Position numbers and translations under genes: made by a program | The notes under the pieces: generated by a model | What the model saw: only the letters and a program-made list of their open reading frames with translations | Databases searched by the model: none | What the model was told of the DNA's origin: nothing | In this document: positions 1 through 64,000 of the stretch, one piece after another | How positions within the stretch are numbered: the first letter of the stretch is position 1 | Layout of the letters: each line of letters starts with the position of its first letter | NCBI GenBank assembly: GCA_013286315.1 | Contig: JABDFX010000007.1 | Coordinates: 1 to 64,000 of the forward strand | From: Bacteroidota bacterium | GTDB taxonomy: Bacteria; Bacteroidota; Bacteroidia; Chitinophagales; Chitinophagaceae | Length of the DNA stretch: 64,000 bases | Reading direction: 5' to 3'

Positions 1-255
1 GTGGAAGAGTTTATTTCCGGAAGAGAATTTACGGTTGGCATATTCAGGGCCGGCCGGGAGATTGTTGTACTGCCCATCACAGAGGTGAAAAGAACCAAGG
101 AATTTTTTGATTTTGAGGCTAAATATTCTCCCGGATTTACGGAAGAAACCACACCCGCCTTGCTGGAAGAGCCCATTGCAATGAAAATCAGGGATACTGC
201 GAGGAAAATTTACCAGGTCTTTAACTGTAGCGTCGGGATGATCCTGTTTGAATAA
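1..255 (+). pseudogene. ddl: D-alanine--D-alanine ligase, C-terminal part (broken)
   Basis: The reading frame is open from the window edge and encodes part of the ATP-grasp domain of D-Ala-D-Ala ligase, the cytoplasmic enzyme that makes the dipeptide for peptidoglycan. Recognisable pieces are EEFISGREFTVG, LPITEV, FFDFEAKYSPG and EETTPA. The match runs to about Cys76 (nt 228). The frame then ends in eight unrelated residues and a stop, where the family continues with a GxxRxDF segment and an NTxPG metal-binding motif. Those are missing, so this half cannot be functional. The N-terminal half of a ligase lies on the opposite strand and points toward the same junction. It may be a real inversion breakpoint or an assembly or amplification chimera. 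Confidence 0.75.
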
Positions 256-663
256 ATGAACTGAGCGGGAAACCTGGATTCCTGCAAATGCGGCGACAGC
301 CACCGTGTAACGCTTGTTAAATGTCAGCGCGGAAGTAGCCGCGTCACAGGAAGTATAAGGGAGATTCATCAGATCGAAATAACCCTGTAGTTTTCCATCT
401 TCTCCCGGTGTGCCATGAATGCCGATGAGTACAGCTTCAAATTTTATTTTTTTACCTTTGATCCCGAGTGAGAAATCGTTTTTATCAACCGGTATTTTGG
501 TTCCCTCACCGGTTAAATGAAACCATGAAGCGGGTGTGATATCAATGCGATAATACTCGTACCGGTCGGTGTCTATTCCTGCTTCTATATTGATGGCACT
601 CTTATATGATACCTCGGCCTCACCGGAATAGCCGCCGGTTACGAAAGCAATTACCCTTTTCAT
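1..663 (-). pseudogene. ddl: D-alanine--D-alanine ligase, N-terminal half, interrupted
   Basis: An ATG at 663 opens a frame with no stop down to position 1. Its first roughly 140 residues (663 to about 244) match the N-terminal domain of Bacteroidota D-Ala-D-Ala ligases: start MKRVIAFVTGG, then VPVDKNDFS-like KIPVDKNDFS, GIHGTPGEDGKLQGYFDL and ALTFNK. Beyond about residue 141-146 the frame is only the antisense of the C-terminal half encoded on the plus strand. The start lies 25 nt after the ferredoxin stop, so the two would be co-transcribed. The gene is interrupted in this window. Whether a complete copy exists elsewhere cannot be seen. Confidence 0.75.
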
Positions 664-688
664 GTATTGGTTTTAAAAGTTGCCTGAA

Positions 689-1036
689 TCAAAGATGCAG
701 CTTTTCTTTTTTTGCCAGCAACTCTTCCACCGTTTCTTTGTACATCTCATCAGGAATACAAACATCCACCGGGCAAACCGAAGCACACTGTGGCTCTTCA
801 TGAAATCCCTGGCATTCGGTGCATTTATTGGGAACGATATAGTAAACGTCCACGGCAACCGGGCTGTTGCGCTGGTTGGCATCAATGACAGTACCATCCA
901 TCAGCGTATAAGATCCCTTAACAGATGAGCCGTCTGCAATTGCCCATTCCACGCCGCCCTCATAAATCGCATTATTGGGACACTCCGGTTCGCAAGCCCC
1001 GCAATTAATACATTCCTCTGTTATCTTGATAGCCAT
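689..1036 (-). CDS. 2[4Fe-4S] ferredoxin, Alvin-type
   Basis: A small cytosolic electron carrier of 115 residues. The first cluster motif is [12 protein letters not shown] near residues 11-22. The second is [18 protein letters not shown] near 72-89, where eight residues separate the second and third cysteines. That spacing is typical of Allochromatium-type ferredoxins with an insertion at the second cluster. A roughly 50-residue linker separates the two motifs. It is divergent from the acyl-CoA reductase gene (60 nt between starts) and precedes the ligase half on the same strand. The adjacency suggests, but does not prove, that it donates electrons in a pathway shared with the reductase. Confidence 0.9.
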
Positions 1037-1066
1037 TTTTTCGTTAATTAAGGATTTGAATAGAAT

Positions 1067-1074
1067 TAATTTTG
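1067..1074 (+). promoter_or_regulatory. Candidate -7 box of the acyl-CoA reductase gene
   Basis: TAATTTTG fits the Bacteroidota -7 consensus TAnnTTTG and lies 23 nt before the ATG at 1097. No clear TTTG -33 element was found at the expected distance, so this is a weak call. Confidence 0.35.
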
Positions 1075-1096
1075 CAACTCAAATATAATCTGAAAT

Positions 1097-2092
1097 ATGG
1101 ATTTACAGAACCGTATCAGCATACTGGTCGAATTGGGTGAATTTATGTTATCAGAAGATGTTTCCTGGAAGAACGCAAAAACAAGGGCATTTCAGCATAA
1201 TGCCTGGTTTATACCGGATTTCATCGATTTGTCCATATCCCAAATCGCAGAACGGTTCCTGCATAGGGACTTATTGGAAAAATGGGCGTCGGAATATCAG
1301 ATTCCTGACCGTGAAAAGAATCCTAAAAAAATCGGCATCGTAATGGCCGGAAACATTCCACTCGTCGGATTCCATGATTTTCTTTGCTGTTTTATAAACG
1401 GCCATAGCCCTCTTATCAAACTCTCCTCCAGGGACTCCTGGCTGTTTCCGGTGATTTTGGAATTTCTGAATAAAAAAAATCCGGCAGCGGCTGATCAGAT
1501 CCTTGTATCCTCTATGTTAAAGGGAATGGATGCTTATATTGCCACCGGCAGTAATAATTCTGCACGTTATTTCGATTGTTATTTTGGAAAATATCCCAGC
1601 CTGATCCGCCGCAACAGGACTTCCATTGCCCTGCTGGAAGGAAATGAATCGGCAGAAGAGCTTGAAAAACTCGCTGATGATGTTTTCCTGTATTTCGGAT
1701 TGGGTTGCCGTAATGTGACACAAATCCATGTTCCGGAAAATTATGATTTCATTCCCCTGCTCCGCGCTTTCGGGAAGTACCTTTGGATGGCCGACCATCA
1801 TAAATATAAAAATAACTACGACTACCGTTTGTCGCTGGCCATTTTGAATAAACTTCCATATATGACCAATGATTGCCTGCTGATGCTTGAAAATGACTCC
1901 CCATTTTCTCCCATCGCCGTGTTACATTATACTTATTATAAAGACATTAAGAACATTATTCCAATAGAAAACAATGAAAACCTCCAATGCGTTGTCGGCC
2001 GGCAGTGGCTTCCGTTCGGGAAAAGCCAGCGTCCTGAACTCTCGGATTATGCCGACGGGACGGACACAATGAAATTTTTGAGGTCCCTCTGA
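1097..2092 (+). CDS. LuxC-type acyl-CoA reductase
   Basis: 331 residues resembling the LuxC/acyl-CoA reductase family (aldehyde dehydrogenase superfamily), which reduces acyl-CoA or acyl-enzyme to aldehyde with NADPH. The N-terminal half carries the Rossmann-like stretch KKIGIVMAGNIPLVGFHD. A conserved FGLGCRNV segment near residue 201 contains the only obvious candidate nucleophilic cysteine. The protein is shorter than Vibrio LuxC, as is usual for the Bacteroidota form. No LuxD or LuxE partner lies nearby, so bioluminescence is not implied. It is divergent from the ferredoxin. The substrate is unknown. Confidence 0.8.
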   Translation: MDLQNRISILVELGEFMLSEDVSWKNAKTRAFQHNAWFIPDFIDLSISQIAERFLHRDLLEKWASEYQIPDREKNPKKIGIVMAGNIPLVGFHDFLCCFINGHSPLIKLSSRDSWLFPVILEFLNKKNPAAADQILVSSMLKGMDAYIATGSNNSARYFDCYFGKYPSLIRRNRTSIALLEGNESAEELEKLADDVFLYFGLGCRNVTQIHVPENYDFIPLLRAFGKYLWMADHHKYKNNYDYRLSLAILNKLPYMTNDCLLMLENDSPFSPIAVLHYTYYKDIKNIIPIENNENLQCVVGRQWLPFGKSQRPELSDYADGTDTMKFLRSL

Positions 2093-2288
2093 ACGAATGT
2101 CATGTTTGCATGCTAAAATTTCTTTCGTAAATTTGGTAGACTGCCATCTACGAAGGTCTTAGTAAATAATTTGTTAAACTGAACAGGTGGTAATAGCGTA
2201 AGTTCTTTCCAAACGTTACTTTGACATTCGTTGGGCATATCGTTTGACAAAGAAGTATTGTCCAAAAAAAAGAAAAAAAATTATCATA

Positions 2289-3794
2289 ATGAAATTGAAA
2301 CAAGTTGCCGGCATTGTTTTTATCAGTGCAGCCACCACCCTCGGCAGTCTATGGGGGTATAATCATTTTAATCAAATTACTCAAACCGGAACCTATTTGT
2401 ATACGCAGGATACTTCCAAGGTTCCGTCTAATTACGCCAAATTTTTTAATAACGAAAAATCAGCCGGCCCGGCGGACTTTGTAGATGCCGCCAGTGCTGC
2501 TATTCCTGCAACGGTTCATATTAAAACCAAAACCGTACGTCAGGCAAGTAATAATCTTCCAAAAAAGAACCCTTTCTCCGATCTTTTTGGAATTGATCCC
2601 AATGATTTCTTCGGAGACCGTTCACGATCCATGCCTGAAATGGGTTCTGGTTCAGGCGTGATCATCAGTGAGGATGGATATATTGTAACCAATAACCACG
2701 TGGTTGATGGTGCAGATGAAGTAACCGTTACACTGAGCAATAAGAAATCATTCAAAGCCAAAGTGGTGGCTACAGACCCCAGTACGGATCTCGCCGTAGT
2801 GAAAGTAGAAGCGAAAGGTTTGCCTTTTCTTCTCTATGGAAATTCAGACGACGTAAAAGTAGGTCAATGGGTGCTGGCTGTCGGATACCCACTCTCACTT
2901 GAAACCACAGTAACTGCGGGTATCGTAAGCGCGAAAGGCAGATCCATTGATATCAACAGGCGCCAAAGCCAGGCACCCGTAGAATCTTTCATACAAACAG
3001 ATGCAGCCGTGAACCCCGGAAATAGCGGAGGTCCGCTGATAAACCCACAGGGCCAGCTGATCGGCATCAATTCTGCAATCGCATCGCCAACCGGTTCCTA
3101 CGCAGGATATTCTTTCACGATCCCGGTGAATATTGTAAAGAAAGTGGTGACAGATCTTATGAAATACGGCACTACCCAACGGGCATACCTGGGAATCGAA
3201 TATGCAAACGATAATCTGAGCGATGATGCCAAAAAAGAAAATGGTATCAAAGATGATGAAGGTGTATATGTCGTGAACGTTCGTGAAAAAGGAGCCGCTG
3301 AAAAAGCCGGTCTCAAAAAAGGCGACGTGATCATCAAATTAAATGACCAGAATGTATCCTCCGGTTCTGAACTGGTGGGTCAGATTGCGATCTATCGCCC
3401 CGGCGATAAAATCAAAGTCACTTTTAAAAGAAATGGTGTTGAAAGCGATGTGATGGTAACACTGATGAATAATAGCGGGAATATGGACCTGGTGAAGAAC
3501 TCAGCTTTCGACAAACTGGGTGCTGAATTACAGCCATTGCAAAAAGCCGATGCTGCCAAACTCAATGTGAAAGGCGGGATCGTGGTGACTTCGATCAGTG
3601 AAAAAGGTCTGTTCAGTAAAACGAGAATGGAAGAAGGTTTCGTCATTCTGAAAGTGAATGGTCAGGATGTGAATACAATTGAAGAATTCCGCAAGATTGT
3701 TGAGCAGGCAGGAAATGGTTCCCTGAAACTGGAAGGAGTCTACCCTGGTTATGACGGATCCTTTACTTATCCACTGAAATTAAATGATGAGTAA
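2289..3794 (+). CDS. htrA: HtrA/Deg-family periplasmic serine protease
   Basis: A 501-residue envelope quality-control protease. The chosen start at 2289 gives an N-terminal signal anchor (KLKQVAGIVFISAATTLGS). An upstream in-frame ATG at 2244 would add 15 lysine-rich residues and is less likely. The trypsin-like domain shows the full triad: His137 in NNHVVDG, Asp167 in STDLAVV and Ser246 in NPGNSGGPL. Two PDZ domains follow, around residues 290-375 (EKAGLKKGDVI) and 410-495 (FSKTRMEEGFVI). It probably degrades or chaperones misfolded envelope proteins. The gene stands alone, and a hairpin terminator lies at 3849-3875. Confidence 0.93.
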   Translation: MKLKQVAGIVFISAATTLGSLWGYNHFNQITQTGTYLYTQDTSKVPSNYAKFFNNEKSAGPADFVDAASAAIPATVHIKTKTVRQASNNLPKKNPFSDLFGIDPNDFFGDRSRSMPEMGSGSGVIISEDGYIVTNNHVVDGADEVTVTLSNKKSFKAKVVATDPSTDLAVVKVEAKGLPFLLYGNSDDVKVGQWVLAVGYPLSLETTVTAGIVSAKGRSIDINRRQSQAPVESFIQTDAAVNPGNSGGPLINPQGQLIGINSAIASPTGSYAGYSFTIPVNIVKKVVTDLMKYGTTQRAYLGIEYANDNLSDDAKKENGIKDDEGVYVVNVREKGAAEKAGLKKGDVIIKLNDQNVSSGSELVGQIAIYRPGDKIKVTFKRNGVESDVMVTLMNNSGNMDLVKNSAFDKLGAELQPLQKADAAKLNVKGGIVVTSISEKGLFSKTRMEEGFVILKVNGQDVNTIEEFRKIVEQAGNGSLKLEGVYPGYDGSFTYPLKLNDE

Positions 3795-3796
3795 CC

Positions 3797-3932
3797 CATT
3801 AAGCGGAACGCGTAACGCCTAACGCTTAACGTCAATTGATATTGTGAGAATGCGTTTCCAATCCGGGAACGCATTTTTGTTTTGATAACTGGAGCACAAA
3901 GCGATAAGCGTTACGCGTTAGGCGTTTAGCTT
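3797..3932. repeat. GCGTTA/TAACGC-word palindrome, family A copy 1
   Basis: Left arm near 3803-3831 (words AACGCGTAACGCC, TAACGCTTAACG) and right arm near 3902-3932 (TAAGCGTTACGCGTTAGGC) are imperfect inverted copies. They flank a simpler terminator stem. The right arm contains the last codons and stop (AAC GCC TAA) of the minus-strand amylase gene. Confidence 0.75.
3849..3879 (+). terminator. Rho-independent terminator of the HtrA gene
   Basis: AATGCGTTTCC pairs with GGGAACGCATT (one T-G pair) around a short loop and is followed by TTTTGTTTT. Confidence 0.7.
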
Positions 3933-5201
3933 AACGTAGACCTTGTAACCCCACGGATTTAATAGAAGTGGTTGTCCGGAAATGAAATCCGGCGCGTCCG
4001 GATTAAAAACGTCCCTGTATGCTCCGGCCAGGGTCTGACCTGTTATGATCACAGAACGAGTATCGGACGACAGGTTCAAAATAACCAACACTTCATTGCG
4101 CTCAAAGCGGCGTATAAAACTGAATATTTGTTCAGGTGATGTATTGGATAAAATCAAAGCATTCCTTTGCGGATCACCGCTTAATAAAGCAGGATTTGAT
4201 TTACGGAACAACAACATGGTTTTATAGAAATCATGTAATTGAAATGGTTGGCTCCAATCAATTTCGTCCTTGTCAAAAAACAGCAGTCTTTTTTTATTCG
4301 GCAATTCCTGTCCACTGTAAATCAGCGGCAGCCCATCGTATAAACAACAAAAGACGGTAAACGGCAGGGTCGCTTCATCTATCCGTTCATATTCTGTTCC
4401 ACTGTGTGAATTTTCGTCGTGGTTACTTGTAAAATAAGCCCGTATTGCTGTAGAAGGAAACTGATGACTATAATAATATAATACCTGGCACAAGCCCTGT
4501 ATATCGGTCAGTTTTTTCCAATACGATTCCATAACGTGCAGCCATTTCCAGGTATAGCTGACGTCGAATACCTCATGATATATAATGTCTTCACATTCGG
4601 CGAGCCAGAATAGCGGTTTAATCTGATCGAGCGTCGTTCTCGCCTCCCTCCAGAACTCCAGTGGGACAAGCATAGCCATATCGCAACGAAATCCATCGAT
4701 ACCACAGGTTTCGACCCAGAACCGCATGGCCCGGATCATGGAAGATCTTAATTCGGGAGAATCGTAATTCAGGTCAATCACGTCAGCCCATCCATGGGCA
4801 TCGTAAAAATCGCCATCGATATTTCTTCGGTAAAATTCCGGATGTTCGATTGTCCAGATATGGTCCCATCCTGTATGATTGGCAACCCAGTCGATCAGTA
4901 CTTTGAAACCCAGACCCTGAGCCTGGTTTACCAGCCATCTAAAATCTTCCACTGAACCAAATTCCGGATTGGTACTCACATAGTCGGAACAGGCATAATA
5001 ACTTCCGAGTGTACCCAGGCGTCTGATTTTACTAATTGGAGTTATCGGCATGAACCAGAGTATCTCAACGCCCATATCCTTTAACCTTGGTAAATGTGTT
5101 GCAAATGCGCGGAAGCTGCCCTCTTTTGTATATTGACGGAGATTAACTTCATAAATATTTGAATTGACTGCCCAGCTGACCGGGTGAAATTCGACGTTCA
5201 T
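3918..5201 (-). CDS. GH13 alpha-amylase family enzyme, cytosolic
   Basis: 427 residues with the GH13 catalytic barrel. Region I is DWVANHT near 104-110, region II GFRCDMA with nucleophile Asp174, region III AECED with acid/base Glu202, and region IV TSNHDEN with His261 and Asp262. No signal peptide is present, so it probably acts on maltodextrins or glycogen in the cytoplasm. It is compact: the C-terminal beta domain is only about 90 residues. Hydrolase versus transglycosidase activity cannot be decided by eye. The final codons KLNA and the stop lie inside a repeat arm shared with the HtrA intergenic region. Confidence 0.9.
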   Translation of the reverse strand: MNVEFHPVSWAVNSNIYEVNLRQYTKEGSFRAFATHLPRLKDMGVEILWFMPITPISKIRRLGTLGSYYACSDYVSTNPEFGSVEDFRWLVNQAQGLGFKVLIDWVANHTGWDHIWTIEHPEFYRRNIDGDFYDAHGWADVIDLNYDSPELRSSMIRAMRFWVETCGIDGFRCDMAMLVPLEFWREARTTLDQIKPLFWLAECEDIIYHEVFDVSYTWKWLHVMESYWKKLTDIQGLCQVLYYYSHQFPSTAIRAYFTSNHDENSHSGTEYERIDEATLPFTVFCCLYDGLPLIYSGQELPNKKRLLFFDKDEIDWSQPFQLHDFYKTMLLFRKSNPALLSGDPQRNALILSNTSPEQIFSFIRRFERNEVLVILNLSSDTRSVIITGQTLAGAYRDVFNPDAPDFISGQPLLLNPWGYKVYVKLNA

Positions 5202-5220
5202 TATTCCAGAATTAAAAACA

Positions 5221-5423
5221 ACAATGTTAATGGTTAATTGTCAATTGTTAATTGTCAATTATTAAAAACGGGTCCTTCAGATTAAAATAAAATCCCAGCT
5301 GATTCAGCTCAATTAACCATTAAGAATTGACAATTGACAATTAAAAAACCGAATCTCAGATTAAAATAAAATCCCAGCTGACTCAGCTCAATTAACCATT
5401 AAGAATTGACAATTGACAATTAA
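5221..5423. repeat. Family B repeats: duplicated 68-bp unit and inverted TTGACAATT words
   Basis: A unit beginning TCAGATTAAAATAAAATCCC occurs at 5277-5344 and 5356-5423 with one mismatch (period 79 bp). Each copy ends in TTGACAATTGACAATTAA. The left edge (5224-5262) carries the reverse complement words (TTAATGGTTAATTGTCAATT), so the region can fold on itself. It fills the divergent gap between the amylase and ispH. Confidence 0.85.
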
Positions 5424-5428
5424 CTTTG
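5421..5428 (+). promoter_or_regulatory. Candidate -7 box of ispH within a repeat end
   Basis: TAACTTTG is a perfect TAnnTTTG match, 7 nt before the ispH ATG, so transcription would start almost at the start codon. It directly follows the second 68-bp repeat copy. No consensus -33 TTTG is visible. Confidence 0.45.
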
Positions 5429-5435
5429 TTTTTCA

Positions 5436-6644
5436 ATGAAAACGTTCCAGGTTCCTTCCTCTTATCACAGCACGCTCATCTCCGCTGTAAAAAATAAACG
5501 ACGTACGGAGGATAAGATGAAAAAGGATTTTACACCAACACTCCTTGATTTCGGACCGCTGCATATTTACCTGGCCCGTCATTTTGGATTTTGTTACGGA
5601 GTTGAAAATGCTATTGACATTGCTTTTCGTATAATAGAAGAGAACCCTGGTAAAAACATTTTTCTGCTAAGCGAAATGATTCATAATCCACAGGTAAATA
5701 AAGACCTGAAAAACAGGGGTGTTCGTTTTCTGCAGGATACCCAGGGAAAACAACTGATTCCCTTCGACAGTCTACAGTCAACTGATATTGTGATCACACC
5801 TGCTTTTGGAACAAGTCTCGAAATAGATACCCTCTTAAAATCCAGGGGTATCCACACTGAAAACTATAATACGACCTGCCCGTTTGTTGAAAAAGTATGG
5901 AACCGTTCCGGTCAAATGGCTGAAAAAAAATTCACCGTTATTATTCATGGCAAACCGGGACACGAAGAAACACGTGCTACTTTTTCCCATGCTTCATCAG
6001 GCGGCCCGGCACTGGTGATCAGGGATATGGAAGAGGCCAAATTATTGAGTCAATTCATCAGGAAAGAAAAATCATCTGAAGAATTTTTTGAGCTATTCAA
6101 GGGGCGGTATAATAATGGTTTTGATCCCACAAAAGATCTGGAAAGAATCGGAGTAGTAAACCAAACAACGATGCTCGCTTCAGAAACGCAACAGATTGCG
6201 GATTTTTTAAAACATGCGATCCGGGAAGAATCAGAGACAAAAAATGAAAACACAAACGATCGTTTTGCCGATACGAGGGACACACTTTGTTATGCCACGA
6301 ATGACAACCAGTCAGCCGTAACGGGCATGTTATCCACGCCTGCCGATTTCGCCATGGTAGTGGGTGGGTATAATTCTTCCAACACATCCCATCTGGTGGA
6401 ATTATGCGAACTTACATTACCCACTTATTTTGTTGAAGGCCCCGATAAATTAATTTCAAAGGAAGAGATTTTGCATTTTGATTTGCACACACATGAAGAG
6501 AAATTAAAAACAGGATGGTTATCGGATAATATTCCTTTGCGTATACTTATTACCAGCGGCGCATCCTGCCCGGATGCTATTGTTGAATCCGTCATCAATA
6601 AGATTTCCGGATTTATTAATGGCGCTGACTCCGTAGTGTGGTGA
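5436..6644 (+). CDS. ispH: 4-hydroxy-3-methylbut-2-enyl diphosphate reductase
   Basis: The last enzyme of the MEP isoprenoid pathway, reducing HMBPP to IPP and DMAPP with a [4Fe-4S] cluster. The 402-residue length fits the long IspH form of Bacteroidota and cyanobacteria. The three cluster cysteines are visible: Cys53 in GFCYGVENA, Cys148 in NTTCPFV and Cys285 in DTLCYAT. The start gives the usual long N-terminal extension (MKTFQVPSSY). The last codons GTA GTG TGG TGA lie inside the left arm of a 38-bp perfect palindrome, so the C-terminus may have been reset by that repeat. It is convergent with accC. Confidence 0.95.
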   Translation: MKTFQVPSSYHSTLISAVKNKRRTEDKMKKDFTPTLLDFGPLHIYLARHFGFCYGVENAIDIAFRIIEENPGKNIFLLSEMIHNPQVNKDLKNRGVRFLQDTQGKQLIPFDSLQSTDIVITPAFGTSLEIDTLLKSRGIHTENYNTTCPFVEKVWNRSGQMAEKKFTVIIHGKPGHEETRATFSHASSGGPALVIRDMEEAKLLSQFIRKEKSSEEFFELFKGRYNNGFDPTKDLERIGVVNQTTMLASETQQIADFLKHAIREESETKNENTNDRFADTRDTLCYATNDNQSAVTGMLSTPADFAMVVGGYNSSNTSHLVELCELTLPTYFVEGPDKLISKEEILHFDLHTHEEKLKTGWLSDNIPLRILITSGASCPDAIVESVINKISGFINGADSVVW

Positions 6645-6782
6645 ATGAGAGAGGGTGGAAATGTGGGAAAGTGAGAGTTGAAAAAGGAAATGATAGTTTG
6701 AGAATGTACATTATCACACGTCATTTCCTCATTTCACCTCCACATTCCCACATTTCCACCCTCTCTCATTCACCACACTACG
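6632..6782. repeat. TAGTGTGGTG-ended palindrome, family C copy 1
   Basis: The left arm 6632-6669 (begins CGTAGTGTGGTGAATGAGAG) and right arm 6745-6782 are perfect inverted copies of 38 bp. Inside is a second pair, GGAAATGA/TCATTTCC. It sits between the convergent ispH and accC genes and includes the ispH stop codon. There is no T-tract. Related copies lie near 19142, 46490 and 47853. Confidence 0.9.
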
Positions 6783-6789
6783 TAGTCAG

Positions 6790-8127
6790 TTATTTCATCT
6801 TGAATCCGTCGAGGAATTTCGTGTTGAAATTTCCGCTGCGGAAGTTTTCATCTTTCATGAGTTGGAGATGGAAAGGGATCGTTGTTTTTATACCTTCTAT
6901 CACATATTCCGTCAAAGCCCGGTGCATCGTATCGATGGCTTCGCTACGTGTTCGGGCTACCGCAATGATCTTGGCAATCATGGAGTCATAATATGGCGGA
7001 ATGGTATAACCGGCATAAACATGTGAGTCCACCCGGATACCATGTCCCCCGGGTTGATGCAATGTTGTTATTCTGCCCGGTGACGGGCGAAAATCATTAT
7101 AAGGATCTTCGGCATTGATGCGGCACTCAATGGCGTGACCCTGCGGTTCATAGTTCACTCCGCTGATGGTTTCGCCGGCAGCGATTTTTATTTGTTCTTT
7201 GATCAGGTCAAAATTCACTACCTCTTCCGTAACACAATGTTCTACCTGGATGCGCGTATTCATTTCCATGAAATAAAAATTCCGGTTTTTATCTACCAGG
7301 AATTCTATTGTCCCCACGCTTTCATATTTGATGGCGGAAGCGGCCTTAATTGCAGCCTCCCCCATTTTATACCTGAGTTCGCGCGTCATAAAAGGTGAAG
7401 GCGATTCTTCGACCAGCTTTTGGTGACGTCGCTGAATGGAACAATCTCTTTCGCTCAGATGGCAAACGGTACCGTACTGATCACCGGCAACCTGTATTTC
7501 GATATGGCGCGGCTCCACAACAAATTTTTCCATATAGATACCATCGTTCTTGAAAGAAGCGGCAGCTTCGGCCTTTGCCGAATCATAGGCTTTTTCCAAT
7601 TCCGAATCGTTCCATACCACACGCATTCCCTTTCCGCCTCCGCCCGCAGTGGCTTTCAGGATCACAGGATACCCAATCTGACCAGCCATTTCCTTGGCTT
7701 CAAAAACACTTTCAAGTAATCCGCCACCGCCGGGTACCACAGGAACACCAGCTTTAATCATGGTTTCCTTGGCAGTGATCTTATCGCCCATGGCATTGAT
7801 CATGGCCGGTGTGGGGCCGATGAACTTGATACCATGTTCACCACAGATTTCTGCGAATCGTGCATTTTCGGCCAGAAAGCCATAACCCGGATGTATGGCA
7901 TCTGCATTTGTAATTTCCGCGGCTGCCATGATATGCGGAATATTCAGGTAGGAATCCACACTGGCCGGCTTACCGATACAAACCGCTTCATCCGCAAAAC
8001 GAACATGTAAACTATCTTTATCCGCAGTAGAATAAACCGCTACGGTTTTAATACCCATCTCACGACAGGTACGAATAACCCGTAAGGCAATCTCTCCACG
8101 ATTAGCTATTAATACTTTTTTGAACAT
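6790..8127 (-). CDS. accC: Biotin carboxylase subunit of acetyl-CoA carboxylase
   Basis: 445 residues. It carboxylates biotin on BCCP using ATP and bicarbonate, the first half-reaction of fatty-acid synthesis. The start at 8127 gives [19 protein letters not shown], the canonical N-terminus; an in-frame ATG at 8214 would add 29 atypical residues. The ATP-grasp glycine loop [20 protein letters not shown] with its catalytic Glu and Arg, and [10 protein letters not shown]-like [10 protein letters not shown] are all visible. It is the third gene of efp-accB-accC. A 116-nt gap with CTTCCAGA-type repeats separates it from accB. Confidence 0.95.
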
Positions 8128-8243
8128 TGAAATTTTTAAGGTTTGGAAATTTGTGGACCCATTCGAAGATGAAAACCTGTCAAATGATTGGAAATATTCA
8201 TTATACTTCCACACTTCCAGACTTCCAGACTTCCATACTTGTT
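8128..8243. repeat. CTTCCA direct repeats between accB and accC
   Basis: Near 8206-8240 the words CTTCCACA, CTTCCAGA, CTTCCAGA and CTTCCATA follow one another at about 9-bp spacing. Their reverse complement word TCTGGAAG recurs near 34270. The rest of the gap shows no gene. Confidence 0.5.
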
Positions 8244-8732
8244 TTAGCTTGGATCCACCAGGAACAATGGCTGATCAAATTCTACCGGAGAAGCGTCTTC
8301 CGCAAGCACTTTCACGATCTTTCCCTTCACTTCGCTTTCGATTTCATTAAATAATTTCATTGCTTCGATGATACACAACACTTTCCCGGATTCGATTTCA
8401 TCTCCAACATTTACAAATGAAGGTTTATCAGGCGCAGAACTGCGGTAAAAAGTGCCAATCATCGGACTTTTGATCGTAATCAGGTTGTCAGGAGCGGCTT
8501 CAGCTGGTTTTTTCCCATTTACCGGAGGGGTGTTGCCGGCAGCGGGAGCCGAAACAGCCGGTGCCGCATAGGTGGGAGCGGATTGATTCTGGAACGGAGC
8601 AGAAAAGACCTGCTGGATATGTTCCTCCTTTTGCTTTACGGTTATTTTAAATCCCTTTTCTTCAATCGTTACTTCACCGATATTCGATTTGTTGATCAAT
8701 TTGATCAACTCCTGAATCTGTTTAAAATCCAT
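8244..8732 (-). CDS. accB: Biotin carboxyl carrier protein of acetyl-CoA carboxylase
   Basis: 162 residues. The C-terminal biotinyl domain carries EAMKLFNEI with Lys126 as the biotinylation site, plus the [10 protein letters not shown] lead-in. The N-terminal 35 residues ([10 protein letters not shown]...) are the BCCP dimer-type segment. They connect through an Ala/Pro-rich linker (about 45-80) that works as the swinging arm. It is translated with efp upstream and accC downstream. Confidence 0.95.
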
Positions 8733-8777
8733 CAGTTATGGCGTTTTGCTTTTTAAAAAGGAAGACTAAGATAAGTG

Positions 8778-9344
8778 TTATTCTTTCACCCTTTCCACAT
8801 ATTCGCCGGTTTTTGTGTTGACCCGTATCAATTCTCCTTCATTCACAAATAACGGAACATTCACTGTAGCACCTGTTTCCACTTTTGCCGGTTTGAGCGT
8901 GCGGGTTGCCGTATCCCCCTTCATCCCCGGTTCTGAATAAATAACCTTCAATACAATTTTATCAGGAAGTTCCACACCCATTGGTATTTCCGTTTCTGTA
9001 TTCATAATGACTGTAACCTCCTGACCATCTTTCAGGAATTGTGGTGCATCCACCATGCTTTCCTGCAAGGCAACCTGTTCAAAGGTTTCAGTATCCATGA
9101 AATTGTAACCTGAATCATCTTTATAAAGGAACTGATATGTTTTTCTTTCTACCCGAACCGGATAAATGTTGTCACCACTGTTCCAGGTTTTCTCAATACT
9201 CCGTGCGTTGTCGACCCCTTTTAACTTCGCCCATACTTTAGCTGCAGCCCTGGCTGTTTTGTTTTCACCAAAATCCACCACTGAGTAGAGGCTCCCGTCG
9301 AGTTTGATTATAAGCCCGCGACTGATATCTGCTGTATTTGCCAT
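8778..9344 (-). CDS. efp: Elongation factor P, with unusual domain I loop
   Basis: 188 residues, the standard three-domain length. EF-P rescues ribosomes stalled at polyproline. Domains II and III look normal (VTVIMNTETEIPMGVELPDKI; TGEYVERVKE at the end). The domain I loop that reaches the peptidyl-transferase centre normally has a PGKG-type turn with a modified Lys or Arg. Here the corresponding stretch is FGENKTARAAAKVWAKLK, residues 25-42, about two residues longer and without Pro-Gly. Lys29, Arg32 or Lys36 could be the tip residue. It heads the efp-accB-accC run. Confidence 0.93.
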   Translation of the reverse strand: MANTADISRGLIIKLDGSLYSVVDFGENKTARAAAKVWAKLKGVDNARSIEKTWNSGDNIYPVRVERKTYQFLYKDDSGYNFMDTETFEQVALQESMVDAPQFLKDGQEVTVIMNTETEIPMGVELPDKIVLKVIYSEPGMKGDTATRTLKPAKVETGATVNVPLFVNEGELIRVNTKTGEYVERVKE

Positions 9345-9856
9345 GAATGATTATTAATTGTTGCCTTAAAGGGCGACAAAACTAATGGTTTTTATGCTTT
9401 TTTCAATTTTCTGTAATTCTGCGTTTGGACATTTCCATTATCCGTTTCGGCATCTCCAATTATTTGTTTGGGAATTTTCATTTATCAGTATCGGCATCTT
9501 CCATTATCCATTTCGACACCTCTACTACCTGTTTCGGCATCTTCCATTATCCATTTCGACACCTCTACTACCCGTTTCGGCATCTCCTATTATCAGTTTC
9601 TGTATCTCCAAATATCCGTATGGGCATCTTCCATTATCCGTTCCGAGCCGCAAATTCAAAATCCGGCAGATTCACGCTTAAGAATTTAAGTTTAACCAAT
9701 ATTTACAAAAGGACTAACAGGATCGATGGAACTTTAAACGTTTATTTTCAGGCAGATATTGGTGATGTGTTTTGAGAGCCGGTCGATATTGCTAAACCCG
9801 GTAAATGGAATTATGAGCATCCCGCATTTTGCATTATTTTTATAAAAATATCCGGT
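9345..9856. repeat. 21-22 bp tandem array in the efp/thioredoxin divergent gap
   Basis: About ten degenerate units fill 9424-9651, with consensus close to TTTCGGCATCTTCCATTATC. Two 43-bp double units (from 9493 and 9536) are almost identical. The period equals two helical turns. The open frames inside are repeat translations only. The remaining 200 nt (9652-9856) hold the upstream region of the next gene, with no further element recognised. Confidence 0.85.
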
Positions 9857-10372
9857 ATGAAGTGTGTGCTGACCGTTATCCTGGGACTTTTATTTTTGTC
9901 ATCGGCGCATGCACAGGTGCCAAATAACGTACCTGAACCGCCCTATCTGAAAAATCCTGGCATTCCTCCTTTCCGTCTTCTGGAAGTAGACAGCCTCCAT
10001 TATTTAACTAAAGATGATCTCAAGAAAAATCATAGGGTCCTGGTTATTTTTTTCAGCCCGGAATGTGAACATTGCAAACATCAGATGCGGGATATTCTGG
10101 CAGATGCCAATAAATTCAAAGACATCGAAATCGTGATGGCAACTTTCCAGCCTTTTGACGAAATGAAATCTTTCTATACATACTTCCGGATCGCTGATCA
10201 TTCAAATATCCTGATGGGCAGGGATGATAAATATATGCTCCCCCCATATTACCGGATGCAAAGTCTGCCCTGCCTGGCCCTTTATGATAAAAAAGGTCAG
10301 TTCATCACAAAATTTGAAGGCAACCAGAAGGTTGACACACTTTTACTCGCTTTTCAGGGAAAGGAAAAATAA
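9857..10372 (+). CDS. Exported thioredoxin-fold protein (TlpA-like)
   Basis: 171 residues with a clear signal peptide ending AHAQ near residue 20. A thioredoxin fold follows, with VLVIFFSPECEHC carrying a CxxC redox pair at Cys70 and Cys73. The later LPCLALYDKKG has the cis-Pro strand region; here a Pro-Cys follows SL. The protein is probably a periplasmic thiol oxidoreductase or redox-dependent reductase. The substrate is unknown. It is a lone gene upstream of mdh. Confidence 0.8.
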   Translation: MKCVLTVILGLLFLSSAHAQVPNNVPEPPYLKNPGIPPFRLLEVDSLHYLTKDDLKKNHRVLVIFFSPECEHCKHQMRDILADANKFKDIEIVMATFQPFDEMKSFYTYFRIADHSNILMGRDDKYMLPPYYRMQSLPCLALYDKKGQFITKFEGNQKVDTLLLAFQGKEK

Positions 10373-10443
10373 TTGTCGATTGTTATTTGTCAATTGTTAA
10401 ATATCAATTCCGTTGACAATTAACAATTAACAATTAACAATTA
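10373..10443. repeat. Family B TTGACAATTAAC palindrome upstream of mdh
   Basis: The left side has TTGTCGATTG, TTGTCAATTG and TTAAATATC. The right side has TTGACAATTAACAATTAACA. These are inverted, short-period copies of the words found before ispH. The array runs straight into the candidate -7 box of mdh. Confidence 0.8.
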
Positions 10444-10449
10444 TCTTCG
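10413..10449 (+). promoter_or_regulatory. Candidate mdh promoter
   Basis: TATCTTCG at 10442-10449 is one base off TAnnTTTG, and TTGAC at 10413 lies about 26 bp upstream. Both elements are formed by or abut the family B repeat. Confidence 0.4.
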
Positions 10450-10470
10450 CCTTCACTTAAAAAATTTCCG

Positions 10471-11406
10471 ATGAAAGTAACAGTCGTAGGTGCAGGTGCC
10501 GTAGGCGCAACCTGTGCAGATAATATTGCCCGCAAAGAACTCGCCGAAGAACTTGTTTTACTCGACATCAGAGAAGGATTCGCAGAAGGAAAGGCGCAGG
10601 ATATTATGCAATCTGCCACGTTGCTGGGGTTCGATACACGTGTAAGCGGAAGTACCAACGACTATACCAAAACGGCCGGCAGTGATGTCGTGGTAATTAC
10701 CTCCGGCTTACCCAGGAAGCCCGGTATGACACGTGAAGAACTGATAGGCACAAATGCGGGCATCGTAAAGACGGTGACCGATAATATTCTAAAGTATTCA
10801 CCGGAGGCCCTCCTCATCATCATTAGCAACCCGATGGACACAATGACCTATCTGACCTTGAAAGAATCAGGTTTACCCAGGGAAAGGATTATCGGCATGG
10901 GCGGCACGCTGGATAGTTCAAGATTTAAATATCAGCTCAGTCAGCATCTCGGCTGCAGCCCGGCAGACCTGAATGCCCTTGTGATCGGTGGCCATGGTGA
11001 CACAACTATGATTCCATTGATCCGCTTTGCAACCTGGAATAGTGTACCTGTTACTAAATTATTGTCCGAAGAAAAACAAAAACAAATTGTCGCCGATACG
11101 ATGGTTGGTGGTGCCACGCTTACCAAACTGATAGGAACTTCCGCCTGGTATGCTCCGGGTGCGGCCGGCGCAGCATTGGTGGAAACGATTGTAAGGGACG
11201 AAAAGAAATTATTCACCTGTTGCGTGTCCCTGGAAGGCGAATACGGACAAAGAGATATCTGCCTGGGCGTTCCGGTAACCATTGGCAAGAAAGGCTGGGA
11301 GAAAATCATTCCCTTCGAACTCAATGCCGATGAAAAGGCCCTTTTTGCAAAAAGCGCCGATGCCGTGCGAAATATGAATGACGTGTTGTCAACTTTAAAA
11401 GCTTAA
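10471..11406 (+). CDS. mdh: Malate dehydrogenase
   Basis: 311 residues of the LDH-like NAD-dependent malate dehydrogenase type. The features are the N-terminal GAGAVGATCA nucleotide loop, Asp in LLDIREG for NAD, and LPRKPGMTREEL, whose Arg on the mobile loop selects malate over lactate. NPMDTMTYL and catalytic His in GGHGDTTMIPL are also present. It acts in the TCA cycle in the cytoplasm. It is a single gene followed by a long palindrome at 11427-11544. Confidence 0.95.
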   Translation: MKVTVVGAGAVGATCADNIARKELAEELVLLDIREGFAEGKAQDIMQSATLLGFDTRVSGSTNDYTKTAGSDVVVITSGLPRKPGMTREELIGTNAGIVKTVTDNILKYSPEALLIIISNPMDTMTYLTLKESGLPRERIIGMGGTLDSSRFKYQLSQHLGCSPADLNALVIGGHGDTTMIPLIRFATWNSVPVTKLLSEEKQKQIVADTMVGGATLTKLIGTSAWYAPGAAGAALVETIVRDEKKLFTCCVSLEGEYGQRDICLGVPVTIGKKGWEKIIPFELNADEKALFAKSADAVRNMNDVLSTLKA

Positions 11407-11426
11407 ATAAGAGCGGACAGCATGAC

Positions 11427-11544
11427 TTTCACAATTTGGGATTGTGGAATTGTGGGAAATGTGAAAATGAAATTTAAAATTTAATTTGAAATTTCATTTT
11501 CACTCCCTCATATCTGCATAGTTCCACAATTCCAAATTGTGAAA
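11427..11544. repeat. Nested AT-rich palindrome after mdh
   Basis: The outer arms TTTCACAATTTGG (11427-11439) and CCAAATTGTGAAA (11532-11544) are perfect inverted copies. So are the inner arms GTGAAAATGAAATTT (11461-11475) and AAATTTCATTTTCAC (11489-11503). CACAATT/AATTGTG words recur several times. It may act as an mRNA 3'-end structure. Confidence 0.8.
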
Positions 11545-11690
11545 ATCGGGCTATTTAGTCCGGTTAGGCTCTTGACAATCTCAACCCTCCGTATTACCTT
11601 TAGGCTTTCTTTCGAATCTTCCCTACTGTACATCCTCGTATCCAGCGAAAAGTCGCATAGAATCCAACGTACTTACAACCCGTTATTCGT

Positions 11691-12368
11691 ATGCGAGGAT
11701 TTCTACTTTCGACCGTATTCGTTTTTTTCATTTCTGGGCTGCTTGCACAGACAGACAGTTCTGCACCTATCGCGCGGAATGATACAGATGCATTGGCGCA
11801 GCAGGCAGAAAATACTGTACAACCCGCACAAAGTGAAGCTGCTGCGAAACAGGCACAGATTGATTGGGCATTTCGTGGACATGATCCAAAAAAAGACGCC
11901 AATCTGAATCCCTTCATAAACAAGAAAATCAACCCCGATAGTAACCGGTTCATCAATCCTTCTTCGAATTATAATATGAATCCCCTGAAGGAAATTTCAC
12001 TGAACCCGACACAAAACGCTTCCATCAACCCGATGATCAATCTGCAGTTGAATCCGCAGTCGAATGACGTGCTGAATCCGGTGATCATGAAGGGCCTTCG
12101 CCCTACGACCGAAACCTGGAAAGGATTGTTTCTGTTCAACGATTCAAACCAGCTCTTTGGATATATTTCGATTGCTACCCAATATGTGATGTTGTCCTTT
12201 GACAATAGCGGAACCTGGAATGGCTATTATGTTAAGGCCGGTGAAAATATGTATAATTACTTTACATTGTTCGGCGTATGGACCGGTATGTTCCTTTGTT
12301 ATGACAACCAGAGCGGTTACAATCTGTTCGACAAAAATGGCAAATGGACCCACATATACATAAAATAA
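11691..12368 (+). CDS. Secreted Asn-Pro octapeptide-repeat protein, copy 1
   Basis: 225 residues, family not recognised. A signal peptide ends near LLAQ (residue 20). A Gln/Ala-rich linker (21-60) leads to eight consecutive eight-residue repeats of the form hydrophobic-Asn-Pro-x-x-Asn-x-x (about 68-135), for example LNPFINKK, INPDSNRF and INPSSNYN. The last 85 residues form a separate domain beginning ETWKGLFLF, with repeated GxW/TW motifs (GTWNGYYVKAG, GVWTGMFLCYD, GKWTHIYIK). The tandem paralog lies 58 nt downstream. The regular eight-residue period suggests a solenoid or extended surface stalk. Function is unknown. Confidence 0.7.
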   Translation: MRGFLLSTVFVFFISGLLAQTDSSAPIARNDTDALAQQAENTVQPAQSEAAAKQAQIDWAFRGHDPKKDANLNPFINKKINPDSNRFINPSSNYNMNPLKEISLNPTQNASINPMINLQLNPQSNDVLNPVIMKGLRPTTETWKGLFLFNDSNQLFGYISIATQYVMLSFDNSGTWNGYYVKAGENMYNYFTLFGVWTGMFLCYDNQSGYNLFDKNGKWTHIYIK

Positions 12369-12426
12369 AAACCCGTATAAAATCTACATTTTAAATTTAG
12401 AAACCCGTAACCCAAACACTAATAGA

Positions 12427-12993
12427 ATGAAAAAAATTTTACTCTTATCTCTCGCGAGTCTGTTGATGATCCCTGTGGGATTTTCCCAAAGCCTCGAAAA
12501 CCGACACGACCCAAAGATTGATTTTAATCTGAGCCCCACGTTTAACAGCACATTGAATCCGGAAAAGAATTCGAATATCAATCCGAAATATAATTGGAAC
12601 ATCAATCCGATGCACAATAACGATGTGAACCCCGAGTTCAACAGTACCATCAATCCCCTCAATCATTTTGAACTGAATCCGGATATAAACAAAACGTTGA
12701 ACCCGATGTACCACAATGAATATCATCCGAAGAATCCTGCCTGGAAAGGGCTTTATATCTTTAATAAGACGGATGACCTGATTGGATATGTTTCCATTGC
12801 CACCCAGCAACTCATGTTAACTTTTGACATACAAGGCGACTGGACCGGGTTTTATGTAAGAGCATCGCCGGGCATTTTTAATCATTTTGATGTGAAAGGT
12901 ACATGGGACGGAAATTATTTATGTTTTGACTCCGTAATCGGTTATAATATTTTTGACAAAAGCGGTACCTGGACGGGTCAGCATATCAAATAA
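12427..12993 (+). CDS. Secreted Asn-Pro octapeptide-repeat protein, copy 2
   Basis: 188 residues, paralog of the preceding gene. The signal peptide ends at GFSQ (residue 21). The same octads follow without the Gln/Ala linker: LNPEKNSN, INPKYNWN, INPMHNND, VNPEFNST and so on (about 35-100). The C-terminal domain is better conserved than the repeats and shares WKGL-IFN, GY-SIATQ, LTFD and a closing GTWTG. It overlaps the 3' end of the convergent glycosyltransferase gene by 8 nt. Family not recognised; probably cell-surface or periplasmic. Confidence 0.75.
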   Translation: MKKILLLSLASLLMIPVGFSQSLENRHDPKIDFNLSPTFNSTLNPEKNSNINPKYNWNINPMHNNDVNPEFNSTINPLNHFELNPDINKTLNPMYHNEYHPKNPAWKGLYIFNKTDDLIGYVSIATQQLMLTFDIQGDWTGFYVRASPGIFNHFDVKGTWDGNYLCFDSVIGYNIFDKSGTWTGQHIK

Positions 12994-14008
12994 TAGCAAG
13001 TCTTTCACGGATCCGGGCAACCACCTCGGCGGGGTCTATATTTTCCATGCATTTAAAATGGCCGAGTGGGCATGCATCATACCCGATCTTTGAACAGGGC
13101 CTGCAACGCAGATTATTTATCTCGATGATGTCGTAGGGAAGCTCATTTTTTCTGGCTCCCGTGGCTTGTATAAATTTACTCCCATAATAAGGGGACATGC
13201 CAAAAGCAGGCACTGTATTTCCCCAAAGCGAAATCAATGGCCGTTTATATGCGGCAGCAATATGCATCAGACCGGTGTCATTGGTTACGACTAATTTTGC
13301 CCTGCGTACCAGATCGGCCGATTCATTTAAGCCGAATTTTCCACAGGCATTATAAATTTTGATCTTATCGCTTGCGGCAATCCGGTCACCTTCATCTGCA
13401 TCTTCCAGCCCTCCGAGCAATACAATTGGATGATCCAGCAATTCGCAAAGTCTTTTCACATGATGAAAAGGGTATTTTTTTGTATTCAGCGCTGCCCCGA
13501 TCACCACACCTACAAAGCCCAGTTGGTGAGGCGTTGGCAGATCTGAGTCATTGATGACGTCTTCTTTTGAAATAAAATAATCCAGCCCCGCACCATCGTT
13601 TTTAACACCAAAAGATGCAACCGTATCCATATACCGATCTACAATATGGACATCCGGAAGAAGATTCCATTTGAAACTTGTATAGATCCATTTGCGCACA
13701 TTGAGTTTATCGAAGGAATAGGATTTGACTTTCAAGGCATCCTTTACTTTCATGGAACGGAGATTATGATGCAGGTCGATGATATAATCGAAATTCTCCC
13801 GTTTCAACTCCGCGATCATGGTCTGCAGACTTTTTTCCAGATAATGCGCTCTGTCGATATACGGATTCGATGAAAGAATCTGCATGTAGGTGGACTTCGT
13901 GAGATAATGTATCACCGCATCCGGAACCTGTTTTTTCAGACACCGGATAACGGGCGTAGTCAGCACAATATCCCCGATGGAGGAAAGACGAATAATTAAG
14001 AATTTCAT
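12986..14008 (-). CDS. Glycosyltransferase family 9 (heptosyltransferase-like)
   Basis: 340 residues. The N-terminus MKFLIIRLSSIGDIVLTTPV and the late TNDTGLMHIAAAYKRPLISLWG are hallmarks of GT9 enzymes that add heptose or a similar sugar to lipopolysaccharide core. The Asp in TNDTG lies in the ADP-sugar pocket in this family. A cysteine-rich stretch near the C-terminus (RCRPCSKIG, DACPLGHFKC) is common in Bacteroidota members. The 3' end overlaps the octad protein gene by 8 nt. Confidence 0.88.
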   Translation of the reverse strand: MKFLIIRLSSIGDIVLTTPVIRCLKKQVPDAVIHYLTKSTYMQILSSNPYIDRAHYLEKSLQTMIAELKRENFDYIIDLHHNLRSMKVKDALKVKSYSFDKLNVRKWIYTSFKWNLLPDVHIVDRYMDTVASFGVKNDGAGLDYFISKEDVINDSDLPTPHQLGFVGVVIGAALNTKKYPFHHVKRLCELLDHPIVLLGGLEDADEGDRIAASDKIKIYNACGKFGLNESADLVRRAKLVVTNDTGLMHIAAAYKRPLISLWGNTVPAFGMSPYYGSKFIQATGARKNELPYDIIEINNLRCRPCSKIGYDACPLGHFKCMENIDPAEVVARIRERLAII

Positions 14009-14075
14009 CAGATAAGTATATACGGGAAAATCAGGCGCGAAGATAGGGATTCAGTGTTCGAAGACCGCAACAGGG

Positions 14076-15323
14076 CTATTGTTCTGTATAATTCAGGTCC
14101 TTATGATAAGTCTCATCAGTGAAATAAAAAGCGATCAGGCTGATCAGCGTAACGATAGCCCCGGTGATGATGCCGCTGCGAACAAGGGTCCAGCCCCAGC
14201 TCTTTTGAAAAAGATCCAGAAAAAGCAGATTCAACAAGGGCAAAACTCCGCGAACCATATTGGGTATCGTAGTGGCTGCAGTGGCCCTCAGATTGGTTCC
14301 GAATTGTTCCGCTCCCATGGTCACAAAAATGGCCCAGTACCCGTTGGAAAACCCGAGCAATGCGCAGCAGAAATACATAATGGAATCACTATTGTTCAGA
14401 CCCGAAAAGAATAGAAAACCGGATATGATACCTAAAATATAAAATGTCAGCAACCCCTTTTTGCGGCTTTTATACCATTGGCAAAGAAATCCACCGAAAA
14501 CATCTCCGACAGAAAGGGCAACATAGGCAAACATGACAGACCTGCCGGAATCCAGGCTGGTACTGCCATACATAGCTTTTGCAAACCGATCGCTTTGATT
14601 TACCATGATTCCGATTACGAACCAGGTCGGAAGACCAATCAGGATAGCGTTCAGATATTTTCGGAAACGGATCCTGTTTGTAAAAAACATAAAAAAATTA
14701 CCTCTTTTAACAGCCTGCTGCTTTATCTGGATGAACATTCCTGATTCCACCACGCTGATACGCATTACAAGCAGGACCATTCCCAGAAACCCGCCTATTT
14801 TATAACATAATCTCCAGTCTTTCGTAAACTGATAGGTAAAATAAGCCCCTACTGCACCCAGGAGCCCGATACCGGCTACCATCGCAGTACCGATGCCCCT
14901 TTTATCCTTTGGCAGCAGTTCGCTCACCAGTGTAATACCGGCTCCCAATTCGCCTGCCAGGCCCAAACCAGCCACAAACCGGCAAAGCGCATATTGGTCG
15001 ACGGTATGAATAAAGGCCGTAAAGAAATTTGCCGTGGAATACAGGATGATGGAGCCAAAAAGCACAGAAAGCCTGCCTTTTTTATCTGCCAGCACACCCC
15101 AGGCTATTCCCCCGATCAGCAAACCAATCATCTGCCAGTTAATCACTTTACTGCTGTCAGCCAGCATACTCGCATCCGTAGAGCCTACATGCAAAAGGGA
15201 TTCTTTTTTAACAATGGTAAAAAGCAACAGGTCGTAGATATCTACAAAATAACCGAGGGCGGCAACGATAACCGCGAGATTAAAAATTCCGGGAGGGCGT
15301 TTGGCAGTAACAGAAAGGCTCAT
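14076..15323 (-). CDS. MFS transporter
   Basis: 415 residues with about 12 predicted membrane segments. The MFS loop 2-3 motif is GVLADKKGRLSVLFG (residues about 78-92), and the second-half partner is GGFLCQWYKSRKKGLL. The N-terminus YFVDIYDLLLF resembles the metabolite:H+ symporter/sialate-type branch. The substrate cannot be assigned. The start ATG overlaps the stop of the DedA gene by 4 nt, so the two are translationally coupled. Confidence 0.85.
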   Translation of the reverse strand: MSLSVTAKRPPGIFNLAVIVAALGYFVDIYDLLLFTIVKKESLLHVGSTDASMLADSSKVINWQMIGLLIGGIAWGVLADKKGRLSVLFGSIILYSTANFFTAFIHTVDQYALCRFVAGLGLAGELGAGITLVSELLPKDKRGIGTAMVAGIGLLGAVGAYFTYQFTKDWRLCYKIGGFLGMVLLVMRISVVESGMFIQIKQQAVKRGNFFMFFTNRIRFRKYLNAILIGLPTWFVIGIMVNQSDRFAKAMYGSTSLDSGRSVMFAYVALSVGDVFGGFLCQWYKSRKKGLLTFYILGIISGFLFFSGLNNSDSIMYFCCALLGFSNGYWAIFVTMGAEQFGTNLRATAATTIPNMVRGVLPLLNLLFLDLFQKSWGWTLVRSGIITGAIVTLISLIAFYFTDETYHKDLNYTEQ

Positions 15324-16018
15324 AAGTCTTCAGGATGTGAACTTGGCTTTTTCCCAAAAAACATTTTATATAAAACGGGAAGAGTCGTTATCAGCACGAT
15401 GCCAATGACAATCACTTCCAGATGTTTTTTTAAATCAAAATTAAATTTATTCATGAAAAATTTATCCAGATAATGACCGGCAAATAACATGAGGAATACC
15501 CAGGACACGCAACCGATGATATTATAATACATGAATTTTTTCTTCTCCATTCGTACGATACCTGCTACGATCGGAGCAAAGGTCCGGATGATGGGTAAAA
15601 ACCGTGCAAATACGATTGCCTGGCCTCCATGTTTATCATAGAAAGTTTTTGCATCAAAAAGATGTTTCTTCTTAAAAAAGAAGTTGTCCTTGCGCTGGAA
15701 AAGATAGTCACCGCTTTTTTTGCCAAACCAGTATCCAACCATATTTCCGAGCATACCGCAGACTGAAACTAAAATCCAAAGTATGATAATATTAAAAAAA
15801 TCACTGCCCGTTCCACCCGGAATCAGCTTATCGATGAGTTTTTGGCTGTAAATCCCTGCAACAAAGAGGAGACTGTCACCGGGAAGAAAGAATCCGACCA
15901 TGAGCCCGGTTTCTGCAAAAACTATAAAAAGCATTACCCAGAGGCCGCCGTTATTGATGTAAAATTCGGGATTCAGCAGGTCCCTGAAAGTAATTGCCAG
16001 AAGATGTATCATACGCAT
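15320..16018 (-). CDS. DedA-family membrane protein
   Basis: 232 residues of the SNARE-associated/DedA (VTT) family. FFLPGDSLLFVAG near residues 43-55 and the FARFLPIIRTFAPIVAGI segment near 140-157 are diagnostic. Members act in flipping of undecaprenyl phosphate or phospholipids and affect envelope homeostasis. About five hydrophobic segments are present. It is the first gene of a two-gene unit with the MFS transporter. Confidence 0.9.
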   Translation of the reverse strand: MRMIHLLAITFRDLLNPEFYINNGGLWVMLFIVFAETGLMVGFFLPGDSLLFVAGIYSQKLIDKLIPGGTGSDFFNIIILWILVSVCGMLGNMVGYWFGKKSGDYLFQRKDNFFFKKKHLFDAKTFYDKHGGQAIVFARFLPIIRTFAPIVAGIVRMEKKKFMYYNIIGCVSWVFLMLFAGHYLDKFFMNKFNFDLKKHLEVIVIGIVLITTLPVLYKMFFGKKPSSHPEDL

Positions 16019-16099
16019 GCATTGTCCCGGATCATTTGAATCCTAGCCGCCGCCAAATTAAGATTTAAAAGCAAATAATGAAATGAAAATACCGGTTCG

Positions 16100-17326
16100 T
16101 TATTCCAGTGCTCCTTCCATTTTACATATAACCGCTGAGGCCAAACTGTTTCCGACCACATTCGTTGCACTTCTTGCCATATCAAGGATCTGATCGATTC
16201 CTAACAATAATAACAAACCTTGCTGAGGGATATGAAACATGGATAAGGTTCCTGCAATTACAACGAGGGCTGCACGCGGAACACCGGCGACGCCCTTGCT
16301 CGTAAGCATGAGAACCAGCAGCATGGTAACCTGCGTGCCAAAAGATAAATGCATGTTGTATGCCTGCGCAATGAAAAGCGATGCGAATCCCATATACAAC
16401 ATGCTACCGTCCAGGTTAAACGAATATCCCAGTGGCAAAACAAAACTGACTATCCTTTTTGGGCAACCTGATTTTTCCAGGGCTTCAATGAGTCGCGGAA
16501 AGGCCGCTTCCGAACTGGCAGTCGTAAAGGCGAGTAATACCAGTTCCTTTACGTTCTTCAATACAACGTAAACTTTTTTCCCGATCCATAAATAACTGAT
16601 GCCCATCAACAGGAGCCATAATAACAAAATGCTCAAATAAAAGATCCCGATAAATTTTCCATATGTAATTAAAATCTCCGGGCCCTTCAATGAGAGAATG
16701 GCTGATACGGCTGCAAATGCCGCAAGCGGCGCAACATACATGACATAAGTTGTTACTTTCAGAATGATTTCGGTTAATGAATCAAGGACACGGATAAATA
16801 CTTTTCCTTTTTCGCCAATGGCTGCTGTGGCAATTCCAAAAAATATGGCAAATACCACGATCTGCAGGATCTCATTATTTGCCATGGATTCAATGAAACT
16901 TCTGGGGAACACATGGGTAATAAATGTCTTGAAACTTAGGGTCGAGCCGTTTTCTATTTTGCCTGCTTCAGAAAGATCCGGGATGGGGAGATTCAGAGTA
17001 TCTCCCAGGTTTACGATGTTCATAATAATTAGTCCCAGGAGCAACGAGATCAGAGAAGCTCCAAGGAACCATGCCAATGTTTTTGCACCAATTCTTCCAA
17101 CGGCTTTCGTATCGCCCATTTTTGCGATGCCTGTTACCAGACTCGAAAACACCAGCGGTGCAATGATCATTTTTATCAGGCGCAGAAAAATGTCCGTTAT
17201 GATGGACATATAATCCGAAAACTGTTCGCTCCAGTAGATGCCTGCTTTGTGATGAATCAATAATCCGATTATGATTCCTGCCGTCATGGCAATGATGATC
17301 CATCCGGTTAATCCGGGTCTATTCAT
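16100..17326 (-). CDS. Dicarboxylate/amino acid:cation symporter
   Basis: 408 residues of the DAACS (GltP/DctA-like) family. The serine-rich re-entrant loop is represented by LAFTTASSEAAFPRLIE. The substrate motif is LPLGYSFNLDGSMLYMG, close to the NMDG-type helix 7 motif, and later TSKGVAGVPRAALVVIAGT forms hairpin 2. It imports C4-dicarboxylates or acidic amino acids with protons or sodium. It is upstream-divergent from the amino-acid permease across a repeat-rich gap. Confidence 0.92.
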   Translation of the reverse strand: MNRPGLTGWIIIAMTAGIIIGLLIHHKAGIYWSEQFSDYMSIITDIFLRLIKMIIAPLVFSSLVTGIAKMGDTKAVGRIGAKTLAWFLGASLISLLLGLIIMNIVNLGDTLNLPIPDLSEAGKIENGSTLSFKTFITHVFPRSFIESMANNEILQIVVFAIFFGIATAAIGEKGKVFIRVLDSLTEIILKVTTYVMYVAPLAAFAAVSAILSLKGPEILITYGKFIGIFYLSILLLWLLLMGISYLWIGKKVYVVLKNVKELVLLAFTTASSEAAFPRLIEALEKSGCPKRIVSFVLPLGYSFNLDGSMLYMGFASLFIAQAYNMHLSFGTQVTMLLVLMLTSKGVAGVPRAALVVIAGTLSMFHIPQQGLLLLLGIDQILDMARSATNVVGNSLASAVICKMEGALE

Positions 17327-17649
17327 GATACAATTTGAACGCCAAACGCGTAACGCGCAAGCTTAAAGCCTAAAGATAATACCTGTGACAAATACTCAAT
17401 AGTAAATCAAAACCCAATGCTAACCAAAAACGAATTCGGATAAAGCGTTACGCCTCAGGCCCCAGTGGTAGGCGTTATGGCCTCAGGCGTTACGCGTTGC
17501 GCGTTAAGCTTTACGTGTTAGGCGTTCCCCGTTATGTGCTCAGGCGTTACGCGTTGCGTGTTAAGCTTTAAGCGTAAGAAAATGCGTGGGAATGGAATAT
17601 TTGTTTACTTTACAAGCTTTATAATTCATATTCCAACCAAAATATACTT
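17327..17649. repeat. Large GCGTTA-word array, family A copy 2
   Basis: Between two divergent transporter genes, 17338-17375 and 17440-17580 are filled by words such as GCGTTACGC, GCGTTAGGCG, GCGTTAAGCTTTA and TCAGGCGTTACGCGTTGCG. The last forms a direct repeat near 17481 and 17541. It is the longest array of this vocabulary in the window. It must contain the promoters of both genes, but no box was identified with confidence. Confidence 0.8.
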
Positions 17650-19134
17650 ATGAGCTTATTCAGAAAAAAGACTTTGAATTCTCTTTTGGCCCAGGCCGCT
17701 GATTCTGAAAAAAGTTTAAAACGAACCCTGGGGCCGGGGAATCTCATTGCACTGGGAATTGGCGCCATCATTGGCGCCGGCTTATTTGTAAGAACGGCCG
17801 CGGCTGCCGGCGGTCATGCCGGGGCTGCCGTTACTGTTTCATTTATCGTTGCGGCAATCGGTTGTGCGTTTGCTGGTCTTTGTTATGCTGAGTTCGCTTC
17901 CATGATTCCCATTGCCGGGAGCGCTTATACATATGCCTATGCAACCATGGGAGAACTCGTTGCCTGGATCATCGGATGGGCCCTGGTTCTCGAGTACGCC
18001 CTCGGCGCGGCAACAGTATCTATTGCATGGAGCGAATTTCTTAATAAATTGTTCGATAACAGAATACCCTATGAGTGGTGCCATTCTCCCTTTGAAAAAT
18101 TACTGGATGCAAATGGTGTCATGCATCATGGTATTTTAAATGCTCCTTCATTATTTATTCTGTTGGTACTTTCCTTACTACTTATAAAAGGCACACAGGA
18201 ATCTGCCGTGGTGAACTCGATCATTGTGATCATCAAAGTCTCCATCGTTTTACTTTTCATTGCCCTCGGCTGGCAATACATAAATCCTGCGAATCATCAT
18301 CCGTATATGATTCCGGCAAATGCCAAGCCGGCGATTCTTCCGAATGGAAATGAATATACGTATACCAATTTTTTCAGGCATGGCTGGGGCGGGGTGTTAC
18401 GGGGGGCTGCAATAGTGTTTTTTGCCTTCATTGGTTTCGATGCGGTATCTACAGCCGCACAGGAAGCAAGAAATCCAAAAAAAGATATGCCGATCGGCAT
18501 CCTGGGTTCACTTGTCATTTGTACAATTCTGTATGTACTTTTTTCCTGGGTTCTTACAGGTGTTGCTCCATATACAGATTTTGTACGTGCCGGTAAAGAA
18601 GCGTCCGTGGCCTATGCCATTGAAACCTATATGACCAATTACCATTGGCTTGCCAAATGGGTAACCGTAGGAATATTGGCCGGATTTTCTTCGGTTATAC
18701 TGGTTATGCTGCTTGGTCAGAGCAGGGTATTTTATTCGATGTCCAATGATGGACTGTTACCAAAAGTATTTTCAGATCTGCATCCCAAATTCAGAACACC
18801 TTATAAATCGAATGGTCTCTTATTTCTTTTTGTAGGAGCCATCGCCACCCTGCTTCCGGGAGATATAACAGGCGACCTGACCAGTATCGGAACCTTGCTT
18901 GCCTTTGCATTGGTTTGTGTAGGAATCATCATCATGAGGAAAGCAGATCCCGATCACCCACGTCCTTTCAGAACACCTTTAGTTCCATTGGTGCCCATAC
19001 TTGGCGCGTTGTTATGTTTGGCCATGATCATTTCACTGGATAACACAACGATCCTGGTTGCACTGGCCTGGATGGCAATCGGATTAATGATTTATTTCAG
19101 TTATAGTAAAAAACATTCTAAGATTCAATCGTAA
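17650..19134 (+). CDS. Amino acid permease (APC superfamily)
   Basis: 494 residues with about 12-13 membrane segments. Helix 1 shows the substrate-binding GIGAIIGAGLFV of the APC/CAT branch. LCYAEFASMIPIAGSAYTYAYATMGE is split across the usual loop, and FFAFIGFDAVSTAAQEARNP is diagnostic for the cationic amino acid transporter group. The exact amino acid is not predictable. It is convergent with yebC, with a TAGTGTGGTG palindrome between them. Confidence 0.92.
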   Translation: MSLFRKKTLNSLLAQAADSEKSLKRTLGPGNLIALGIGAIIGAGLFVRTAAAAGGHAGAAVTVSFIVAAIGCAFAGLCYAEFASMIPIAGSAYTYAYATMGELVAWIIGWALVLEYALGAATVSIAWSEFLNKLFDNRIPYEWCHSPFEKLLDANGVMHHGILNAPSLFILLVLSLLLIKGTQESAVVNSIIVIIKVSIVLLFIALGWQYINPANHHPYMIPANAKPAILPNGNEYTYTNFFRHGWGGVLRGAAIVFFAFIGFDAVSTAAQEARNPKKDMPIGILGSLVICTILYVLFSWVLTGVAPYTDFVRAGKEASVAYAIETYMTNYHWLAKWVTVGILAGFSSVILVMLLGQSRVFYSMSNDGLLPKVFSDLHPKFRTPYKSNGLLFLFVGAIATLLPGDITGDLTSIGTLLAFALVCVGIIIMRKADPDHPRPFRTPLVPLVPILGALLCLAMIISLDNTTILVALAWMAIGLMIYFSYSKKHSKIQS

Positions 19135-19141
19135 AGCTCCT

Positions 19142-19237
19142 CATTAGTGTGGTGAGCGTGGAAGGGTACTATCATTTCCTTTATCCATTTTGAATTCTTA
19201 CATTTTTCACGCTTCACACATTCACCACACTATACCA
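19142..19237. repeat. TAGTGTGGTG-ended palindrome, family C copy 2
   Basis: It begins TAGTGTGGTGAGCGTG and ends CACATTCACCACACTA, with CATTTCC in the middle. It is shorter and less perfect than copy 1. It lies between convergent genes and overlaps the yebC 3' end. Confidence 0.8.
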
Positions 19238-19952
19238 GATTGTGAAAAACCTTCTGCACATCATCATCCTGTTCGAGTTTGTCGACCAGTTTTAAAACTT
19301 CCTGCGCATATTCTTCAGGAAGTGAAACCGTAGTGGTTGGGATCCACTCCACTTCAGAGCTGACGGGAACAATATTTTTGGATTCCAATTCTCTTTGCAT
19401 ATTTCCAAAATCATTGAAAGCTACGTGCAATACGATCAGCGGTTCACCATGTTCGCCAACGCCTTCTCCCAAATCGTCGAGGCCATGATCAATCAGTTCC
19501 AGTTCGAGATCTTCGATATTCAGTCCTTCCGGTTTCAATTTAAAAACACCCATTTTTTTAAATTGAAAACTGACACTGCCGCTCGTACCCAGGTTTCCAT
19601 TTCCTTTATTAAAATAAGCGCGTACATTGGCTACCGTTCTTGTGGTATTATCAGTTGCTGTTTCGATCAGAACAGCCACGCCATGAGGAGCATACCCTTC
19701 ATAAAGTACTTCCACCATATTATCCATCTCTTTACCCATGGCTCTTTTGATCGCTGCTTCTACCCGATCCTTCGGCATGTTCACACTTTTGGCATTCTGG
19801 AAACAACGACGCAAAGCCGCATTGGTATTCTGATCCGGTCCACCGGCTTTGACAGCCAATGCTATTTCTTTTCCGATCCGGGTAAATTGTTTTGCCATTT
19901 TATCCCACCTGGCAAACATGGTGGCTTTACGCACTTCGAAAATCCTGCCCAT
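19230..19952 (-). CDS. yebC: YebC/PmpR-family protein (TACO1-like)
   Basis: 240 residues. The N-terminus [21 protein letters not shown] is a Bacteroidota variant of the family's GHSKWxxIKxxK start. NPALR-like [30 protein letters not shown] and [14 protein letters not shown] are typical. YebC proteins were first described as transcription regulators. More recent work links them to relief of translational stalling at proline runs, notable next to an atypical EF-P in the same window. The final residues are set within a repeat arm. Confidence 0.92.
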
Positions 19953-19994
19953 AATTATTTTAAAAATTTAGGACTGCAAATTTAATATTAACGC

Positions 19995-20063
19995 ACGAAG
20001 CGGGAGACGTGAGGCGTGAGGCTAGGCCAAAAAAGCCTCAAGCCTCCTGCCTCCTGCCTCCAT
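19995..20063. repeat. GAGGC-word hairpin after the E1 gene
   Basis: Arms around 20000-20025 (GGGAGACGTGAGGCGTGAGGC) and 20035-20061 (GCCTCAAGCCTCCTGCCTCC) are imperfect inverted short-period repeats. On the minus strand they follow the E1 stop directly, with a TTTTTT run in the loop. Confidence 0.65.
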
Positions 20064-20064
20064 C

Positions 20065-22458
20065 TTACTCTCTCATAATATCCAGTATCGCATCAATGAT
20101 TTCTTCCATATTTGGCTTGCTGAAATAATCTCCGTCGCTGGCATAAGCCGGCCTGTGCGCTTTTGCGGACAGTGTTCTCGGAGCGGTATCCAGCCACCGG
20201 TAACCACCCTGTTCTTCCATCACTTTTTCAAACATATATGCAGTTGCGCCACCCGGAACGTCTTCATCAATAAAAATAATGCGGTTGGTTTTTTTAAGTG
20301 AACTCAAAATATGATGATGAATATCAAAAGGAAGCAGGGTCTGAACATCTACAATCTCGCAATCGATATCCATTTCACTCAGAACTTCTGCTGCTTCAGC
20401 GATGATGCGCAGTGTGGAACCGTAAGATACAATGGTGATATCAGAACCTTCCCTGATGATCTCCGGTTTGCCCAAAGCAACACGGAAGTCCAGCAGGTTG
20501 TACGGCAATTTTTCTTTCAGACGGTAACCGTTCAGGCATTCTACCACAATGGCGGGGTCCATCCCCTCTAACAAAGTGTTATACATTCCAACGGCCTGAA
20601 CCATATTTCTCGGAACACACACATGCATACCGCGGACTGCGTTTATGATCATGCCCATCGGTGATCCGCTGTGCCAGATGCCCTCCAGTCTGTGACCGCG
20701 GGTGCGCACAATCAGGGGCGCCGCCTGTTGGCCGGCCGTCCGGTACTGGAGACTAGCCAGATCATCGCTCAGGGTCTGAATGGCGTAGAGCATATAATCC
20801 AGGTATTGGATTTCCGCAATCGGCCGGAGACCTCGCATAGCCAGACCAATACCCTGGCCGATAATGGCTATCTCGCGTATTCCTGAATCTGAAATACGGC
20901 CGTTCCCGTATTTCAGTTGTAAGCCGGCAAAACCCTGATTTACATCACCGATCTGCCCGAGGTCCTCTCCAAAAGCCAGCACTTTGGGGTTATGTGCAAA
21001 CAGCTCGTCGAAATATTTATTCAGGATTTCATATCCGTTTATCAGAGCAGATTCTTCTCCGTAGCGCACCGGTACGGATTCGATATTCTCTATTTTTTTA
21101 GGTCCTTCGTGATATAAGTGGGTATTATAAAAACGGGCATTCTCACGGGTCAATTCCTTATAATAGCCGCGTAATGAAGAAGCAGCCGGATCGTTTCCTG
21201 TCTGCAATAATGTCTGGTGCAGGTAATGCATGATATCCCTCCGGTTGGGCTCCCGCAATGAAGCGAGCTGACGGTTAATGGCTTCCAGCTTGTTTTTCTT
21301 TTCCGGTAGGGCGGCCGACAGCTCCATGATGATAGATACAGAACGGCCAACCTGTTCCAGAATGGGTTCCATACATTTTTCCCATGCACTGTTTTTACTG
21401 GTACGAACCAGATCTTTGGCCTTGGTATGAATTTCATCTATTTCTTCCGCACTGGCCAGGGCATTTTCGATGATCCATTCCTTCATCTTCTTCATGGCAT
21501 CCCATGTGCGTTCCCATTCCAGCCTTTCCGGGGGTTTATATCGTTCATGACTACCCGAAGTAGAATGGCCCTGCGGTTGGGTGAGTTCTTCCACGTGAAA
21601 AATCGCTGGAATATGAGTCGAACGCACTTTTTGTAAACCTGCTTCAAATGTTTCACACATGCCTGCATAATCCCACGCCTTTACTTTATAAATATCAATT
21701 CCATTGGTGCCATTTTCTTTTTGAAATCCCTTTAGCACTTCTGAAATGGAGCCTTTGGTAGTTTGTAATTTCACCGGAACTGAAATGCCATAACCATCAT
21801 CCCATACGAATATCGCCAACGGTACTTGCAGAACCCCGGCTGCATTAATAATCTCCCAGAAATGACCTTCGCTGGTAGCAGCATCACCGATGGTGCAAAA
21901 ACAAATTTCGTTTCCGTTTACAGAAAGGTTCTTGAAGTCTCTGAGTTCTTTGATCTCACGGAATGCTTTGGAGGCATAAGCAAGTCCGAATGAACGGGGG
22001 ATATGGGCGGCGGTTGGGGCGAGCCCTGCAGTAAAATTTTTCCTGTCAACCAAATCCAGAAATTCTCCGTCTTCGCCGATTAGCCGGGACGCAAAATGAG
22101 CATTCATATTCCTTCCTGCACTGTGCGGATCGTGTTCAACATCAGGATCCGCATATAACTGGGAAAAAAATTGTTCAACGGTAGAAGTGCCGAGCGCAAA
22201 TCCCAAAGTCTGGTCACGATAATACCCGGCATAAAAATCGCCCGGCCGGAAGAACTTCGCAATGGCCACCTGGGGAACTTCTTTGCCGTCGCCGAAAATC
22301 CCGAATTTAGCCTTTCCGGTAAGTACTTCCTTACGGCCCAGCAGGCTGGCTTCCCGGCTTTCACAAACCAGCTGGTAATCTTTCAGTACCTCCTTTCGGA
22401 AAAGATCGAATGAAAGGTTTTCCAAGGCTACCTGATCGCTGGTTGTAAGATTTTCCAT
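20065..22458 (-). CDS. Fused alpha/beta E1 of a 2-oxoacid dehydrogenase complex
   Basis: 797 residues. Residues 1-380 form the alpha subunit with thiamine diphosphate site GDAATSEGHFWEIINAA and WDDGYGIS. Residues about 460-797 are the beta subunit (VLAFGEDLGQIGDVNQGF, IVVECLNGYRLKE, VQTLLPFDIHHHIL). The enzyme decarboxylates a branched-chain 2-oxoacid or pyruvate onto a lipoyl carrier. The fusion is usual in Bacteroidota. No E2 or E3 gene is adjacent, so partners must be encoded elsewhere. The exact 2-oxoacid is not determined. Confidence 0.9.
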   Translation of the reverse strand: MENLTTSDQVALENLSFDLFRKEVLKDYQLVCESREASLLGRKEVLTGKAKFGIFGDGKEVPQVAIAKFFRPGDFYAGYYRDQTLGFALGTSTVEQFFSQLYADPDVEHDPHSAGRNMNAHFASRLIGEDGEFLDLVDRKNFTAGLAPTAAHIPRSFGLAYASKAFREIKELRDFKNLSVNGNEICFCTIGDAATSEGHFWEIINAAGVLQVPLAIFVWDDGYGISVPVKLQTTKGSISEVLKGFQKENGTNGIDIYKVKAWDYAGMCETFEAGLQKVRSTHIPAIFHVEELTQPQGHSTSGSHERYKPPERLEWERTWDAMKKMKEWIIENALASAEEIDEIHTKAKDLVRTSKNSAWEKCMEPILEQVGRSVSIIMELSAALPEKKNKLEAINRQLASLREPNRRDIMHYLHQTLLQTGNDPAASSLRGYYKELTRENARFYNTHLYHEGPKKIENIESVPVRYGEESALINGYEILNKYFDELFAHNPKVLAFGEDLGQIGDVNQGFAGLQLKYGNGRISDSGIREIAIIGQGIGLAMRGLRPIAEIQYLDYMLYAIQTLSDDLASLQYRTAGQQAAPLIVRTRGHRLEGIWHSGSPMGMIINAVRGMHVCVPRNMVQAVGMYNTLLEGMDPAIVVECLNGYRLKEKLPYNLLDFRVALGKPEIIREGSDITIVSYGSTLRIIAEAAEVLSEMDIDCEIVDVQTLLPFDIHHHILSSLKKTNRIIFIDEDVPGGATAYMFEKVMEEQGGYRWLDTAPRTLSAKAHRPAYASDGDYFSKPNMEEIIDAILDIMRE

Positions 22459-22577
22459 ATTTCATCCGTTTAAATGGTGGATGGCCTGGTAGGTGGTTAA
22501 TTATAATATAATGGGTTAAAATTAATTGGCAAAGGTGACGTTTACTATGTAATTTTAGGAAGATTTCTGTGCAATCT

Positions 22578-23048
22578 ATGAAAAAGGTGTTTTTATTGAC
22601 ATTTTATAGTCTGTTGACTGCTTTTGCTATTCATGCCCAGTCAAACACGGTATCCGTTCCCTACCCCGCGGCCATTGCGAAACCGGAAGTTTTACTGCTG
22701 AAAGAGCCTGCCTATTCCTTTGGAAAGATACCCCAGGGACGCCCCGTAATCCATATTTTTGAAATTGAAAATACCGGAAAAGAGCCATTGCTACTCGAGA
22801 ATGTGCAAGCCTCCTGTGGTTGTACAACGCCGGAGTGGAGTCGCGAACCCATTGCCCCCGGAGCTACCGTTCCGATAAAAGTCGGATACAATGCCTATTC
22901 TGACGGACATTTTAACAAAACAATTACGATCTTCTACAACAACGGACAAACCAAAGCGTTAACCATAACCGGCGAGGTGTATAAATTGCCTCCTACCGCT
23001 GCACCGGAAAACGCTTCAGTTCAATTTTTAAAACAAACAAACCTCTAA
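22578..23048 (+). CDS. DUF1573 exported protein, copy 1
   Basis: 156 residues. The ATG at 22578 gives a signal peptide ending AIHAQS; a GTG three codons earlier is possible. A DUF1573 immunoglobulin-like domain follows with FGKIPQGRPV, FEIENTGKEPL and ASCGCTTPEW. The pair of cysteines in SCGC is the family hallmark. The role of the family is unknown; it is found as periplasmic or surface proteins in Bacteroidota. A second copy follows 1 nt after the stop. Confidence 0.9.
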   Translation: MKKVFLLTFYSLLTAFAIHAQSNTVSVPYPAAIAKPEVLLLKEPAYSFGKIPQGRPVIHIFEIENTGKEPLLLENVQASCGCTTPEWSREPIAPGATVPIKVGYNAYSDGHFNKTITIFYNNGQTKALTITGEVYKLPPTAAPENASVQFLKQTNL

Positions 23049-23049
23049 A

Positions 23050-23481
23050 ATGAAAAAAGCAGTATTACTTTTCAGTGCTTTTATTTTATCTATTTCTTTA
23101 TTTGCGCAGACGGGCACGCCTGCTGCCTCTCAGAAAACTGCCGCTGACGTGATTAAGTTTTCTGAAATGTCTTTTGATTTCGGGAAAATCAAGCAGAACG
23201 TACCCGTGAATCATGATTTTAATTTTACCAATATCAGTACCGGTCCGATAGTCATTGAATCTGCCGTAGCATCCTGCGGTTGTACCACTCCGGTAAAACC
23301 GGAAGGTGCCGTTCCGAAAGGAAAAGAGAGTAAGATTAATGCAGGTTTCAATGCAGCTAATCCCGGACCTTTTAATAAAACTATAACCGTAAAAGTGGCA
23401 GGTGTAGATGCACCGGTTCAACTCCGGATTACCGGTGAAGTAGTTCCGGCGGCACCGGCAGCTCCGGCACCTAAATCATAG
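23050..23481 (+). CDS. DUF1573 exported protein, copy 2
   Basis: 143 residues, tandem paralog of the preceding gene. A signal peptide ends at LFAQ. The domain shows FDFGKIKQNVPVNHDF, ASCGCTTPVKPEG and GPFNKTITVKV. A short Ala/Pro tail (AAPAAPAPKS) closes it. It is co-transcribed with copy 1 and followed by a large imperfect hairpin at 23500-23602. Confidence 0.92.
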   Translation: MKKAVLLFSAFILSISLFAQTGTPAASQKTAADVIKFSEMSFDFGKIKQNVPVNHDFNFTNISTGPIVIESAVASCGCTTPVKPEGAVPKGKESKINAGFNAANPGPFNKTITVKVAGVDAPVQLRITGEVVPAAPAAPAPKS

Positions 23482-23499
23482 AAAAGGAAAATTCGTACC

Positions 23500-23602
23500 A
23501 GCTGTTGGCCGTTTGCTGAAAATCCACAAAGTTTCTATCCCTATTTTCATTTAGTGAGGAAAGGGAGCTCCGGAAACGGGTTTTCAGCAACGCCCAACAG
23601 CT
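23500..23602 (+). terminator. Large hairpin after the DUF1573 pair
   Basis: AGCTGTTGG (23500) pairs with CCAACAGCT (23594-23602), and GCTGAAAA (23515-23522) pairs with TTTTCAGC (23581-23588). A T-rich TCTCTTTT follows. It probably ends the DUF1573 transcript or protects its 3' end. Confidence 0.55.
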
Positions 23603-23609
23603 TCTCTTT

Positions 23610-23745
23610 TACGCTCAACACCTAACGCGTAACGCCGAACGCGTTTTGCCAATCCTTCACTTGCAAATTGTCATTTCCTTTTTCAACTTCCATCCTTCCG
23701 CATTTCACACGCTCATCATCCCGCATTTTGCGAGACCACATTATG
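23610..23745. repeat. Family A words and weak family C relic before the aminotransferase
   Basis: AACACCTAACGCGTAACGCC and GAACGCG (23617-23645) belong to the GCGTTA vocabulary. At 23665-23745, TCATTTCCTTTTTCAACTTC and CATTTCACACGCTC resemble the interior of the TAGTGTGGTG palindromes, but the ends are missing. Confidence 0.5.
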
Positions 23746-23779
23746 AAATGTGATTACCTTTAACTTATAAAGAATACGT

Positions 23780-25009
23780 ATGCCTGATATTTCACATCGC
23801 GGTCAGGTAATGCCCGCATCGCCCATTCGTAAACTGGTTCCCTATGCAGAAGCGGCCAAGAAAAAAGGGATTCGTGTATACCATCTGAACATCGGCCAGC
23901 CTGATATTGAAACACCGCCTTCAGCCCTGGATGCGGTTCGAAATTTCCATTTTAAAGTGCTTGAGTATAGTCATAGCGGTGGAAATGAAAGTTATCGCCG
24001 GAAACTGGTAAAGTATTATTCCAGTAAAGGGATAGATATCAATTACCATCAGATCATTATTACAACGGGCGGCTCTGAAGCCATACTATTTGGCTTTTTG
24101 GGATGCATGGATCCGGGAGATGAGATAATTATTCCGGAACCCTTCTATGCGAATTACAACGGTTTTGCGGTAGAGGCGGGTATAAAAGTGGTGCCCGTAA
24201 CGTCTTATATAAACACTGGTTTCGCATTGCCATCCGCAGAGGACTTTGAAAAAGCCGTTACTAAAAGGACCAGGGCCATTATGATATGTAATCCGAATAA
24301 TCCGACAGGTTATTTGTATAGTCTGGAGGAATGGGAGACACTCAGGCAACTCGCTTTAAAATATAATCTTTACCTGTTCAGTGATGAAGCCTACCGGGAA
24401 TTCTGTTATGAAGGTTCTCATTTCAGCGCCATGCAATTGGAGGGGATGGATGAGCATGTGGTGTTAATGGATACCATTTCCAAGCGTTACAGTGCCTGCG
24501 GGGGGCGAATCGGAGCCTTCATCACCCGAAACAAGGGATTACATCAAATAGTAATGAAATTCGCCCAGGCAAGGTTAAGCCCGCCCACATTCGCCCAGAT
24601 TCTCGGGGAGGCAGCCGTTGATTTACCCGAGAATTACTTCGAAACTACCCGGGAAGAATACCGCAAACGTCGGGACCTGCTGGTAAGAAGACTGAATGAA
24701 ATGCCCGGCGTCTTTTGTCCCAATCCCGGTGGCGCTTTTTATGCGATGGCCAGTTTGCCGGTTCCGGATGCAGACGTTTTCTGCCAGTGGCTGCTGGAAA
24801 GCTTTTCTTATAAGGGAGAAACAGTCATGCTCGCTCCGGCATCCGGATTTTATGGAAGCGCCGGTTCTGGGCTAAATGAAGTGCGCCTGGCCTATGTTCT
24901 CAACCAGGAATCCATTGCTTCCGCCATGGACATTCTCCAGGCCGCATTGGAGGTTTATCCTGCAAGAACATCTGATAAAAGCAAAACTGTGTTAACTACA
25001 CATTACTAA
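23780..25009 (+). CDS. PLP-dependent class I/II aminotransferase
   Basis: 409 residues, aspartate aminotransferase fold type I. NIGQPDIETPP, TTGGSEAILFGF, NPNNPTGYLY and SDEAYREF are the cofactor and substrate strands. DTISKRYSACGGRIG carries the Schiff-base Lys235. Arg in the C-terminal NEVRLAYV would bind the substrate carboxylate. Aspartate is the likely amino donor, but the acceptor is not predictable. A lone gene with a strong terminator at 25143-25172. Confidence 0.9.
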   Translation: MPDISHRGQVMPASPIRKLVPYAEAAKKKGIRVYHLNIGQPDIETPPSALDAVRNFHFKVLEYSHSGGNESYRRKLVKYYSSKGIDINYHQIIITTGGSEAILFGFLGCMDPGDEIIIPEPFYANYNGFAVEAGIKVVPVTSYINTGFALPSAEDFEKAVTKRTRAIMICNPNNPTGYLYSLEEWETLRQLALKYNLYLFSDEAYREFCYEGSHFSAMQLEGMDEHVVLMDTISKRYSACGGRIGAFITRNKGLHQIVMKFAQARLSPPTFAQILGEAAVDLPENYFETTREEYRKRRDLLVRRLNEMPGVFCPNPGGAFYAMASLPVPDADVFCQWLLESFSYKGETVMLAPASGFYGSAGSGLNEVRLAYVLNQESIASAMDILQAALEVYPARTSDKSKTVLTTHY

Positions 25010-25401
25010 AATTAATATGTAATTATTTATTCATTAATTCAATATTAAATGGTTGTTTTTTGTGATTTGTTATATAAATTTGTTCTGTGAGTCTTATATT
25101 TAATATATAGTAATTTTTTATATAGCAAGCAATCGTTAGACGCCCCCTGTTTCTACAGGGGGTTCATTTTTTAGGCACCAAATACGGGATTTTCCCTTAA
25201 AGAAGCTGTATCCGGCAGGGAAATTCCGGGAGGTGTCCGGGAGGTTTGGAGGAGGTTCCCGGGACCTGCCGCCCATGAACCTCTATTGATTCTCCAATAA
25301 TTTGCACAATTTTTGCGGATCGATTATGTTACCGATATTCTGTTTACCGGGCCCGATCCGGTTACAGACGTCCAATATTTAAAAAACCAAAATCCGATTC
25401 T
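25010..25401. other. Intergenic region with terminator and G-rich repeats
   Basis: The first 130 nt are AT-rich, then a terminator follows (25143-25172). At 25220-25280 there are G-rich near-repeats (TCCGGGAGGTGTCCGGGAGG, GGAGGAGGTTCCCGGGACC). The last 100 nt lead to the DUF6266 start. No other gene is seen. Confidence 0.5.
25143..25173 (+). terminator. Rho-independent terminator
   Basis: CCCCCTGT pairs with ACAGGGGG around TTCT and is followed by TTCATTTTTT. It lies 134 nt after the aminotransferase stop. Confidence 0.85.
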
Positions 25402-26044
25402 ATGGCAACCGTTCCCCAAGGCATTACCGGGCCCTTTATAGGAAAAGTAGGCCCCGTTGTTGGATACGGTTTCGCGGGGCAAAGCAATTATGCGTGGCCG
25501 CCCCAATTTTAGCAAATCACGCAAGCCTTCCCCCTTGCAGCGTCAACAGCATGCGAAATTTTCCCTGATGAACAAGTTCCTGGGCCCCATTATTCCGTTT
25601 CTGAACGAAACGAAAAAAACGGTTGACATTGACCTGACGGGCTACAACAAAGCATTTTCCTACAATGTGAAGAATGCCATTGCAGGTGCCTATCCCGATT
25701 TGATGATAGATTACAGTATGGTACTCCTGAGCAGGGGCGATCTGCAGAATGTAAAGTCAGTTCAGGCAGAATCTCAGTCATCGGGTCAAATTACATTTCA
25801 TTGGGAAGACAACAGTGGAACGGGACTGGCCCACCCCCATGACAAAGCATTTATGGCTGTTTATTGCCCGGAAATAAATCAGTGGATATGTGAACTTAAT
25901 CTGACTGAAAGATCTGCCGGCAGTTATGTATTTAATGTCACTCTATTCAGCGGACGAATTGTGCAAATTTATATGGGGTTTCTTTCGTCCGACGGAAAAG
26001 AAGTCAGCGATAGTCTCTACGTTAGCCAACTGAAAATAGCTTGA
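25402..26044 (+). pseudogene. DUF6266 protein gene with a single-base frameshift
   Basis: The ATG at 25402 begins MATVPQGITGPFIGKVGPVV, the diagnostic DUF6266 start, but this frame stops after 36 codons. The family continuation (RGKAIMRGRPNFSKSRKP, LQRQQHAKFSLMNKFL, down to LYVSQLKIA) is in the +1 frame and ends at 26044. Removing the G at 25474 (TTCGCGGGGC to TTCCGGGGC) restores one frame of about 213 residues, the normal family length. The change is beside a GGGG run, so a sequencing error is possible, as is a recent mutation. The family's role is unknown. Confidence 0.8.
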
Positions 26045-26057
26045 AGATGGGTGTGGC

Positions 26058-26100
26058 TCTTGAACTGCCGTCCGCCAGCTGGCGGATATGAATCCGATGA
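26058..26100 (-). pseudogene. Partial tRNA-Met copy interrupted by a 16-bp palindrome
   Basis: CTTGAACTGCCG (26059-26070) and TATGAATCCGATG (26087-26099) are identical to the T-arm/variable and anticodon-loop parts of the intact tRNA about 100 bp away, in the same order and orientation. Between them, the 10 nt of the real gene are replaced by the perfect palindrome TCCGCCAGCTGGCGGA. The acceptor and D arms are absent, so it cannot be a functional tRNA. Confidence 0.65.
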
Positions 26101-26118
26101 CGGCCTGTTTTAAACAAA

Positions 26119-26142
26119 AAAAGACCCAAAGGAGTCTTTTAC
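26119..26142 (-). terminator. Terminator of tRNA-Met
   Basis: Read on the minus strand, AAAGACTCC pairs with GGGTCTTT and is followed by TTTTTG. It lies just downstream of the tRNA 3' end. Confidence 0.6.
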
Positions 26143-26145
26143 TTG

Positions 26146-26219
26146 TATCGAGGAGCAGACTTGAACTGCCGACCTTCGGGTTATGAATCCGATGCTCTAA
26201 CCAGCTGAGCTACCTCGAC
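26146..26219 (-). tRNA. tRNA-Met (CAT)
   Basis: 74 nt cloverleaf on the minus strand. The acceptor stem is GTCGAGG/CCTCGAT with a G-T pair at the end. The D-arm is GCTC...GAGC, the anticodon loop TTCATAA reads CAT, and the T-arm contains TTCAAGT. CCA is not encoded. The anticodon stem (TCGGA/CCCGA) has a closing A-C mismatch and lacks the three G-C pairs of initiators. It is therefore elongator-type, or possibly tRNA-Ile with lysidine. Confidence 0.92.
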
Positions 26220-26261
26220 GCGGGCTGCAAAAGTAATTGTTTTTTGATTTGATTTCAACTG

Positions 26262-27224
26262 TCATCTCCTTGTTGAGACCGCCAGGCCCGGACTAATATG
26301 ATGAAGCATTTCTTCCGTCATATTTTTCAGGTTAAAAGAAGGTTTCCACCCCCAGTCTTCACGGGCCACCCGGTCGTCGATTGACTCGGGCCAGGAATCT
26401 GCAATGGCCTGTCTGAAATCGGGTTCATACTCGATTTTGAAACCTGGTACAAGGGCTTTGATTTCCCGCGCAATTTCTGCGGGAGTGAAACTGATACCAG
26501 CAAGATTATATGAAGTGCGTACAGATATTTTGGATTCCGGCGCTTCCATAAGTTCAATGGTTGCACGCACGGCATCGTCCATATACATCATCGGTAACCG
26601 CTTGTCGGCGCGCAGAAAACAATTGTATGTTTCTCCCCTGATTGCAGAATGAAAAATTTCTATGGCATAATCCGTAGTGCCGCCACCCGGCAATGTTTTG
26701 TAACTGATGAGGCCCGGATAACGGATACTACGCACATCTACCCCGTACCGGTAAAAATAATAATGACACCATTGTTCTCCCGACAGTTTGCTGATGCCAT
26801 ACACGGTTGATGGTGCCGCATATGCGTCCTGGGGACAATTTTCTTTCGGAGCATCCATTCCAAAAACTGCAATACTGCTTGGCCAGAAAACTTTTTCAAC
26901 TCCTTCTTCCCGGGCTACTTCCAAAGTATTGATGAGGCTTTGCATATTCAGATGCCATGCAAGCATTGGATTTTTCTCACCGGCAGCCGAAAGCATGGCA
27001 ACCAATAAATAAATTGTTTTTACTTCGTGACGACGTACCTGCACACGAAGGATTTCCTTATCCATGATATCTAATGGAAGAAAGGGCCCTGTGCCCTTCA
27101 GAAGATCCGCTTCCCTTTTGAGGTCCGCGGCAATAATCGCTTCTCCCCCGAACTGCTGTCTGAGTGCCAGTGTCAGCTCCGTTCCAATTTGTCCGGACGC
27201 CCCAATAACAAGAGTTTTGTTCAT
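26262..27224 (-). CDS. SDR-type L-threonine 3-dehydrogenase / NAD-dependent epimerase
   Basis: 320 residues of the extended SDR family. The Rossmann loop is GASGQIGTEL at the N-terminus; Ser-Tyr-Lys catalysis is seen in WPSSIAVFG and TVYGISK. The pattern WPSSIAVFG, YGISKLSGEQW and SIRYPGLISYKTLPGGGTTDYA matches SDR threonine dehydrogenases, which oxidise threonine to 2-amino-3-oxobutyrate. A GDP-sugar epimerase role is less likely given these motifs. It lies 1 nt downstream of the DsbD-alpha-like gene. Confidence 0.85.
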   Translation of the reverse strand: MNKTLVIGASGQIGTELTLALRQQFGGEAIIAADLKREADLLKGTGPFLPLDIMDKEILRVQVRRHEVKTIYLLVAMLSAAGEKNPMLAWHLNMQSLINTLEVAREEGVEKVFWPSSIAVFGMDAPKENCPQDAYAAPSTVYGISKLSGEQWCHYYFYRYGVDVRSIRYPGLISYKTLPGGGTTDYAIEIFHSAIRGETYNCFLRADKRLPMMYMDDAVRATIELMEAPESKISVRTSYNLAGISFTPAEIAREIKALVPGFKIEYEPDFRQAIADSWPESIDDRVAREDWGWKPSFNLKNMTEEMLHHISPGLAVSTRR

Positions 27225-27225
27225 A

Positions 27226-27684
27226 TCAGTTCAATGCAATGGAAAATTTTTGGGTTGCCGGCGGAAGGCATTGCTGATCATTACAAACCATAAACTCAAC
27301 AGATCCGGTGAAGTTTGTTTTTGCTTTGGATTTCAATTTCACCAATTGAACGAAATCTACTTTACCGCTAAAATATTTTACGTCAACGCCAAACACCGCT
27401 TCGTGTTTTTGAATCAGGCTGCCGTTTTCTTTAACTGTTCCATCCAGCGTGTACAGTGGATTTTTTGTGAAGCTGAATTTTGTCGGAACCGGTCCGCCGT
27501 CCGGAGTAAACTGCGAATAAGTATGCCAGGGGCTATTCAGGTCAACATGGAAATGCAACTCATATACATTATCAGTTATTTTTTTGGCTGAATACGACCA
27601 ATTGTAAGGAACTCCGTTTTGTGACTTTGTGACGAAGGCAAATAATAAAAAGATGGCCAGTGAGAGTATTCGTTTCATATTCAA
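27226..27684 (-). CDS. Exported DsbD N-terminal-domain-like protein
   Basis: 152 residues with a signal peptide (second Met at 27678 is the likely start, cleavage near TKSQN). The rest matches the DsbD alpha domain, an immunoglobulin-like thiol carrier, with WHTYSQFTPDGGPVPT and the cysteine pair in MVCNDQQCLPP. Unlike DsbD there are no membrane helices or thioredoxin domain. It probably passes electrons or binds a thiol partner in the periplasm. It is in a two-gene unit with the threonine dehydrogenase-like gene, whose link is unclear. Confidence 0.8.
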   Translation of the reverse strand: MNMKRILSLAIFLLFAFVTKSQNGVPYNWSYSAKKITDNVYELHFHVDLNSPWHTYSQFTPDGGPVPTKFSFTKNPLYTLDGTVKENGSLIQKHEAVFGVDVKYFSGKVDFVQLVKLKSKAKTNFTGSVEFMVCNDQQCLPPATQKFSIALN

Positions 27685-27935
27685 ATGTACAGTTTAGGTT
27701 TCTGTATGCAGAAATCTATAACAAAATAAATTCCTAAATATGATAGACACTCATATCAATAAAAAGTACTAAAGAGATCCAATTTTTATTACTAAATGCA
27801 TGATAATAACCGGGTAGTTATTCCGGCAGGCAGGATGTTTCCCCATGACTCAGGACAACTTTTTAGATTTTCGGCCTGAAAAAGATGTGTGATTCGGCGG
27901 GGGTGCCGTTGAGGAAGGCTTTGAGCTTTCCGCTT

Positions 27936-28340
27936 TTATTCAGGCCTGTGGCGCAGGTAAAAACAAATTGCGATTGCGATAACAAAGGCGGTTGTTATGA
28001 GATTATTCCAGAATGCAGATTTTTTTTGGGCTCTTAACGCATCATCATGACTGATCATTTCTTCCCGGATTTCACTGGAATAACCGCCCCTGGACATGAA
28101 AGAAATTCCTTTTTGGGTTATTTCCAGTTCCAGCCCGTCCTGACCGACAAAACAGTGTACCAGTCCGTCTTCAAAAAGAATTTCCTGCAGGTTATGAAGT
28201 TCCTCTCCAAAGAATTCACCATACCGGTCATAGAAGCCTCCCATTGCAATTGCGGGCTGGTCTTCATGTTCGTGCATCAAAAGGGAAAGTAAGCCGTCTA
28301 ATTTTTCATCCAGGCCAGGGATCTTGCTTGTTAACTGCAT
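27936..28340 (-). CDS. Hypothetical protein with C-terminal membrane anchor
   Basis: 134 residues, family not recognised. The N-terminal 100 residues are soluble and acidic (HEHEDQPAIAMGGFYDRYG, QDGLELEITQKGISFMSRGG). The ITQKGISF segment resembles the winged-helix end of small DNA-binding proteins, but too weakly to call. The end carries one hydrophobic helix (LITTAFVIAIAICFYL) followed by RHRPE. It would be a tail-anchored inner-membrane protein. Upstream and downstream gaps hold no clear partner. Confidence 0.65.
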   Translation of the reverse strand: MQLTSKIPGLDEKLDGLLSLLMHEHEDQPAIAMGGFYDRYGEFFGEELHNLQEILFEDGLVHCFVGQDGLELEITQKGISFMSRGGYSSEIREEMISHDDALRAQKKSAFWNNLITTAFVIAIAICFYLRHRPE

Positions 28341-28645
28341 CGATTGATCTGTTTAATACATATGTAAATCAATTCATAGGTATGGATCACAGATCGCAGG
28401 ACCGTCAAACATTAGCCGAATAATGCTTATAGGGAAAGTGCGGGAATAGAAGCAAATCGCTTCCCATAAAAGTAAAAATTATTTCATGAAATCAAAACAT
28501 TTTTCAAATGATTTCGAGAATAAAATGCAGGACTTTCCTTTAAATACCGGTCAACGTCTAAAACCCTTGTCTGCATTGGCTTCTACGGTTCCTTATGGTG
28601 TAACGGCAGTTTAGCCGGTTAATAAACTGGATATCACCAGATTGC
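28341..28645. other. Intergenic gap with a 42-codon open frame
   Basis: A plus-strand ATG at 28486 opens 42 codons ending at 28614 (MKSKHFSNDF...TVPYGVTAV). It is preceded by a small GAAGC/GCTTC hairpin. There is no strong ribosome-binding site and no known family. Coding is possible but unsupported. Nothing else was recognised. Confidence 0.25.
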
Positions 28646-29068
28646 TTATCCTTTATTTGAAATATTTTGATTATGTCTTAATGCGTCCCAATATTCCTTC
28701 CCATATCCTACAAGAATTTCAGTGCCCGCAGGAATATCTTCAACCGCATCTATATATACTTTTAGTCCAATTGTTTCATAAGCGGCATTGTTTTTCAGTC
28801 CTTTTTTTCGTTTCATCCCCCTGGCATCATTGGCATAGCGGCCAAGGGCTTTCCGATAGGTAAAAGCATCCAGGACGTGTTTACGGTTGATAAAATAAAT
28901 ATATCCATTGGTTCCCTCGCGATGATTCACTTCCTTCCATGTTGTAACTTTTCCTTTATACTCAATAATTCGTGATCCCTTCCGGATCATTTTTCGTGTA
29001 AATAAGCCTCGACCTCCTGATGGAATGGACGATCTCCTGATAAATAAATGCTTAGAAAGAAATGCCAT
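28646..29068 (-). CDS. SET-domain protein
   Basis: 140 residues, essentially a bare SET domain. GGRGLFTRKMIRKGSRIIEY forms the first strand pair. GRYANDARG replaces the usual RFxNHSC knot, and IPAGTEILVGYGKEYW ends the fold with the conserved tyrosine. In eukaryotes this fold transfers methyl groups to protein lysines. Bacterial copies of this short type are common in Bacteroidota and their substrates are mostly unknown. Cysteines for a post-SET zinc site are absent. Confidence 0.88.
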   Translation of the reverse strand: MAFLSKHLFIRRSSIPSGGRGLFTRKMIRKGSRIIEYKGKVTTWKEVNHREGTNGYIYFINRKHVLDAFTYRKALGRYANDARGMKRKKGLKNNAAYETIGLKVYIDAVEDIPAGTEILVGYGKEYWDALRHNQNISNKG

Positions 29069-29132
29069 GATTAAAAGGCGGCTGGATGGAACCGCAGGTA
29101 TATTAGTACATAAATTATCGTGCCTTGTCGTA

Positions 29133-29570
29133 CTAAACCCGCATATGATCGGGCAACCAGTGAACGATCAAATTCTTGATCTGGCGGGCACTCAAATTTT
29201 CTTTTAGAGCGCGTTCTACCAGTGCGGCTAATTCCTCGTCTGACGCAAAACGAAGGGCCGTCAATTGTTTGAAACTAAGATTCGATTCAAGTGGTTCCAG
29301 TCTTTTGCCTGTAATGACATAATATCTGAATCGCAATTCCAACCGTACAATGCGGTCTTGATTACCGAGTGCATAGTGTTGCCGCATCATAAACGAAGAC
29401 CAGCCGACAAAAATGAATATTACGATGATTGCAATCCACAGCTCCCGCTGTTCCGGATGATGACTATATGCAACGACCGAAGTAAACAATGCAATAAGCA
29501 GTAATGGATAAAAAATAAAATGATGTGGGGTATAATACCTGGTATGGTTTTGAAAATTTTGTCTGGCCAT
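29133..29570 (-). CDS. DUF6526-type membrane protein
   Basis: 145 residues from the ATG at 29570 (MARQNFQNHTRYYTPHHF); an in-frame start at 29630 overlaps the upstream NDH-2 gene and is less likely. Two hydrophobic helices (about 16-60) are followed by a soluble tail with FRYYVITGKRLEPLE and LSARQIKNLIVHW. It resembles the DUF6526 family of unknown role. It lies just downstream of NDH-2 and is probably co-transcribed. Confidence 0.8.
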   Translation of the reverse strand: MARQNFQNHTRYYTPHHFIFYPLLLIALFTSVVAYSHHPEQRELWIAIIVIFIFVGWSSFMMRQHYALGNQDRIVRLELRFRYYVITGKRLEPLESNLSFKQLTALRFASDEELAALVERALKENLSARQIKNLIVHWLPDHMRV

Positions 29571-29595
29571 AAGATGAATAATTGTATAAATGAAA

Positions 29596-30894
29596 TCAGG
29601 GGTTTTCGTCAGGATCTTTTGGCCGGACAATGAAGCGAAGTGACTGGTCTTTGTTTAGGTAGGCAACCGTCCAGTTATAGAGTGTCTTGATACGGTTGCG
29701 GTAATTTATCAGCGACATAAGATGCACAAACAACCACATAAACCACGCGATGAATCCCTTAAAGTGAATATGATGGGGCAAATCGCAGACCGCTTTATTC
29801 CTGCCTATAATGGCCATCGTACCAAGGTCTTTATAATGAAATGCTTTGAGCGGTTTGCTTGCCATCATATTTTTAAAATTCCGGCCCAGCAATTTGCCCT
29901 GCTGAAGTGAAACCTGTGCGAGCTGTGGATGTCCGTTCGGATATTCTGTTTCGTGGGTTTGCATGCAGGTATCGCCGATTGCGTAAATATCATCCACACC
30001 GATTACTTTATTAAATGGGTCGCACAACATTCTTTTTCCCCTGCCATAAGAAGAAGTTGGAATTCCTTCAAAACTAATTGCCGTAACACCTGCCGTCCAG
30101 ATCAGGTTTCTTGTTTCAATCACCTCGCCGGTTGAAAGAATAACCCGGTCATTCACAAAGTCTTTTACCTGTGTTTTCAATTTGATGATGACACCCATTT
30201 TATTCAGTGCCTCGAAGGTATCGTTCTGCGAGGCTGTACTCATCGGCGCGAGTAAATGTTCACCCCCGTCTACCAGGTAAATATTCGCACCGGTTCCCAA
30301 CAATTCAGGATAATCCTTGGGCAAGCTGTGCCTACGCAGATCTGCAAGCATACCGGAAACTTCTACGCCGGTGGGTCCGCCACCCGCTACCACGATCGTG
30401 ACCAGCTTTTTTCTTTCCGCCTGATCATTGATGATGGTTGCCAGTTCCAGTCTTTGAAGCAAAGTATTCCGCATATTCAATGCATCATTCACGTTTTTCA
30501 TTGGAATGGCATTCTTGCGGATATTTTCCATCCCAAAATAATTGGTTTCTGCACCCGTCGCAAATACGAGATAGTCGTACGTTATCTCGCCGTTATTTAA
30601 ATGAATAGTATGTGACCCAGGATTTACTTTGATCAGTTCACCAAGCCGGAAATGAATATTTGAATATCTTCTGAATAATTTACGGAATGGATAACTGATA
30701 TTCGAATTTTCCAGGAATCCGGTAGCAACCTGGTAAATGAGTGGTGGGAAAAAATTGTAATTGTTTTTGTCTACCAGTGTGATTTGAAAAGCCGAATCAT
30801 TTTTTAACCGGAGTGCCAGATTGACCCCGCCGAACCCTCCTCCAATGATAACCAGTTTTTTGGGTACTTTCAACTGAATCTGCGTGTTGTCCAT
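29596..30894 (-). CDS. ndh: Type II NADH dehydrogenase (NDH-2)
   Basis: 432 residues. A non-proton-pumping enzyme that passes electrons from NADH to quinone. The FAD-binding GGGFGGVNLA is at residues 18-27 and the NAD-binding AGGGPTGVEVSG near 167. LIWTAGV and DIYAIGDTC are the second FAD contact. A C-terminal amphipathic/hydrophobic segment (FIAWFMWLFVHLMSLINYRNR) anchors it to the inner membrane. Two other oxidoreductase families share this fold, but the anchor favours NDH-2. Confidence 0.92.
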   Translation of the reverse strand: MDNTQIQLKVPKKLVIIGGGFGGVNLALRLKNDSAFQITLVDKNNYNFFPPLIYQVATGFLENSNISYPFRKLFRRYSNIHFRLGELIKVNPGSHTIHLNNGEITYDYLVFATGAETNYFGMENIRKNAIPMKNVNDALNMRNTLLQRLELATIINDQAERKKLVTIVVAGGGPTGVEVSGMLADLRRHSLPKDYPELLGTGANIYLVDGGEHLLAPMSTASQNDTFEALNKMGVIIKLKTQVKDFVNDRVILSTGEVIETRNLIWTAGVTAISFEGIPTSSYGRGKRMLCDPFNKVIGVDDIYAIGDTCMQTHETEYPNGHPQLAQVSLQQGKLLGRNFKNMMASKPLKAFHYKDLGTMAIIGRNKAVCDLPHHIHFKGFIAWFMWLFVHLMSLINYRNRIKTLYNWTVAYLNKDQSLRFIVRPKDPDENP

Positions 30895-30944
30895 ACTGCA
30901 AAATTAAGAAATCATCTTTCAAAGTTTGCAGTTGGCCGCGCCCT

Positions 30945-31058
30945 TGCGCGGGCGGTTGACGGTTGACGGTTGACGGATTTCGCTGACCGCTGATCGTTGA
31001 CCGCTGACCGTTGACCGTAAATGAAAGCGTTCAGCGTTAGGCGTTAGGCTTTAAGCTT
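30945..31058. repeat. TTGACGG hairpin and family A words after satP
   Basis: GGTTGACGGTTGACGG (30952-30975) faces CGCTGACCGTTGACCG (30998-31017) in inverted orientation. GCGTTCAGCGTTAGGCGTTAGGC then runs into the satP stop; the codons AAG CTT AAA GCC TAA are part of the repeat. Confidence 0.8.
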
Positions 31059-31643
31059 TATGGGTCCGAGTGGTAAGACCGTGTATCCAAAAACTTCATT
31101 CAGCAGATTGGCGATACCTGTATAAATAGCCAGGCCTCCGCAAACGATCCCCTCATATCCGGCGAGATGTGTAATGGACTCATTTTTTGTTGCATCGCCA
31201 ATGGCCAACAAAAAAAATAAAATGGTTAATGAACCAAAAACCAGTTGCAATGCTTTATTAATTTTCAATGTGCCAATAAACAATAATAAAGTAAAAATGC
31301 CCCACATAACAAGATATGCTACCAATGCGGTTCCAGGGGTAGCAGATATCCAGCCCCATTTCGCCATGAAGATGAGTGCGACCAGTGATATCCAGAAAAA
31401 ACCATAAGAAATAAAGGCCGTCATGCCGAATGTGTTGTTCTTTTTAAATTCCAGTATGCCCGCTATAACCTGTGCCAATCCTCCATAAAAAAGACCCATG
31501 GCCAGAATCATGGAATTCATTTCGTAAAAACCGGCATTATGAAGATTTAATAATACCGTTGTCATCCCAAATCCAAATAAACCAAGAGGTGCGGGATTGG
31601 CCAGACTATCTTTTAATAATACCGGGGTGAGTTCGGTGGGCAT
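31044..31643 (-). CDS. satP: Acetate/succinate uptake transporter (GPR1/FUN34/YaaH)
   Basis: 199 residues with six membrane segments. The family signature [19 protein letters not shown] is near the N-terminus. [22 protein letters not shown] and [12 protein letters not shown] are also typical. It imports acetate or succinate with protons. The final residues (GPIKLKA) are encoded by a GCGTTA-word repeat. A TATACTC hairpin separates it from the FtsX-type gene's 3' end. Confidence 0.92.
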
Positions 31644-31652
31644 ATGGCAAGA

Positions 31653-31738
31653 AGTTAAGAGTTAAAAGTATAGGAGTATAAGAGTGAATTTAATAATTAA
31701 TTCTGACACTCTTATACTCTTATACTCCTACACTCATT
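31653..31738. repeat. AGTATAAGAGT/ACTCTTATACT hairpin
   Basis: TATAGGAGTATAAGAGTG (31669-31687) is mirrored by CACTCTTATACTCTTATACTCCTA (31710-31733). The units are 10-11 bp. It lies between the permease stop and the satP start. Confidence 0.8.
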
Positions 31739-34127
31739 CTGTTCTCAGAGATTTTATGGGGTTGACCAATCCTGCTTTCAAACCCTGAATCCCCAACGTA
31801 AGCATAGCCAGGGCGGCACAGAGGCATCCGGCAGCTATAAAAACACTGATCTGAAGGGGAATTCTATATGCGAAATCCGATAGCCAGCGGTCCATTACGA
31901 ACCACGAAACGGGCAGGGCGATACAGGCTGCAATAGCTACCAATTTCAAATAATTTCCAGACAAAAGCTGCACGATATTGATAAGGGAAGCGCCGAGTAC
32001 TTTACGTATGCCAATTTCTTTTTTGAGTTGCTGCACTGTAAAACTTACCAGACCAAACAGACCTACCAGGGAAAGTATTACGGCCAGTACTGTAAACAAC
32101 AAAGAAAGGTTTCCCTGCTTCTGTTCCGATTCATATTGATTTGCGAAATTCTGGTCGATGAAATGATACTCCACACTATTTCCCGGATCAAAACTCTTAT
32201 ATGTTTGTTCCAGGTAAGCCATGGCTTCACTCGCTTTTCCTTTGGCCAAACGCACATACAGATTATCCTGTTCATTTGCATTAGGCGGCAATATCAAAAC
32301 GAGTGGCTCTACTTTATGCTGGAAAGAATAGGTATGAAAATCTTTAATTACTCCCACGACGGTTTTCGGTTGTCCATCCTTGTCATTCATCGAAATCATT
32401 TTCTTTCCCAGGGCATTCGTCCAGCCCAATTCTTTCACCAGCGTTTCATTTACTAAAACTGCATTCGTCAGATCTGTACTAATATGTTCAGAAAAGTTTC
32501 TGCCTTCTTTTAATCCGATTTGCATCGTTTTCAAATAATCCGCATCCACCATCAGTTCCTGAACAGATTTCGTTTGCGAGGAGATGGCCTGCTGGTTGTT
32601 CTCATAATAATAACCACGTTTACCCAGATCATTGTTTCCAATTGGATTTCCGGCTACGGCTACATTTTCTATCAACGGGTTTTGCAGTAATTTGGATTTG
32701 ATGACCGTAATCTGGGAACGAAGACTTTTATTATCAATATGAAACGTGACCACTTGTTGCTTATTAAAACCGAGATCGGCGTGGTTCACATATTCTAATT
32801 GTTTATAGATGATGAAAGAAGCAGAAATCATAAAAACGGTAATAATAAATTGCAAGACCAATAATGATTTTCTGAAAAATACCGTGCCGCCCATTTTTCC
32901 AGTGTCGCCTTTCAACGCCGGAATTGTCTGAAAGCGGGAGAGTAACAGTGAAGGATAAATCCCGCTGATCATGCCAACCACAATAGAAAATAATACAATA
33001 AAACCAATGCTTGGCCAGATACCAAATCGCCAGAGTGCAAGATCTTTTCCGGTAATCATGTTAAAAACCGGCATCGAAAATCTGATCAATACGAGTGCTG
33101 CCAATCCCGCCAGCAGCGTAACCAGCGCCGCTTCCGTAATGAAGAGAGCTGTTAATTGCCATCTGTCGGATCCCAGGGTTTTCCGAATCCCGATTTCTTT
33201 CACCCTGGAAGATGCCCTTGCCGTGGCAAGGTTCACGTAGTTGATGATTGATATAAAAAGAATCAATAAGCCGATAGCGCCAAAAATATAGATCCTGCTC
33301 AAACTGCTGTTAGGACTGATTTCATAATCCAGGTTGGACTGCAAATGAATAGAAGCCAGCGGCTGTAATTCCAATTGATATTGGGTCGCCCCGATCTCCT
33401 TTCGAATTGGTCCATCCTCAAATGCCGGCAGCAACCGACGAAGTGATTGCAATGATTCAGGATTTTTCAATAATAAATAAGTATATAATGAAGAATTTTG
33501 CCAGCTCCCTGATAAACCGGCAGGCATTGGCCGGACTGCTGAAAAACGGAGATGGCTATTCCGGGGAATATCACTTATAACCGCCGAAACCCTGGCAGGA
33601 CTGCCACCTGGAAATTCTATGACCTGATTAATAAAGGATTCCTGTGATCCAAATAAAGTATGCGCCAGGCCCTCAGTTATAACGATCGATTGAGGATCTT
33701 TTAAAGCGGTTTCCTCATTGCCTTCCAGGAAATCAAAACTAAAAATTTTGAAGACCGAAGGATCAGCAAAAATAATATCCTTTATTTTAAGTGTGCCATT
33801 TCCATGGGCGACCAGGTCACCTCCTTCGGCATCTATCCTTACTACATCTTCGATTTGCGGAAATTGCTGTTTCAACCGGGGAGCAAGAGGTGCGGGGGTT
33901 ACAGCAATATTCATATTACCTCCATCCCAGGATTCATGCTGCACCACCCTGACAATTCGATTTGCTTTTATATTGAATCGATCAAAACTCAGTTCATCAG
34001 TGATATAAAGTACAATTAGCCAACAGGCCGCGAGGCTTACTGCCAACCCGAATACGTTTATAATTGAATATATCTTGTGACGTTTCAGGTTCCGGTAAGC
34101 GGTGCGTAGATTAATACTCAGCATCAT
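31734..34127 (-). CDS. MacB/FtsX-type ABC permease
   Basis: 797 residues. It starts MLSINLRTAYRNLKRHKIYS, typical of Bacteroidota FtsX-like permeases. It has a first membrane helix (about 20-42), a long periplasmic MacB-PCD domain, three helices (about 280-430), a second helix after 430, a second periplasmic domain and a closing three-helix FtsX block (QLKKEIGIRKVLGAS). Both halves thus carry FtsX repeats. No ATPase of the MacB type is adjacent; the ABC-F next door is not one. It probably works with a distant ATPase in export or envelope signalling. Confidence 0.88.
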   Translation of the reverse strand: MMLSINLRTAYRNLKRHKIYSIINVFGLAVSLAACWLIVLYITDELSFDRFNIKANRIVRVVQHESWDGGNMNIAVTPAPLAPRLKQQFPQIEDVVRIDAEGGDLVAHGNGTLKIKDIIFADPSVFKIFSFDFLEGNEETALKDPQSIVITEGLAHTLFGSQESFINQVIEFPGGSPARVSAVISDIPRNSHLRFSAVRPMPAGLSGSWQNSSLYTYLLLKNPESLQSLRRLLPAFEDGPIRKEIGATQYQLELQPLASIHLQSNLDYEISPNSSLSRIYIFGAIGLLILFISIINYVNLATARASSRVKEIGIRKTLGSDRWQLTALFITEAALVTLLAGLAALVLIRFSMPVFNMITGKDLALWRFGIWPSIGFIVLFSIVVGMISGIYPSLLLSRFQTIPALKGDTGKMGGTVFFRKSLLVLQFIITVFMISASFIIYKQLEYVNHADLGFNKQQVVTFHIDNKSLRSQITVIKSKLLQNPLIENVAVAGNPIGNNDLGKRGYYYENNQQAISSQTKSVQELMVDADYLKTMQIGLKEGRNFSEHISTDLTNAVLVNETLVKELGWTNALGKKMISMNDKDGQPKTVVGVIKDFHTYSFQHKVEPLVLILPPNANEQDNLYVRLAKGKASEAMAYLEQTYKSFDPGNSVEYHFIDQNFANQYESEQKQGNLSLLFTVLAVILSLVGLFGLVSFTVQQLKKEIGIRKVLGASLINIVQLLSGNYLKLVAIAACIALPVSWFVMDRWLSDFAYRIPLQISVFIAAGCLCAALAMLTLGIQGLKAGLVNPIKSLRTE

Positions 34128-34339
34128 GACAAATTTAAACTTTCTGTATCATCCGTGGTGCCAAAGCGATGCCAGTAAAATTAAACTGTGATTCTCAGCG
34201 AGTTAAAATTCGAAAAAGCGAAGGATGTTCATTTCTGATACAGTGTCTGATCAAAAGCGGGCAGAACAAGTCTGGAAGACTGGAAGTTGGGTTAGCTATT
34301 AACAACTCTATTAAGGCTTGATGCCTCCCACGTCCAGCA

Positions 34340-36226
34340 TCAGGCTTCAAGAAGTTCACTCAGTTCAAGCCATCGGAACTCCTTTGTTTGTAATGTTTCC
34401 TCCACAACATTAAAACGTTGAGATAGCTGCTGAATCATATCAAAATTAATCGTTCCGTCATGGAGTTTTTCAGTTATTTGCGCTTTTTCCCTGTTGAGAT
34501 CCCTGATTTCCTTTTCAAGTTTTTCCAGCTCCTGCTTTTCCTTATAGGAAAGTTTTGGTTTGCCGGATGCGGGCATTACTTCTTTCACCACCGCAGTGGA
34601 AACAGATTTTGATAATGCGTTTTCTTTAGCATTCTCATCCTTCAGCCACTGCTGGTATAACCCGTAGTTGCCCGGGAAATCTTTTATCACGCCAGCACCT
34701 TCAAACACAAACAGATGATCTACCATCCGGTCCATGAAATAACGATCATGCGATACCATCACCAGGCATCCCTTAAAATCCAGTAGAAAGTTCTCCAGAA
34801 CTGCAAGGGTAGGAAGATCCAAATCATTGGTTGGTTCATCCAGAATCAAAAAATTTGGATTCTTGAAAAGAATGGATAATAAAAATAACCGTTTTTTTTC
34901 CCCGCCACTCAAAGAAGATATATAAGTGAACTGTTTGTCGGACGGAAATAAAAATAATTTCAGGAATTCGCCGGCACTCATGGAACTGCCATCCGCCAGG
35001 GGAAAATTTTCTGCAATATTCTTTACGTATTCAATAACACGTACATCCTCCTTAATAACCAAACCCATTTGTGAGTAGTTTCCAAATACTATGGTTTCAC
35101 CTATATTGATTTTGCCACTGTCGGCTGGTTCGATACCCTGAAGCATATTCAGAAAGGTCGTTTTACCAGCTCCATTCTTTCCAACAACGCCAATGCGATC
35201 GCCTTTTTTGAATGTGTAGTCAAATCCTTTCAGGATTATTTTTTCTCCGAAACTCTTATTAACTTTTTTGAATTCGGCAATTTTACCACCGAGCCGGCTC
35301 ATTTTCATCTGAAGCGTCAGATTTTGTTCATCCAGGTTTTGTTTGGCCTTCGCCTCCACGACATAAAAAGCATCCTGCCGGCTTTTGGATTTTGTTGTCC
35401 TTGCCTTGGGCTGTTTACGCATCCACTCCAGTTCTTTCCGAAATAAATTTTTCGCTTTATCAATACTTGCCAGATCAGATTCAATTCGCATGGATTTTTT
35501 TTCCAGGTAGTTTTCGTAATCTCCTTTATAAGTAAAAAGCTCACTTCGATCCATTTCCCAGATTTCATTGCATACATTATCCAGGAAATAACGATCATGT
35601 GAAACAACCAGCAAAGTGATATTTTCTTTGTTCAGATAATTCTCCAGCCATTCCACCATTTCAATGTCCAGGTGATTGGTGGGCTCATCCATGATCAGCA
35701 GGGCTTCCGTTTTTCCAAAACTGATATCTATCAGCGTACGTGCCAGCGCCACTCTTTTGCGCTGGCCTCCGCTCAATGATTTCACTGGCTGCACCAGGTG
35801 ATCAATATACAGTCTGCTGAAAATCTGCTTTACTTTGGCGTCAAAATCCCAGGCATTCAGGTGATCCATTTCTTCAATACTGCTCATGATGGCATCCGTG
35901 TCCTCGGTTTCACTGGCGGCCTCAAATGCTTTGATGGCGGTAGTAACCGGATTGGGATGATGGAAAATATTGTCTAAGATGGAAAGTTCCTCCTGGAACT
36001 GGGGATTCTGTTCGAAAAAAACCACATTGATATCTTTGGATATCCAGAGTTTTCCGGATTCAGCCTTTTCTTTTCCGGCAAGAATTTTTAGTAATGTGGT
36101 TTTCCCTGTTCCATTTTTGGCAATCAATGCGATTTTGTCGCCGGATTCGATGTTGAAGGAAATATTATTAAAAAGAGGTTTAACGCCATACGACTTACCA
36201 AGGTCCTCAGCAGATACATAATGCAT
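34340..36226 (-). CDS. ABC-F family ATPase (Uup/EttA-like)
   Basis: 628 residues with two ABC domains on one chain and no membrane part. Walker A sites are AKNGTGKTTL and GKNGAGKTTF; signatures are SGGQRKRVALA and SGGEKKRLFLL; Walker B segments are LLIMDEPTNHLD and FLILDEPTNDLD. A charged linker (about 240-310) and a C-terminal coiled coil (KQELEKLEKEIRDLNREKAQ) match Uup-type proteins, which act on the ribosome. An antibiotic-resistance role is not indicated. The stop codon (GAA GCC TGA) lies in an imperfect GGCTTGATGC hairpin. Confidence 0.9.
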   Translation of the reverse strand: MHYVSAEDLGKSYGVKPLFNNISFNIESGDKIALIAKNGTGKTTLLKILAGKEKAESGKLWISKDINVVFFEQNPQFQEELSILDNIFHHPNPVTTAIKAFEAASETEDTDAIMSSIEEMDHLNAWDFDAKVKQIFSRLYIDHLVQPVKSLSGGQRKRVALARTLIDISFGKTEALLIMDEPTNHLDIEMVEWLENYLNKENITLLVVSHDRYFLDNVCNEIWEMDRSELFTYKGDYENYLEKKSMRIESDLASIDKAKNLFRKELEWMRKQPKARTTKSKSRQDAFYVVEAKAKQNLDEQNLTLQMKMSRLGGKIAEFKKVNKSFGEKIILKGFDYTFKKGDRIGVVGKNGAGKTTFLNMLQGIEPADSGKINIGETIVFGNYSQMGLVIKEDVRVIEYVKNIAENFPLADGSSMSAGEFLKLFLFPSDKQFTYISSLSGGEKKRLFLLSILFKNPNFLILDEPTNDLDLPTLAVLENFLLDFKGCLVMVSHDRYFMDRMVDHLFVFEGAGVIKDFPGNYGLYQQWLKDENAKENALSKSVSTAVVKEVMPASGKPKLSYKEKQELEKLEKEIRDLNREKAQITEKLHDGTINFDMIQQLSQRFNVVEETLQTKEFRWLELSELLEA

Positions 36227-36253
36227 GCCGCAAAGATAATCGAAAATGGCTGC

Positions 36254-36925
36254 CTATGGTGTATTTCGGATGCCTTCAGCCATCAGCTTCGCCACAAAGA
36301 TATTTCCCGCGTCATTTAAATGAACACCGTCGGATGTAAGCAGTCCCCTGTCGAGGTTATTTTTATTATTTAACTTCTCATATTCCCCGAATGCCGATCT
36401 CAGATCAACGAGTGTCAGATGCTGGTCGGTTGCGATTTTCCGGATAATATTCGAATAGTGATTCATATCTCCGTCCTGTTCATTGGTATTATCAAATCGC
36501 TCTCCGATAGTAGCCGGGGTGCACACGATCACTTTGATATTAGCGGCCCTGAATTTTTTTACCAAAGCCAGGTAAAATCGTTCAAATTTATCAGCGTCGG
36601 TACCCGTTCCCATTTTTTTATGCCATACGTCGTTAACTCCCACATATATCACAACGATATCAGGCGACCTGCTGATCACATCATCATCCATGCGCAGATA
36701 TAAGTCATAAACTTTGTTACCGCTCACGCCAGCCCCGATGAGTTCATAATTTGATGCTCCATTCGGGTTTAACAAACTGTCATCAATCATGATAAATCCA
36801 TGAGGCTTCACCGCTGCTTCCGTGATGGAGTCACCAAAAAAAACGACTCTGATTTTTTTTGCCGGCATAAAAGACAAACTGATAAGGGTTGAAATTAAAA
36901 AAATTTTGGAAAATGTTTTTTTCAT
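36254..36925 (-). CDS. SGNH/GDSL hydrolase, exported
   Basis: 223 residues from the ATG at 36925, giving a signal peptide (KKTFSKIFLISTLISLSF). An ATG at 37009 would place 28 extra residues ahead of it. The four SGNH blocks are visible: FFGDSITEA with the nucleophile Ser, GAGVSGNK, YVGVNDVW and DGVHLND with the catalytic Asp and His. It is an esterase or carbohydrate deacetylase of the periplasm or surface; the substrate is unknown. Confidence 0.88.
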   Translation of the reverse strand: MKKTFSKIFLISTLISLSFMPAKKIRVVFFGDSITEAAVKPHGFIMIDDSLLNPNGASNYELIGAGVSGNKVYDLYLRMDDDVISRSPDIVVIYVGVNDVWHKKMGTGTDADKFERFYLALVKKFRAANIKVIVCTPATIGERFDNTNEQDGDMNHYSNIIRKIATDQHLTLVDLRSAFGEYEKLNNKNNLDRGLLTSDGVHLNDAGNIFVAKLMAEGIRNTP

Positions 36926-37027
36926 ATGTATTCTATAAAAATATTTCCGCAGTATTATCCTTAAAGATAAAGCACGACGATATAAATGAGTACAAATGCC
37001 TAATTTCATCTTTAAACCTGTACCAGG

Positions 37028-37255
37028 ATGGCCAGCACAAAAATTACGGTAAATGATAACGGTTCTTTAAGAATAGAAGGCGACTTTGAAATAGTGGATA
37101 AAACCGGAGCCCGGTATGATTTAGGCGGAAGGGAACTGATATCCATTTGCCGTTGCGGGCTCTCGCAGAATAAACCATTCTGTGACGGATCCCATAAAAA
37201 CCATTTTGAGCATAATGCTGTTGCATTCGCTCTGCCTCCAAAGAAAACAGTCTGA
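37028..37255 (+). CDS. CDGSH iron-sulfur domain protein
   Basis: 75 residues. The [2Fe-2S] ligands follow the 3Cys-1His pattern: Cys41, Cys43, Cys52 and His56 in CRCGLSQNKPFCDGSHK. There is no membrane anchor, so unlike mitoNEET it is a soluble cytosolic protein. It may act in redox sensing or cluster transfer. It is divergent from the SGNH gene. Confidence 0.93.
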   Translation: MASTKITVNDNGSLRIEGDFEIVDKTGARYDLGGRELISICRCGLSQNKPFCDGSHKNHFEHNAVAFALPPKKTV

Positions 37256-37287
37256 TTCCGAAAGAAAAACTGAACTAATATATTTTT

Positions 37288-38139
37288 TTATTCAGTCAAA
37301 GCGCTAAGCTTAGCAACAAGATATGGGGACAATGCTTTGCTATATATCCGGATCTCATCTATCGCCCCATCAAAGTAATAAGGGAATATCGTGTTTTCCG
37401 TTTTACCAATGTACAAATCGTTGGTGCCAGGATTAAAACCAAATGGCGCGGTTCTGGAATTATCCAGCTTTCCGTTGACATATAGTTTACAAACAAACCC
37501 ATCGTAAGTATAAACAACCGTATTCCATACACCTCCATGAACAAGGAAGGATGAATCCAAAATTCCGGCATTAGCGTTATCACCGTAAAAAGCGGTAAAC
37601 ATTTCTCTTGTTGTATCCAAAGGCTTTGTATAATCGAATGAAACTGGTTGCACTCTAAGCCCATACACACCTGCCGATTGATCCTGATATCCTTTCATCA
37701 ATATTTCATTTGCCCAGTATTGACCTGTATAATATCCATTCACCCTGACTATAGCCATCAGGGTAATTTGTGATGGACTTAAAGTCGCGCTATTGGGTAC
37801 CCGCATATAAGTTCCTCCGGTAAACCGGTAAGCATTTCCGGCACGTCCGAACCGGTCGCTGGTCACTGTTGCATTATTAAATAATATATTATTTCCTCTG
37901 CCGCTACTGTCATTTAAGTTTCCATTGTTAAAGTTATAATAGGCTACAAGGCCATAATTTAGATTGTAGAGGGTATCAACAATTGTATCTTTAACGATTT
38001 TTACAGTTGTATCATGAACAGTCTTGATTGTAGTGTCATGATTTGTAACTGTCTTGGAGCAGGACGTTTGAGACACGCTGATAGAGGCAAGAACAAATAT
38101 CACCAGAAAAGAGCTTAGTAGCTTGCATAGAGTGCGCAT
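37288..38139 (-). CDS. LamG-like jellyroll surface protein
   Basis: 283 residues. An N-terminal hydrophobic segment ends in QTSCSK, a possible but weak lipobox with Cys27. A Thr/Asp/Val-rich tether follows, with repeats of HDTTxKTV type (31-58). A concanavalin A-like/LamG domain spans 60-283: GLVAYYNFNNGNLNDSSG, TLMAIVRVN, WNTVVYTYDG, KLYVNGKL and DGAIDEIRIYSKALS. It probably binds glycan or protein at the cell surface. Its base composition looks more AT-rich than the neighbours. Confidence 0.8.
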   Translation of the reverse strand: MRTLCKLLSSFLVIFVLASISVSQTSCSKTVTNHDTTIKTVHDTTVKIVKDTIVDTLYNLNYGLVAYYNFNNGNLNDSSGRGNNILFNNATVTSDRFGRAGNAYRFTGGTYMRVPNSATLSPSQITLMAIVRVNGYYTGQYWANEILMKGYQDQSAGVYGLRVQPVSFDYTKPLDTTREMFTAFYGDNANAGILDSSFLVHGGVWNTVVYTYDGFVCKLYVNGKLDNSRTAPFGFNPGTNDLYIGKTENTIFPYYFDGAIDEIRIYSKALSPYLVAKLSALTE

Positions 38140-38341
38140 ACAGATTGGGTTGAGGTAAATAAATTTTCAATTTCGATTATTGGTAAATATATAAAAATAA
38201 CTTATTAAACATAAATTGTTCTGTTTACCTAAGTGTTTCTACTTATACAGCCGTCAGAAAGATTTGAAAATTAAATGTATTAATTGATTCTGATCAATAA
38301 TCAAACAACTTCTGTGTATTACAAAACCTAAATTCTTTTTT

Positions 38342-38992
38342 ATGAATAGATTTTTTAAGGGTGCCAATTCAAAATTCATGTATTTAAAAAAGTCCTTTGG
38401 CAACAAAACATTTAAGTTGTTGGATATTGGCACAGGAAATCATTCAGCTTCAAAAACTGTTTCTATTTTTCCTGCGTGTGAATATTACGGCCTTGATCTG
38501 AATAAGGATTATAACAATAGTGCAGAAGATTTTAAAGTAATGAAATCTTTTTATGAGATGGACCTTACGCTCTTAGATTTTCACGTGATTCCAGATAACT
38601 ATTTTGATGGTATTTGGATGGTTCACGTGATTGAACACCTCCACAATGGAGATCAGGTGATAGAAAAACTTATAAGTAAGCTTAAAGACGGGGGATATAT
38701 GTATATCGAATATCCCGGAATCAAAAGCACCAAGCTGCCATCCATGCACGGGTCGCTAAATTTTTATGATGACCCGTCACACGTAAGAATTTATTCAGTA
38801 AAAGAATTAACTGATTTGTTTGAAAAATTGGGCTGCACGGTGTTGGAGGGAGGCACAAGGCGAAATTGGTTTTTTATTCTTGCTGCCCCCTTCAGGATCT
38901 TAGGTCATTGGGTCAGAGGTAAAAAATTAATCGGAAATATCTTTTGGGATACACTTGGTTTTGCGGAATATGTCTATATAGTAAAGAGATGA
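38342..38992 (+). CDS. Class I SAM-dependent methyltransferase
   Basis: 216 residues. Motif I is LLDIGTGNHSASKT (about residues 22-35), the acidic strand-2 end is YGLDLNKDY, and VHVIEHL with KDGGYMYIEYPG is the methyltransferase type 11 core. The ending (YVYIVKR) suits sugar or quinone modification enzymes, but the substrate is unknown. Like the LamG gene beside it, the coding sequence is AT-rich, possibly acquired. Confidence 0.82.
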   Translation: MNRFFKGANSKFMYLKKSFGNKTFKLLDIGTGNHSASKTVSIFPACEYYGLDLNKDYNNSAEDFKVMKSFYEMDLTLLDFHVIPDNYFDGIWMVHVIEHLHNGDQVIEKLISKLKDGGYMYIEYPGIKSTKLPSMHGSLNFYDDPSHVRIYSVKELTDLFEKLGCTVLEGGTRRNWFFILAAPFRILGHWVRGKKLIGNIFWDTLGFAEYVYIVKR

Positions 38993-39036
38993 GCTATTTA
39001 GTCCTGCCAGATTTTAATTTAAAAGCTGTACCCAAA

Positions 39037-39396
39037 CTATCTGCCCCATCGTTTATCAAAACCATATGGACAATGTCTGCAACCACTGCGGCAACAAAAA
39101 CCACGGGATATCAGATAGAATTCAGTAAATACCCTGTATTCGCCCTCGTTGTAATAATGAACCACTTCAATGATATCGCCGCCCCTTCCCGGAAACGGAT
39201 ATTCTTTTCCCTTAGCAACAAGGAGGTTGAGTTCCGTCAGACACTCATTGCACAGACAATTAAAAAAAGTATTTGCCAGGAAGGACTTTGTTTCATTACT
39301 CAATTTTACCTGCTTACAGCTGCAGGCAGAAATATTTTCAGCATTACATCTGAATTCCTTTTTACAACGGGGACATATTTTAATTTTTTCCGTCAT
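39037..39396 (-). CDS. Cysteine-rich CWC plus DUF5522 fusion protein
   Basis: 119 residues from the ATG at 39396, one base after the ABC exporter stop; 14 residues more are possible from 39438. The first half (CPRCKKEFRCNAENISACSC, later CLCNECL) fits a cysteine-rich CWC domain. The second half (FTEFYLISRGFCCRSGCRHCPYG) fits DUF5522. All cysteines are arranged for metal binding. The role is unknown. It is translationally coupled to the ABC exporter upstream. Confidence 0.8.
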   Translation of the reverse strand: MTEKIKICPRCKKEFRCNAENISACSCKQVKLSNETKSFLANTFFNCLCNECLTELNLLVAKGKEYPFPGRGGDIIEVVHYYNEGEYRVFTEFYLISRGFCCRSGCRHCPYGFDKRWGR

Positions 39397-39397
39397 G

Positions 39398-41218
39398 CTA
39401 TTGATATCCTTTTGCCTGCAACGCAAATAGTTCGGCATATTTACCTTTCCTGTCTATTAATTCCTGGTGGGATCCGCTTTCAATAAGTTCTCCCTGCTGC
39501 AATACCAATATACGATCGGCCATTCGTACTGTTGAGAAACGATGCGAAATCAGCACGGCCGATTTTCCCCGGGTAAGGGCAGCAAACCGCTGGAAGACTT
39601 CATATTCGGCCCGGGCATCCAGGGCAGAAGTCGGTTCATCCAAAATCAGAACCTGTGCCTGCCTCATGTAAGCTCTGGCCAATGCAACTTTTTGCCATTC
39701 ACCGCCTGACAATTCAACACCTTCCTGGAATCTTTTTCCCAGCATTTGTTCATACCCCGCTGGCAACCGGCTTACCAGGTCCGAAGCCAGACTTTGTTCT
39801 GCTGCTGAAACGATCAGGGATGTGTTATCTTTCTGAATAATATTTCCTACGGCAATATTATCCGACACGCGCATCTGATATCGCAGATAGTCCTGGAAAA
39901 TGATTCCGATGTTTTGCCTCAGGCTAACGATGTCATATAAGCGCAAATCAACGCCGTCCAATAATATTCTTCCTTCTGTTGGATCATACAATCTGGCCAA
40001 CAATTTTACCAATGTCGTTTTACCTGCACCATTCTCCCCGACCAGCGCGATTTTTTCACCAGCCTTCAAAGTAAAATTCAAATGTCTCGTAGCCCATTTT
40101 TCTGCATGCTGGTAACGGAACCCCACATTCTGGAACTCGAATCCATCGCGGACCGGGCTGGGAAAGGAAAGCGGACTTTTGCTCACTGTGATATCTGGCC
40201 GGATATCAAAAAATTCAAAAAAATCACTCAGATAGATGGCCCCCTGGGAGACCGCCGAAAATCTTGTCAGGATTGACTCCATCAGAGATTTGAGCTGGCG
40301 AAAAGATCCTGCCAGAAACGTAAGCTTACCGATACTGATACTGCCCGAAATTGTTTCCAGTATAATATAAACATAGGCACCGTAGTATCCCAGACTTCCC
40401 AACAACGTAAAGGCAGTGCCCCAGAGCGATCTGTTGATGGTGATCCGCCGGTTGCTGACATAGAATTTATTGGCTAATGCTTCAAACTTCTCAATAATAA
40501 ATCCGGAGAGATCGAAAATTTTCACCTCTTTAGCTGTTTCGTCACTGGCCCCGAGGTACCGCAGATAATCCAACTCCCTGCGTTCAGGTGTTTGCCGCCT
40601 GCTGAGTGCATAGGTTTGGTCATTGAAATAAGATTCGCCGATAAAAGATGGCAGGATAGTTATAAATAATAACACGATCAGCCAGGGATTGAAAAAGATC
40701 AGTCCCGCAGCTAAAAAACCCATGGTAATCAGGTCCTGCATCTGGCTCATGACCTGCGACAACAGAATGGTTCTGCCCGTGGTCTGTTGTCTTGCCCGTT
40801 CCAGCTTATCATAGAAAATGGGATCTTCAAATTGTTCCAGGTCCAGGATAGAAGCATGTTTCATGATTCGGATAGAACTTAATTTTCCGAACAGGTCTCC
40901 CAGCAGGCTGTCCAACAGGGAAATGCTGCGCCCCAGCGCATCATTGAAAAGAGCCAACAGGAATTCAGCACCAATCAACATCCATAAATGATGGGTTGAA
41001 ACATGTGCATGATCCCGGTTCAGTAAAATCACTTCATCAATGATCAGCTTTCCGATATACAAAACAGAAACCGGGATGGCCGATCTGATCAGGCGGAGAC
41101 CGGCATTCAATGCCGTCATCCAGGGATTGGAATCCCATACGAGTTTAAAAAATGCAGGCAGGTTGCGAAGAGCATTCAGCCGTTCTCTCCAGCCTGGCTT
41201 ATCTTGTGTTACAGCCAT
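39398..41218 (-). CDS. ABC exporter, fused permease and ATPase
   Basis: 606 residues. An N-terminal type IV exporter membrane domain (about 30-330) with six helices precedes the ATPase: Walker A GENGAGKTTLVKLLARLYD, Q-loop FQDYLRYQ, signature LSGGEWQKVALARAY, Walker B VLILDEPTSALD and His in LISHRFSTVRMADRI. MsbA-like lipid or peptide exporters share this layout. It would act as a homodimer. The cargo is unknown. Confidence 0.9.
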   Translation of the reverse strand: MAVTQDKPGWRERLNALRNLPAFFKLVWDSNPWMTALNAGLRLIRSAIPVSVLYIGKLIIDEVILLNRDHAHVSTHHLWMLIGAEFLLALFNDALGRSISLLDSLLGDLFGKLSSIRIMKHASILDLEQFEDPIFYDKLERARQQTTGRTILLSQVMSQMQDLITMGFLAAGLIFFNPWLIVLLFITILPSFIGESYFNDQTYALSRRQTPERRELDYLRYLGASDETAKEVKIFDLSGFIIEKFEALANKFYVSNRRITINRSLWGTAFTLLGSLGYYGAYVYIILETISGSISIGKLTFLAGSFRQLKSLMESILTRFSAVSQGAIYLSDFFEFFDIRPDITVSKSPLSFPSPVRDGFEFQNVGFRYQHAEKWATRHLNFTLKAGEKIALVGENGAGKTTLVKLLARLYDPTEGRILLDGVDLRLYDIVSLRQNIGIIFQDYLRYQMRVSDNIAVGNIIQKDNTSLIVSAAEQSLASDLVSRLPAGYEQMLGKRFQEGVELSGGEWQKVALARAYMRQAQVLILDEPTSALDARAEYEVFQRFAALTRGKSAVLISHRFSTVRMADRILVLQQGELIESGSHQELIDRKGKYAELFALQAKGYQ

Positions 41219-41575
41219 TGTTAATTGTGCAAAATTACGATATCATCGTTGACGGACGGGCCGCCTGCGCTAAAGCCACGGCGGGTAAAACATTTGACGG
41301 CTTTGCGACCGTCCCGCATGAGGCGGGATAGCGAAAGCGGGTTGGCATAACGGTTGACAGTTGACAGGAAGATTAAACCAGTCGTCCAACCGGAAAATCG
41401 CCTATGGAGATTTTTTGTGATCTAAGGAAAACGTCTGCTTTGGACAAAAAAAGATGGATGGGAATAGCAAATAGAGTCAGATTAAAATGAATTAATCATT
41501 TTCTATTAGCTAAAACCATCCACCAAAAGGCGTTGAGCGTTTAAGAGTTACGCGTAATTCGTAAAAAGCCGGAGC
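41219..41575. repeat. TTGACGG and GCGTTA repeats upstream of the exporter
   Basis: At 41246-41365 there are TTGACGGACGGGCC, TTTGACGGC, ACGGTTGACAGTTGACAG and a CCCGCATGAGGCGGG hairpin. At 41528-41565, AGGCGTTGAGCGTTTAAG and GTTACGCGTAA belong to family A. No gene is seen in these 357 nt. Confidence 0.65.
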
Positions 41576-41902
41576 TTAGTAACGATTACGGTCACGATTA
41601 TATCCACCACCACCGCCACGGCTTCCACCACCACCACCTCGGGAACCACCGCCGCCGGGGTTTTTATCTTCAGCAACTTTAACAGTAAGCGTTCTTCCTT
41701 CCAGGCTTGTGCCATCGAGGGCCTTAATGGCTTTCTCCGCTTCTTCATTACTTGAAAATTCTACAAATCCGAAACCACGACTCTTGTGAGTTTCTCTGTC
41801 TAAAATAACTTTTGCTGAACCAACGGTACCGTATGGTTCAAACAATTCTTGCAATTCTGAATCACTAACGGCGAAAGGCAAACCGGCTACAAAGATTTTC
41901 AT
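41576..41902 (-). CDS. RRM RNA-binding protein with Gly-rich tail
   Basis: 108 residues from the ATG at 41902 (11 residues upstream are possible but unlikely). One RRM domain has RNP2 KIFVAGLPF and RNP1 SRGFGFVEF. The tail is glycine-rich with RGG-type repeats (SRGGGGGSRGGGGGYNRDRNRY). It resembles cold-inducible single-RRM proteins of cyanobacteria and Bacteroidota. It probably binds mRNA as a chaperone. Confidence 0.93.
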   Translation of the reverse strand: MKIFVAGLPFAVSDSELQELFEPYGTVGSAKVILDRETHKSRGFGFVEFSSNEEAEKAIKALDGTSLEGRTLTVKVAEDKNPGGGGSRGGGGGSRGGGGGYNRDRNRY

Positions 41903-42097
41903 TCCAAAACATTTTAATAGCCGACAAGATACCACAATAGTTTAGTACGGTGGTTTATTGCGTCTTTTTTTTTAGGAGAAATGACCGATTTCTTCAAAAT
42001 AGGGCGTTAAATCGGACCCGGGAATACAGTTTAGGGTCAAAAACAGCAATTTAAGGTGAACAGGCAGGTCTTATCCGATCGTCAGAAGACAGAATGA

Positions 42098-45091
42098 TCA
42101 GACAGGATAAATGGGGATTCTCAAATCATACCGGGTTCCTTCTCCCGGGATACTGATGGGTGTTAGAGTAGATTTGATGCGGTTTGACCGTTTCTGCATA
42201 TTTTGAAACCCATGCCCTTTCTTTATATATAAGGAATTGAAACCAATGCCATTATCAGCCAATTCAATCAGAATTTCATGGTTTTCTACTTTTTGGATTT
42301 TTAATTTCACTTTCGTTGCCTGTGCATGTTTCAGACTATTACTCATTGCTTCCTTAAAGATCATCATGATATTCCGGTTATAGTTACCCGGGAGTTTTAT
42401 ATTTTCTGATTCCCCCAATAAATTTTCGTAGGAAAAACATATACCGGTATCCTGGAATACATCGATGCCAAGGCTTTCCAACCGGTGCCCGATTTCCTTT
42501 ATCAAATCGCTTTCCGGATTCAAAGCCCAAAGGATGTCCCTTGTGCCCTGGTAGAGACCGCTCACATTTTCCTTGATCATATGAATAATTCTTTTTTCTT
42601 CTTCGTGGCCATTGCCAAGTTTGGAATTCAATACATCGGTCAACACCTGGATTCGCGTTAAGCTATTTCCCACTTCATCATGAAAATCCTCCGATGCGGT
42701 TTGCCTTACCTTAATATTTTCTTCCCGTTTAACTTCTTCGATTTGACTGAGTCTTCTTGCGCGCATCCGCATCCGGAGCCATTGTATCCATAAAATAATT
42801 CCCATGATCAATACGAGCAACAGAATTTTAAAATAAATAGTCTGGTAAAATGCTGCTTTTATATCAAATGAAAAATCAACATTTTTGTTTGAAAATCCAA
42901 TCCCCGGCAGGAAAGCCCTGGCCTTAAACGTGTAGTGACCGGGAGGAAGGGCAGGATACGCCACAAAGTGATTTGGAGTCAGGGCCGAATATGATTTTTC
43001 CATTCCTTCCAACTGGTATTGGTATAAAATGGATTCACTATTGAGGTAACTGGGGCATCTGAATGAAAACGTCAGATGATTTTCATCATGTGGTAATGCC
43101 AGATTTTTAGGAATGGCATACCATTCATTTAATAATCCGGCAAAACGGTTCGGAGCAATATCCTTGGAGAAAACCTGAACCTGTTGAAGAACCACCGGCG
43201 GTAAATAAGTTACCTTTCTGTCTGAATCTGGAACGTATTTAAAAAGTCCGGACACCGTGCCAAACCACAGATTTCCATTTTCATCATATGTCGCCGCGCC
43301 CTGGTTGCACTCAGAAGAAGAAATATCACCAGCAATTGACAGGCTAGATACCTGCACAGCTTCTGTGTTTGTATCTAAAATTATTTTATTTATACCTCTG
43401 CCGGTTCCCAGCCATACCTGATTTTTATGATCCGTGACAACACTGTATATGAAATCTGCATTCAATCCATTCTTTGTTGTGAATTGCCTGCGTTTGCCGT
43501 TTGAACTATTGTATATAATCAGTCCTTTATTGGAAGTAGCGAATAAATAAAATGATCCAAGGGAAGCAACAGACATATAACTCGAAGTATTCAGAAGGGA
43601 ATCATTTATTTTCCTGTAATTAAAATCCGTCCCTACCATAAAAGCACCGTAGTCAGACGTTACCAGGATGCTGTCTTTTGAAACCGGCAGCATCCTGCCG
43701 GAAAATAAATTTAAAATGCGGGTTGTTTTTCCAGAAGCCGAGATATTAAAAAAGCCCAGACAGGAAGAAACCCAAAATCCACCCTGAACATCCGGTAAGA
43801 CAGAATTAATGCACCCCCTGAGTTCTCCCAGCCGGATCCTTGTAAATTTTCCGTTCTCGTATTTTGAAAATATCCCACTGCTGGTCAGAACATAAATGGC
43901 GCCCTCTCCCGCTTTGTATATGCCGATTATATTTTGGTCCACCGGATCATCTGACGGCCCCTTTATGTGATTTATCTTTTTACCATCGTATTGAAATAAT
44001 CCACCTTCTGTTCCGAAATAGAGTTGTTTATTGTCAGTCAACATGGGCATAATCCCCAAATTATTTGTTGCACTGAACTGATCATAAATCAGAAAGGGCT
44101 GGAACGAATAACGGAAAACACCCGTTCCATTGGTTCCGAACCAGATATTATCTTCATGATCTTCAAAAATGGAAACGGTATTACTCCCTTCGTATCCATT
44201 GGAAGAATTAAATGCTGTTAATCCTGAATCGCTGTATTGGAATAATCCCCTGGCGCAGGTAAACCAGAGTTTGCCCGATCTGTCTAGGTACAAATTGGTG
44301 AACTTTCCCAGATCATTATTCTTGATTAGTGAACTGATAACTCCTTTTTCTGACTTATAAATGCCGCCAAACATCAGCAGAAAAACCCTGTCACGGTTTG
44401 TTATGTCAAAGACAATCTTCTGGCAGACTCCTTTTCCATACGATTCCGGTGTCAAAATCTGTAATTTCCAGCCATCTTTTTCCAGCTTGTAAATTCCTTT
44501 GCTGAGTACGGCGGCCCATAAAAATCCCTGTCCGTCTACCTGGATGGCCGTTACTATTTCATATAAACCCGAAACGACCGTATGAAGAGGTTTATCCGTT
44601 TTATTCATACGGTATAACGTTCCCCCGGCCAGCGCCCAGATTCTGTGAGCGGAATCCTGCTGAATCGACTTGACGACATTCGCAGCGGGGTTTTCGGAAA
44701 ACCTGTAACTTTTAAATCCGGTACCGTTAAACCTGGAGACGCCATTGATCGTGCCGATCCAGATATTGGATTCATCATCGGCCATTATGGTATTAACGAA
44801 ATTACTGATCAGGCCATCTGTTTCGCTGTAATTGGTAAACACTTTGCCGTCAAAACGGGAAATACCTCCGAGCGTGCAGAACCAAAGATTATCAAAGTGA
44901 TCCTGTGTGATGGCGAGAACCTGTGACTGTATCAGACCCTGTTGAACATTATAATTTTGAAAATGGACTTTCTGTGCGGACAGGATTACCGGAAAGAAAA
45001 TGCCCAAGAAAATCCCTTTTACGACATGAATAAAACGACCCTTATTTAGAAAAATGATCATGCAGAAAAAGTAATAAGCCGCAAGCTCCAT
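42098..45091 (-). CDS. Propeller-type sensor histidine kinase
   Basis: 997 residues. An N-terminal hydrophobic signal (residues about 22-40, ending LSAQ; Met11 at 45061 may be the true start) is followed by roughly 14 two-component-propeller repeats (WFCTLGGISRFDG, IWIGTINGVSRFNG, WLGTGRGINKI). A Y_Y_Y domain lies near 650-730, one membrane helix near 745-765, and a HisKA_3/HATPase pair ends it. His804 in DFHDEVGN is the phospho-acceptor, and DNGIGF is an ATP-lid motif. No receiver domain is attached. The divergent NarL-type regulator is the likely partner. The ligand is unknown. Confidence 0.9.
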   Translation of the reverse strand: MELAAYYFFCMIIFLNKGRFIHVVKGIFLGIFFPVILSAQKVHFQNYNVQQGLIQSQVLAITQDHFDNLWFCTLGGISRFDGKVFTNYSETDGLISNFVNTIMADDESNIWIGTINGVSRFNGTGFKSYRFSENPAANVVKSIQQDSAHRIWALAGGTLYRMNKTDKPLHTVVSGLYEIVTAIQVDGQGFLWAAVLSKGIYKLEKDGWKLQILTPESYGKGVCQKIVFDITNRDRVFLLMFGGIYKSEKGVISSLIKNNDLGKFTNLYLDRSGKLWFTCARGLFQYSDSGLTAFNSSNGYEGSNTVSIFEDHEDNIWFGTNGTGVFRYSFQPFLIYDQFSATNNLGIMPMLTDNKQLYFGTEGGLFQYDGKKINHIKGPSDDPVDQNIIGIYKAGEGAIYVLTSSGIFSKYENGKFTRIRLGELRGCINSVLPDVQGGFWVSSCLGFFNISASGKTTRILNLFSGRMLPVSKDSILVTSDYGAFMVGTDFNYRKINDSLLNTSSYMSVASLGSFYLFATSNKGLIIYNSSNGKRRQFTTKNGLNADFIYSVVTDHKNQVWLGTGRGINKIILDTNTEAVQVSSLSIAGDISSSECNQGAATYDENGNLWFGTVSGLFKYVPDSDRKVTYLPPVVLQQVQVFSKDIAPNRFAGLLNEWYAIPKNLALPHDENHLTFSFRCPSYLNSESILYQYQLEGMEKSYSALTPNHFVAYPALPPGHYTFKARAFLPGIGFSNKNVDFSFDIKAAFYQTIYFKILLLVLIMGIILWIQWLRMRMRARRLSQIEEVKREENIKVRQTASEDFHDEVGNSLTRIQVLTDVLNSKLGNGHEEEKRIIHMIKENVSGLYQGTRDILWALNPESDLIKEIGHRLESLGIDVFQDTGICFSYENLLGESENIKLPGNYNRNIMMIFKEAMSNSLKHAQATKVKLKIQKVENHEILIELADNGIGFNSLYIKKGHGFQNMQKRSNRIKSTLTPISIPGEGTRYDLRIPIYPV

Positions 45092-45201
45092 AAACTAATA
45101 GATAATTAACTTTAGAGCCTGTTCTGTTCAGAATAAATCCCCCATAAAGGGGGAGCCCCGTCTCCGGGAAATCATGGAAATTTATGAAAATTTAAATTGT
45201 A

Positions 45202-45831
45202 ATGGAAGAAACCAATGTTCGGATCGTCATTGTCGAAGATGACAAGGTCATTCGTGAGGGTTATCGGTTTTTAATAGGTGAAAAACAGGGTTACCAGGTA
45301 ATAAATACTTATTCGACCGCAGAGCAGGCAATTAAAAAACTTACCGAAGATAATCCCGACCTCGTGATGCTGGATGTTGGTCTTCCGGGAATGTCGGGAA
45401 TTGAAGCCATACCTAAAATAAAAAGCTTACTTCCTCATACGCTCATTTTGATTTGTACAGTGCATGATTCAGAAGACATTATATTCCGTGCTTTAACCAA
45501 TGGCGCCTCCGGTTATCTTACAAAAAACAGTTCAGCAGTAAAAATTATGGAATCCATTCGCGAGATTATGCAGGGAGGGGCTTCCATGAGTGCAAATGTG
45601 GCACAGCTGGTCATCCGTTCTTTTCAAAGAAATTCTCATTCTCCTTTATCCAGAAGAGAAACCCAGATCCTTGAAGAAATAGCGAAGGGGAAAAACAGGC
45701 GCGTTATTGCTGACGAATTATTCATAGATAACGAAACCGTAAAAAGTCATATAAAAAATATTTACGCAAAGCTGAATGTCCATTCCAAAGCAGATGCCAT
45801 ACGTACTGCCAAAGAAAACAAACTGATTTAA
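45202..45831 (+). CDS. NarL/LuxR-family response regulator
   Basis: 209 residues. The receiver domain has the acidic pair Glu12-Asp13-Asp14, phospho-acceptor Asp58 in LVMLDVGLPG and Lys in YLTKNSS. The C-terminal helix-turn-helix of LuxR type follows (SRRETQILEEIAKGKN, KSHIKNIYAKLNVHSKADA). It starts 110 nt from and divergent to the propeller kinase, so a two-component system is inferred. Confidence 0.93.
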   Translation: MEETNVRIVIVEDDKVIREGYRFLIGEKQGYQVINTYSTAEQAIKKLTEDNPDLVMLDVGLPGMSGIEAIPKIKSLLPHTLILICTVHDSEDIIFRALTNGASGYLTKNSSAVKIMESIREIMQGGASMSANVAQLVIRSFQRNSHSPLSRRETQILEEIAKGKNRRVIADELFIDNETVKSHIKNIYAKLNVHSKADAIRTAKENKLI

Positions 45832-45878
45832 AAATAGCAGGTGGTGGAAACCACCCGCGGTCACATGAGAAAATAAAA

Positions 45879-46313
45879 CTAGTATTCGGAGATCCCTATC
45901 TGATTCTCCAACATATCTTCAAATAACGGACTTGCCTGTTCGTTACTGCCTTGCGTTACCCATTTTTTGAAATCCTGCATTCTGACCTGATTGATAAAAA
46001 CTTTCTCACGGGTTGCCGGAAAAAGTTCTACCTCTATCCTGCCTGCCACACATAACTTGAATTTGCGCAGGGATTCAATATGAACTAAATATTTTTTATT
46101 AATCCTGTAAAAGTCAGCAGGATCCAGTGCCATCGTCAGATCCCTCAAAGATTTAGAAATTAAATATTTAATTCCCTGTATACGGTCAACCATATAACAG
46201 GTTTTATTTTCCAGAAAAAAATAAGCGATTTCATCTGTCTTAAATAACAAATATTCATTCCCGCGCCGGATGATGATTCTACGGTATTGGTTATTTATCG
46301 GATTAGTGTTCAT
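45879..46313 (-). CDS. Stand-alone LytTR DNA-binding protein
   Basis: 144 residues: essentially one LytTR domain (about 10-115) without a receiver. RRGNEYLLFKTDEIAYF, SLRDLTMALDPADFYRINKKYLVHIESL and FLATREKV-like LFPATREKVF show the fold. Single-domain LytTR proteins can act as regulators without phosphorylation. It converges on the NarL-type regulator. Target genes are unknown. Confidence 0.88.
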   Translation of the reverse strand: MNTNPINNQYRRIIIRRGNEYLLFKTDEIAYFFLENKTCYMVDRIQGIKYLISKSLRDLTMALDPADFYRINKKYLVHIESLRKFKLCVAGRIEVELFPATREKVFINQVRMQDFKKWVTQGSNEQASPLFEDMLENQIGISEY

Positions 46314-46636
46314 TAAGCAGAGAATTGAATCCCGGATAAAATTAGAAACTAACCGTTACGAAAAAATAAAATGACTCAAAATGCCGCCGGGAGGGGGAGA
46401 AAAGCCGGCAAGTTTAATTTAAAAACGAATGATTCGGAAAAATGGGGGAGCGCTTTGAGCCTAACGCTTAACACCCGACTGCGTATTGTGATGAATGTGG
46501 TATGAGTGGAAAATGTGAGAAAGTGAGCGTTGAGAAAGGAAATGATCGTGTGAAAATGTACTTCAGGACGCTATCAATTCCACCCTTCACTTTGAATTCC
46601 CACATTTTGTACCCTTCCACATTCACCCATTATTTC
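46314..46636. repeat. Family A words and TAGTGTGGTG-type palindrome, family C copy 3
   Basis: GCGCTTTGAGCCTAACGCTTAACACC (46449-46474, split words) belongs to family A. From 46490, GTGATGAATGTGGTATGAGTGG and GGAAATGATCGTG face CCCACATTTTGTACCC and CCACATTCACCC at 46600-46630. The palindrome is degenerate relative to copy 1. No gene is seen. Confidence 0.7.
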
Positions 46637-47103
46637 AGATGTGCCCGAAGCATCCACGCGGTTTTTTCATGCTTTTCCATCAGACCTGTTACAAAATCGC
46701 TGGTACCTGCGTCCTTATGCGCTTCGTCAAACTCTTTTACATTTCCCCGGATGAATTCAATGATGCTTTCATGATCTCCCAAAAGGTTCTTTATGAGATC
46801 CAGGCTGTTGTTTCCGCCTTTTAATTGCTCAGTCAGATGCGTGAGCTTTATGAAGTCTTTTAAACTGGCAGGTGCATAATGTCCCAGCTGACGAATACGT
46901 TCCGCCACGGAGTCAACGATTTCCTGGGATTGTTCATACAGATCCTCAAAATATAAATGCACCGAATGAAAATCGGGACCTTCCAGGTTCCAGTGTGCAT
47001 TTAAGGTTTTAGTATAAAGTACAAATTCATCTGCCAGTAATTTACCCAATTGTTCTGCGACCGTTTTTCTATTTGCTTCGGAAATACCAATACTTGTTTT
47101 CAT
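46630..47103 (-). CDS. dps: Dps ferritin-like protein
   Basis: 157 residues, the usual Dps length. The ferroxidase ligands are at the expected spacing: His37 (NAHWNLEG), His49, Asp64 and Glu68 (EIVDSVAERIR). It forms a dodecameric iron store that protects DNA from oxidative damage. A lysine-rich tail is absent, so DNA binding may be weak. It is monocistronic, between two repeat-rich gaps. Confidence 0.93.
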   Translation of the reverse strand: MKTSIGISEANRKTVAEQLGKLLADEFVLYTKTLNAHWNLEGPDFHSVHLYFEDLYEQSQEIVDSVAERIRQLGHYAPASLKDFIKLTHLTEQLKGGNNSLDLIKNLLGDHESIIEFIRGNVKEFDEAHKDAGTSDFVTGLMEKHEKTAWMLRAHLK

Positions 47104-47270
47104 TTTATATTTTTAGTTGCTTGTCTTTAGATTTTAAATAAAAATGCAGCATAAAGTTAAAGGATGCTGCATTCTATCCAAATAGTTTTGGTTTAGATTT
47201 TACCGGATCCCCATTCATTATCGCAATAGAATTGGATCCCGGCCAGCTATCAAATGATTACCTTCGCAAC

Positions 47271-47522
47271 ATGCCAGAGGATTTTACCGTGAATTTTCTA
47301 TACAAGGGAGTTCCCCAGGAGATTCATTGCAGGCTCCGGGTAAGCACCTATACCTACCAATTTCTATGTACAATAGATAATACAGAAATGATACTTGAAA
47401 GAGATGATGAAGGAAATTTTAGAGCCATAGAGGCAGATCCCTTCAAGGTAAAAAAGAAAAAACCAGATCCGGCCCTGGTCAGAACACTGATCGGAGAAAT
47501 GGAAAGGATATTGCCTCCTTAA
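47271..47522 (+). CDS. Small hypothetical protein
   Basis: 83 residues from the ATG at 47271; a TTG at 47232 would add 13. TTACCTTCG, close to a -7 box, lies just before the ATG, favouring the shorter form. The sequence (DFTVNFLYKGVPQEIHCRL, YTYQFLCTIDNTEMILERDD) predicts a small beta-rich cytosolic fold. No family was recognised. It precedes a second small gene on the same strand. Confidence 0.65.
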   Translation: MPEDFTVNFLYKGVPQEIHCRLRVSTYTYQFLCTIDNTEMILERDDEGNFRAIEADPFKVKKKKPDPALVRTLIGEMERILPP

Positions 47523-47606
47523 ATTAAAAGTATTAAAATCAAAGCTACCGCTACTATTAATTAAATTTGAATAAGAAATCCCCTCATAGAATTCAAACCC
47601 TGCTAT

Positions 47607-47846
47607 ATGGAAGAAAGTCCGGATTTGCCAGTATATACAGATGTGGAAGCGGTTTTTAAAGGACGTAAAACCACCGATGAAAAAATTCAAATGATTGCCA
47701 CCTGCACTTTAAACGGAAAACCTGAACGTAGTGTATGGATTGAAGTACCAACCGTCCTTTATAATGGATATAAGGGCAAAGTGCGCATCATTGAGTTCAA
47801 TGTGAAAAATGGATTGCTGGAAGTGCTAAAAGTGCAGAAAGCGTGA
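47607..47846 (+). CDS. Small hypothetical protein
   Basis: 79 residues, family not recognised: MEESPDLPVYTDVEAVF, IATCTLNGKPERSVWIE and YKGKVRIIEFNVKNGLLEV. It looks beta-rich and soluble. It lies 84 nt after the previous small gene, possibly the same unit. A TAGTGTGGTG palindrome begins directly after its stop. Confidence 0.6.
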   Translation: MEESPDLPVYTDVEAVFKGRKTTDEKIQMIATCTLNGKPERSVWIEVPTVLYNGYKGKVRIIEFNVKNGLLEVLKVQKA

Positions 47847-47852
47847 CTTCGT

Positions 47853-48003
47853 AGTGTGGTGTATGTGGGGAAGCGTACAAATGTAGTAATTCAAAATGAA
47901 GTGAGGAAATGACAGTGTGCTGATGTACATTCTCACACTATCATTTCCTTTTTCAACTCTCACTTTTCCGAATTTCCCACCCTTTCTACATTCACCACAC
48001 TAC
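47853..48003. repeat. TAGTGTGGTG-ended palindrome, family C copy 4
   Basis: It begins GTAGTGTGGTGTATGTGGGG and ends CTACATTCACCACACTAC. GAGGAAATGACAGTGTG in the middle faces CACACTATCATTTCC. It lies between convergent genes, in the same setting as copies 1 and 2. Confidence 0.85.
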
Positions 48004-48007
48004 AGAG

Positions 48008-48253
48008 TCAGGGCTTAGGTTTTAAGCTTAAGGAATCTATCTTCTTCGCCAGTTTTTTATCCTTGTCAGTCACAATATCACCTGCATCATGGGTGGATAA
48101 CCAGATTTCAAGCTGATTATATGTATTGGTCCATTTTGGATGATGATCCATTTTTTCTGCTTCCAGCGCCACCCGGGTCATAAATGCAAATGCCTCTGAG
48201 AAGTTCTCAAACGTAAACTTCCTGTAGAGTGTATTTTCTTTCTCTTTCCACAT
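48008..48253 (-). CDS. Pterin-4a-carbinolamine dehydratase
   Basis: 81 residues. It recycles the 4a-hydroxy-tetrahydropterin formed by aromatic amino acid hydroxylases. The signature [19 protein letters not shown] has His37, His38 and Pro39, and His55 lies in LSTHDAGD. It is shorter than usual at the N-terminus by about 15 residues. The closing residues (SLSLKPKP) are encoded by repeat-like TTAAGCTTAAAACC sequence. It follows a PRC-barrel gene by 6 nt. Confidence 0.9.
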
Positions 48254-48259
48254 ATAATT

Positions 48260-48676
48260 TTAAATAAAACGCCAATAACTATGGACGTCATCAAAATGGA
48301 GATTGGTATCCGGCCAATGATCCATATCGAAGCCAGGTGCATTTTGAAGAACTTCCCGGCTCTGATTAAAAATGAACCGTTTATTGGGCGCGTCGAGCTT
48401 TAACAGGCGAAGCGGAATGGCAAAATATTTCACTCCCAAGCCCAAAAAACCACCAAATTCAATCACGAAATAGTCAATAGTGCCTGTTTCCAGATCTAAC
48501 ATAACTTCTTTTATTTCCCCCAGATGCTCGTCCGAGGAGTTAACAACCTTGTCCCCGGTCACCGATGAGGCTGTCAGATAGCGACCCCATTGGTTTGGAA
48601 GAAGCGCCCCTTTATTTTCACCTGATAAATTATCATTTTCAAATAGCTGTTCCTTCTCGTTTATTTTAACATCCAT
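48260..48676 (-). CDS. PRC-barrel domain protein
   Basis: 138 residues with one PRC-barrel fold (about 35-110): YLTASSVTGDKVVNSSDEHL, GEIKEVMLDLETGTIDYFVI and KYFAIPLRLLKLD. Such stand-alone proteins are common in stress-associated clusters, here near Dps and a PCD gene. The role is unknown, possibly ligand or protein binding. It is co-transcribed with the PCD gene. Confidence 0.85.
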   Translation of the reverse strand: MDVKINEKEQLFENDNLSGENKGALLPNQWGRYLTASSVTGDKVVNSSDEHLGEIKEVMLDLETGTIDYFVIEFGGFLGLGVKYFAIPLRLLKLDAPNKRFIFNQSREVLQNAPGFDMDHWPDTNLHFDDVHSYWRFI

Positions 48677-49066
48677 TGTTTAGTCATTAAAGTGATACTC
48701 AAGTTAATGAAAAAACCATGCCTTCAAGCCCTGAAAAATGACCCAGATTGGGATGAAAATTCCCCAAATAAGAAAATTTGGGGAGTTTTTTTGATTTCTT
48801 TAGCAATTCAATCGGAATAATAAATTTATTTTGCACTGTAAGTAACTGATCCTTACCACTTAATGATTCATCATTTAAAATGGACCGATCTGTCAATAAT
48901 TGGTATATCTCTTGCAAATATTATTATGGTTTTTCATAGGATATTGGATTTTAAAATGGGCTGGATTTCTATCCTGGCCCTTTTTTTTATTTTACCCGTC
49001 CGGCGTAATTAAATACACATTCTTCAGGCATTCTAATCTTAATTTTACCACTCAATCACAATCATT
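48677..49066. other. Gap with an orphan plus-strand terminator
   Basis: TCCCCAAAT pairs with ATTTGGGGA at 48768-48790 and is followed by TTTTTTT. No plus-strand gene lies upstream within 900 nt. A minus-strand open frame of 72 codons (48699-48917) overlaps it but lacks features. A short RNA ending near 48800 is possible. Confidence 0.4.
48768..48800 (+). terminator. Orphan Rho-independent terminator
   Basis: A 9-bp perfect stem with AAGAAA-type loop and a run of seven T on the plus strand only. Confidence 0.6.
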
Positions 49067-49636
49067 ATGAAAAAAGTAGTCGTTCCCTTCGTTTTTTTGA
49101 TCGGTTTATCGTTTTCGCAAAAGGTCTTCTCTCAAAACAAAGGTGGTTCCAGCGGGGCGCCCATGGAAGTGGGTAGTGTTTTGGTTAATGCTGGCATAGG
49201 TGTGGGGGCAAATTATTATGGAGCATACAACTACGGTACGGCATTCGGCTTTAAAATAGCGGCTGACTTTGGACTTTGGCAGGCAGGTACGGGCGTGATT
49301 AGTCTTGGACCGGAAATCGGAGGCACTTTTGCATCGGGTGCTTATGGAGGCATATACACTGGTAACGGCTCAAATAATACTTTTGTTATAGCTGGAAGGG
49401 GTGCCTGGCATTGCGGATGGAATGTGCCAAATCTGGATACATATGCGGGTGCATCTGCGGGAATTGGATTTAATCATTACTCTTATTACAACAGCACTTC
49501 CAATAGTCGTGTAATTCCAGCGTTTGGCGGTTTTGTAGGTGCGTCCTATTTTATCAAACCCAATTTTGGTTTTAACGCGGAGGCCGGATATGACATAACC
49601 GTATTCCAGGTAGGTGTCGTGTTCAAAATTCAATAG
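49067..49636 (+). CDS. Probable outer-membrane beta-barrel protein
   Basis: 189 residues with a signal peptide (KKVVVPFVFLIGLSFSQ, cut near VFSQN). The rest alternates polar and hydrophobic residues with many Gly and Tyr (GIGVGANYYGAYNYGTAFGF, GFVGASYFIKPNFGFNAEAGYD) and ends in VFQVGVVFKIQ, suiting a small eight-stranded barrel. Specific function is unknown. A bidirectional terminator follows at 49670. Confidence 0.8.
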   Translation: MKKVVVPFVFLIGLSFSQKVFSQNKGGSSGAPMEVGSVLVNAGIGVGANYYGAYNYGTAFGFKIAADFGLWQAGTGVISLGPEIGGTFASGAYGGIYTGNGSNNTFVIAGRGAWHCGWNVPNLDTYAGASAGIGFNHYSYYNSTSNSRVIPAFGGFVGASYFIKPNFGFNAEAGYDITVFQVGVVFKIQ

Positions 49637-49669
49637 CCGGGTTCATACTGATAAAAAACTGTTGAAGTA

Positions 49670-49700
49670 AAAAGCTGCCCCGTGTGGAGCAGCTTTTATT
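49670..49700 (+). terminator. Bidirectional terminator
   Basis: AAAAGCTGC pairs with GCAGCTTTT and is followed by ATTTATTTTATT. It could also serve the minus-strand remnant. Confidence 0.7.
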
Positions 49701-50214
49701 TATTTTATTCCCGAAACGGCATCTTCTTCCAGGGGTTTTTCATTTTTTGTAATTCTGCCTGTGTCCCGGATCAATTGCAGGAATTCTGACCGGTAGCCTT
49801 CGATGTCCTTACCGAGAGAATTTTTTGTCATGATGTAAGTTTTGTCAATTGACGATTGTTGTTTGAATGCCGAATTTCTCAATAACATTCCAAACTGGGC
49901 GACAGCGGAAACAAAACGAAAGTGTCCGAGTTTTCCCTAACGGTTTGCGGCTCATACACAAGCGCGTGTTCAATCAATTTGCTTTTTTCACCATCCGGGG
50001 TCTTATACCGGAATTTAATGTTCATGATTTCATTACCCGCAATGGAATATACCGGATTTATTTTTTTCTGATATTTCAGTGGGTCAACACTTTCCGGAAA
50101 TTCATTTTTTACTCCAACCGGAATAATCTCATATATGGCTGTCACGGTATGTCCACTACCCAATTCTCCCGCATCTTTGCTGTCGTTGTTGAAGTCCTCT
50201 TTTCGGATTACATA
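49700..50214 (-). pseudogene. vWA/DUF3520 protein remnant (YfbK-like C-terminus)
   Basis: Only about the last 170 residues of a YfbK-type von Willebrand A protein remain. From 50214, YVIRKEDFNNDSKDAGELG and GSGHTVTAIYEIIPVGVK match the segment before DUF3520, preceded at once by a stop (TGA). The frame breaks near 49919-49921: the family needs FRFVSAVAQFGMLLRNSAF, which is in another frame and continues to 49700. One missing T in a short run explains it. The N-terminal signal, plug and vWA parts are absent. It faces the ECF sigma gene's start. Confidence 0.8.
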
Positions 50215-50274
50215 TCAATTCGCGAAATATTTTAATTATTTTTCAGTGGTTATTACAACGCAAATACGAAAGAA

Positions 50275-50853
50275 TTGTCATTTCTCCGAGACACATTGAA
50301 CACACAAACGACTGATCAAGAGCTGGTCAATCAATATAAACGGGAAGGGGATGTCAGAGTTTTAGGCGAACTATTTCAGCGATATATGGATCTGATTTAT
50401 GCAGTTTGTATGAAATACCTGAAAGAACCGGCAGAAGCACAGGATACCGTCATGGATATTTTTGAGGAACTTGTTAATAAACTGCGAAAGCATGAGGTTA
50501 GCAATTTTAAAGGATGGCTTTATACCGTAGCTAAAAACTACTGTTTGATGGCGTTGCGATCAAAAAAACAAATACCCCTTACGCAAATGCCCGAGTTTAT
50601 GCAATTAGCCGAAAATCCTCATCTTGAGAATGCAGTTGAAAAAGAATTGAATCTGAACCGGTTGTCAAAGTGTATCGAAGGACTTTCGCCCGATCAAAAA
50701 TATACCGTTCAATTGTTTTACCTGGAAGAAAAATCTTATAAGGAAATTGCAGGTATAACCCAAACAGAATGGAACAAGGTTCGTAGCCTGGTTCAGAATG
50801 CAAGAAGAAATCTTAAAATCTGTATGGATAAAAATGGATTATCCGACGAATAG
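50275..50853 (+). CDS. ECF-type RNA polymerase sigma factor
   Basis: 192 residues from a TTG start; no ATG fits until residue 36. Region 2 is seen in ALGELFQRY-like LGELFQRYMDLIYAVCMKYL and FEELVNKLRKHEVSNFKGWL. Region 4 is seen in LSPDQKYTVQLFYLEEKSYK and EIAGITQTEWNKVRSLVQNA. It redirects RNA polymerase to envelope or stress promoters. Its product is likely controlled by the membrane protein encoded next. Confidence 0.9.
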   Translation: MSFLRDTLNTQTTDQELVNQYKREGDVRVLGELFQRYMDLIYAVCMKYLKEPAEAQDTVMDIFEELVNKLRKHEVSNFKGWLYTVAKNYCLMALRSKKQIPLTQMPEFMQLAENPHLENAVEKELNLNRLSKCIEGLSPDQKYTVQLFYLEEKSYKEIAGITQTEWNKVRSLVQNARRNLKICMDKNGLSDE

Positions 50854-50869
50854 TCCGGAAAATACAAAA

Positions 50870-52141
50870 ATGGAGGAAGAAAAAAATAATATTAAATATT
50901 CCGCGGAATATATCCGTAAATACCTATACGGACAGTTGTCTGATCAGGCCATGCAGGCATTGGAGAAAGCGGCACTCGAAGATCCTTTCCTGGCTGATGC
51001 TATTGAAGGAATTGAAGAAAGCCGGAAACATGCCGTTTCCTTTGAATCAGGAGTCGCAGATTTAAGAACTAAACTGAAGGAAAGAATCAGTCAAAAGAAA
51101 CGGAAATCCGGAATATTATTTCAGTTGTCGAAATGGCCAGTGGCTGCTTCTTTTATGGTAGTTATCGGTCTGGCTGTTTTCATGGTGACTTATGTAAACA
51201 AAAAACAAAAAGTCTCGCAAACAGCTCCGCTTTCTGATTCATCAAGTGTTACATTAAATAAATCTTCTCAGGAAAATTCAGTAGAAGACAGCGTAAAAAG
51301 GGATGAACCAGTAATCGCTTCAGTTAAATCCCGGGACATAAGAAAAAATATAGCAGCCAGAAAAGATAGTACATCAAGTGTAAAGGCAAACGAATCCCAG
51401 TCTGATAAAAAAACGGGGAATTATTTGGCGGCAGATTCATCCGGTTTTTTCTCTGACACAATTCATAATGCAGAAAAATTTGAAACGCTTGCGAGAAGAG
51501 ATGTTACCCCACCAGTTGCCGCCTCTGCAAAACAGGGTTTCTATGAAGAAAGAAATCCAGGTATGGTTTCAAATCCCACGGAAACACCCTCAGGCAATAA
51601 TATCATCAGGGGGCATGTCATAAACGATCAGGGAAAACCCGTTCCTTATGCGAAGGTGAATATCCGGGGATCCAATAAGCATGTTTTTACTGACACCGCC
51701 GGATTCTTTAAATTGTATATGAAGGATCCAAGACTGGCGGCCCTGGTATTTGTACAGCCTGCCGGATATGAATCTGCTTCTGTTGAACTGATACCCGACA
51801 GCAATATTACTCATACGATTCAATTGCATTCTTCCGCGACAGATGCTGATTTAAAGACACTGCCTGATGAAAAAATATCGCCATTTGTGACCGGATGGGA
51901 CGCTTTTTATCATTTTATCGACAGTAATAAAAAGATAAATACGAAGGATTCTTTAATGAAAGGTGAAGAAGTTGTATCATTTACTTTATACTCCGATGGG
52001 AAATTATCCCCCATCCGAATTGAAGAATCTCTTTCTGCCGCACATGATAAAGAAATACTTCGCCTGATTCTATTGGCACCGGCGTTAAAATTGCAGGAGA
52101 AAAAAAGAATCAGATGCGTCCTGCATATACAGTTTAAATAA
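50870..52141 (+). CDS. Membrane protein with anti-sigma-like N-terminus and CarboxypepD-reg domain
   Basis: 423 residues from ATG 50870, 16 nt after the sigma gene; an ATG at 50834 would overlap it. Residues 10-50 (YSAEYIRKYLYGQLSDQAMQ, DPFLADAIEG) resemble the cytoplasmic part of Bacteroidota anti-sigma-like partners. One helix lies near 108-127. A disordered Ser/Lys-rich region leads to a carboxypeptidase-regulatory-like domain at about 245-330 (IRGHVINDQGKPVPYAKVN). A C-terminal TonB-like piece (about 345-423) ends IRCVLHIQFK. It probably senses envelope state and holds the sigma factor. Confidence 0.8.
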   Translation: MEEEKNNIKYSAEYIRKYLYGQLSDQAMQALEKAALEDPFLADAIEGIEESRKHAVSFESGVADLRTKLKERISQKKRKSGILFQLSKWPVAASFMVVIGLAVFMVTYVNKKQKVSQTAPLSDSSSVTLNKSSQENSVEDSVKRDEPVIASVKSRDIRKNIAARKDSTSSVKANESQSDKKTGNYLAADSSGFFSDTIHNAEKFETLARRDVTPPVAASAKQGFYEERNPGMVSNPTETPSGNNIIRGHVINDQGKPVPYAKVNIRGSNKHVFTDTAGFFKLYMKDPRLAALVFVQPAGYESASVELIPDSNITHTIQLHSSATDADLKTLPDEKISPFVTGWDAFYHFIDSNKKINTKDSLMKGEEVVSFTLYSDGKLSPIRIEESLSAAHDKEILRLILLAPALKLQEKKRIRCVLHIQFK

Positions 52142-52142
52142 G

Positions 52143-52170
52143 AAAGGCCCGTTATTCACGGGCCTTTTCT
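52143..52170 (+). terminator. Terminator of the sigma factor unit
   Basis: AAAGGCCCGT pairs with ACGGGCCTTT around TATTC, followed by TCTCC. Confidence 0.8.
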
Positions 52171-52224
52171 CCTTGCTTACTCGCTGTACCACTAGCTGCC
52201 AAACAAAATATTAATGCGTTATTA

Positions 52225-54060
52225 TTATTGATATCCGGGGTTCTGTTTCAGGTAAATCTTTCCGGTAGAATTTTCTGCATCTATTTCATTCTGCGGAATA
52301 GCAAAATACTCATTGACTCCTTTTGTGAATACGGCCGTATTGTTGATCAGATAAAATCCATGCCTGTTTTTTTCAGTCGCAACATATGCATTTAAGGTTG
52401 TGGTCATTGTGCCGGTTCCATTGTCATATCGCGCTAAATCGAAGAATCGATGGCCTTCGATAGCAAGCTCAAGTCTTCTTTCAAAATAGATGGCGTTGAG
52501 TGCGGCTGTCTGTCCCATGGAACTAAATGCTCCGGGCGGATAGTTACTAACTTTATAGTTATCACCCGGTGTTGTTTGCGGCGAATACGTGCTGGTGGTT
52601 GCGTCATAAGTTGCATTCAGATAAACAAATCCCGCTGGATTAGCCGCCCTTGTGCGAACCATATTTACATACGTTTCAGCCTGGTCGAGACTTCCTATCT
52701 GGGCTTCGCATTCTGCATCCCACAACAGTACATCTGCATACCGGCAGAGATTTACATTATTGGCTGCAACTTCTGCGGCGCCCCAGAAAACAGTTTCAGT
52801 AGATGAATACTTGCCTTGCTGGCTGAGCGCATACGCATTCTTTTTGGGAACAAAAAATCCGTCATTTGTCTGGTCGCGAATCCAGGTCGTGTCAATGGTT
52901 CCCCAATCGAAATAGGGTTCGCCGGGTCTGCCAACGGCCCAATCGAGACGTGGATCCACAGTACCGGTCCATGGATTTGTGCTGGCGCTCACCAGTGGAG
53001 CATTATTAAAGCTTCCGTCTAAAAGAGGAAGTCCATTCGCATCGGTTTTATAAGCCTGTACAAGGTTCCAGGAAGGATTGTCAAATCCACAGCAACCCGG
53101 ACCATGATTGTATGGATAATTCAACTCATCACCCGTATTACCATTACCACCATTGGTTGCAATCGCTGATCCGTCATTTACAGAAGTCTGGCATTGAAAA
53201 ACAGCTTCCGCAGCGGTCTTTTGCGTGGCCGGATTAAAATTATCCTGATAATTAAGAGAAAGAGCATATTTGGTACCACTTGAAGTCGTGCCGCTGGCTA
53301 TGATCTGATCGAGCAATGCTTTTGCATCTGTGTAGTCGTGTTGGAACATATATGCTTTTGCCAGGAAAGCCATCGCAGCCCATTTATTCACCCGTCCGAT
53401 ATTGGGTTGTGTGTTCGGCAAATTATCCACTGCATATTTTAAATCGGCCACAATCTTTGGCCATATGTCAATGTATTGGCCGCCCGTGTAATTGGGAACA
53501 TTCAGGTTATTATTCACATAAGAAATATTCTCATCCGCATAAGGAAAATTGTTCCACAATTTTTTCCCTTCCAAATGATAGAATCCGCGCAGAAATCTTG
53601 CTTCAGCCGTGTACTCTACCGTATCAGCGGGTGCCAGACCTTTAGACAGACGCATGGTACGAATTACATCATTTGACCTTTGAATGCCCGTAAAAAGAAC
53701 AACCCATTTCTCATCGAGATAATTGGTTTGTGTGGCCTGCGCCAGCGACCAGGTCATAAGGGGTATCGCATCCGGCTGATCCGAAGGTGTGGAACCCTTG
53801 TAGGCATCATCGGCACATTCATTCCCATATACGTAGTTGGAAGCGCCACTCCCATTTCCAAGATTTTGACCAGGAACATTTTCCCCGGATAAAAGCACAT
53901 AGGCTCCGATCAGCAATCCCTGGACGCCCGAGTTGTTAGTGACATTGGAAGCTAGTAACGACCCCTGAGGCTGTAGATTTAGTTGTTTGTTGCACGCATA
54001 TATGATAAACGAAGCGAGTACCGTAGTTGCGGGCAATATCCATTTAAATAATTTTTTCAT
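52225..54060 (-). CDS. SusD/RagB outer-membrane lipoprotein
   Basis: 611 residues. The lipoprotein signal ends IIYAC with Cys23. Tetratricopeptide-like helices carry the SusD fold (AEARFLRGFYHLEGKKLW, KWAAMAFLAKAYMFQHDY) and the closing RagB block (YFERRLELAIEGHRFFDLAR). It caps its SusC transporter and binds the incoming substrate. The gene follows SusC by 20 nt. The ligand could be glycan or another polymer and is not predictable. Confidence 0.93.
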   Translation of the reverse strand: MKKLFKWILPATTVLASFIIYACNKQLNLQPQGSLLASNVTNNSGVQGLLIGAYVLLSGENVPGQNLGNGSGASNYVYGNECADDAYKGSTPSDQPDAIPLMTWSLAQATQTNYLDEKWVVLFTGIQRSNDVIRTMRLSKGLAPADTVEYTAEARFLRGFYHLEGKKLWNNFPYADENISYVNNNLNVPNYTGGQYIDIWPKIVADLKYAVDNLPNTQPNIGRVNKWAAMAFLAKAYMFQHDYTDAKALLDQIIASGTTSSGTKYALSLNYQDNFNPATQKTAAEAVFQCQTSVNDGSAIATNGGNGNTGDELNYPYNHGPGCCGFDNPSWNLVQAYKTDANGLPLLDGSFNNAPLVSASTNPWTGTVDPRLDWAVGRPGEPYFDWGTIDTTWIRDQTNDGFFVPKKNAYALSQQGKYSSTETVFWGAAEVAANNVNLCRYADVLLWDAECEAQIGSLDQAETYVNMVRTRAANPAGFVYLNATYDATTSTYSPQTTPGDNYKVSNYPPGAFSSMGQTAALNAIYFERRLELAIEGHRFFDLARYDNGTGTMTTTLNAYVATEKNRHGFYLINNTAVFTKGVNEYFAIPQNEIDAENSTGKIYLKQNPGYQ

Positions 54061-54080
54061 ATAATCTGATTTTGAAATAA

Positions 54081-57000
54081 TTAATGTATTGTAAGATTTA
54101 CCCCTACGTTATATGATTTTTGATTATTCGGGTATACCCCGCCATCAATACCAAACACGGTATTTGTTCCCGGATTCAGTTCCGGATCCAGTCCGGAATA
54201 ATTGGTGACTGTAAACAGGTTCAACGCCTGTATGTAGACCCTGAACTTATCAAAATGCATGCGCTTTAGTGTGTTTGAAACAATGCTGTAGCCAATGGTC
54301 AGGTTTCTGCATCTGAGAAAAGAACCACTTTCCATGGGATATGAATTAAACACACCTGAATTGCTGAAATTGGCGCTTTGTTCAAGCATGGGCACATTTG
54401 TTCCGGGATTGGCTACGTGAGCCGTAGGGTCTTTGATACTGGTCGGCTGTCCGTTCGCACCGATCAGCCTGGCTGAATTGAGCGCCACATTCGTGCTGAT
54501 CTGGTTACCAAATCCCTGGGGGAAATCGGTTGATGATTTTACATTATTTATAATGTCATTCCCCACCTGTGCATAAAAGAAAGTATAGAAATCAAAGTTT
54601 TTATAAGTAACCGAAATATTCAGGCCTGCGGTAAAAGATGGATTCGGATTGCCAAAAAAAGTTCTGTCATTACCATCGATCTTACCATCATGATTTACAT
54701 CGGCGTACTTGAATCGTCCGGGAGCAGCGTCCTGTTGTGTTGGAGATTTGGCCACGTCATCATAGCTTTGAAACAGACCGATCACCTGGTAGCCAAAGAA
54801 TGATCCCAGCGGATGTCCCGGTTGAATCCTGGAAGTAATAGTCTGAGCTCCTACGGGCTGATTGATGTATAAGGTTCCGGCAGGCAGGCTGACAACCTTA
54901 TTATTATAAGATGTAAAAGTACCCGTAATGTCAACTCTCAAATCTTTGTTGACCCTTCCATGATAAGTGAGCGATAAATCAATGCCCGTATTTTGAATAT
55001 TACCCGAGTTGGTAAAGGGATCCAGGGCCCCGCCATTCGTTCCCGGAACTGCCGGGACAAATAACAGTCCGCTGATAAGTTTTTTATACCAGTCAAAACT
55101 GAGATCAAATTTGTTATTTAAGAAACTTGCGTCAAATCCAACATCAGTAATAATATCCTGCTCCCAGGTCGTATTGGGGTTTCCGTACTGACTGGTGTAA
55201 AGACCTGCCACGGGTGAATTACTGGTTGCATTGATATCATAATAAGACTGGTTAATCTGCTGACCATACAAAGTATATGCATTGGTTGGATTGATATTGC
55301 TGATGGAACCCAGTTTTCCCCAACTGCCACGTATCTTAAATTCGCTTAACCAGTTGACATCCCGCAAAAAAGATTCCTGTGAAATAGCCCAGCCCGCGGA
55401 TACTGAAGGGAAAATACTATTTCGCTGTGCCGGAACAAACACTGAAGAGTTGTCACTGCGTAAAGTCCCACTGATATAATATTTCTGGTCATAATTATAA
55501 TCGATCCTTCCAAAAACAGAGAATATCGCAGTCTGATATGGTGTATAGAGACCATTGTTTCCAAGGATTCTCGAATTGTTTGTCTGGGTAGATGCCTGCC
55601 CGAAATTCAATGTCCAGAGATTAGGGGATACGGTCAGGTTACTGGAGTCTGTTATATAATAATTGCCTCTCGTTGCATTAGACCCCTGTCCGGTATTATA
55701 AATGTACTCCGTGCCACCCAGAAGACTAAAACTATGCTTATCAATCTTGTTACTATAGTTTAAAGTATTTGTCCAGATCAGGCTGGAGTTCTGACCATAA
55801 GTTTCAGTATACAAGTTGGCTGCATGATTATTTTCAGCATTTTCGTAAGGTGTGGTTGCAAAACCATTAAAATAATAGTTATCAAATGTTCCGCCGGCAC
55901 TGGTACGCACTGTAAAATGTTTCAGAAAATCAACATCAGCGAATACATTACCAATCACCTGGTAGTCCCTGTTCTGATTGTTTGCCTGGCGGTCCTGGAT
56001 GGCCACTGCATTGGAGGCGTTGCCAAGTCCCTGTGAGATACCACCTGCATAGTTTCCTGCGATATCATACACCGGAACAATATTGGGAAGCTGGTAGGCT
56101 GTATTAATAGAATTCGTACTGTTTACACCGGGTGCATTCAGATAACCCGGATTGGTTTTATACACTACAAAAGCATTTTCACCGATATGGATGTGATCAT
56201 CAGCCATACTGAAATTCGTATTGACCCTTACGGAATATCGTTTTAAACTGGTCTCGATCAAAGTACCCTCCTGGTCCAAATAATTAAACGACATGAAATA
56301 GGATGATTTGCCGGTCCCGCCGCTGGCGGATATATTATGTTCCTGAATCAATGCCGGTTTGAATATATCGTTAAACCAGTTATTTCCGTTTTGGGCTGCA
56401 AGCGTAATATGGTTGCTATATAAATTATAGTCGGCCAGACTGGTTTTCGGAGCACCCTGCGGGGCACCTGTTGGCGTGATATAATAGGGAACGACCGGCG
56501 TTGGACCATTGCCGTATTGCGGATCGGAAGCTGTAAGCCCATCATTAAATGCCTGCGCCCATTTAGCTACCCCCGTTTGGGTTGGGCTGGCGAGATCCCA
56601 GCTTTTGCTTAAGGGTCTCTGGGTTCCTACAAATCCGTCATAAGAAACTTTAACGGGACCTAATCCTCTCTTCGTCGTGATAACGATAATACCATTTGAT
56701 CCGCGAACACCATAAATCGCCGCACCCCCCGCATCTTTCAGTACCTGAAGGGATTGGATATCATTAGCATTGATATCATGCATACTTCCGGGCACACCAT
56801 CAATTAAAACCAGCGGCGCTGAATTTCCTGATGACGTGATACCCCGGATATTAACTACCGCAGGGGCACCCGGTGCACCTGAAGTTACTACGGTCACACC
56901 AGATGCTTGTCCCTGCAAAAGGGCTTCAGTACTTCCTGATGGGGTCGCCTTTAAGTCTCCCACGTTCACAATAGAAACTGCCGCAGTAATGTCCTTCTTC

Positions 57001-57368
57001 CTCTGCGATGTATAGCCGGTAACAAATACTTCATTCAGATTACCAACGGTAACAGTGAGTTGTATTTGACCAATATCGGTTTTTCCCGCAATAGGTATTA
57101 CCGCATTTTCGTATCCTACAGAAGAGACTTCGAGCTGGTTGTTGTTTTTAGGAACAACAATACTAAATTCTCCGGAGGAATCAGTTTGAGTCGCAAGCAC
57201 CGTTCCTCTCACTAACACAGTAGCGTTCCTCACGGGCTGCTGATCTGTTTTATTAATTACTTTTCCAGTAACTGTCCGTTGGGCAAATGCAGCGCATGAA
57301 AGCAGGAGAAATCCCATCAGCATGCAACACACTTTGTGAAGCCCGGTTTTTTTCTTTGGCATAAGCAA
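54081..57368 (-). CDS. SusC/RagA TonB-dependent transporter
   Basis: 1095 residues (ATG at 57362 is an alternative start). The signal peptide ends AAFAQ. A carboxypeptidase-regulatory-like domain covers about 30-115, and the plug about 120-230 with VLIDGVPGSMHDINAND and YGVRGSNGIIVITTKRG. A 22-strand barrel fills the rest, ending VGVNLTIH. It imports a ligand delivered by SusD, driven by TonB. No FecI/FecR pair is adjacent. It is the first gene of the susCD unit. Confidence 0.95.
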   Translation of the reverse strand: MLMPKKKTGLHKVCCMLMGFLLLSCAAFAQRTVTGKVINKTDQQPVRNATVLVRGTVLATQTDSSGEFSIVVPKNNNQLEVSSVGYENAVIPIAGKTDIGQIQLTVTVGNLNEVFVTGYTSQRKKDITAAVSIVNVGDLKATPSGSTEALLQGQASGVTVVTSGAPGAPAVVNIRGITSSGNSAPLVLIDGVPGSMHDINANDIQSLQVLKDAGGAAIYGVRGSNGIIVITTKRGLGPVKVSYDGFVGTQRPLSKSWDLASPTQTGVAKWAQAFNDGLTASDPQYGNGPTPVVPYYITPTGAPQGAPKTSLADYNLYSNHITLAAQNGNNWFNDIFKPALIQEHNISASGGTGKSSYFMSFNYLDQEGTLIETSLKRYSVRVNTNFSMADDHIHIGENAFVVYKTNPGYLNAPGVNSTNSINTAYQLPNIVPVYDIAGNYAGGISQGLGNASNAVAIQDRQANNQNRDYQVIGNVFADVDFLKHFTVRTSAGGTFDNYYFNGFATTPYENAENNHAANLYTETYGQNSSLIWTNTLNYSNKIDKHSFSLLGGTEYIYNTGQGSNATRGNYYITDSSNLTVSPNLWTLNFGQASTQTNNSRILGNNGLYTPYQTAIFSVFGRIDYNYDQKYYISGTLRSDNSSVFVPAQRNSIFPSVSAGWAISQESFLRDVNWLSEFKIRGSWGKLGSISNINPTNAYTLYGQQINQSYYDINATSNSPVAGLYTSQYGNPNTTWEQDIITDVGFDASFLNNKFDLSFDWYKKLISGLLFVPAVPGTNGGALDPFTNSGNIQNTGIDLSLTYHGRVNKDLRVDITGTFTSYNNKVVSLPAGTLYINQPVGAQTITSRIQPGHPLGSFFGYQVIGLFQSYDDVAKSPTQQDAAPGRFKYADVNHDGKIDGNDRTFFGNPNPSFTAGLNISVTYKNFDFYTFFYAQVGNDIINNVKSSTDFPQGFGNQISTNVALNSARLIGANGQPTSIKDPTAHVANPGTNVPMLEQSANFSNSGVFNSYPMESGSFLRCRNLTIGYSIVSNTLKRMHFDKFRVYIQALNLFTVTNYSGLDPELNPGTNTVFGIDGGVYPNNQKSYNVGVNLTIH

Positions 57369-57677
57369 TCATTGTTTTTGTTATAAAAAGAATTTTTATC
57401 TTAACAATTATCAGTTGGATTCGACCGATCCGTTTAAATGAACGATATATACTATTACTATGTCGTTGGAGTTTACAATTACTATGTCGTTGGAGTTTAC
57501 ACGAAGAGATCGGATTTTCAGCTTCTGATTTTCTACAAATAAAGAAAGGCCCTCCCGGTGAACAGGAAGGGCCTGTTCTCATTGCTTAACCATAAACCAC
57601 TAACTGCTAAACGAATTATAAACCGGATATAAAAAAAATCTCGCTTTCACCATTTGCTATTTTTTACTTTCTGATTA
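57369..57677. other. SusC upstream region with a 24-bp tandem duplication
   Basis: ATTACTATGTCGTTGGAGTT (24-bp unit including ACA end) occurs at 57454-57477 and 57478-57501 without mismatch. A terminator for the upstream minus-strand gene lies at 57547-57574. The SusC promoter should be between them and 57368. Confidence 0.75.
57547..57574 (-). terminator. Terminator of the first propeller-protein gene
   Basis: On the minus strand AGGCCCT pairs with AGGGCCT, with additional partial pairing inside, followed by TTCTTTATTT. Confidence 0.7.
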
Positions 57678-59249
57678 TTATGGTTTATCTGAATTACTCA
57701 CAAATGCGATTCGCTTACTATCGGGCGACCAGGATGGGGCGTTCAATGTACCCTGTCCGCCAAACAAATAGGCCAGCACCCTAGGCGCTCCTCCCGAAGC
57801 CGGCATTACTCTAAGCATCACTCTTTGGTATGTAGGATGCGAATTGGGATCGATGTCAATCGGGAATGAAATAAATACAATCCATTTCCCATCTGGTGAA
57901 ATATGCGGGAACCAGCTATGATACTCATCAAAAGTGATTTGCTCTTTGCCGGATCCATCCGGTTTCATGCGCCAGATCTGCATCGTGCCCGTTGGATTTG
58001 CGTTGTAGTAAATCCATTTTCCATCCGGAGAATATTCAGGACCGTCCACATGACCCTTTGTATTGAATGTGAGCTGAATTTCCTTGCCGCTGTTAATATC
58101 CTGTTTATACAGATTATAAATTCTGCTTCCGCGCTGTGCTACAAAACACACTTCTTTATTGTTTGGATTCCAGCCATGCCAGTAAGAGGGTGTTTGCTCA
58201 GTGAGCAGTCTGGGCTCACCACCCGTCAGCGGAAGAACATAAACGGCTGATCCTCCTCCCGGCATCCCGGCCCTGGAATTACTGATGGCCAGCATTTTTC
58301 CGTCGAATGAAATTCCGTGGTCATTATTGATTTTAGCTGCTGATCCCGTATTCAGTTTCTCCGGCTCACCGCCTTCTATCGGAATAGTAAATAAGGAGCC
58401 GTGATCATTGTATAATAATTTTTTCCCGTCCGGCATCCAGTTCGGTGCTTCAAACCGGCCTTTGGATTCATAAATGATCTTCCTGTTTCCATTTACAAGA
58501 TCCATTATTTCAAGGCGACAACCCATTTCTGCCTGAGGCGCAGGCTTCGCTAAAAGCGGATTCGGCTGATATGGATTTTCAATCGGATGATCAATACGAA
58601 CATTCCATACACGACCAGCGGCCAGTGTGTTCGAGTCATGTGAACATACATATATTCCAGCCAGCACCGTATCCTTCAAATCTATCAACTCGTGCTCACC
58701 TACTTCCTGAAGTGGTTCACCCGGATTCGCCATACGCATGATCAGCGTTTTACCCCTGCGCTCCAATTGCATAGTTTGCAAACCCCTCTTAGCTGCAAAA
58801 ATTTCTCCCTGGGGGTCCTGCATATAGGCGCCTTTCATAGGTCTCCATTGCAATGCGATCAGACCGTCAATATGCTTGCACCCATTCATACTCACAGCAT
58901 CCGGTGCAACTGATTCCCTGACCATCCATCCTACTTTACGATGCCCGATCGCTCCGACCGTATCACCATAAAAATCAAAATCGGCTGTCAAAATAAAGTC
59001 ACCGGAAATCTTTTTATACGTGTAATGGAACTGGTCTTCATTAAACCAGATGTTTGCTCCTGACCCTTTAATAATATAACTCTGTGTAGCGGGATCATAA
59101 GTTGAAGATCCGGCGTGTTTCACATATCCGATGTCCTGTTGGCTGTCAAAAACGCCGATCGGAGAATTTTGGGAGAAAGACGGCTGGTAAAATAAACCAA
59201 GCAGTACTAGGAGCAAAAGAAAGCGTTTCAATTTCATAAGCAGAATCAT
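57678..59249 (-). CDS. ConA-like/PD40 beta-propeller exported protein, copy 1
   Basis: 523 residues (ATG at 59237 possible) with a signal peptide ending SFSQN. Residues about 25-225 resemble a concanavalin A-like DUF1349-type domain (ISGDFILTADFDFYGD, HRKVGWMVRES, GLIALQWRP). The rest is a TolB-type propeller of PD40 repeats (SPDGKWIYYNANPTGTMQIW, SPDGKWIVFISF, WSPDSKRIAFVSNSD). No catalytic motif is seen. It is paralogous to the 60366-61877 gene and probably a periplasmic or surface binding protein of the SusCD locus. Confidence 0.85.
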   Translation of the reverse strand: MILLMKLKRFLLLLVLLGLFYQPSFSQNSPIGVFDSQQDIGYVKHAGSSTYDPATQSYIIKGSGANIWFNEDQFHYTYKKISGDFILTADFDFYGDTVGAIGHRKVGWMVRESVAPDAVSMNGCKHIDGLIALQWRPMKGAYMQDPQGEIFAAKRGLQTMQLERRGKTLIMRMANPGEPLQEVGEHELIDLKDTVLAGIYVCSHDSNTLAAGRVWNVRIDHPIENPYQPNPLLAKPAPQAEMGCRLEIMDLVNGNRKIIYESKGRFEAPNWMPDGKKLLYNDHGSLFTIPIEGGEPEKLNTGSAAKINNDHGISFDGKMLAISNSRAGMPGGGSAVYVLPLTGGEPRLLTEQTPSYWHGWNPNNKEVCFVAQRGSRIYNLYKQDINSGKEIQLTFNTKGHVDGPEYSPDGKWIYYNANPTGTMQIWRMKPDGSGKEQITFDEYHSWFPHISPDGKWIVFISFPIDIDPNSHPTYQRVMLRVMPASGGAPRVLAYLFGGQGTLNAPSWSPDSKRIAFVSNSDKP

Positions 59250-59293
59250 TTCACCAAATCTATTCTGCTATCATTCTTTAACAATATATTTTA

Positions 59294-59313
59294 CTACATC
59301 AATACCACATCAA
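59294..59313. promoter_or_regulatory. Candidate operator: ACTACATCA pair at 11-bp phase
   Basis: ACTACATCA (59294) and ACCACATCA (59305) upstream of the copy 1 propeller gene. The same arrangement occurs twice at 61948-62019. Confidence 0.5.
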
Positions 59314-59367
59314 TTTCTCAAAAACCAGGTTATTGGCTTCAATTGATACTTCATTAATACATCATCC

Positions 59368-59397
59368 CAACGCCTAAGGCCTAAAGCCTAAAGCTCC
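59368..59397. repeat. Family A words
   Basis: AACGCCTAAGGCCTAAAGCC and TAAAGCTCC are in the GCGTTA/TAACGC vocabulary. Confidence 0.5.
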
Positions 59398-59417
59398 TAT
59401 TCAATTTCAAAGAATTA

Positions 59418-59442
59418 AAAATGCCCCTTCACGGGGCATTCT
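59418..59442 (-). terminator. Terminator of the TIM-barrel gene
   Basis: AATGCCCC pairs with GGGGCATT, followed on the minus strand by TTTTTAATTC. Confidence 0.8.
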
Positions 59443-59490
59443 GAAAATCTGACTCTACTTTTTTAAAATAAACTTATTCTTTTGCATCAA

Positions 59491-60342
59491 TCACACTTTC
59501 CAGTGATCCGCGAGCCAGTTGTAGTCGTACTCAAGGCTGTCAAACGCGGTTACCGCATATTCTTCCTGTTCAATAAAATAATACTTCATACCAGCCTGCT
59601 TTGCCTGTTTCATCAGGCCAATAATATCTACGCCACCCTTTCCAAATTCCACACTCTTCTTCTCTGTCAGGCTCATATCTTTCAGATGCCATAACGGAAA
59701 TCGTCCCGGATATTTTGAAAAATAAGCAAGCGGATCTTTTCCTGCAGCAATTACCCAGCCGAGATCCATTTCCATATGAACGAGTCCCGGATTTGTATTG
59801 TCCAGCAATACATCATATAATACTTTACCGTCTACCGTGTCATATTCTGATGAATGATTATGATATCCAAACATGATTCCGCTTTTTTTACATTGTTCTC
59901 CCGCCTGATTGAACATATCGGCACTTTTCTGATAGTTCGTAACCGTTTGGCCGGGAGAAGGCAGGACAGAACAAATAATATATTCCTGTCCCGCCTCTGA
60001 CGCTTCATCGATGGATTTCTGCCAGTTCTTATCAATATGGGTGTGACCGCTGCGTAATGTCATACCCTGGTCTTTCAAAATCTTTTTTATTTCTTTTGGT
60101 TCCAGTCCGTAATAATTTCCCTTTTCACTTTGCGCCGACTCAATTTCCTGGTAACCGATTTGCCCCAGCTTTTTCAGCGTACCGACCGCATCAGCCATCA
60201 TTTCTTTTCTCACAGAATAAAGCTGAACACCTACTTTTTTGAGTTCGGGTGCACTTTCAGGTATCCTGATGAGTTCCGGAAGAATGAAAACACCAGCGCT
60301 TGCGAATGCTGTTTCTTTAAGAAAGGAGCGTCTTGATTTCAT
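59491..60342 (-). CDS. Tat-exported sugar phosphate isomerase/epimerase-like TIM barrel
   Basis: 283 residues. The N-terminus SRRSFLKETAFASAGVFIL is a twin-arginine signal, so the protein is exported folded. The rest is an AP endonuclease 2-type xylose isomerase-like barrel: VGVQLYSVRKEM, EIESAQSEKGNYYG, YHNHSSEYD, MEMDLGWVIAAGKDP and WHLKDMSL carry the metal-ligand Glu, His and Asp residues. The substrate is unknown; related periplasmic enzymes act on free or modified sugars. It sits between the two propeller paralogs. Confidence 0.88.
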   Translation of the reverse strand: MKSRRSFLKETAFASAGVFILPELIRIPESAPELKKVGVQLYSVRKEMMADAVGTLKKLGQIGYQEIESAQSEKGNYYGLEPKEIKKILKDQGMTLRSGHTHIDKNWQKSIDEASEAGQEYIICSVLPSPGQTVTNYQKSADMFNQAGEQCKKSGIMFGYHNHSSEYDTVDGKVLYDVLLDNTNPGLVHMEMDLGWVIAAGKDPLAYFSKYPGRFPLWHLKDMSLTEKKSVEFGKGGVDIIGLMKQAKQAGMKYYFIEQEEYAVTAFDSLEYDYNWLADHWKV

Positions 60343-60365
60343 ATAGCGTTTTAAAGTTGAAAATT

Positions 60366-61877
60366 CTAGGGTTGTTCTCCTGTCATGTCAGAATTACTTA
60401 CGAATGCCACCCGTTTGCTGTCGGGCGACCAGGAGGGTGTATTGATGGTACCCTGTCCTCCATAGACATAAGCAATAACTTTAGGAACCCCACCCGCAAA
60501 AGGCATCAGGCGGATATATACATGCTTATAAGGCGGATGAATGCCGGGTTGTACTTCTTCTTTCAGAAAAGAAATAAATACGATCCATTTCCCGTCGGGA
60601 GAAATATGGGCAAACCAGTTATTGAATTCATCATTGGTTACCTGTTCCTGATCTTTTCCATCAGGTTTCATCCTCCAGATCTGCATAGAACCGGACCGGA
60701 CTGAATTGAAATAAATGTATTTGCCGTCAGGGGTGTATTCCGGTCCGTCGTCCAGGCCTTTTGCGTCCGTCAGTTTTACTTCAGGGCCGCCTGTTGAGGG
60801 GACCCGGTACACATCATACTCGCCATTTCTTTCACCGCAAAAGACCATGAAATTACCATCCGGCGACCAGCCGTGCATATATGAGGGACCCTTCGGGGTG
60901 ATTTGTTTGGGAATACCTCCGGTCAGAGGCACTGTATAAATGATTGAACCGCCCAAATTGTCTACACTGCTGCTTAATCCAAGCATGTTTCCATCAAAAG
61001 AAATTACGTGATCGTTATTATTGTTTTTAACCGTTCCGGTATTAACGACAGACACGGCATTTGAAGCCAGGTCAAAACGATTGATCAGCCCCTTATCATC
61101 ATTAAAAATCAGGTATTTCCCATCCTTGGTCCAGTTCGGTGCCTGGATGGAATAAGGAACGGAATAAATAATATTTCTTTTACCGGAGGCAACTTCCAGA
61201 ATTTCAAGATGACTGCCCAGTTTCATCTGGGTTTGATTGTCGGCCACTCCCTTAAATGGAACGGTAAGCCTCACATTACTGAAAACACCGGTTTCTAATA
61301 CATCTGCGTTATGAGAACCGACAAACAGGCCCACATACACTTCATCACCCAGGTCAATATCGTTTACTGTATCCATTACAAATGGCTCGCCATATACAGC
61401 AGCCCGCATGATGTACTGATTTCCGTGCCTTTCCAGCTCGATGATATTGGCCTTTGTCAGCTTTGCTTTGATTTCTTCCGTCTGTGCACCGGCGGTTCTT
61501 CGAAACTGAAGGGATGTAAGGCCGTCCCCATGTTCAACCGTATTCACATGGGCCGAATTGCCATCCAGGGATTTACGTATCATGACCCCCACTTTCCTAT
61601 GATAATTCACCCAATTTCCCAGGAATTCCGCCCGGGTTGAAATGATAAAGTCTCCTTTCATCTTCTTCCATACAAACTGAAATTCATCATGGTCAGCCCA
61701 TACATTATATCCCGCCCCTGAAATAACGTACTGCCCTGTTCCGGGGATATAAGTGGCTGACCCCGGCTTTACATTGGTTCCAATGTCTGTATGCCCATCA
61801 AAAATACCAACCGGATTTTGCTGACCGCTGGCAGCAACAGAAGACAGTATCAGGAGAAAGGCAAGCAATTGCTTCAT
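60366..61877 (-). CDS. ConA-like/PD40 beta-propeller exported protein, copy 2
   Basis: 503 residues, paralog of 57678-59249. The signal peptide ends VAASGQ. The N-terminal domain (MKGDFIISTRAEFLGNW, HRKVGVMIRKSL, GLTSLQFRRT) and the propeller (SPDGKWIVFISFLKEE, WSPDSKRVAFVSNSD) align along the full length. The start lies 247 nt from the divergent sensor gene, with ACTACATCA-type repeats between. It is probably translated with the TIM-barrel gene, 23 nt downstream. Confidence 0.85.
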   Translation of the reverse strand: MKQLLAFLLILSSVAASGQQNPVGIFDGHTDIGTNVKPGSATYIPGTGQYVISGAGYNVWADHDEFQFVWKKMKGDFIISTRAEFLGNWVNYHRKVGVMIRKSLDGNSAHVNTVEHGDGLTSLQFRRTAGAQTEEIKAKLTKANIIELERHGNQYIMRAAVYGEPFVMDTVNDIDLGDEVYVGLFVGSHNADVLETGVFSNVRLTVPFKGVADNQTQMKLGSHLEILEVASGKRNIIYSVPYSIQAPNWTKDGKYLIFNDDKGLINRFDLASNAVSVVNTGTVKNNNNDHVISFDGNMLGLSSSVDNLGGSIIYTVPLTGGIPKQITPKGPSYMHGWSPDGNFMVFCGERNGEYDVYRVPSTGGPEVKLTDAKGLDDGPEYTPDGKYIYFNSVRSGSMQIWRMKPDGKDQEQVTNDEFNNWFAHISPDGKWIVFISFLKEEVQPGIHPPYKHVYIRLMPFAGGVPKVIAYVYGGQGTINTPSWSPDSKRVAFVSNSDMTGEQP

Positions 61878-61947
61878 GCAGGATGTTTGAAAAATTGAAT
61901 AAGAGGCATTGAAATTAAATTTGAATATGTAGATACATAGATTTATA

Positions 61948-62019
61948 CCTACTTCAATACTACTTCAGTGCAAAAATTAAACAAAAGGCTATCCGGCCTA
62001 CTACATCATCACTACATCA
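61948..62019. promoter_or_regulatory. Candidate operators: two ACTAC(A/T)TCA pairs at 11-bp phase
   Basis: CCTACTTCA (61948) with ACTACTTCA (61959), and ACTACATCA (62000) with ACTACATCA (62011). Each pair has a start-to-start distance of 11 bp, one helical turn. They lie between the divergent propeller-protein and sensor genes. Confidence 0.55.
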
Positions 62020-62123
62020 TATTAATTTTTTAAACGGGGAATGGGCTACAACAGTTCATGACCGGCAGGAGTTGACCTTTTGGATGGACTTTCGCCTTAC
62101 ATTTGGTTCAGATTGATTTGCAA

Positions 62124-64000
62124 ATGAAACGGACATTCATCTTGATCTTATGTGTATGTACATCAATTGTACGGGCCCAGAATCCCATCGGTATCCCGGA
62201 TATCATAAATTACCACAACAACACCTATAACGCAGGCACCGAAAACCGGAGCATTATAGAAGACCAGAACGGCGTAATGTACTTTGCCAACCTGGACGGT
62301 CTGCTTAGTTTTGACGGTTCCTTCTGGAAATTATACTCGCTTCCGAATAAATCAATCGTTCGTTCTATCGCAATGGGTAAGGACAACCATATCTATGCAG
62401 GCGGCCAGGACGATTTTGGATATTTCTCACCCGACCACAATGGAAAGCTTTTCTTTACTTCCCTTAAACCACTCCTGTCAAAAAAAGACTTTTCATTTAG
62501 TAATATCTGGAATATCGTGGTGGTGGGGAATGATGTATTCTTTCGTTCAAAAGAAAAAATATTTCAATACAACGGTTATTCTATTACAGCATATCCCGCC
62601 CCGAGCGAATGGGCTTTTCTCGGATTTGGCAACAATACGCTGATTGCACAGGATTTGAAAAATGGCCTGATGAAATTCAATAACGGCCTTTGGACCAGCT
62701 ACCTGGAGAATTCGCAGTTACCACCCGATTTTATCGCGTCTTCTTTATTCTCCGTAGGAAATGATAGTAGTTTTTTAACCACCATTACGTCAGGATTTTA
62801 TGTATTGTATAAAGATAAACTCACTCCTTTCCGTTTTTCAGGATTCAACCCTTTACAGAACCAGAGAATACTGACGGCTATCCCGGTAACACATGACTGG
62901 ATAGCCGTTGGAACCAATCTGAATGGGTGTTATGTAATCAATAAAAAAGGTGATGTGATCCAGAATCTTTCGCGCAAAGAAGGGCTGCAACTAAACAATA
63001 TCCTTACGTTGTTCCTTGACAAGGACAATAATCTTTGGCTGGGTCTTGATGACGGCATAGACTTCATCGCCTATAACAATGCCATTAAACATATATACCC
63101 TGAACGGCTTAACGAAGGAAAAGGATATACTTCCCTGGTTTACAAAGATGCGCTCTATGTGGGAACCTCAAACGGATTCTATAAAGTTCCCCTGAATGGT
63201 AAAGAGGATCTGAGTTTTGTTGACGGTGATTTTGTTCCCCTCACATATACCAAGGGTTCGTCATGGTGCCTTGCCAACATTAATGGAGAACTTTTGTTTG
63301 GTCATCATGACGGCGCCTATGCTTTACGATCTGGGCAGCCGGTTCCCCTGAACTCGAAGACGGCGACCTATACTTTTCTTCCGTTTTATAATGTACTTCC
63401 CTCAAAGCTTGTTTTAACCGGCAATGAATCCGGTCTTGAAATAATGGAGTGGGAGAAAAATCAGTTTGTCTCAAAGGGGAGTGTCCCCGGGTTTAAAGAA
63501 TATTCGCAGTTTTTATCAATTGACAACAATAATATGATCTGGGTAGGTCATCCATACCGGGGCGTTTATAAAATTGAGATACGTCCCGGTCAGCCGTCTC
63601 TGGTCAAATTGTATACAGACCATCAAGGTTTGCCTTCAGCTGTAAAAAATCAACTATTTAAAGTGTTTAACCGGATCGTGGTGGCGACTGAAAAAGGCAT
63701 TTATGAATATGACCCAAAAACGGACCGTTTTGAAAAATCTTCTTATTTCATTTCATTTTTCGGCAACAGAAACATACGTTACCTTAAGGAGGATGGCTCG
63801 GGTAATATCTGGTTTGTGGAAGATCGAAATTTGGGCGTGATCGATTTCTCCTGGAAGGTTCCCAAAATAATTTATTTTCCGGAACTAAATGACAAGATGG
63901 TCAGCGGTTGGGAAAACGTCTATCCGTACAACAATTCCAATATCCTCGTGGGATCTGAAAAGGGGTTCTATCACATCAACTATGAAGCATATAAAAAGAA
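62124..64000 (+). CDS. Propeller-type sensor protein, incomplete at window end
   Basis: The ATG at 62124 opens a frame of 625 codons without a stop before the window ends. A signal peptide ends SIVRAQ. The rest is repeated two-component-propeller blades: NRSIIEDQNGVMYFANLDG, LFLDKDNNLWLGLDDGIDFI and GNIWFVEDRNLGVIDF. A Y_Y_Y domain and an output domain (kinase or LuxR-type) should follow beyond the edge. It is divergent from the propeller-protein genes and is the likely regulator of the SusCD locus. Confidence 0.85.
   Translation, partial: MKRTFILILCVCTSIVRAQNPIGIPDIINYHNNTYNAGTENRSIIEDQNGVMYFANLDGLLSFDGSFWKLYSLPNKSIVRSIAMGKDNHIYAGGQDDFGYFSPDHNGKLFFTSLKPLLSKKDFSFSNIWNIVVVGNDVFFRSKEKIFQYNGYSITAYPAPSEWAFLGFGNNTLIAQDLKNGLMKFNNGLWTSYLENSQLPPDFIASSLFSVGNDSSFLTTITSGFYVLYKDKLTPFRFSGFNPLQNQRILTAIPVTHDWIAVGTNLNGCYVINKKGDVIQNLSRKEGLQLNNILTLFLDKDNNLWLGLDDGIDFIAYNNAIKHIYPERLNEGKGYTSLVYKDALYVGTSNGFYKVPLNGKEDLSFVDGDFVPLTYTKGSSWCLANINGELLFGHHDGAYALRSGQPVPLNSKTATYTFLPFYNVLPSKLVLTGNESGLEIMEWEKNQFVSKGSVPGFKEYSQFLSIDNNNMIWVGHPYRGVYKIEIRPGQPSLVKLYTDHQGLPSAVKNQLFKVFNRIVVATEKGIYEYDPKTDRFEKSSYFISFFGNRNIRYLKEDGSGNIWFVEDRNLGVIDFSWKVPKIIYFPELNDKMVSGWENVYPYNNSNILVGSEKGFYHINYEAYKK

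What the first reader, a model, noticed from the sequence alone, without database searches (positions are those of the whole stretch)
11691..12993. Tandem secreted proteins made of Asn-Pro octads
Both proteins have signal peptides, eight or nine perfect-period repeats of hydrophobic-N-P-x-x-N-x-x, and a shared 85-residue C-terminal domain with repeated G-x-W motifs. I do not recognise a known family. Eight-residue spacing with fixed Asn and Pro suggests a solenoid or rod exposing Asn ladders, useful for binding ions, glycans or ice-like surfaces.
Basis: partly seen in the sequence, partly recalled or inferred. Interest (0 to 1): 0.7.

Follow-up and report, generated by a model that had tools for sequence, protein, structure and literature searches.

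The report
Exported rod-and-flower protein pair
Two neighbouring genes in a Bacteroidota bacterium encode what look like exported proteins made of a strictly regular ten-unit rod and a small four-fold hairpin head; the libraries searched do not name this combination, and its job is unknown.

Summary
Both ORFs (11691-12368, 12427-12993) have a signal peptide by eye, ten prolines spaced exactly eight apart (20000 shuffles reach five at most) and a shared C-terminal domain of about 83 residues. The ten prolines are kept in 49 of 49 aligned members. Relatives occur in 40 of 394 genomes of the family (a few weak); the 40 loci found in one genome per species carry Bacteroidota titles, the named genera being Chitinophagaceae, mostly next to malate dehydrogenase (36 of 41 loci). 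AlphaFold2 gives a regular rod, not disorder, and an eight-strand, four-repeat head. The head resembles the 4-fold beta-flower, but below Pfam's cut-off (18.9 of 25 bits); an open OspA-like sheet is not excluded. The octad model had no PDB match at E <= 10. One distant full-length relative without signal peptide lies on an Enterobacter plasmid. No evidence was found for ion, glycan or ice binding. My reading: an exported rod-plus-head envelope protein, ligand unknown.

The parts
11691..12368 (+). upstream paralogue, 225 aa: signal peptide, extra linker, ten octads, C-terminal hairpin domain
11691..11750 (+). signal peptide of upstream protein (by eye)
11751..11861 (+). Gln/Ala-rich linker absent from the other 24 rows of alignment A2
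11880..12113 (+). ten-octad block of upstream protein (Pro at residues 66, 74 ... 138)
12117..12365 (+). C-terminal four-hairpin (beta-flower-like) domain of upstream protein
12427..12993 (+). downstream paralogue, 188 aa: signal peptide, ten octads, C-terminal hairpin domain
12427..12486 (+). signal peptide of downstream protein (by eye)
12505..12735 (+). ten-octad block of downstream protein (Pro at residues 29, 37 ... 101)
12742..12990 (+). C-terminal four-hairpin (beta-flower-like) domain of downstream protein; eight strands in the AlphaFold2 model
10471..11406 (+). lactate/malate dehydrogenase family gene, the usual upstream neighbour (not part of the pair)

Best explanation
Each gene makes a Sec/signal-peptidase-I exported, non-lipidated envelope protein of two rigid parts. 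Part one is a rod of ten octads, [hydrophobic]-N-P-x-x-N-x-x, in which the aliphatic residue before N-P packs inside and the Asn residues cap short helical turns and tie successive turns together. Part two is a closed eight-strand, four-fold hairpin head of the beta-flower kind with conserved aromatic residues on the repeat (four Phe, three Trp). The rod is a fixed-length pedestal and the head is the binding part, most likely for a lipid or another hydrophobic ligand, by analogy with Tubby-like domains, to which the authors of the beta-flower paper compare that fold. Shown here: an export signal (by eye), a constant number of octads in 49 rows, conservation, purifying selection, a confident predicted rod, eight predicted strands with a four-fold repeat, a tandem duplication older than the Puia/Pinibacter split on the tree. 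Inferred: what packs inside, that the head closes into a barrel, what it binds, and that the rod is a spacer. I put the architecture at about 0.8; the ligand is the weak step.
For: AlphaFold2 of the downstream protein on 49 rows: mean pLDDT 90.0, pTM 0.82, eight strands between 109 and 187. Ten prolines in 49 of 49 rows; the P-2 position is I/L/V/M/F in at least 41 of 49 rows for octads 2 to 10. Head: self-comparison peaks at offsets 64, 43 and 21; four-repeat score 1.51 against a maximum of 0.41 among up to 1000 random quadruples. Beta-flower likeness: PF21784 matches 4 of 49 members at E <= 1, best E 0.0021, each time over residues 109-164 or nearly so, profile positions 3-48 of 116; comparison of the head profile with five PF21784-positive sequences gives P 1.3e-4, probability 53.6%, over 48 columns. 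Gln at the end of the signal peptide in 49 of 49 by eye fits the Bacteroidetes Q-rule for signal-peptidase-I substrates (PMC5837995, PMC10653852: search listing and starts of abstracts). Ka/Ks, computable in 6 of 10 pairs for each part, is 0.01-0.12 in octads and 0.00-0.07 in the head. Beta-flower description: PMC10584680, passages read.
Against: None of the 49 members reaches Pfam's cut-off for PF21784 (best 18.9 of 25 bits); DUF1416 matches more members (5 of 49, best E 0.0051). The head of the plasmid relative against the same five PF21784 sequences gives only 1.4% probability, P 0.036. The tip motif [DNEQ]xxG is present in only 6, 37, 12 and 39 of 48 full rows at the four tips. No PDB structure matched at E <= 0.001; Tubby-like 1zxu was rank 22, E 0.1, probability 0.47, TM 0.24-0.27, rmsd 9.3. 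The family profile matches engineered OspA sheets by sequence about as well (E 0.00099). No coordinates were available, so closure of the barrel was not seen. No experiment or neighbour gene points to a lipid ligand.
Confidence: 0.38

Rival explanations
1. One reading: the rod itself is the working surface, exposing Asn ladders that bind ions, glycans or ice, and the C-terminal domain only anchors or caps it.
For: Asn at P+3 is kept in 36-49 of 49 rows for octads 2 to 8, and N-P in 39-49 of 49 for octads 3 to 9. A regular rod is predicted with confidence.
Against: Asn is equally explained as turn capping and internal hydrogen bonding (inference). The number of octads is constant in the 49 rows and they are under strong purifying selection. 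The ice-nucleation solenoid has outward Thr/Tyr arrays on 16-residue repeats (PMC9418140, start of abstract), not met here. The Enterobacter relative lacks a signal peptide and has Thr at most P+3 positions (by eye).
Confidence: 0.15
2. The C-terminal domain is not a closed beta-flower but an open single-layer hairpin sheet (OspA-like) or another hairpin repeat such as choline-binding repeats, perhaps binding cell-wall sugars.
For: hmmsearch of the family profile against PDB sequences hits OspA entries, best over positions 111-187 at E 0.00099; one member of ten shows Choline_bind_2 at E 0.067. The strand list alone fits an open meander too.
Against: Foldseek aligns the model to OspA only at TM (query) 0.14-0.15 and rmsd 10-13, though its Tubby-like match is also poor. 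All four repeats are present in the 48 full rows, and by eye the domain starts and ends with half a hairpin in the same register as PF21784 sequences, as expected for a closed ring.
Confidence: 0.2
3. The octad region is disordered or a loose extended chain and AlphaFold2 over-regularises the repeat.
For: Repeats can give over-confident solenoids (general knowledge). The octads alone have pTM 0.57, and residues 71-82 of that fragment drop to 68 and 55; no PDB match at E <= 10. Three octads per turn has only weak sequence support (P 0.03 on variable positions of all ten octads, 0.12 without the end octads, 0.45 and 0.40 on all positions).
Against: The octads are not copies of each other: at the variable positions mean similarity is negative at all six octad offsets tested. 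Yet each octad keeps its proline in 49 of 49 rows, no octad is gained or lost in those rows, and non-synonymous change is about as rare as in the head.
Confidence: 0.12
4. The family is a defence or immunity part, as the plasmid relative lies between retron/PtuA genes and an AbiV gene.
For: Neighbours of the Enterobacter gene: retron St85-type reverse transcriptase, PtuA, AbiV, a transposase.
Against: One full-length record among 72,556 plasmids. None of the other four AbiV-bearing plasmid loci holds an octad gene within the stretch read (up to 3 kb each side). Chitinophagaceae copies are exported by eye and mostly sit beside malate dehydrogenase. No PADLOC match at E up to 10.
Confidence: 0.05

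Closest known systems
[quoted passage not shown]
   Same: Eight strands in four hairpins with F/Y-[DN]-x-x-G-type tips and, by eye, the same starting register (sequences); some beta-flowers carry a lipoprotein signal (PMC10584680 passages).
   Different: Repeat is 21-22 residues here against about 16-18 in the short PF21784 sequence L103 (my count); score below the Pfam cut-off; none of the five full-length PF21784 matches fetched carries N-P octads.
Tubby C-terminal / LOR domains (for example 1zxu)
   Same: Same Pfam clan as beta-flowers; weak Foldseek match, probability 0.47.
   Different: Twelve strands round a helix in Tubby; eight strands and no helix in the head here; match not significant.
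Ice-nucleation protein solenoid
   Different: 16-residue repeats with Thr/Tyr arrays (PMC9418140, start of abstract) against N-P octads.
HeliScrew4 (9zem), named like a designed protein
   Same: Eight-residue repeat with hydrophobic-S/T-P; best PDB sequence hit of the family profile, E 1.6e-9.
   Different: No relation by descent is claimed; no paper found under that name; its structure was not examined here.
OspA single-layer beta-sheet
   Same: Hairpin repeats with F-N-x-x-G tips; profile hit E 0.00099.
   Different: Open sheet (recalled); structural overlay of the model poor, TM 0.14-0.15.

Membership tests
PF21784 4-fold beta-flower | Reaches the curated cut-off of 25 bits | tested here: not met
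   4 of 49 members match at E <= 1, best E 0.0021, which is 18.9 bits (the four score 18.9, 18.6, 15.9, 12.2); own genome 0 matches at E <= 10
PF21784 4-fold beta-flower | Eight strands in four hairpins | tested here: met
   Predicted strands 109-112, 118-126, 129-134, 139-147, 150-155, 160-167, 173-176, 182-187
PF21784 4-fold beta-flower | Four-fold internal repeat | tested here: met
   Offsets 64, 43, 21 are the three best; Phe at 112/133/154/176, Leu at 118 and Trp at 139/160/182
PF21784 4-fold beta-flower | Semiconserved [DNEQ]xxG at hairpin tips | tested here: inconclusive
   6, 37, 12, 39 of 48 full rows at tips 1 to 4
PF21784 4-fold beta-flower | Closed shallow barrel with hydrophobic channel | not testable with these tools
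Tubby C-terminal-like (CL0395) | Significant structural match to a solved Tubby-like domain | tested here: inconclusive
   1zxu rank 22, E 0.1, probability 0.47, TM 0.24-0.27
Ice-nucleation-type solenoid | 16-residue repeats with outward Thr/Tyr arrays | tested here: not met
   Octad consensus [ILV]-N-P-x-x-N-x-x; no Pfam or NCBIfam family for the window proteins
Known solenoid repeat families in Pfam (pentapeptide, hexapeptide and others) | Pfam match over the repeat region | tested here: not met
   None of the 13 families listed for 49 members at E <= 1 is a solenoid repeat
Bacterial lipoprotein | Lipobox Cys directly after the signal peptide | tested here: not met
   Gln ends the signal peptide in 49 of 49 by eye; two rows (L073, L075) have a Cys just before it, without a lipobox
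OspA-like open hairpin sheet | Single-layer open sheet | tested here: inconclusive
   Sequence profile hit E 0.00099 but structural TM 0.14-0.15

The most novel reading that the evidence does not exclude
The ten-octad block is a solenoid class of its own, about three octads (24 residues) per turn with short helical turns and Asn-Pro corners, without a counterpart in the PDB, used in an exported form in Chitinophagaceae and as an intracellular form in mobile DNA of a gammaproteobacterium, in both as a rigid carrier of a four-fold hairpin head.
Probability: 0.3. Interest if true: 0.62.

Novelty: new variant of a known kind. Interest (0 to 1): 0.45.

Why it matters
If the model is right, this is an unlisted two-domain family with a very regular natural rod made from a simple octad that could serve as a design scaffold, joined to a head near the beta-flower fold, whose function the describing paper leaves open. 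Being small, apparently soluble and not lipidated, it would be a convenient protein for asking what such heads bind.

Tried and rejected
Family libraries: Pfam, NCBIfam and PADLOC give no family for the window proteins at E up to 10; PHROGs gives only unknown-function hits at 0.27 and 0.29, and 0.0016 for the plasmid protein. The remaining hits of single members (DUF1416 in 5 of 49, PRS2_N in 3, ten others in 1 each) and the NCBIfam porin hit (1 of 49, E 0.0018) were treated as chance. The PDB sequence search with the single protein gave only four designed beta-trefoil-type entries, best E 0.027.

Weak hits set aside after reading: G345, G075, G099, G425, G154, G004, G124 and viral contig L062: low-complexity repeats or unrelated proteins by eye. 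L004 (G345) still scores 15.4 bits, E 0.001, with the head profile. G421 (31 residues) and G635 (frames with stops) were not counted as real copies. Three Erwinia records and one Chimaeribacter record match 24-32% of the plasmid protein, and Monoglobus, Alteromonas and Rahnella records match the window protein at E 0.02-0.7; I took them for repeat matches and read only the Monoglobus and Alteromonas places.

Nothing in phages, in viral contigs with single proteins or in E. coli genomes by DNA with the plasmid gene. The link to AbiV was tested on four other AbiV loci and not seen.

The best match in the viral structure library is an unnamed 91-residue phage protein, E 2.5e-3, probability 1.00, rmsd 2.8 over 59 columns; I could not say what it is.

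Literature: searches for beta-flower papers and for Asn-Pro octads or octapeptide solenoids listed no paper on this family; this covers only the held library and those terms. PMC7618865 (passages) mentions beta-flowers and 'extruded repeats' in general.

Full report
What is in the sequence. Each has ten prolines at exact spacing eight; 20000 shuffles of each protein never exceed five. In the downstream protein seven of the ten are N-P, in the upstream one eight. The octad consensus is [ILV]-N-P-x-x-N-x-x. The upstream protein has an extra Gln/Ala-rich stretch of about 37 residues between signal peptide and octads that the other 24 rows of alignment A2 lack.

Where it occurs. In the window's genome (58.8% complete, 202 contigs) only these two copies were found. 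Of 58 near relatives (own genome included) 17 match; one, G425, is by eye an unrelated M56-like protein, which leaves 16 of the 33 same-genus genomes and none of the 25 others. In 11 of the 16 there are two adjacent copies. In the wider family 40 of 394 genomes match, in 13 of 101 genera, a few of them fragmentary. In a sample of the phylum 5 of 395 match, of which only the own genome and one same-family genome (G300) are full length. With the head alone 1 of 296 phylum genomes rings, the own one; with the octads alone 4 of 296, the other three being short frames. A scan of one genome per species (84,980 species) gave 44 pattern matches, 40 confirmed; the titles name Puia, Pinibacter, Flavihumibacter, Flavipsychrobacter, Terrimonas or Chitinophagaceae, or unplaced Bacteroidetes, Bacteroidota or Sphingobacteriales. 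That scan used a single ten-residue pattern, so it does not show absence elsewhere.

A distant relative. tblastn found one plasmid of Enterobacter hormaechei (p24845-Ct2) with a 175-residue protein, 27.8% identical over 89% of the query, E 8e-12, the only one of 72,556 records covering at least 80%. By eye it has eleven octads, ten with Pro, mostly of the form SINPKLTS, the same kind of C-terminal domain, and no signal peptide. The C-terminal part alone is related beyond composition: 34.7 bits against a best of 10.8 among 2000 shuffles, profile comparison P about 1e-6. It was not found in phages or viral contigs.

Context and history. In 36 of 41 loci (window plus the 40) malate dehydrogenase is immediately upstream; 39 of 41 hold a detectable octad ORF and 12 hold two. 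A thioredoxin-like gene is present in 33 and a glycosyltransferase 9 gene in 30 of 41 (family names for the window's genes). L070 and L071 have octad pairs with other neighbours. The link is not universal: of the seven genomes that match and were also searched for malate dehydrogenase, five have the two genes side by side (G000, G300, G454, G470, G513) and two do not (G467 on another contig, G522 far away on one contig). Of the 30 malate dehydrogenase loci fetched, only the own one and G300 have octads within the 1.5 kb flanks; most of these 30 genomes lack the family. A tree of 50 proteins puts the 13 upstream copies of Puia-type and Pinibacter genomes together (100/98) and the 13 downstream copies together (81/66), which points to one duplication before those genera split; the second support is modest and the tool warns of long branches that meet. 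Ka/Ks could be computed in 6 of 10 pairs for each part, 0.01-0.12 in the octads and 0.00-0.07 in the head; in the others synonymous sites are saturated, and an eleventh pair had unequal length.

Structure. AlphaFold2 on 49 rows gives mean pLDDT 90.0 and pTM 0.82. Ten-residue block means are 79 for residues 21-30 and 92-96 for residues 31-110. Three-residue helical turns lie just before the x-P step at residues 25, 33, 49, 57, 73, 81 and 97; every third turn is missing, which suggests three octads per turn. Similarity among variable positions is highest at three octads but a permutation test is weak (P 0.03, 0.12, 0.45 and 0.40 in four versions). The octad block alone still folds at mean 85.4, pTM 0.57, with a weak end, and its Foldseek search of the PDB returned nothing at E <= 10. 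Confidence in a predicted repeat is not proof of structure.

The head. Residues 106-188 form eight predicted strands in four repeats of 21-22 residues with Phe at 112, 133, 154 and 176, Leu at 118 and Trp at 139, 160 and 182. Scanning 49 members against Pfam brought up PF21784, '4-fold beta flower', in 4 of them; the match covers about residues 109-164 and stays below the cut-off. Five PF21784 members fetched for comparison show, by eye, the same order of strand, tip and strand; the profile comparison gives P 1.3e-4 at 53.6% probability, but the plasmid protein's head gives only 1.4%. The beta-flower paper (PMC10584680, passages read) describes four-, five- and six-fold versions, aromatic residues lining the barrel, lipoprotein signals in some, and a likeness to Tubby domains, which bind phosphoinositides or act as scramblases. 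Against this, the family profile also hits OspA, DUF1416 matches five members weakly, and no solved structure matches significantly. By the rule on failed tests I do not file the domain in PF21784; it looks and probably works like a beta-flower.

Export. The 49 members show a Sec-type signal peptide by eye, ending at a Gln and without a lipobox Cys. This fits the Q-rule for signal-peptidase-I substrates in Bacteroidetes (PMC5837995 and PMC10653852, search listing and starts of abstracts). No type IX C-terminal signal is among the NCBIfam hits. The likely place is therefore the periplasm or the medium; I could not test which.

Verdict. I found no description of the family in the libraries and papers searched, but its head lies near a known fold, hence 'new variant of a known kind'.

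Noticed in passing
window 11424-11547: A 124-base palindrome between malate dehydrogenase and the octad pair (single-strand DNA fold -39.1 kcal/mol, z -10.9) with partial copies on contigs C160, C4, C28, C10 and C26 of the same genome: perhaps a small repeat element or a two-way terminator.
   Followed up: partly
window 9415-9646: Degenerate tandem array of 22- and 43-base units (10.5 copies of 22) upstream of the thioredoxin-like gene; the ORFs over it look spurious.
   Followed up: no
L022:148-2853 and L006:1315-2928: Two other Bacteroidota proteins (L022 M56-like by eye) with their own eight-residue runs of the type LSLQPEIN or INAEVNPV; perhaps an independent octad rod.
   Followed up: partly
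L034:4913-4960: Just upstream of the Enterobacter octad gene a GTTTAAC ... GCGTTAGGC stretch that folds as hairpins (z -2.5, 4 of 200 shuffles as good) and resembles an integron attC site (motif recalled, not from a call); the gene may travel as a cassette with the AbiV gene behind it.
   Followed up: partly
window 9857-11406: Thioredoxin-like and malate dehydrogenase genes recur together upstream of the octad genes (33 and 37 of 41 loci).
   Followed up: yes
L104, L110: One PF21784 protein (L104) and one sub-threshold hit (L110) carry proline-rich three-residue runs (PPIPPI, QPVQPI) near the matched stretch.
   Followed up: no
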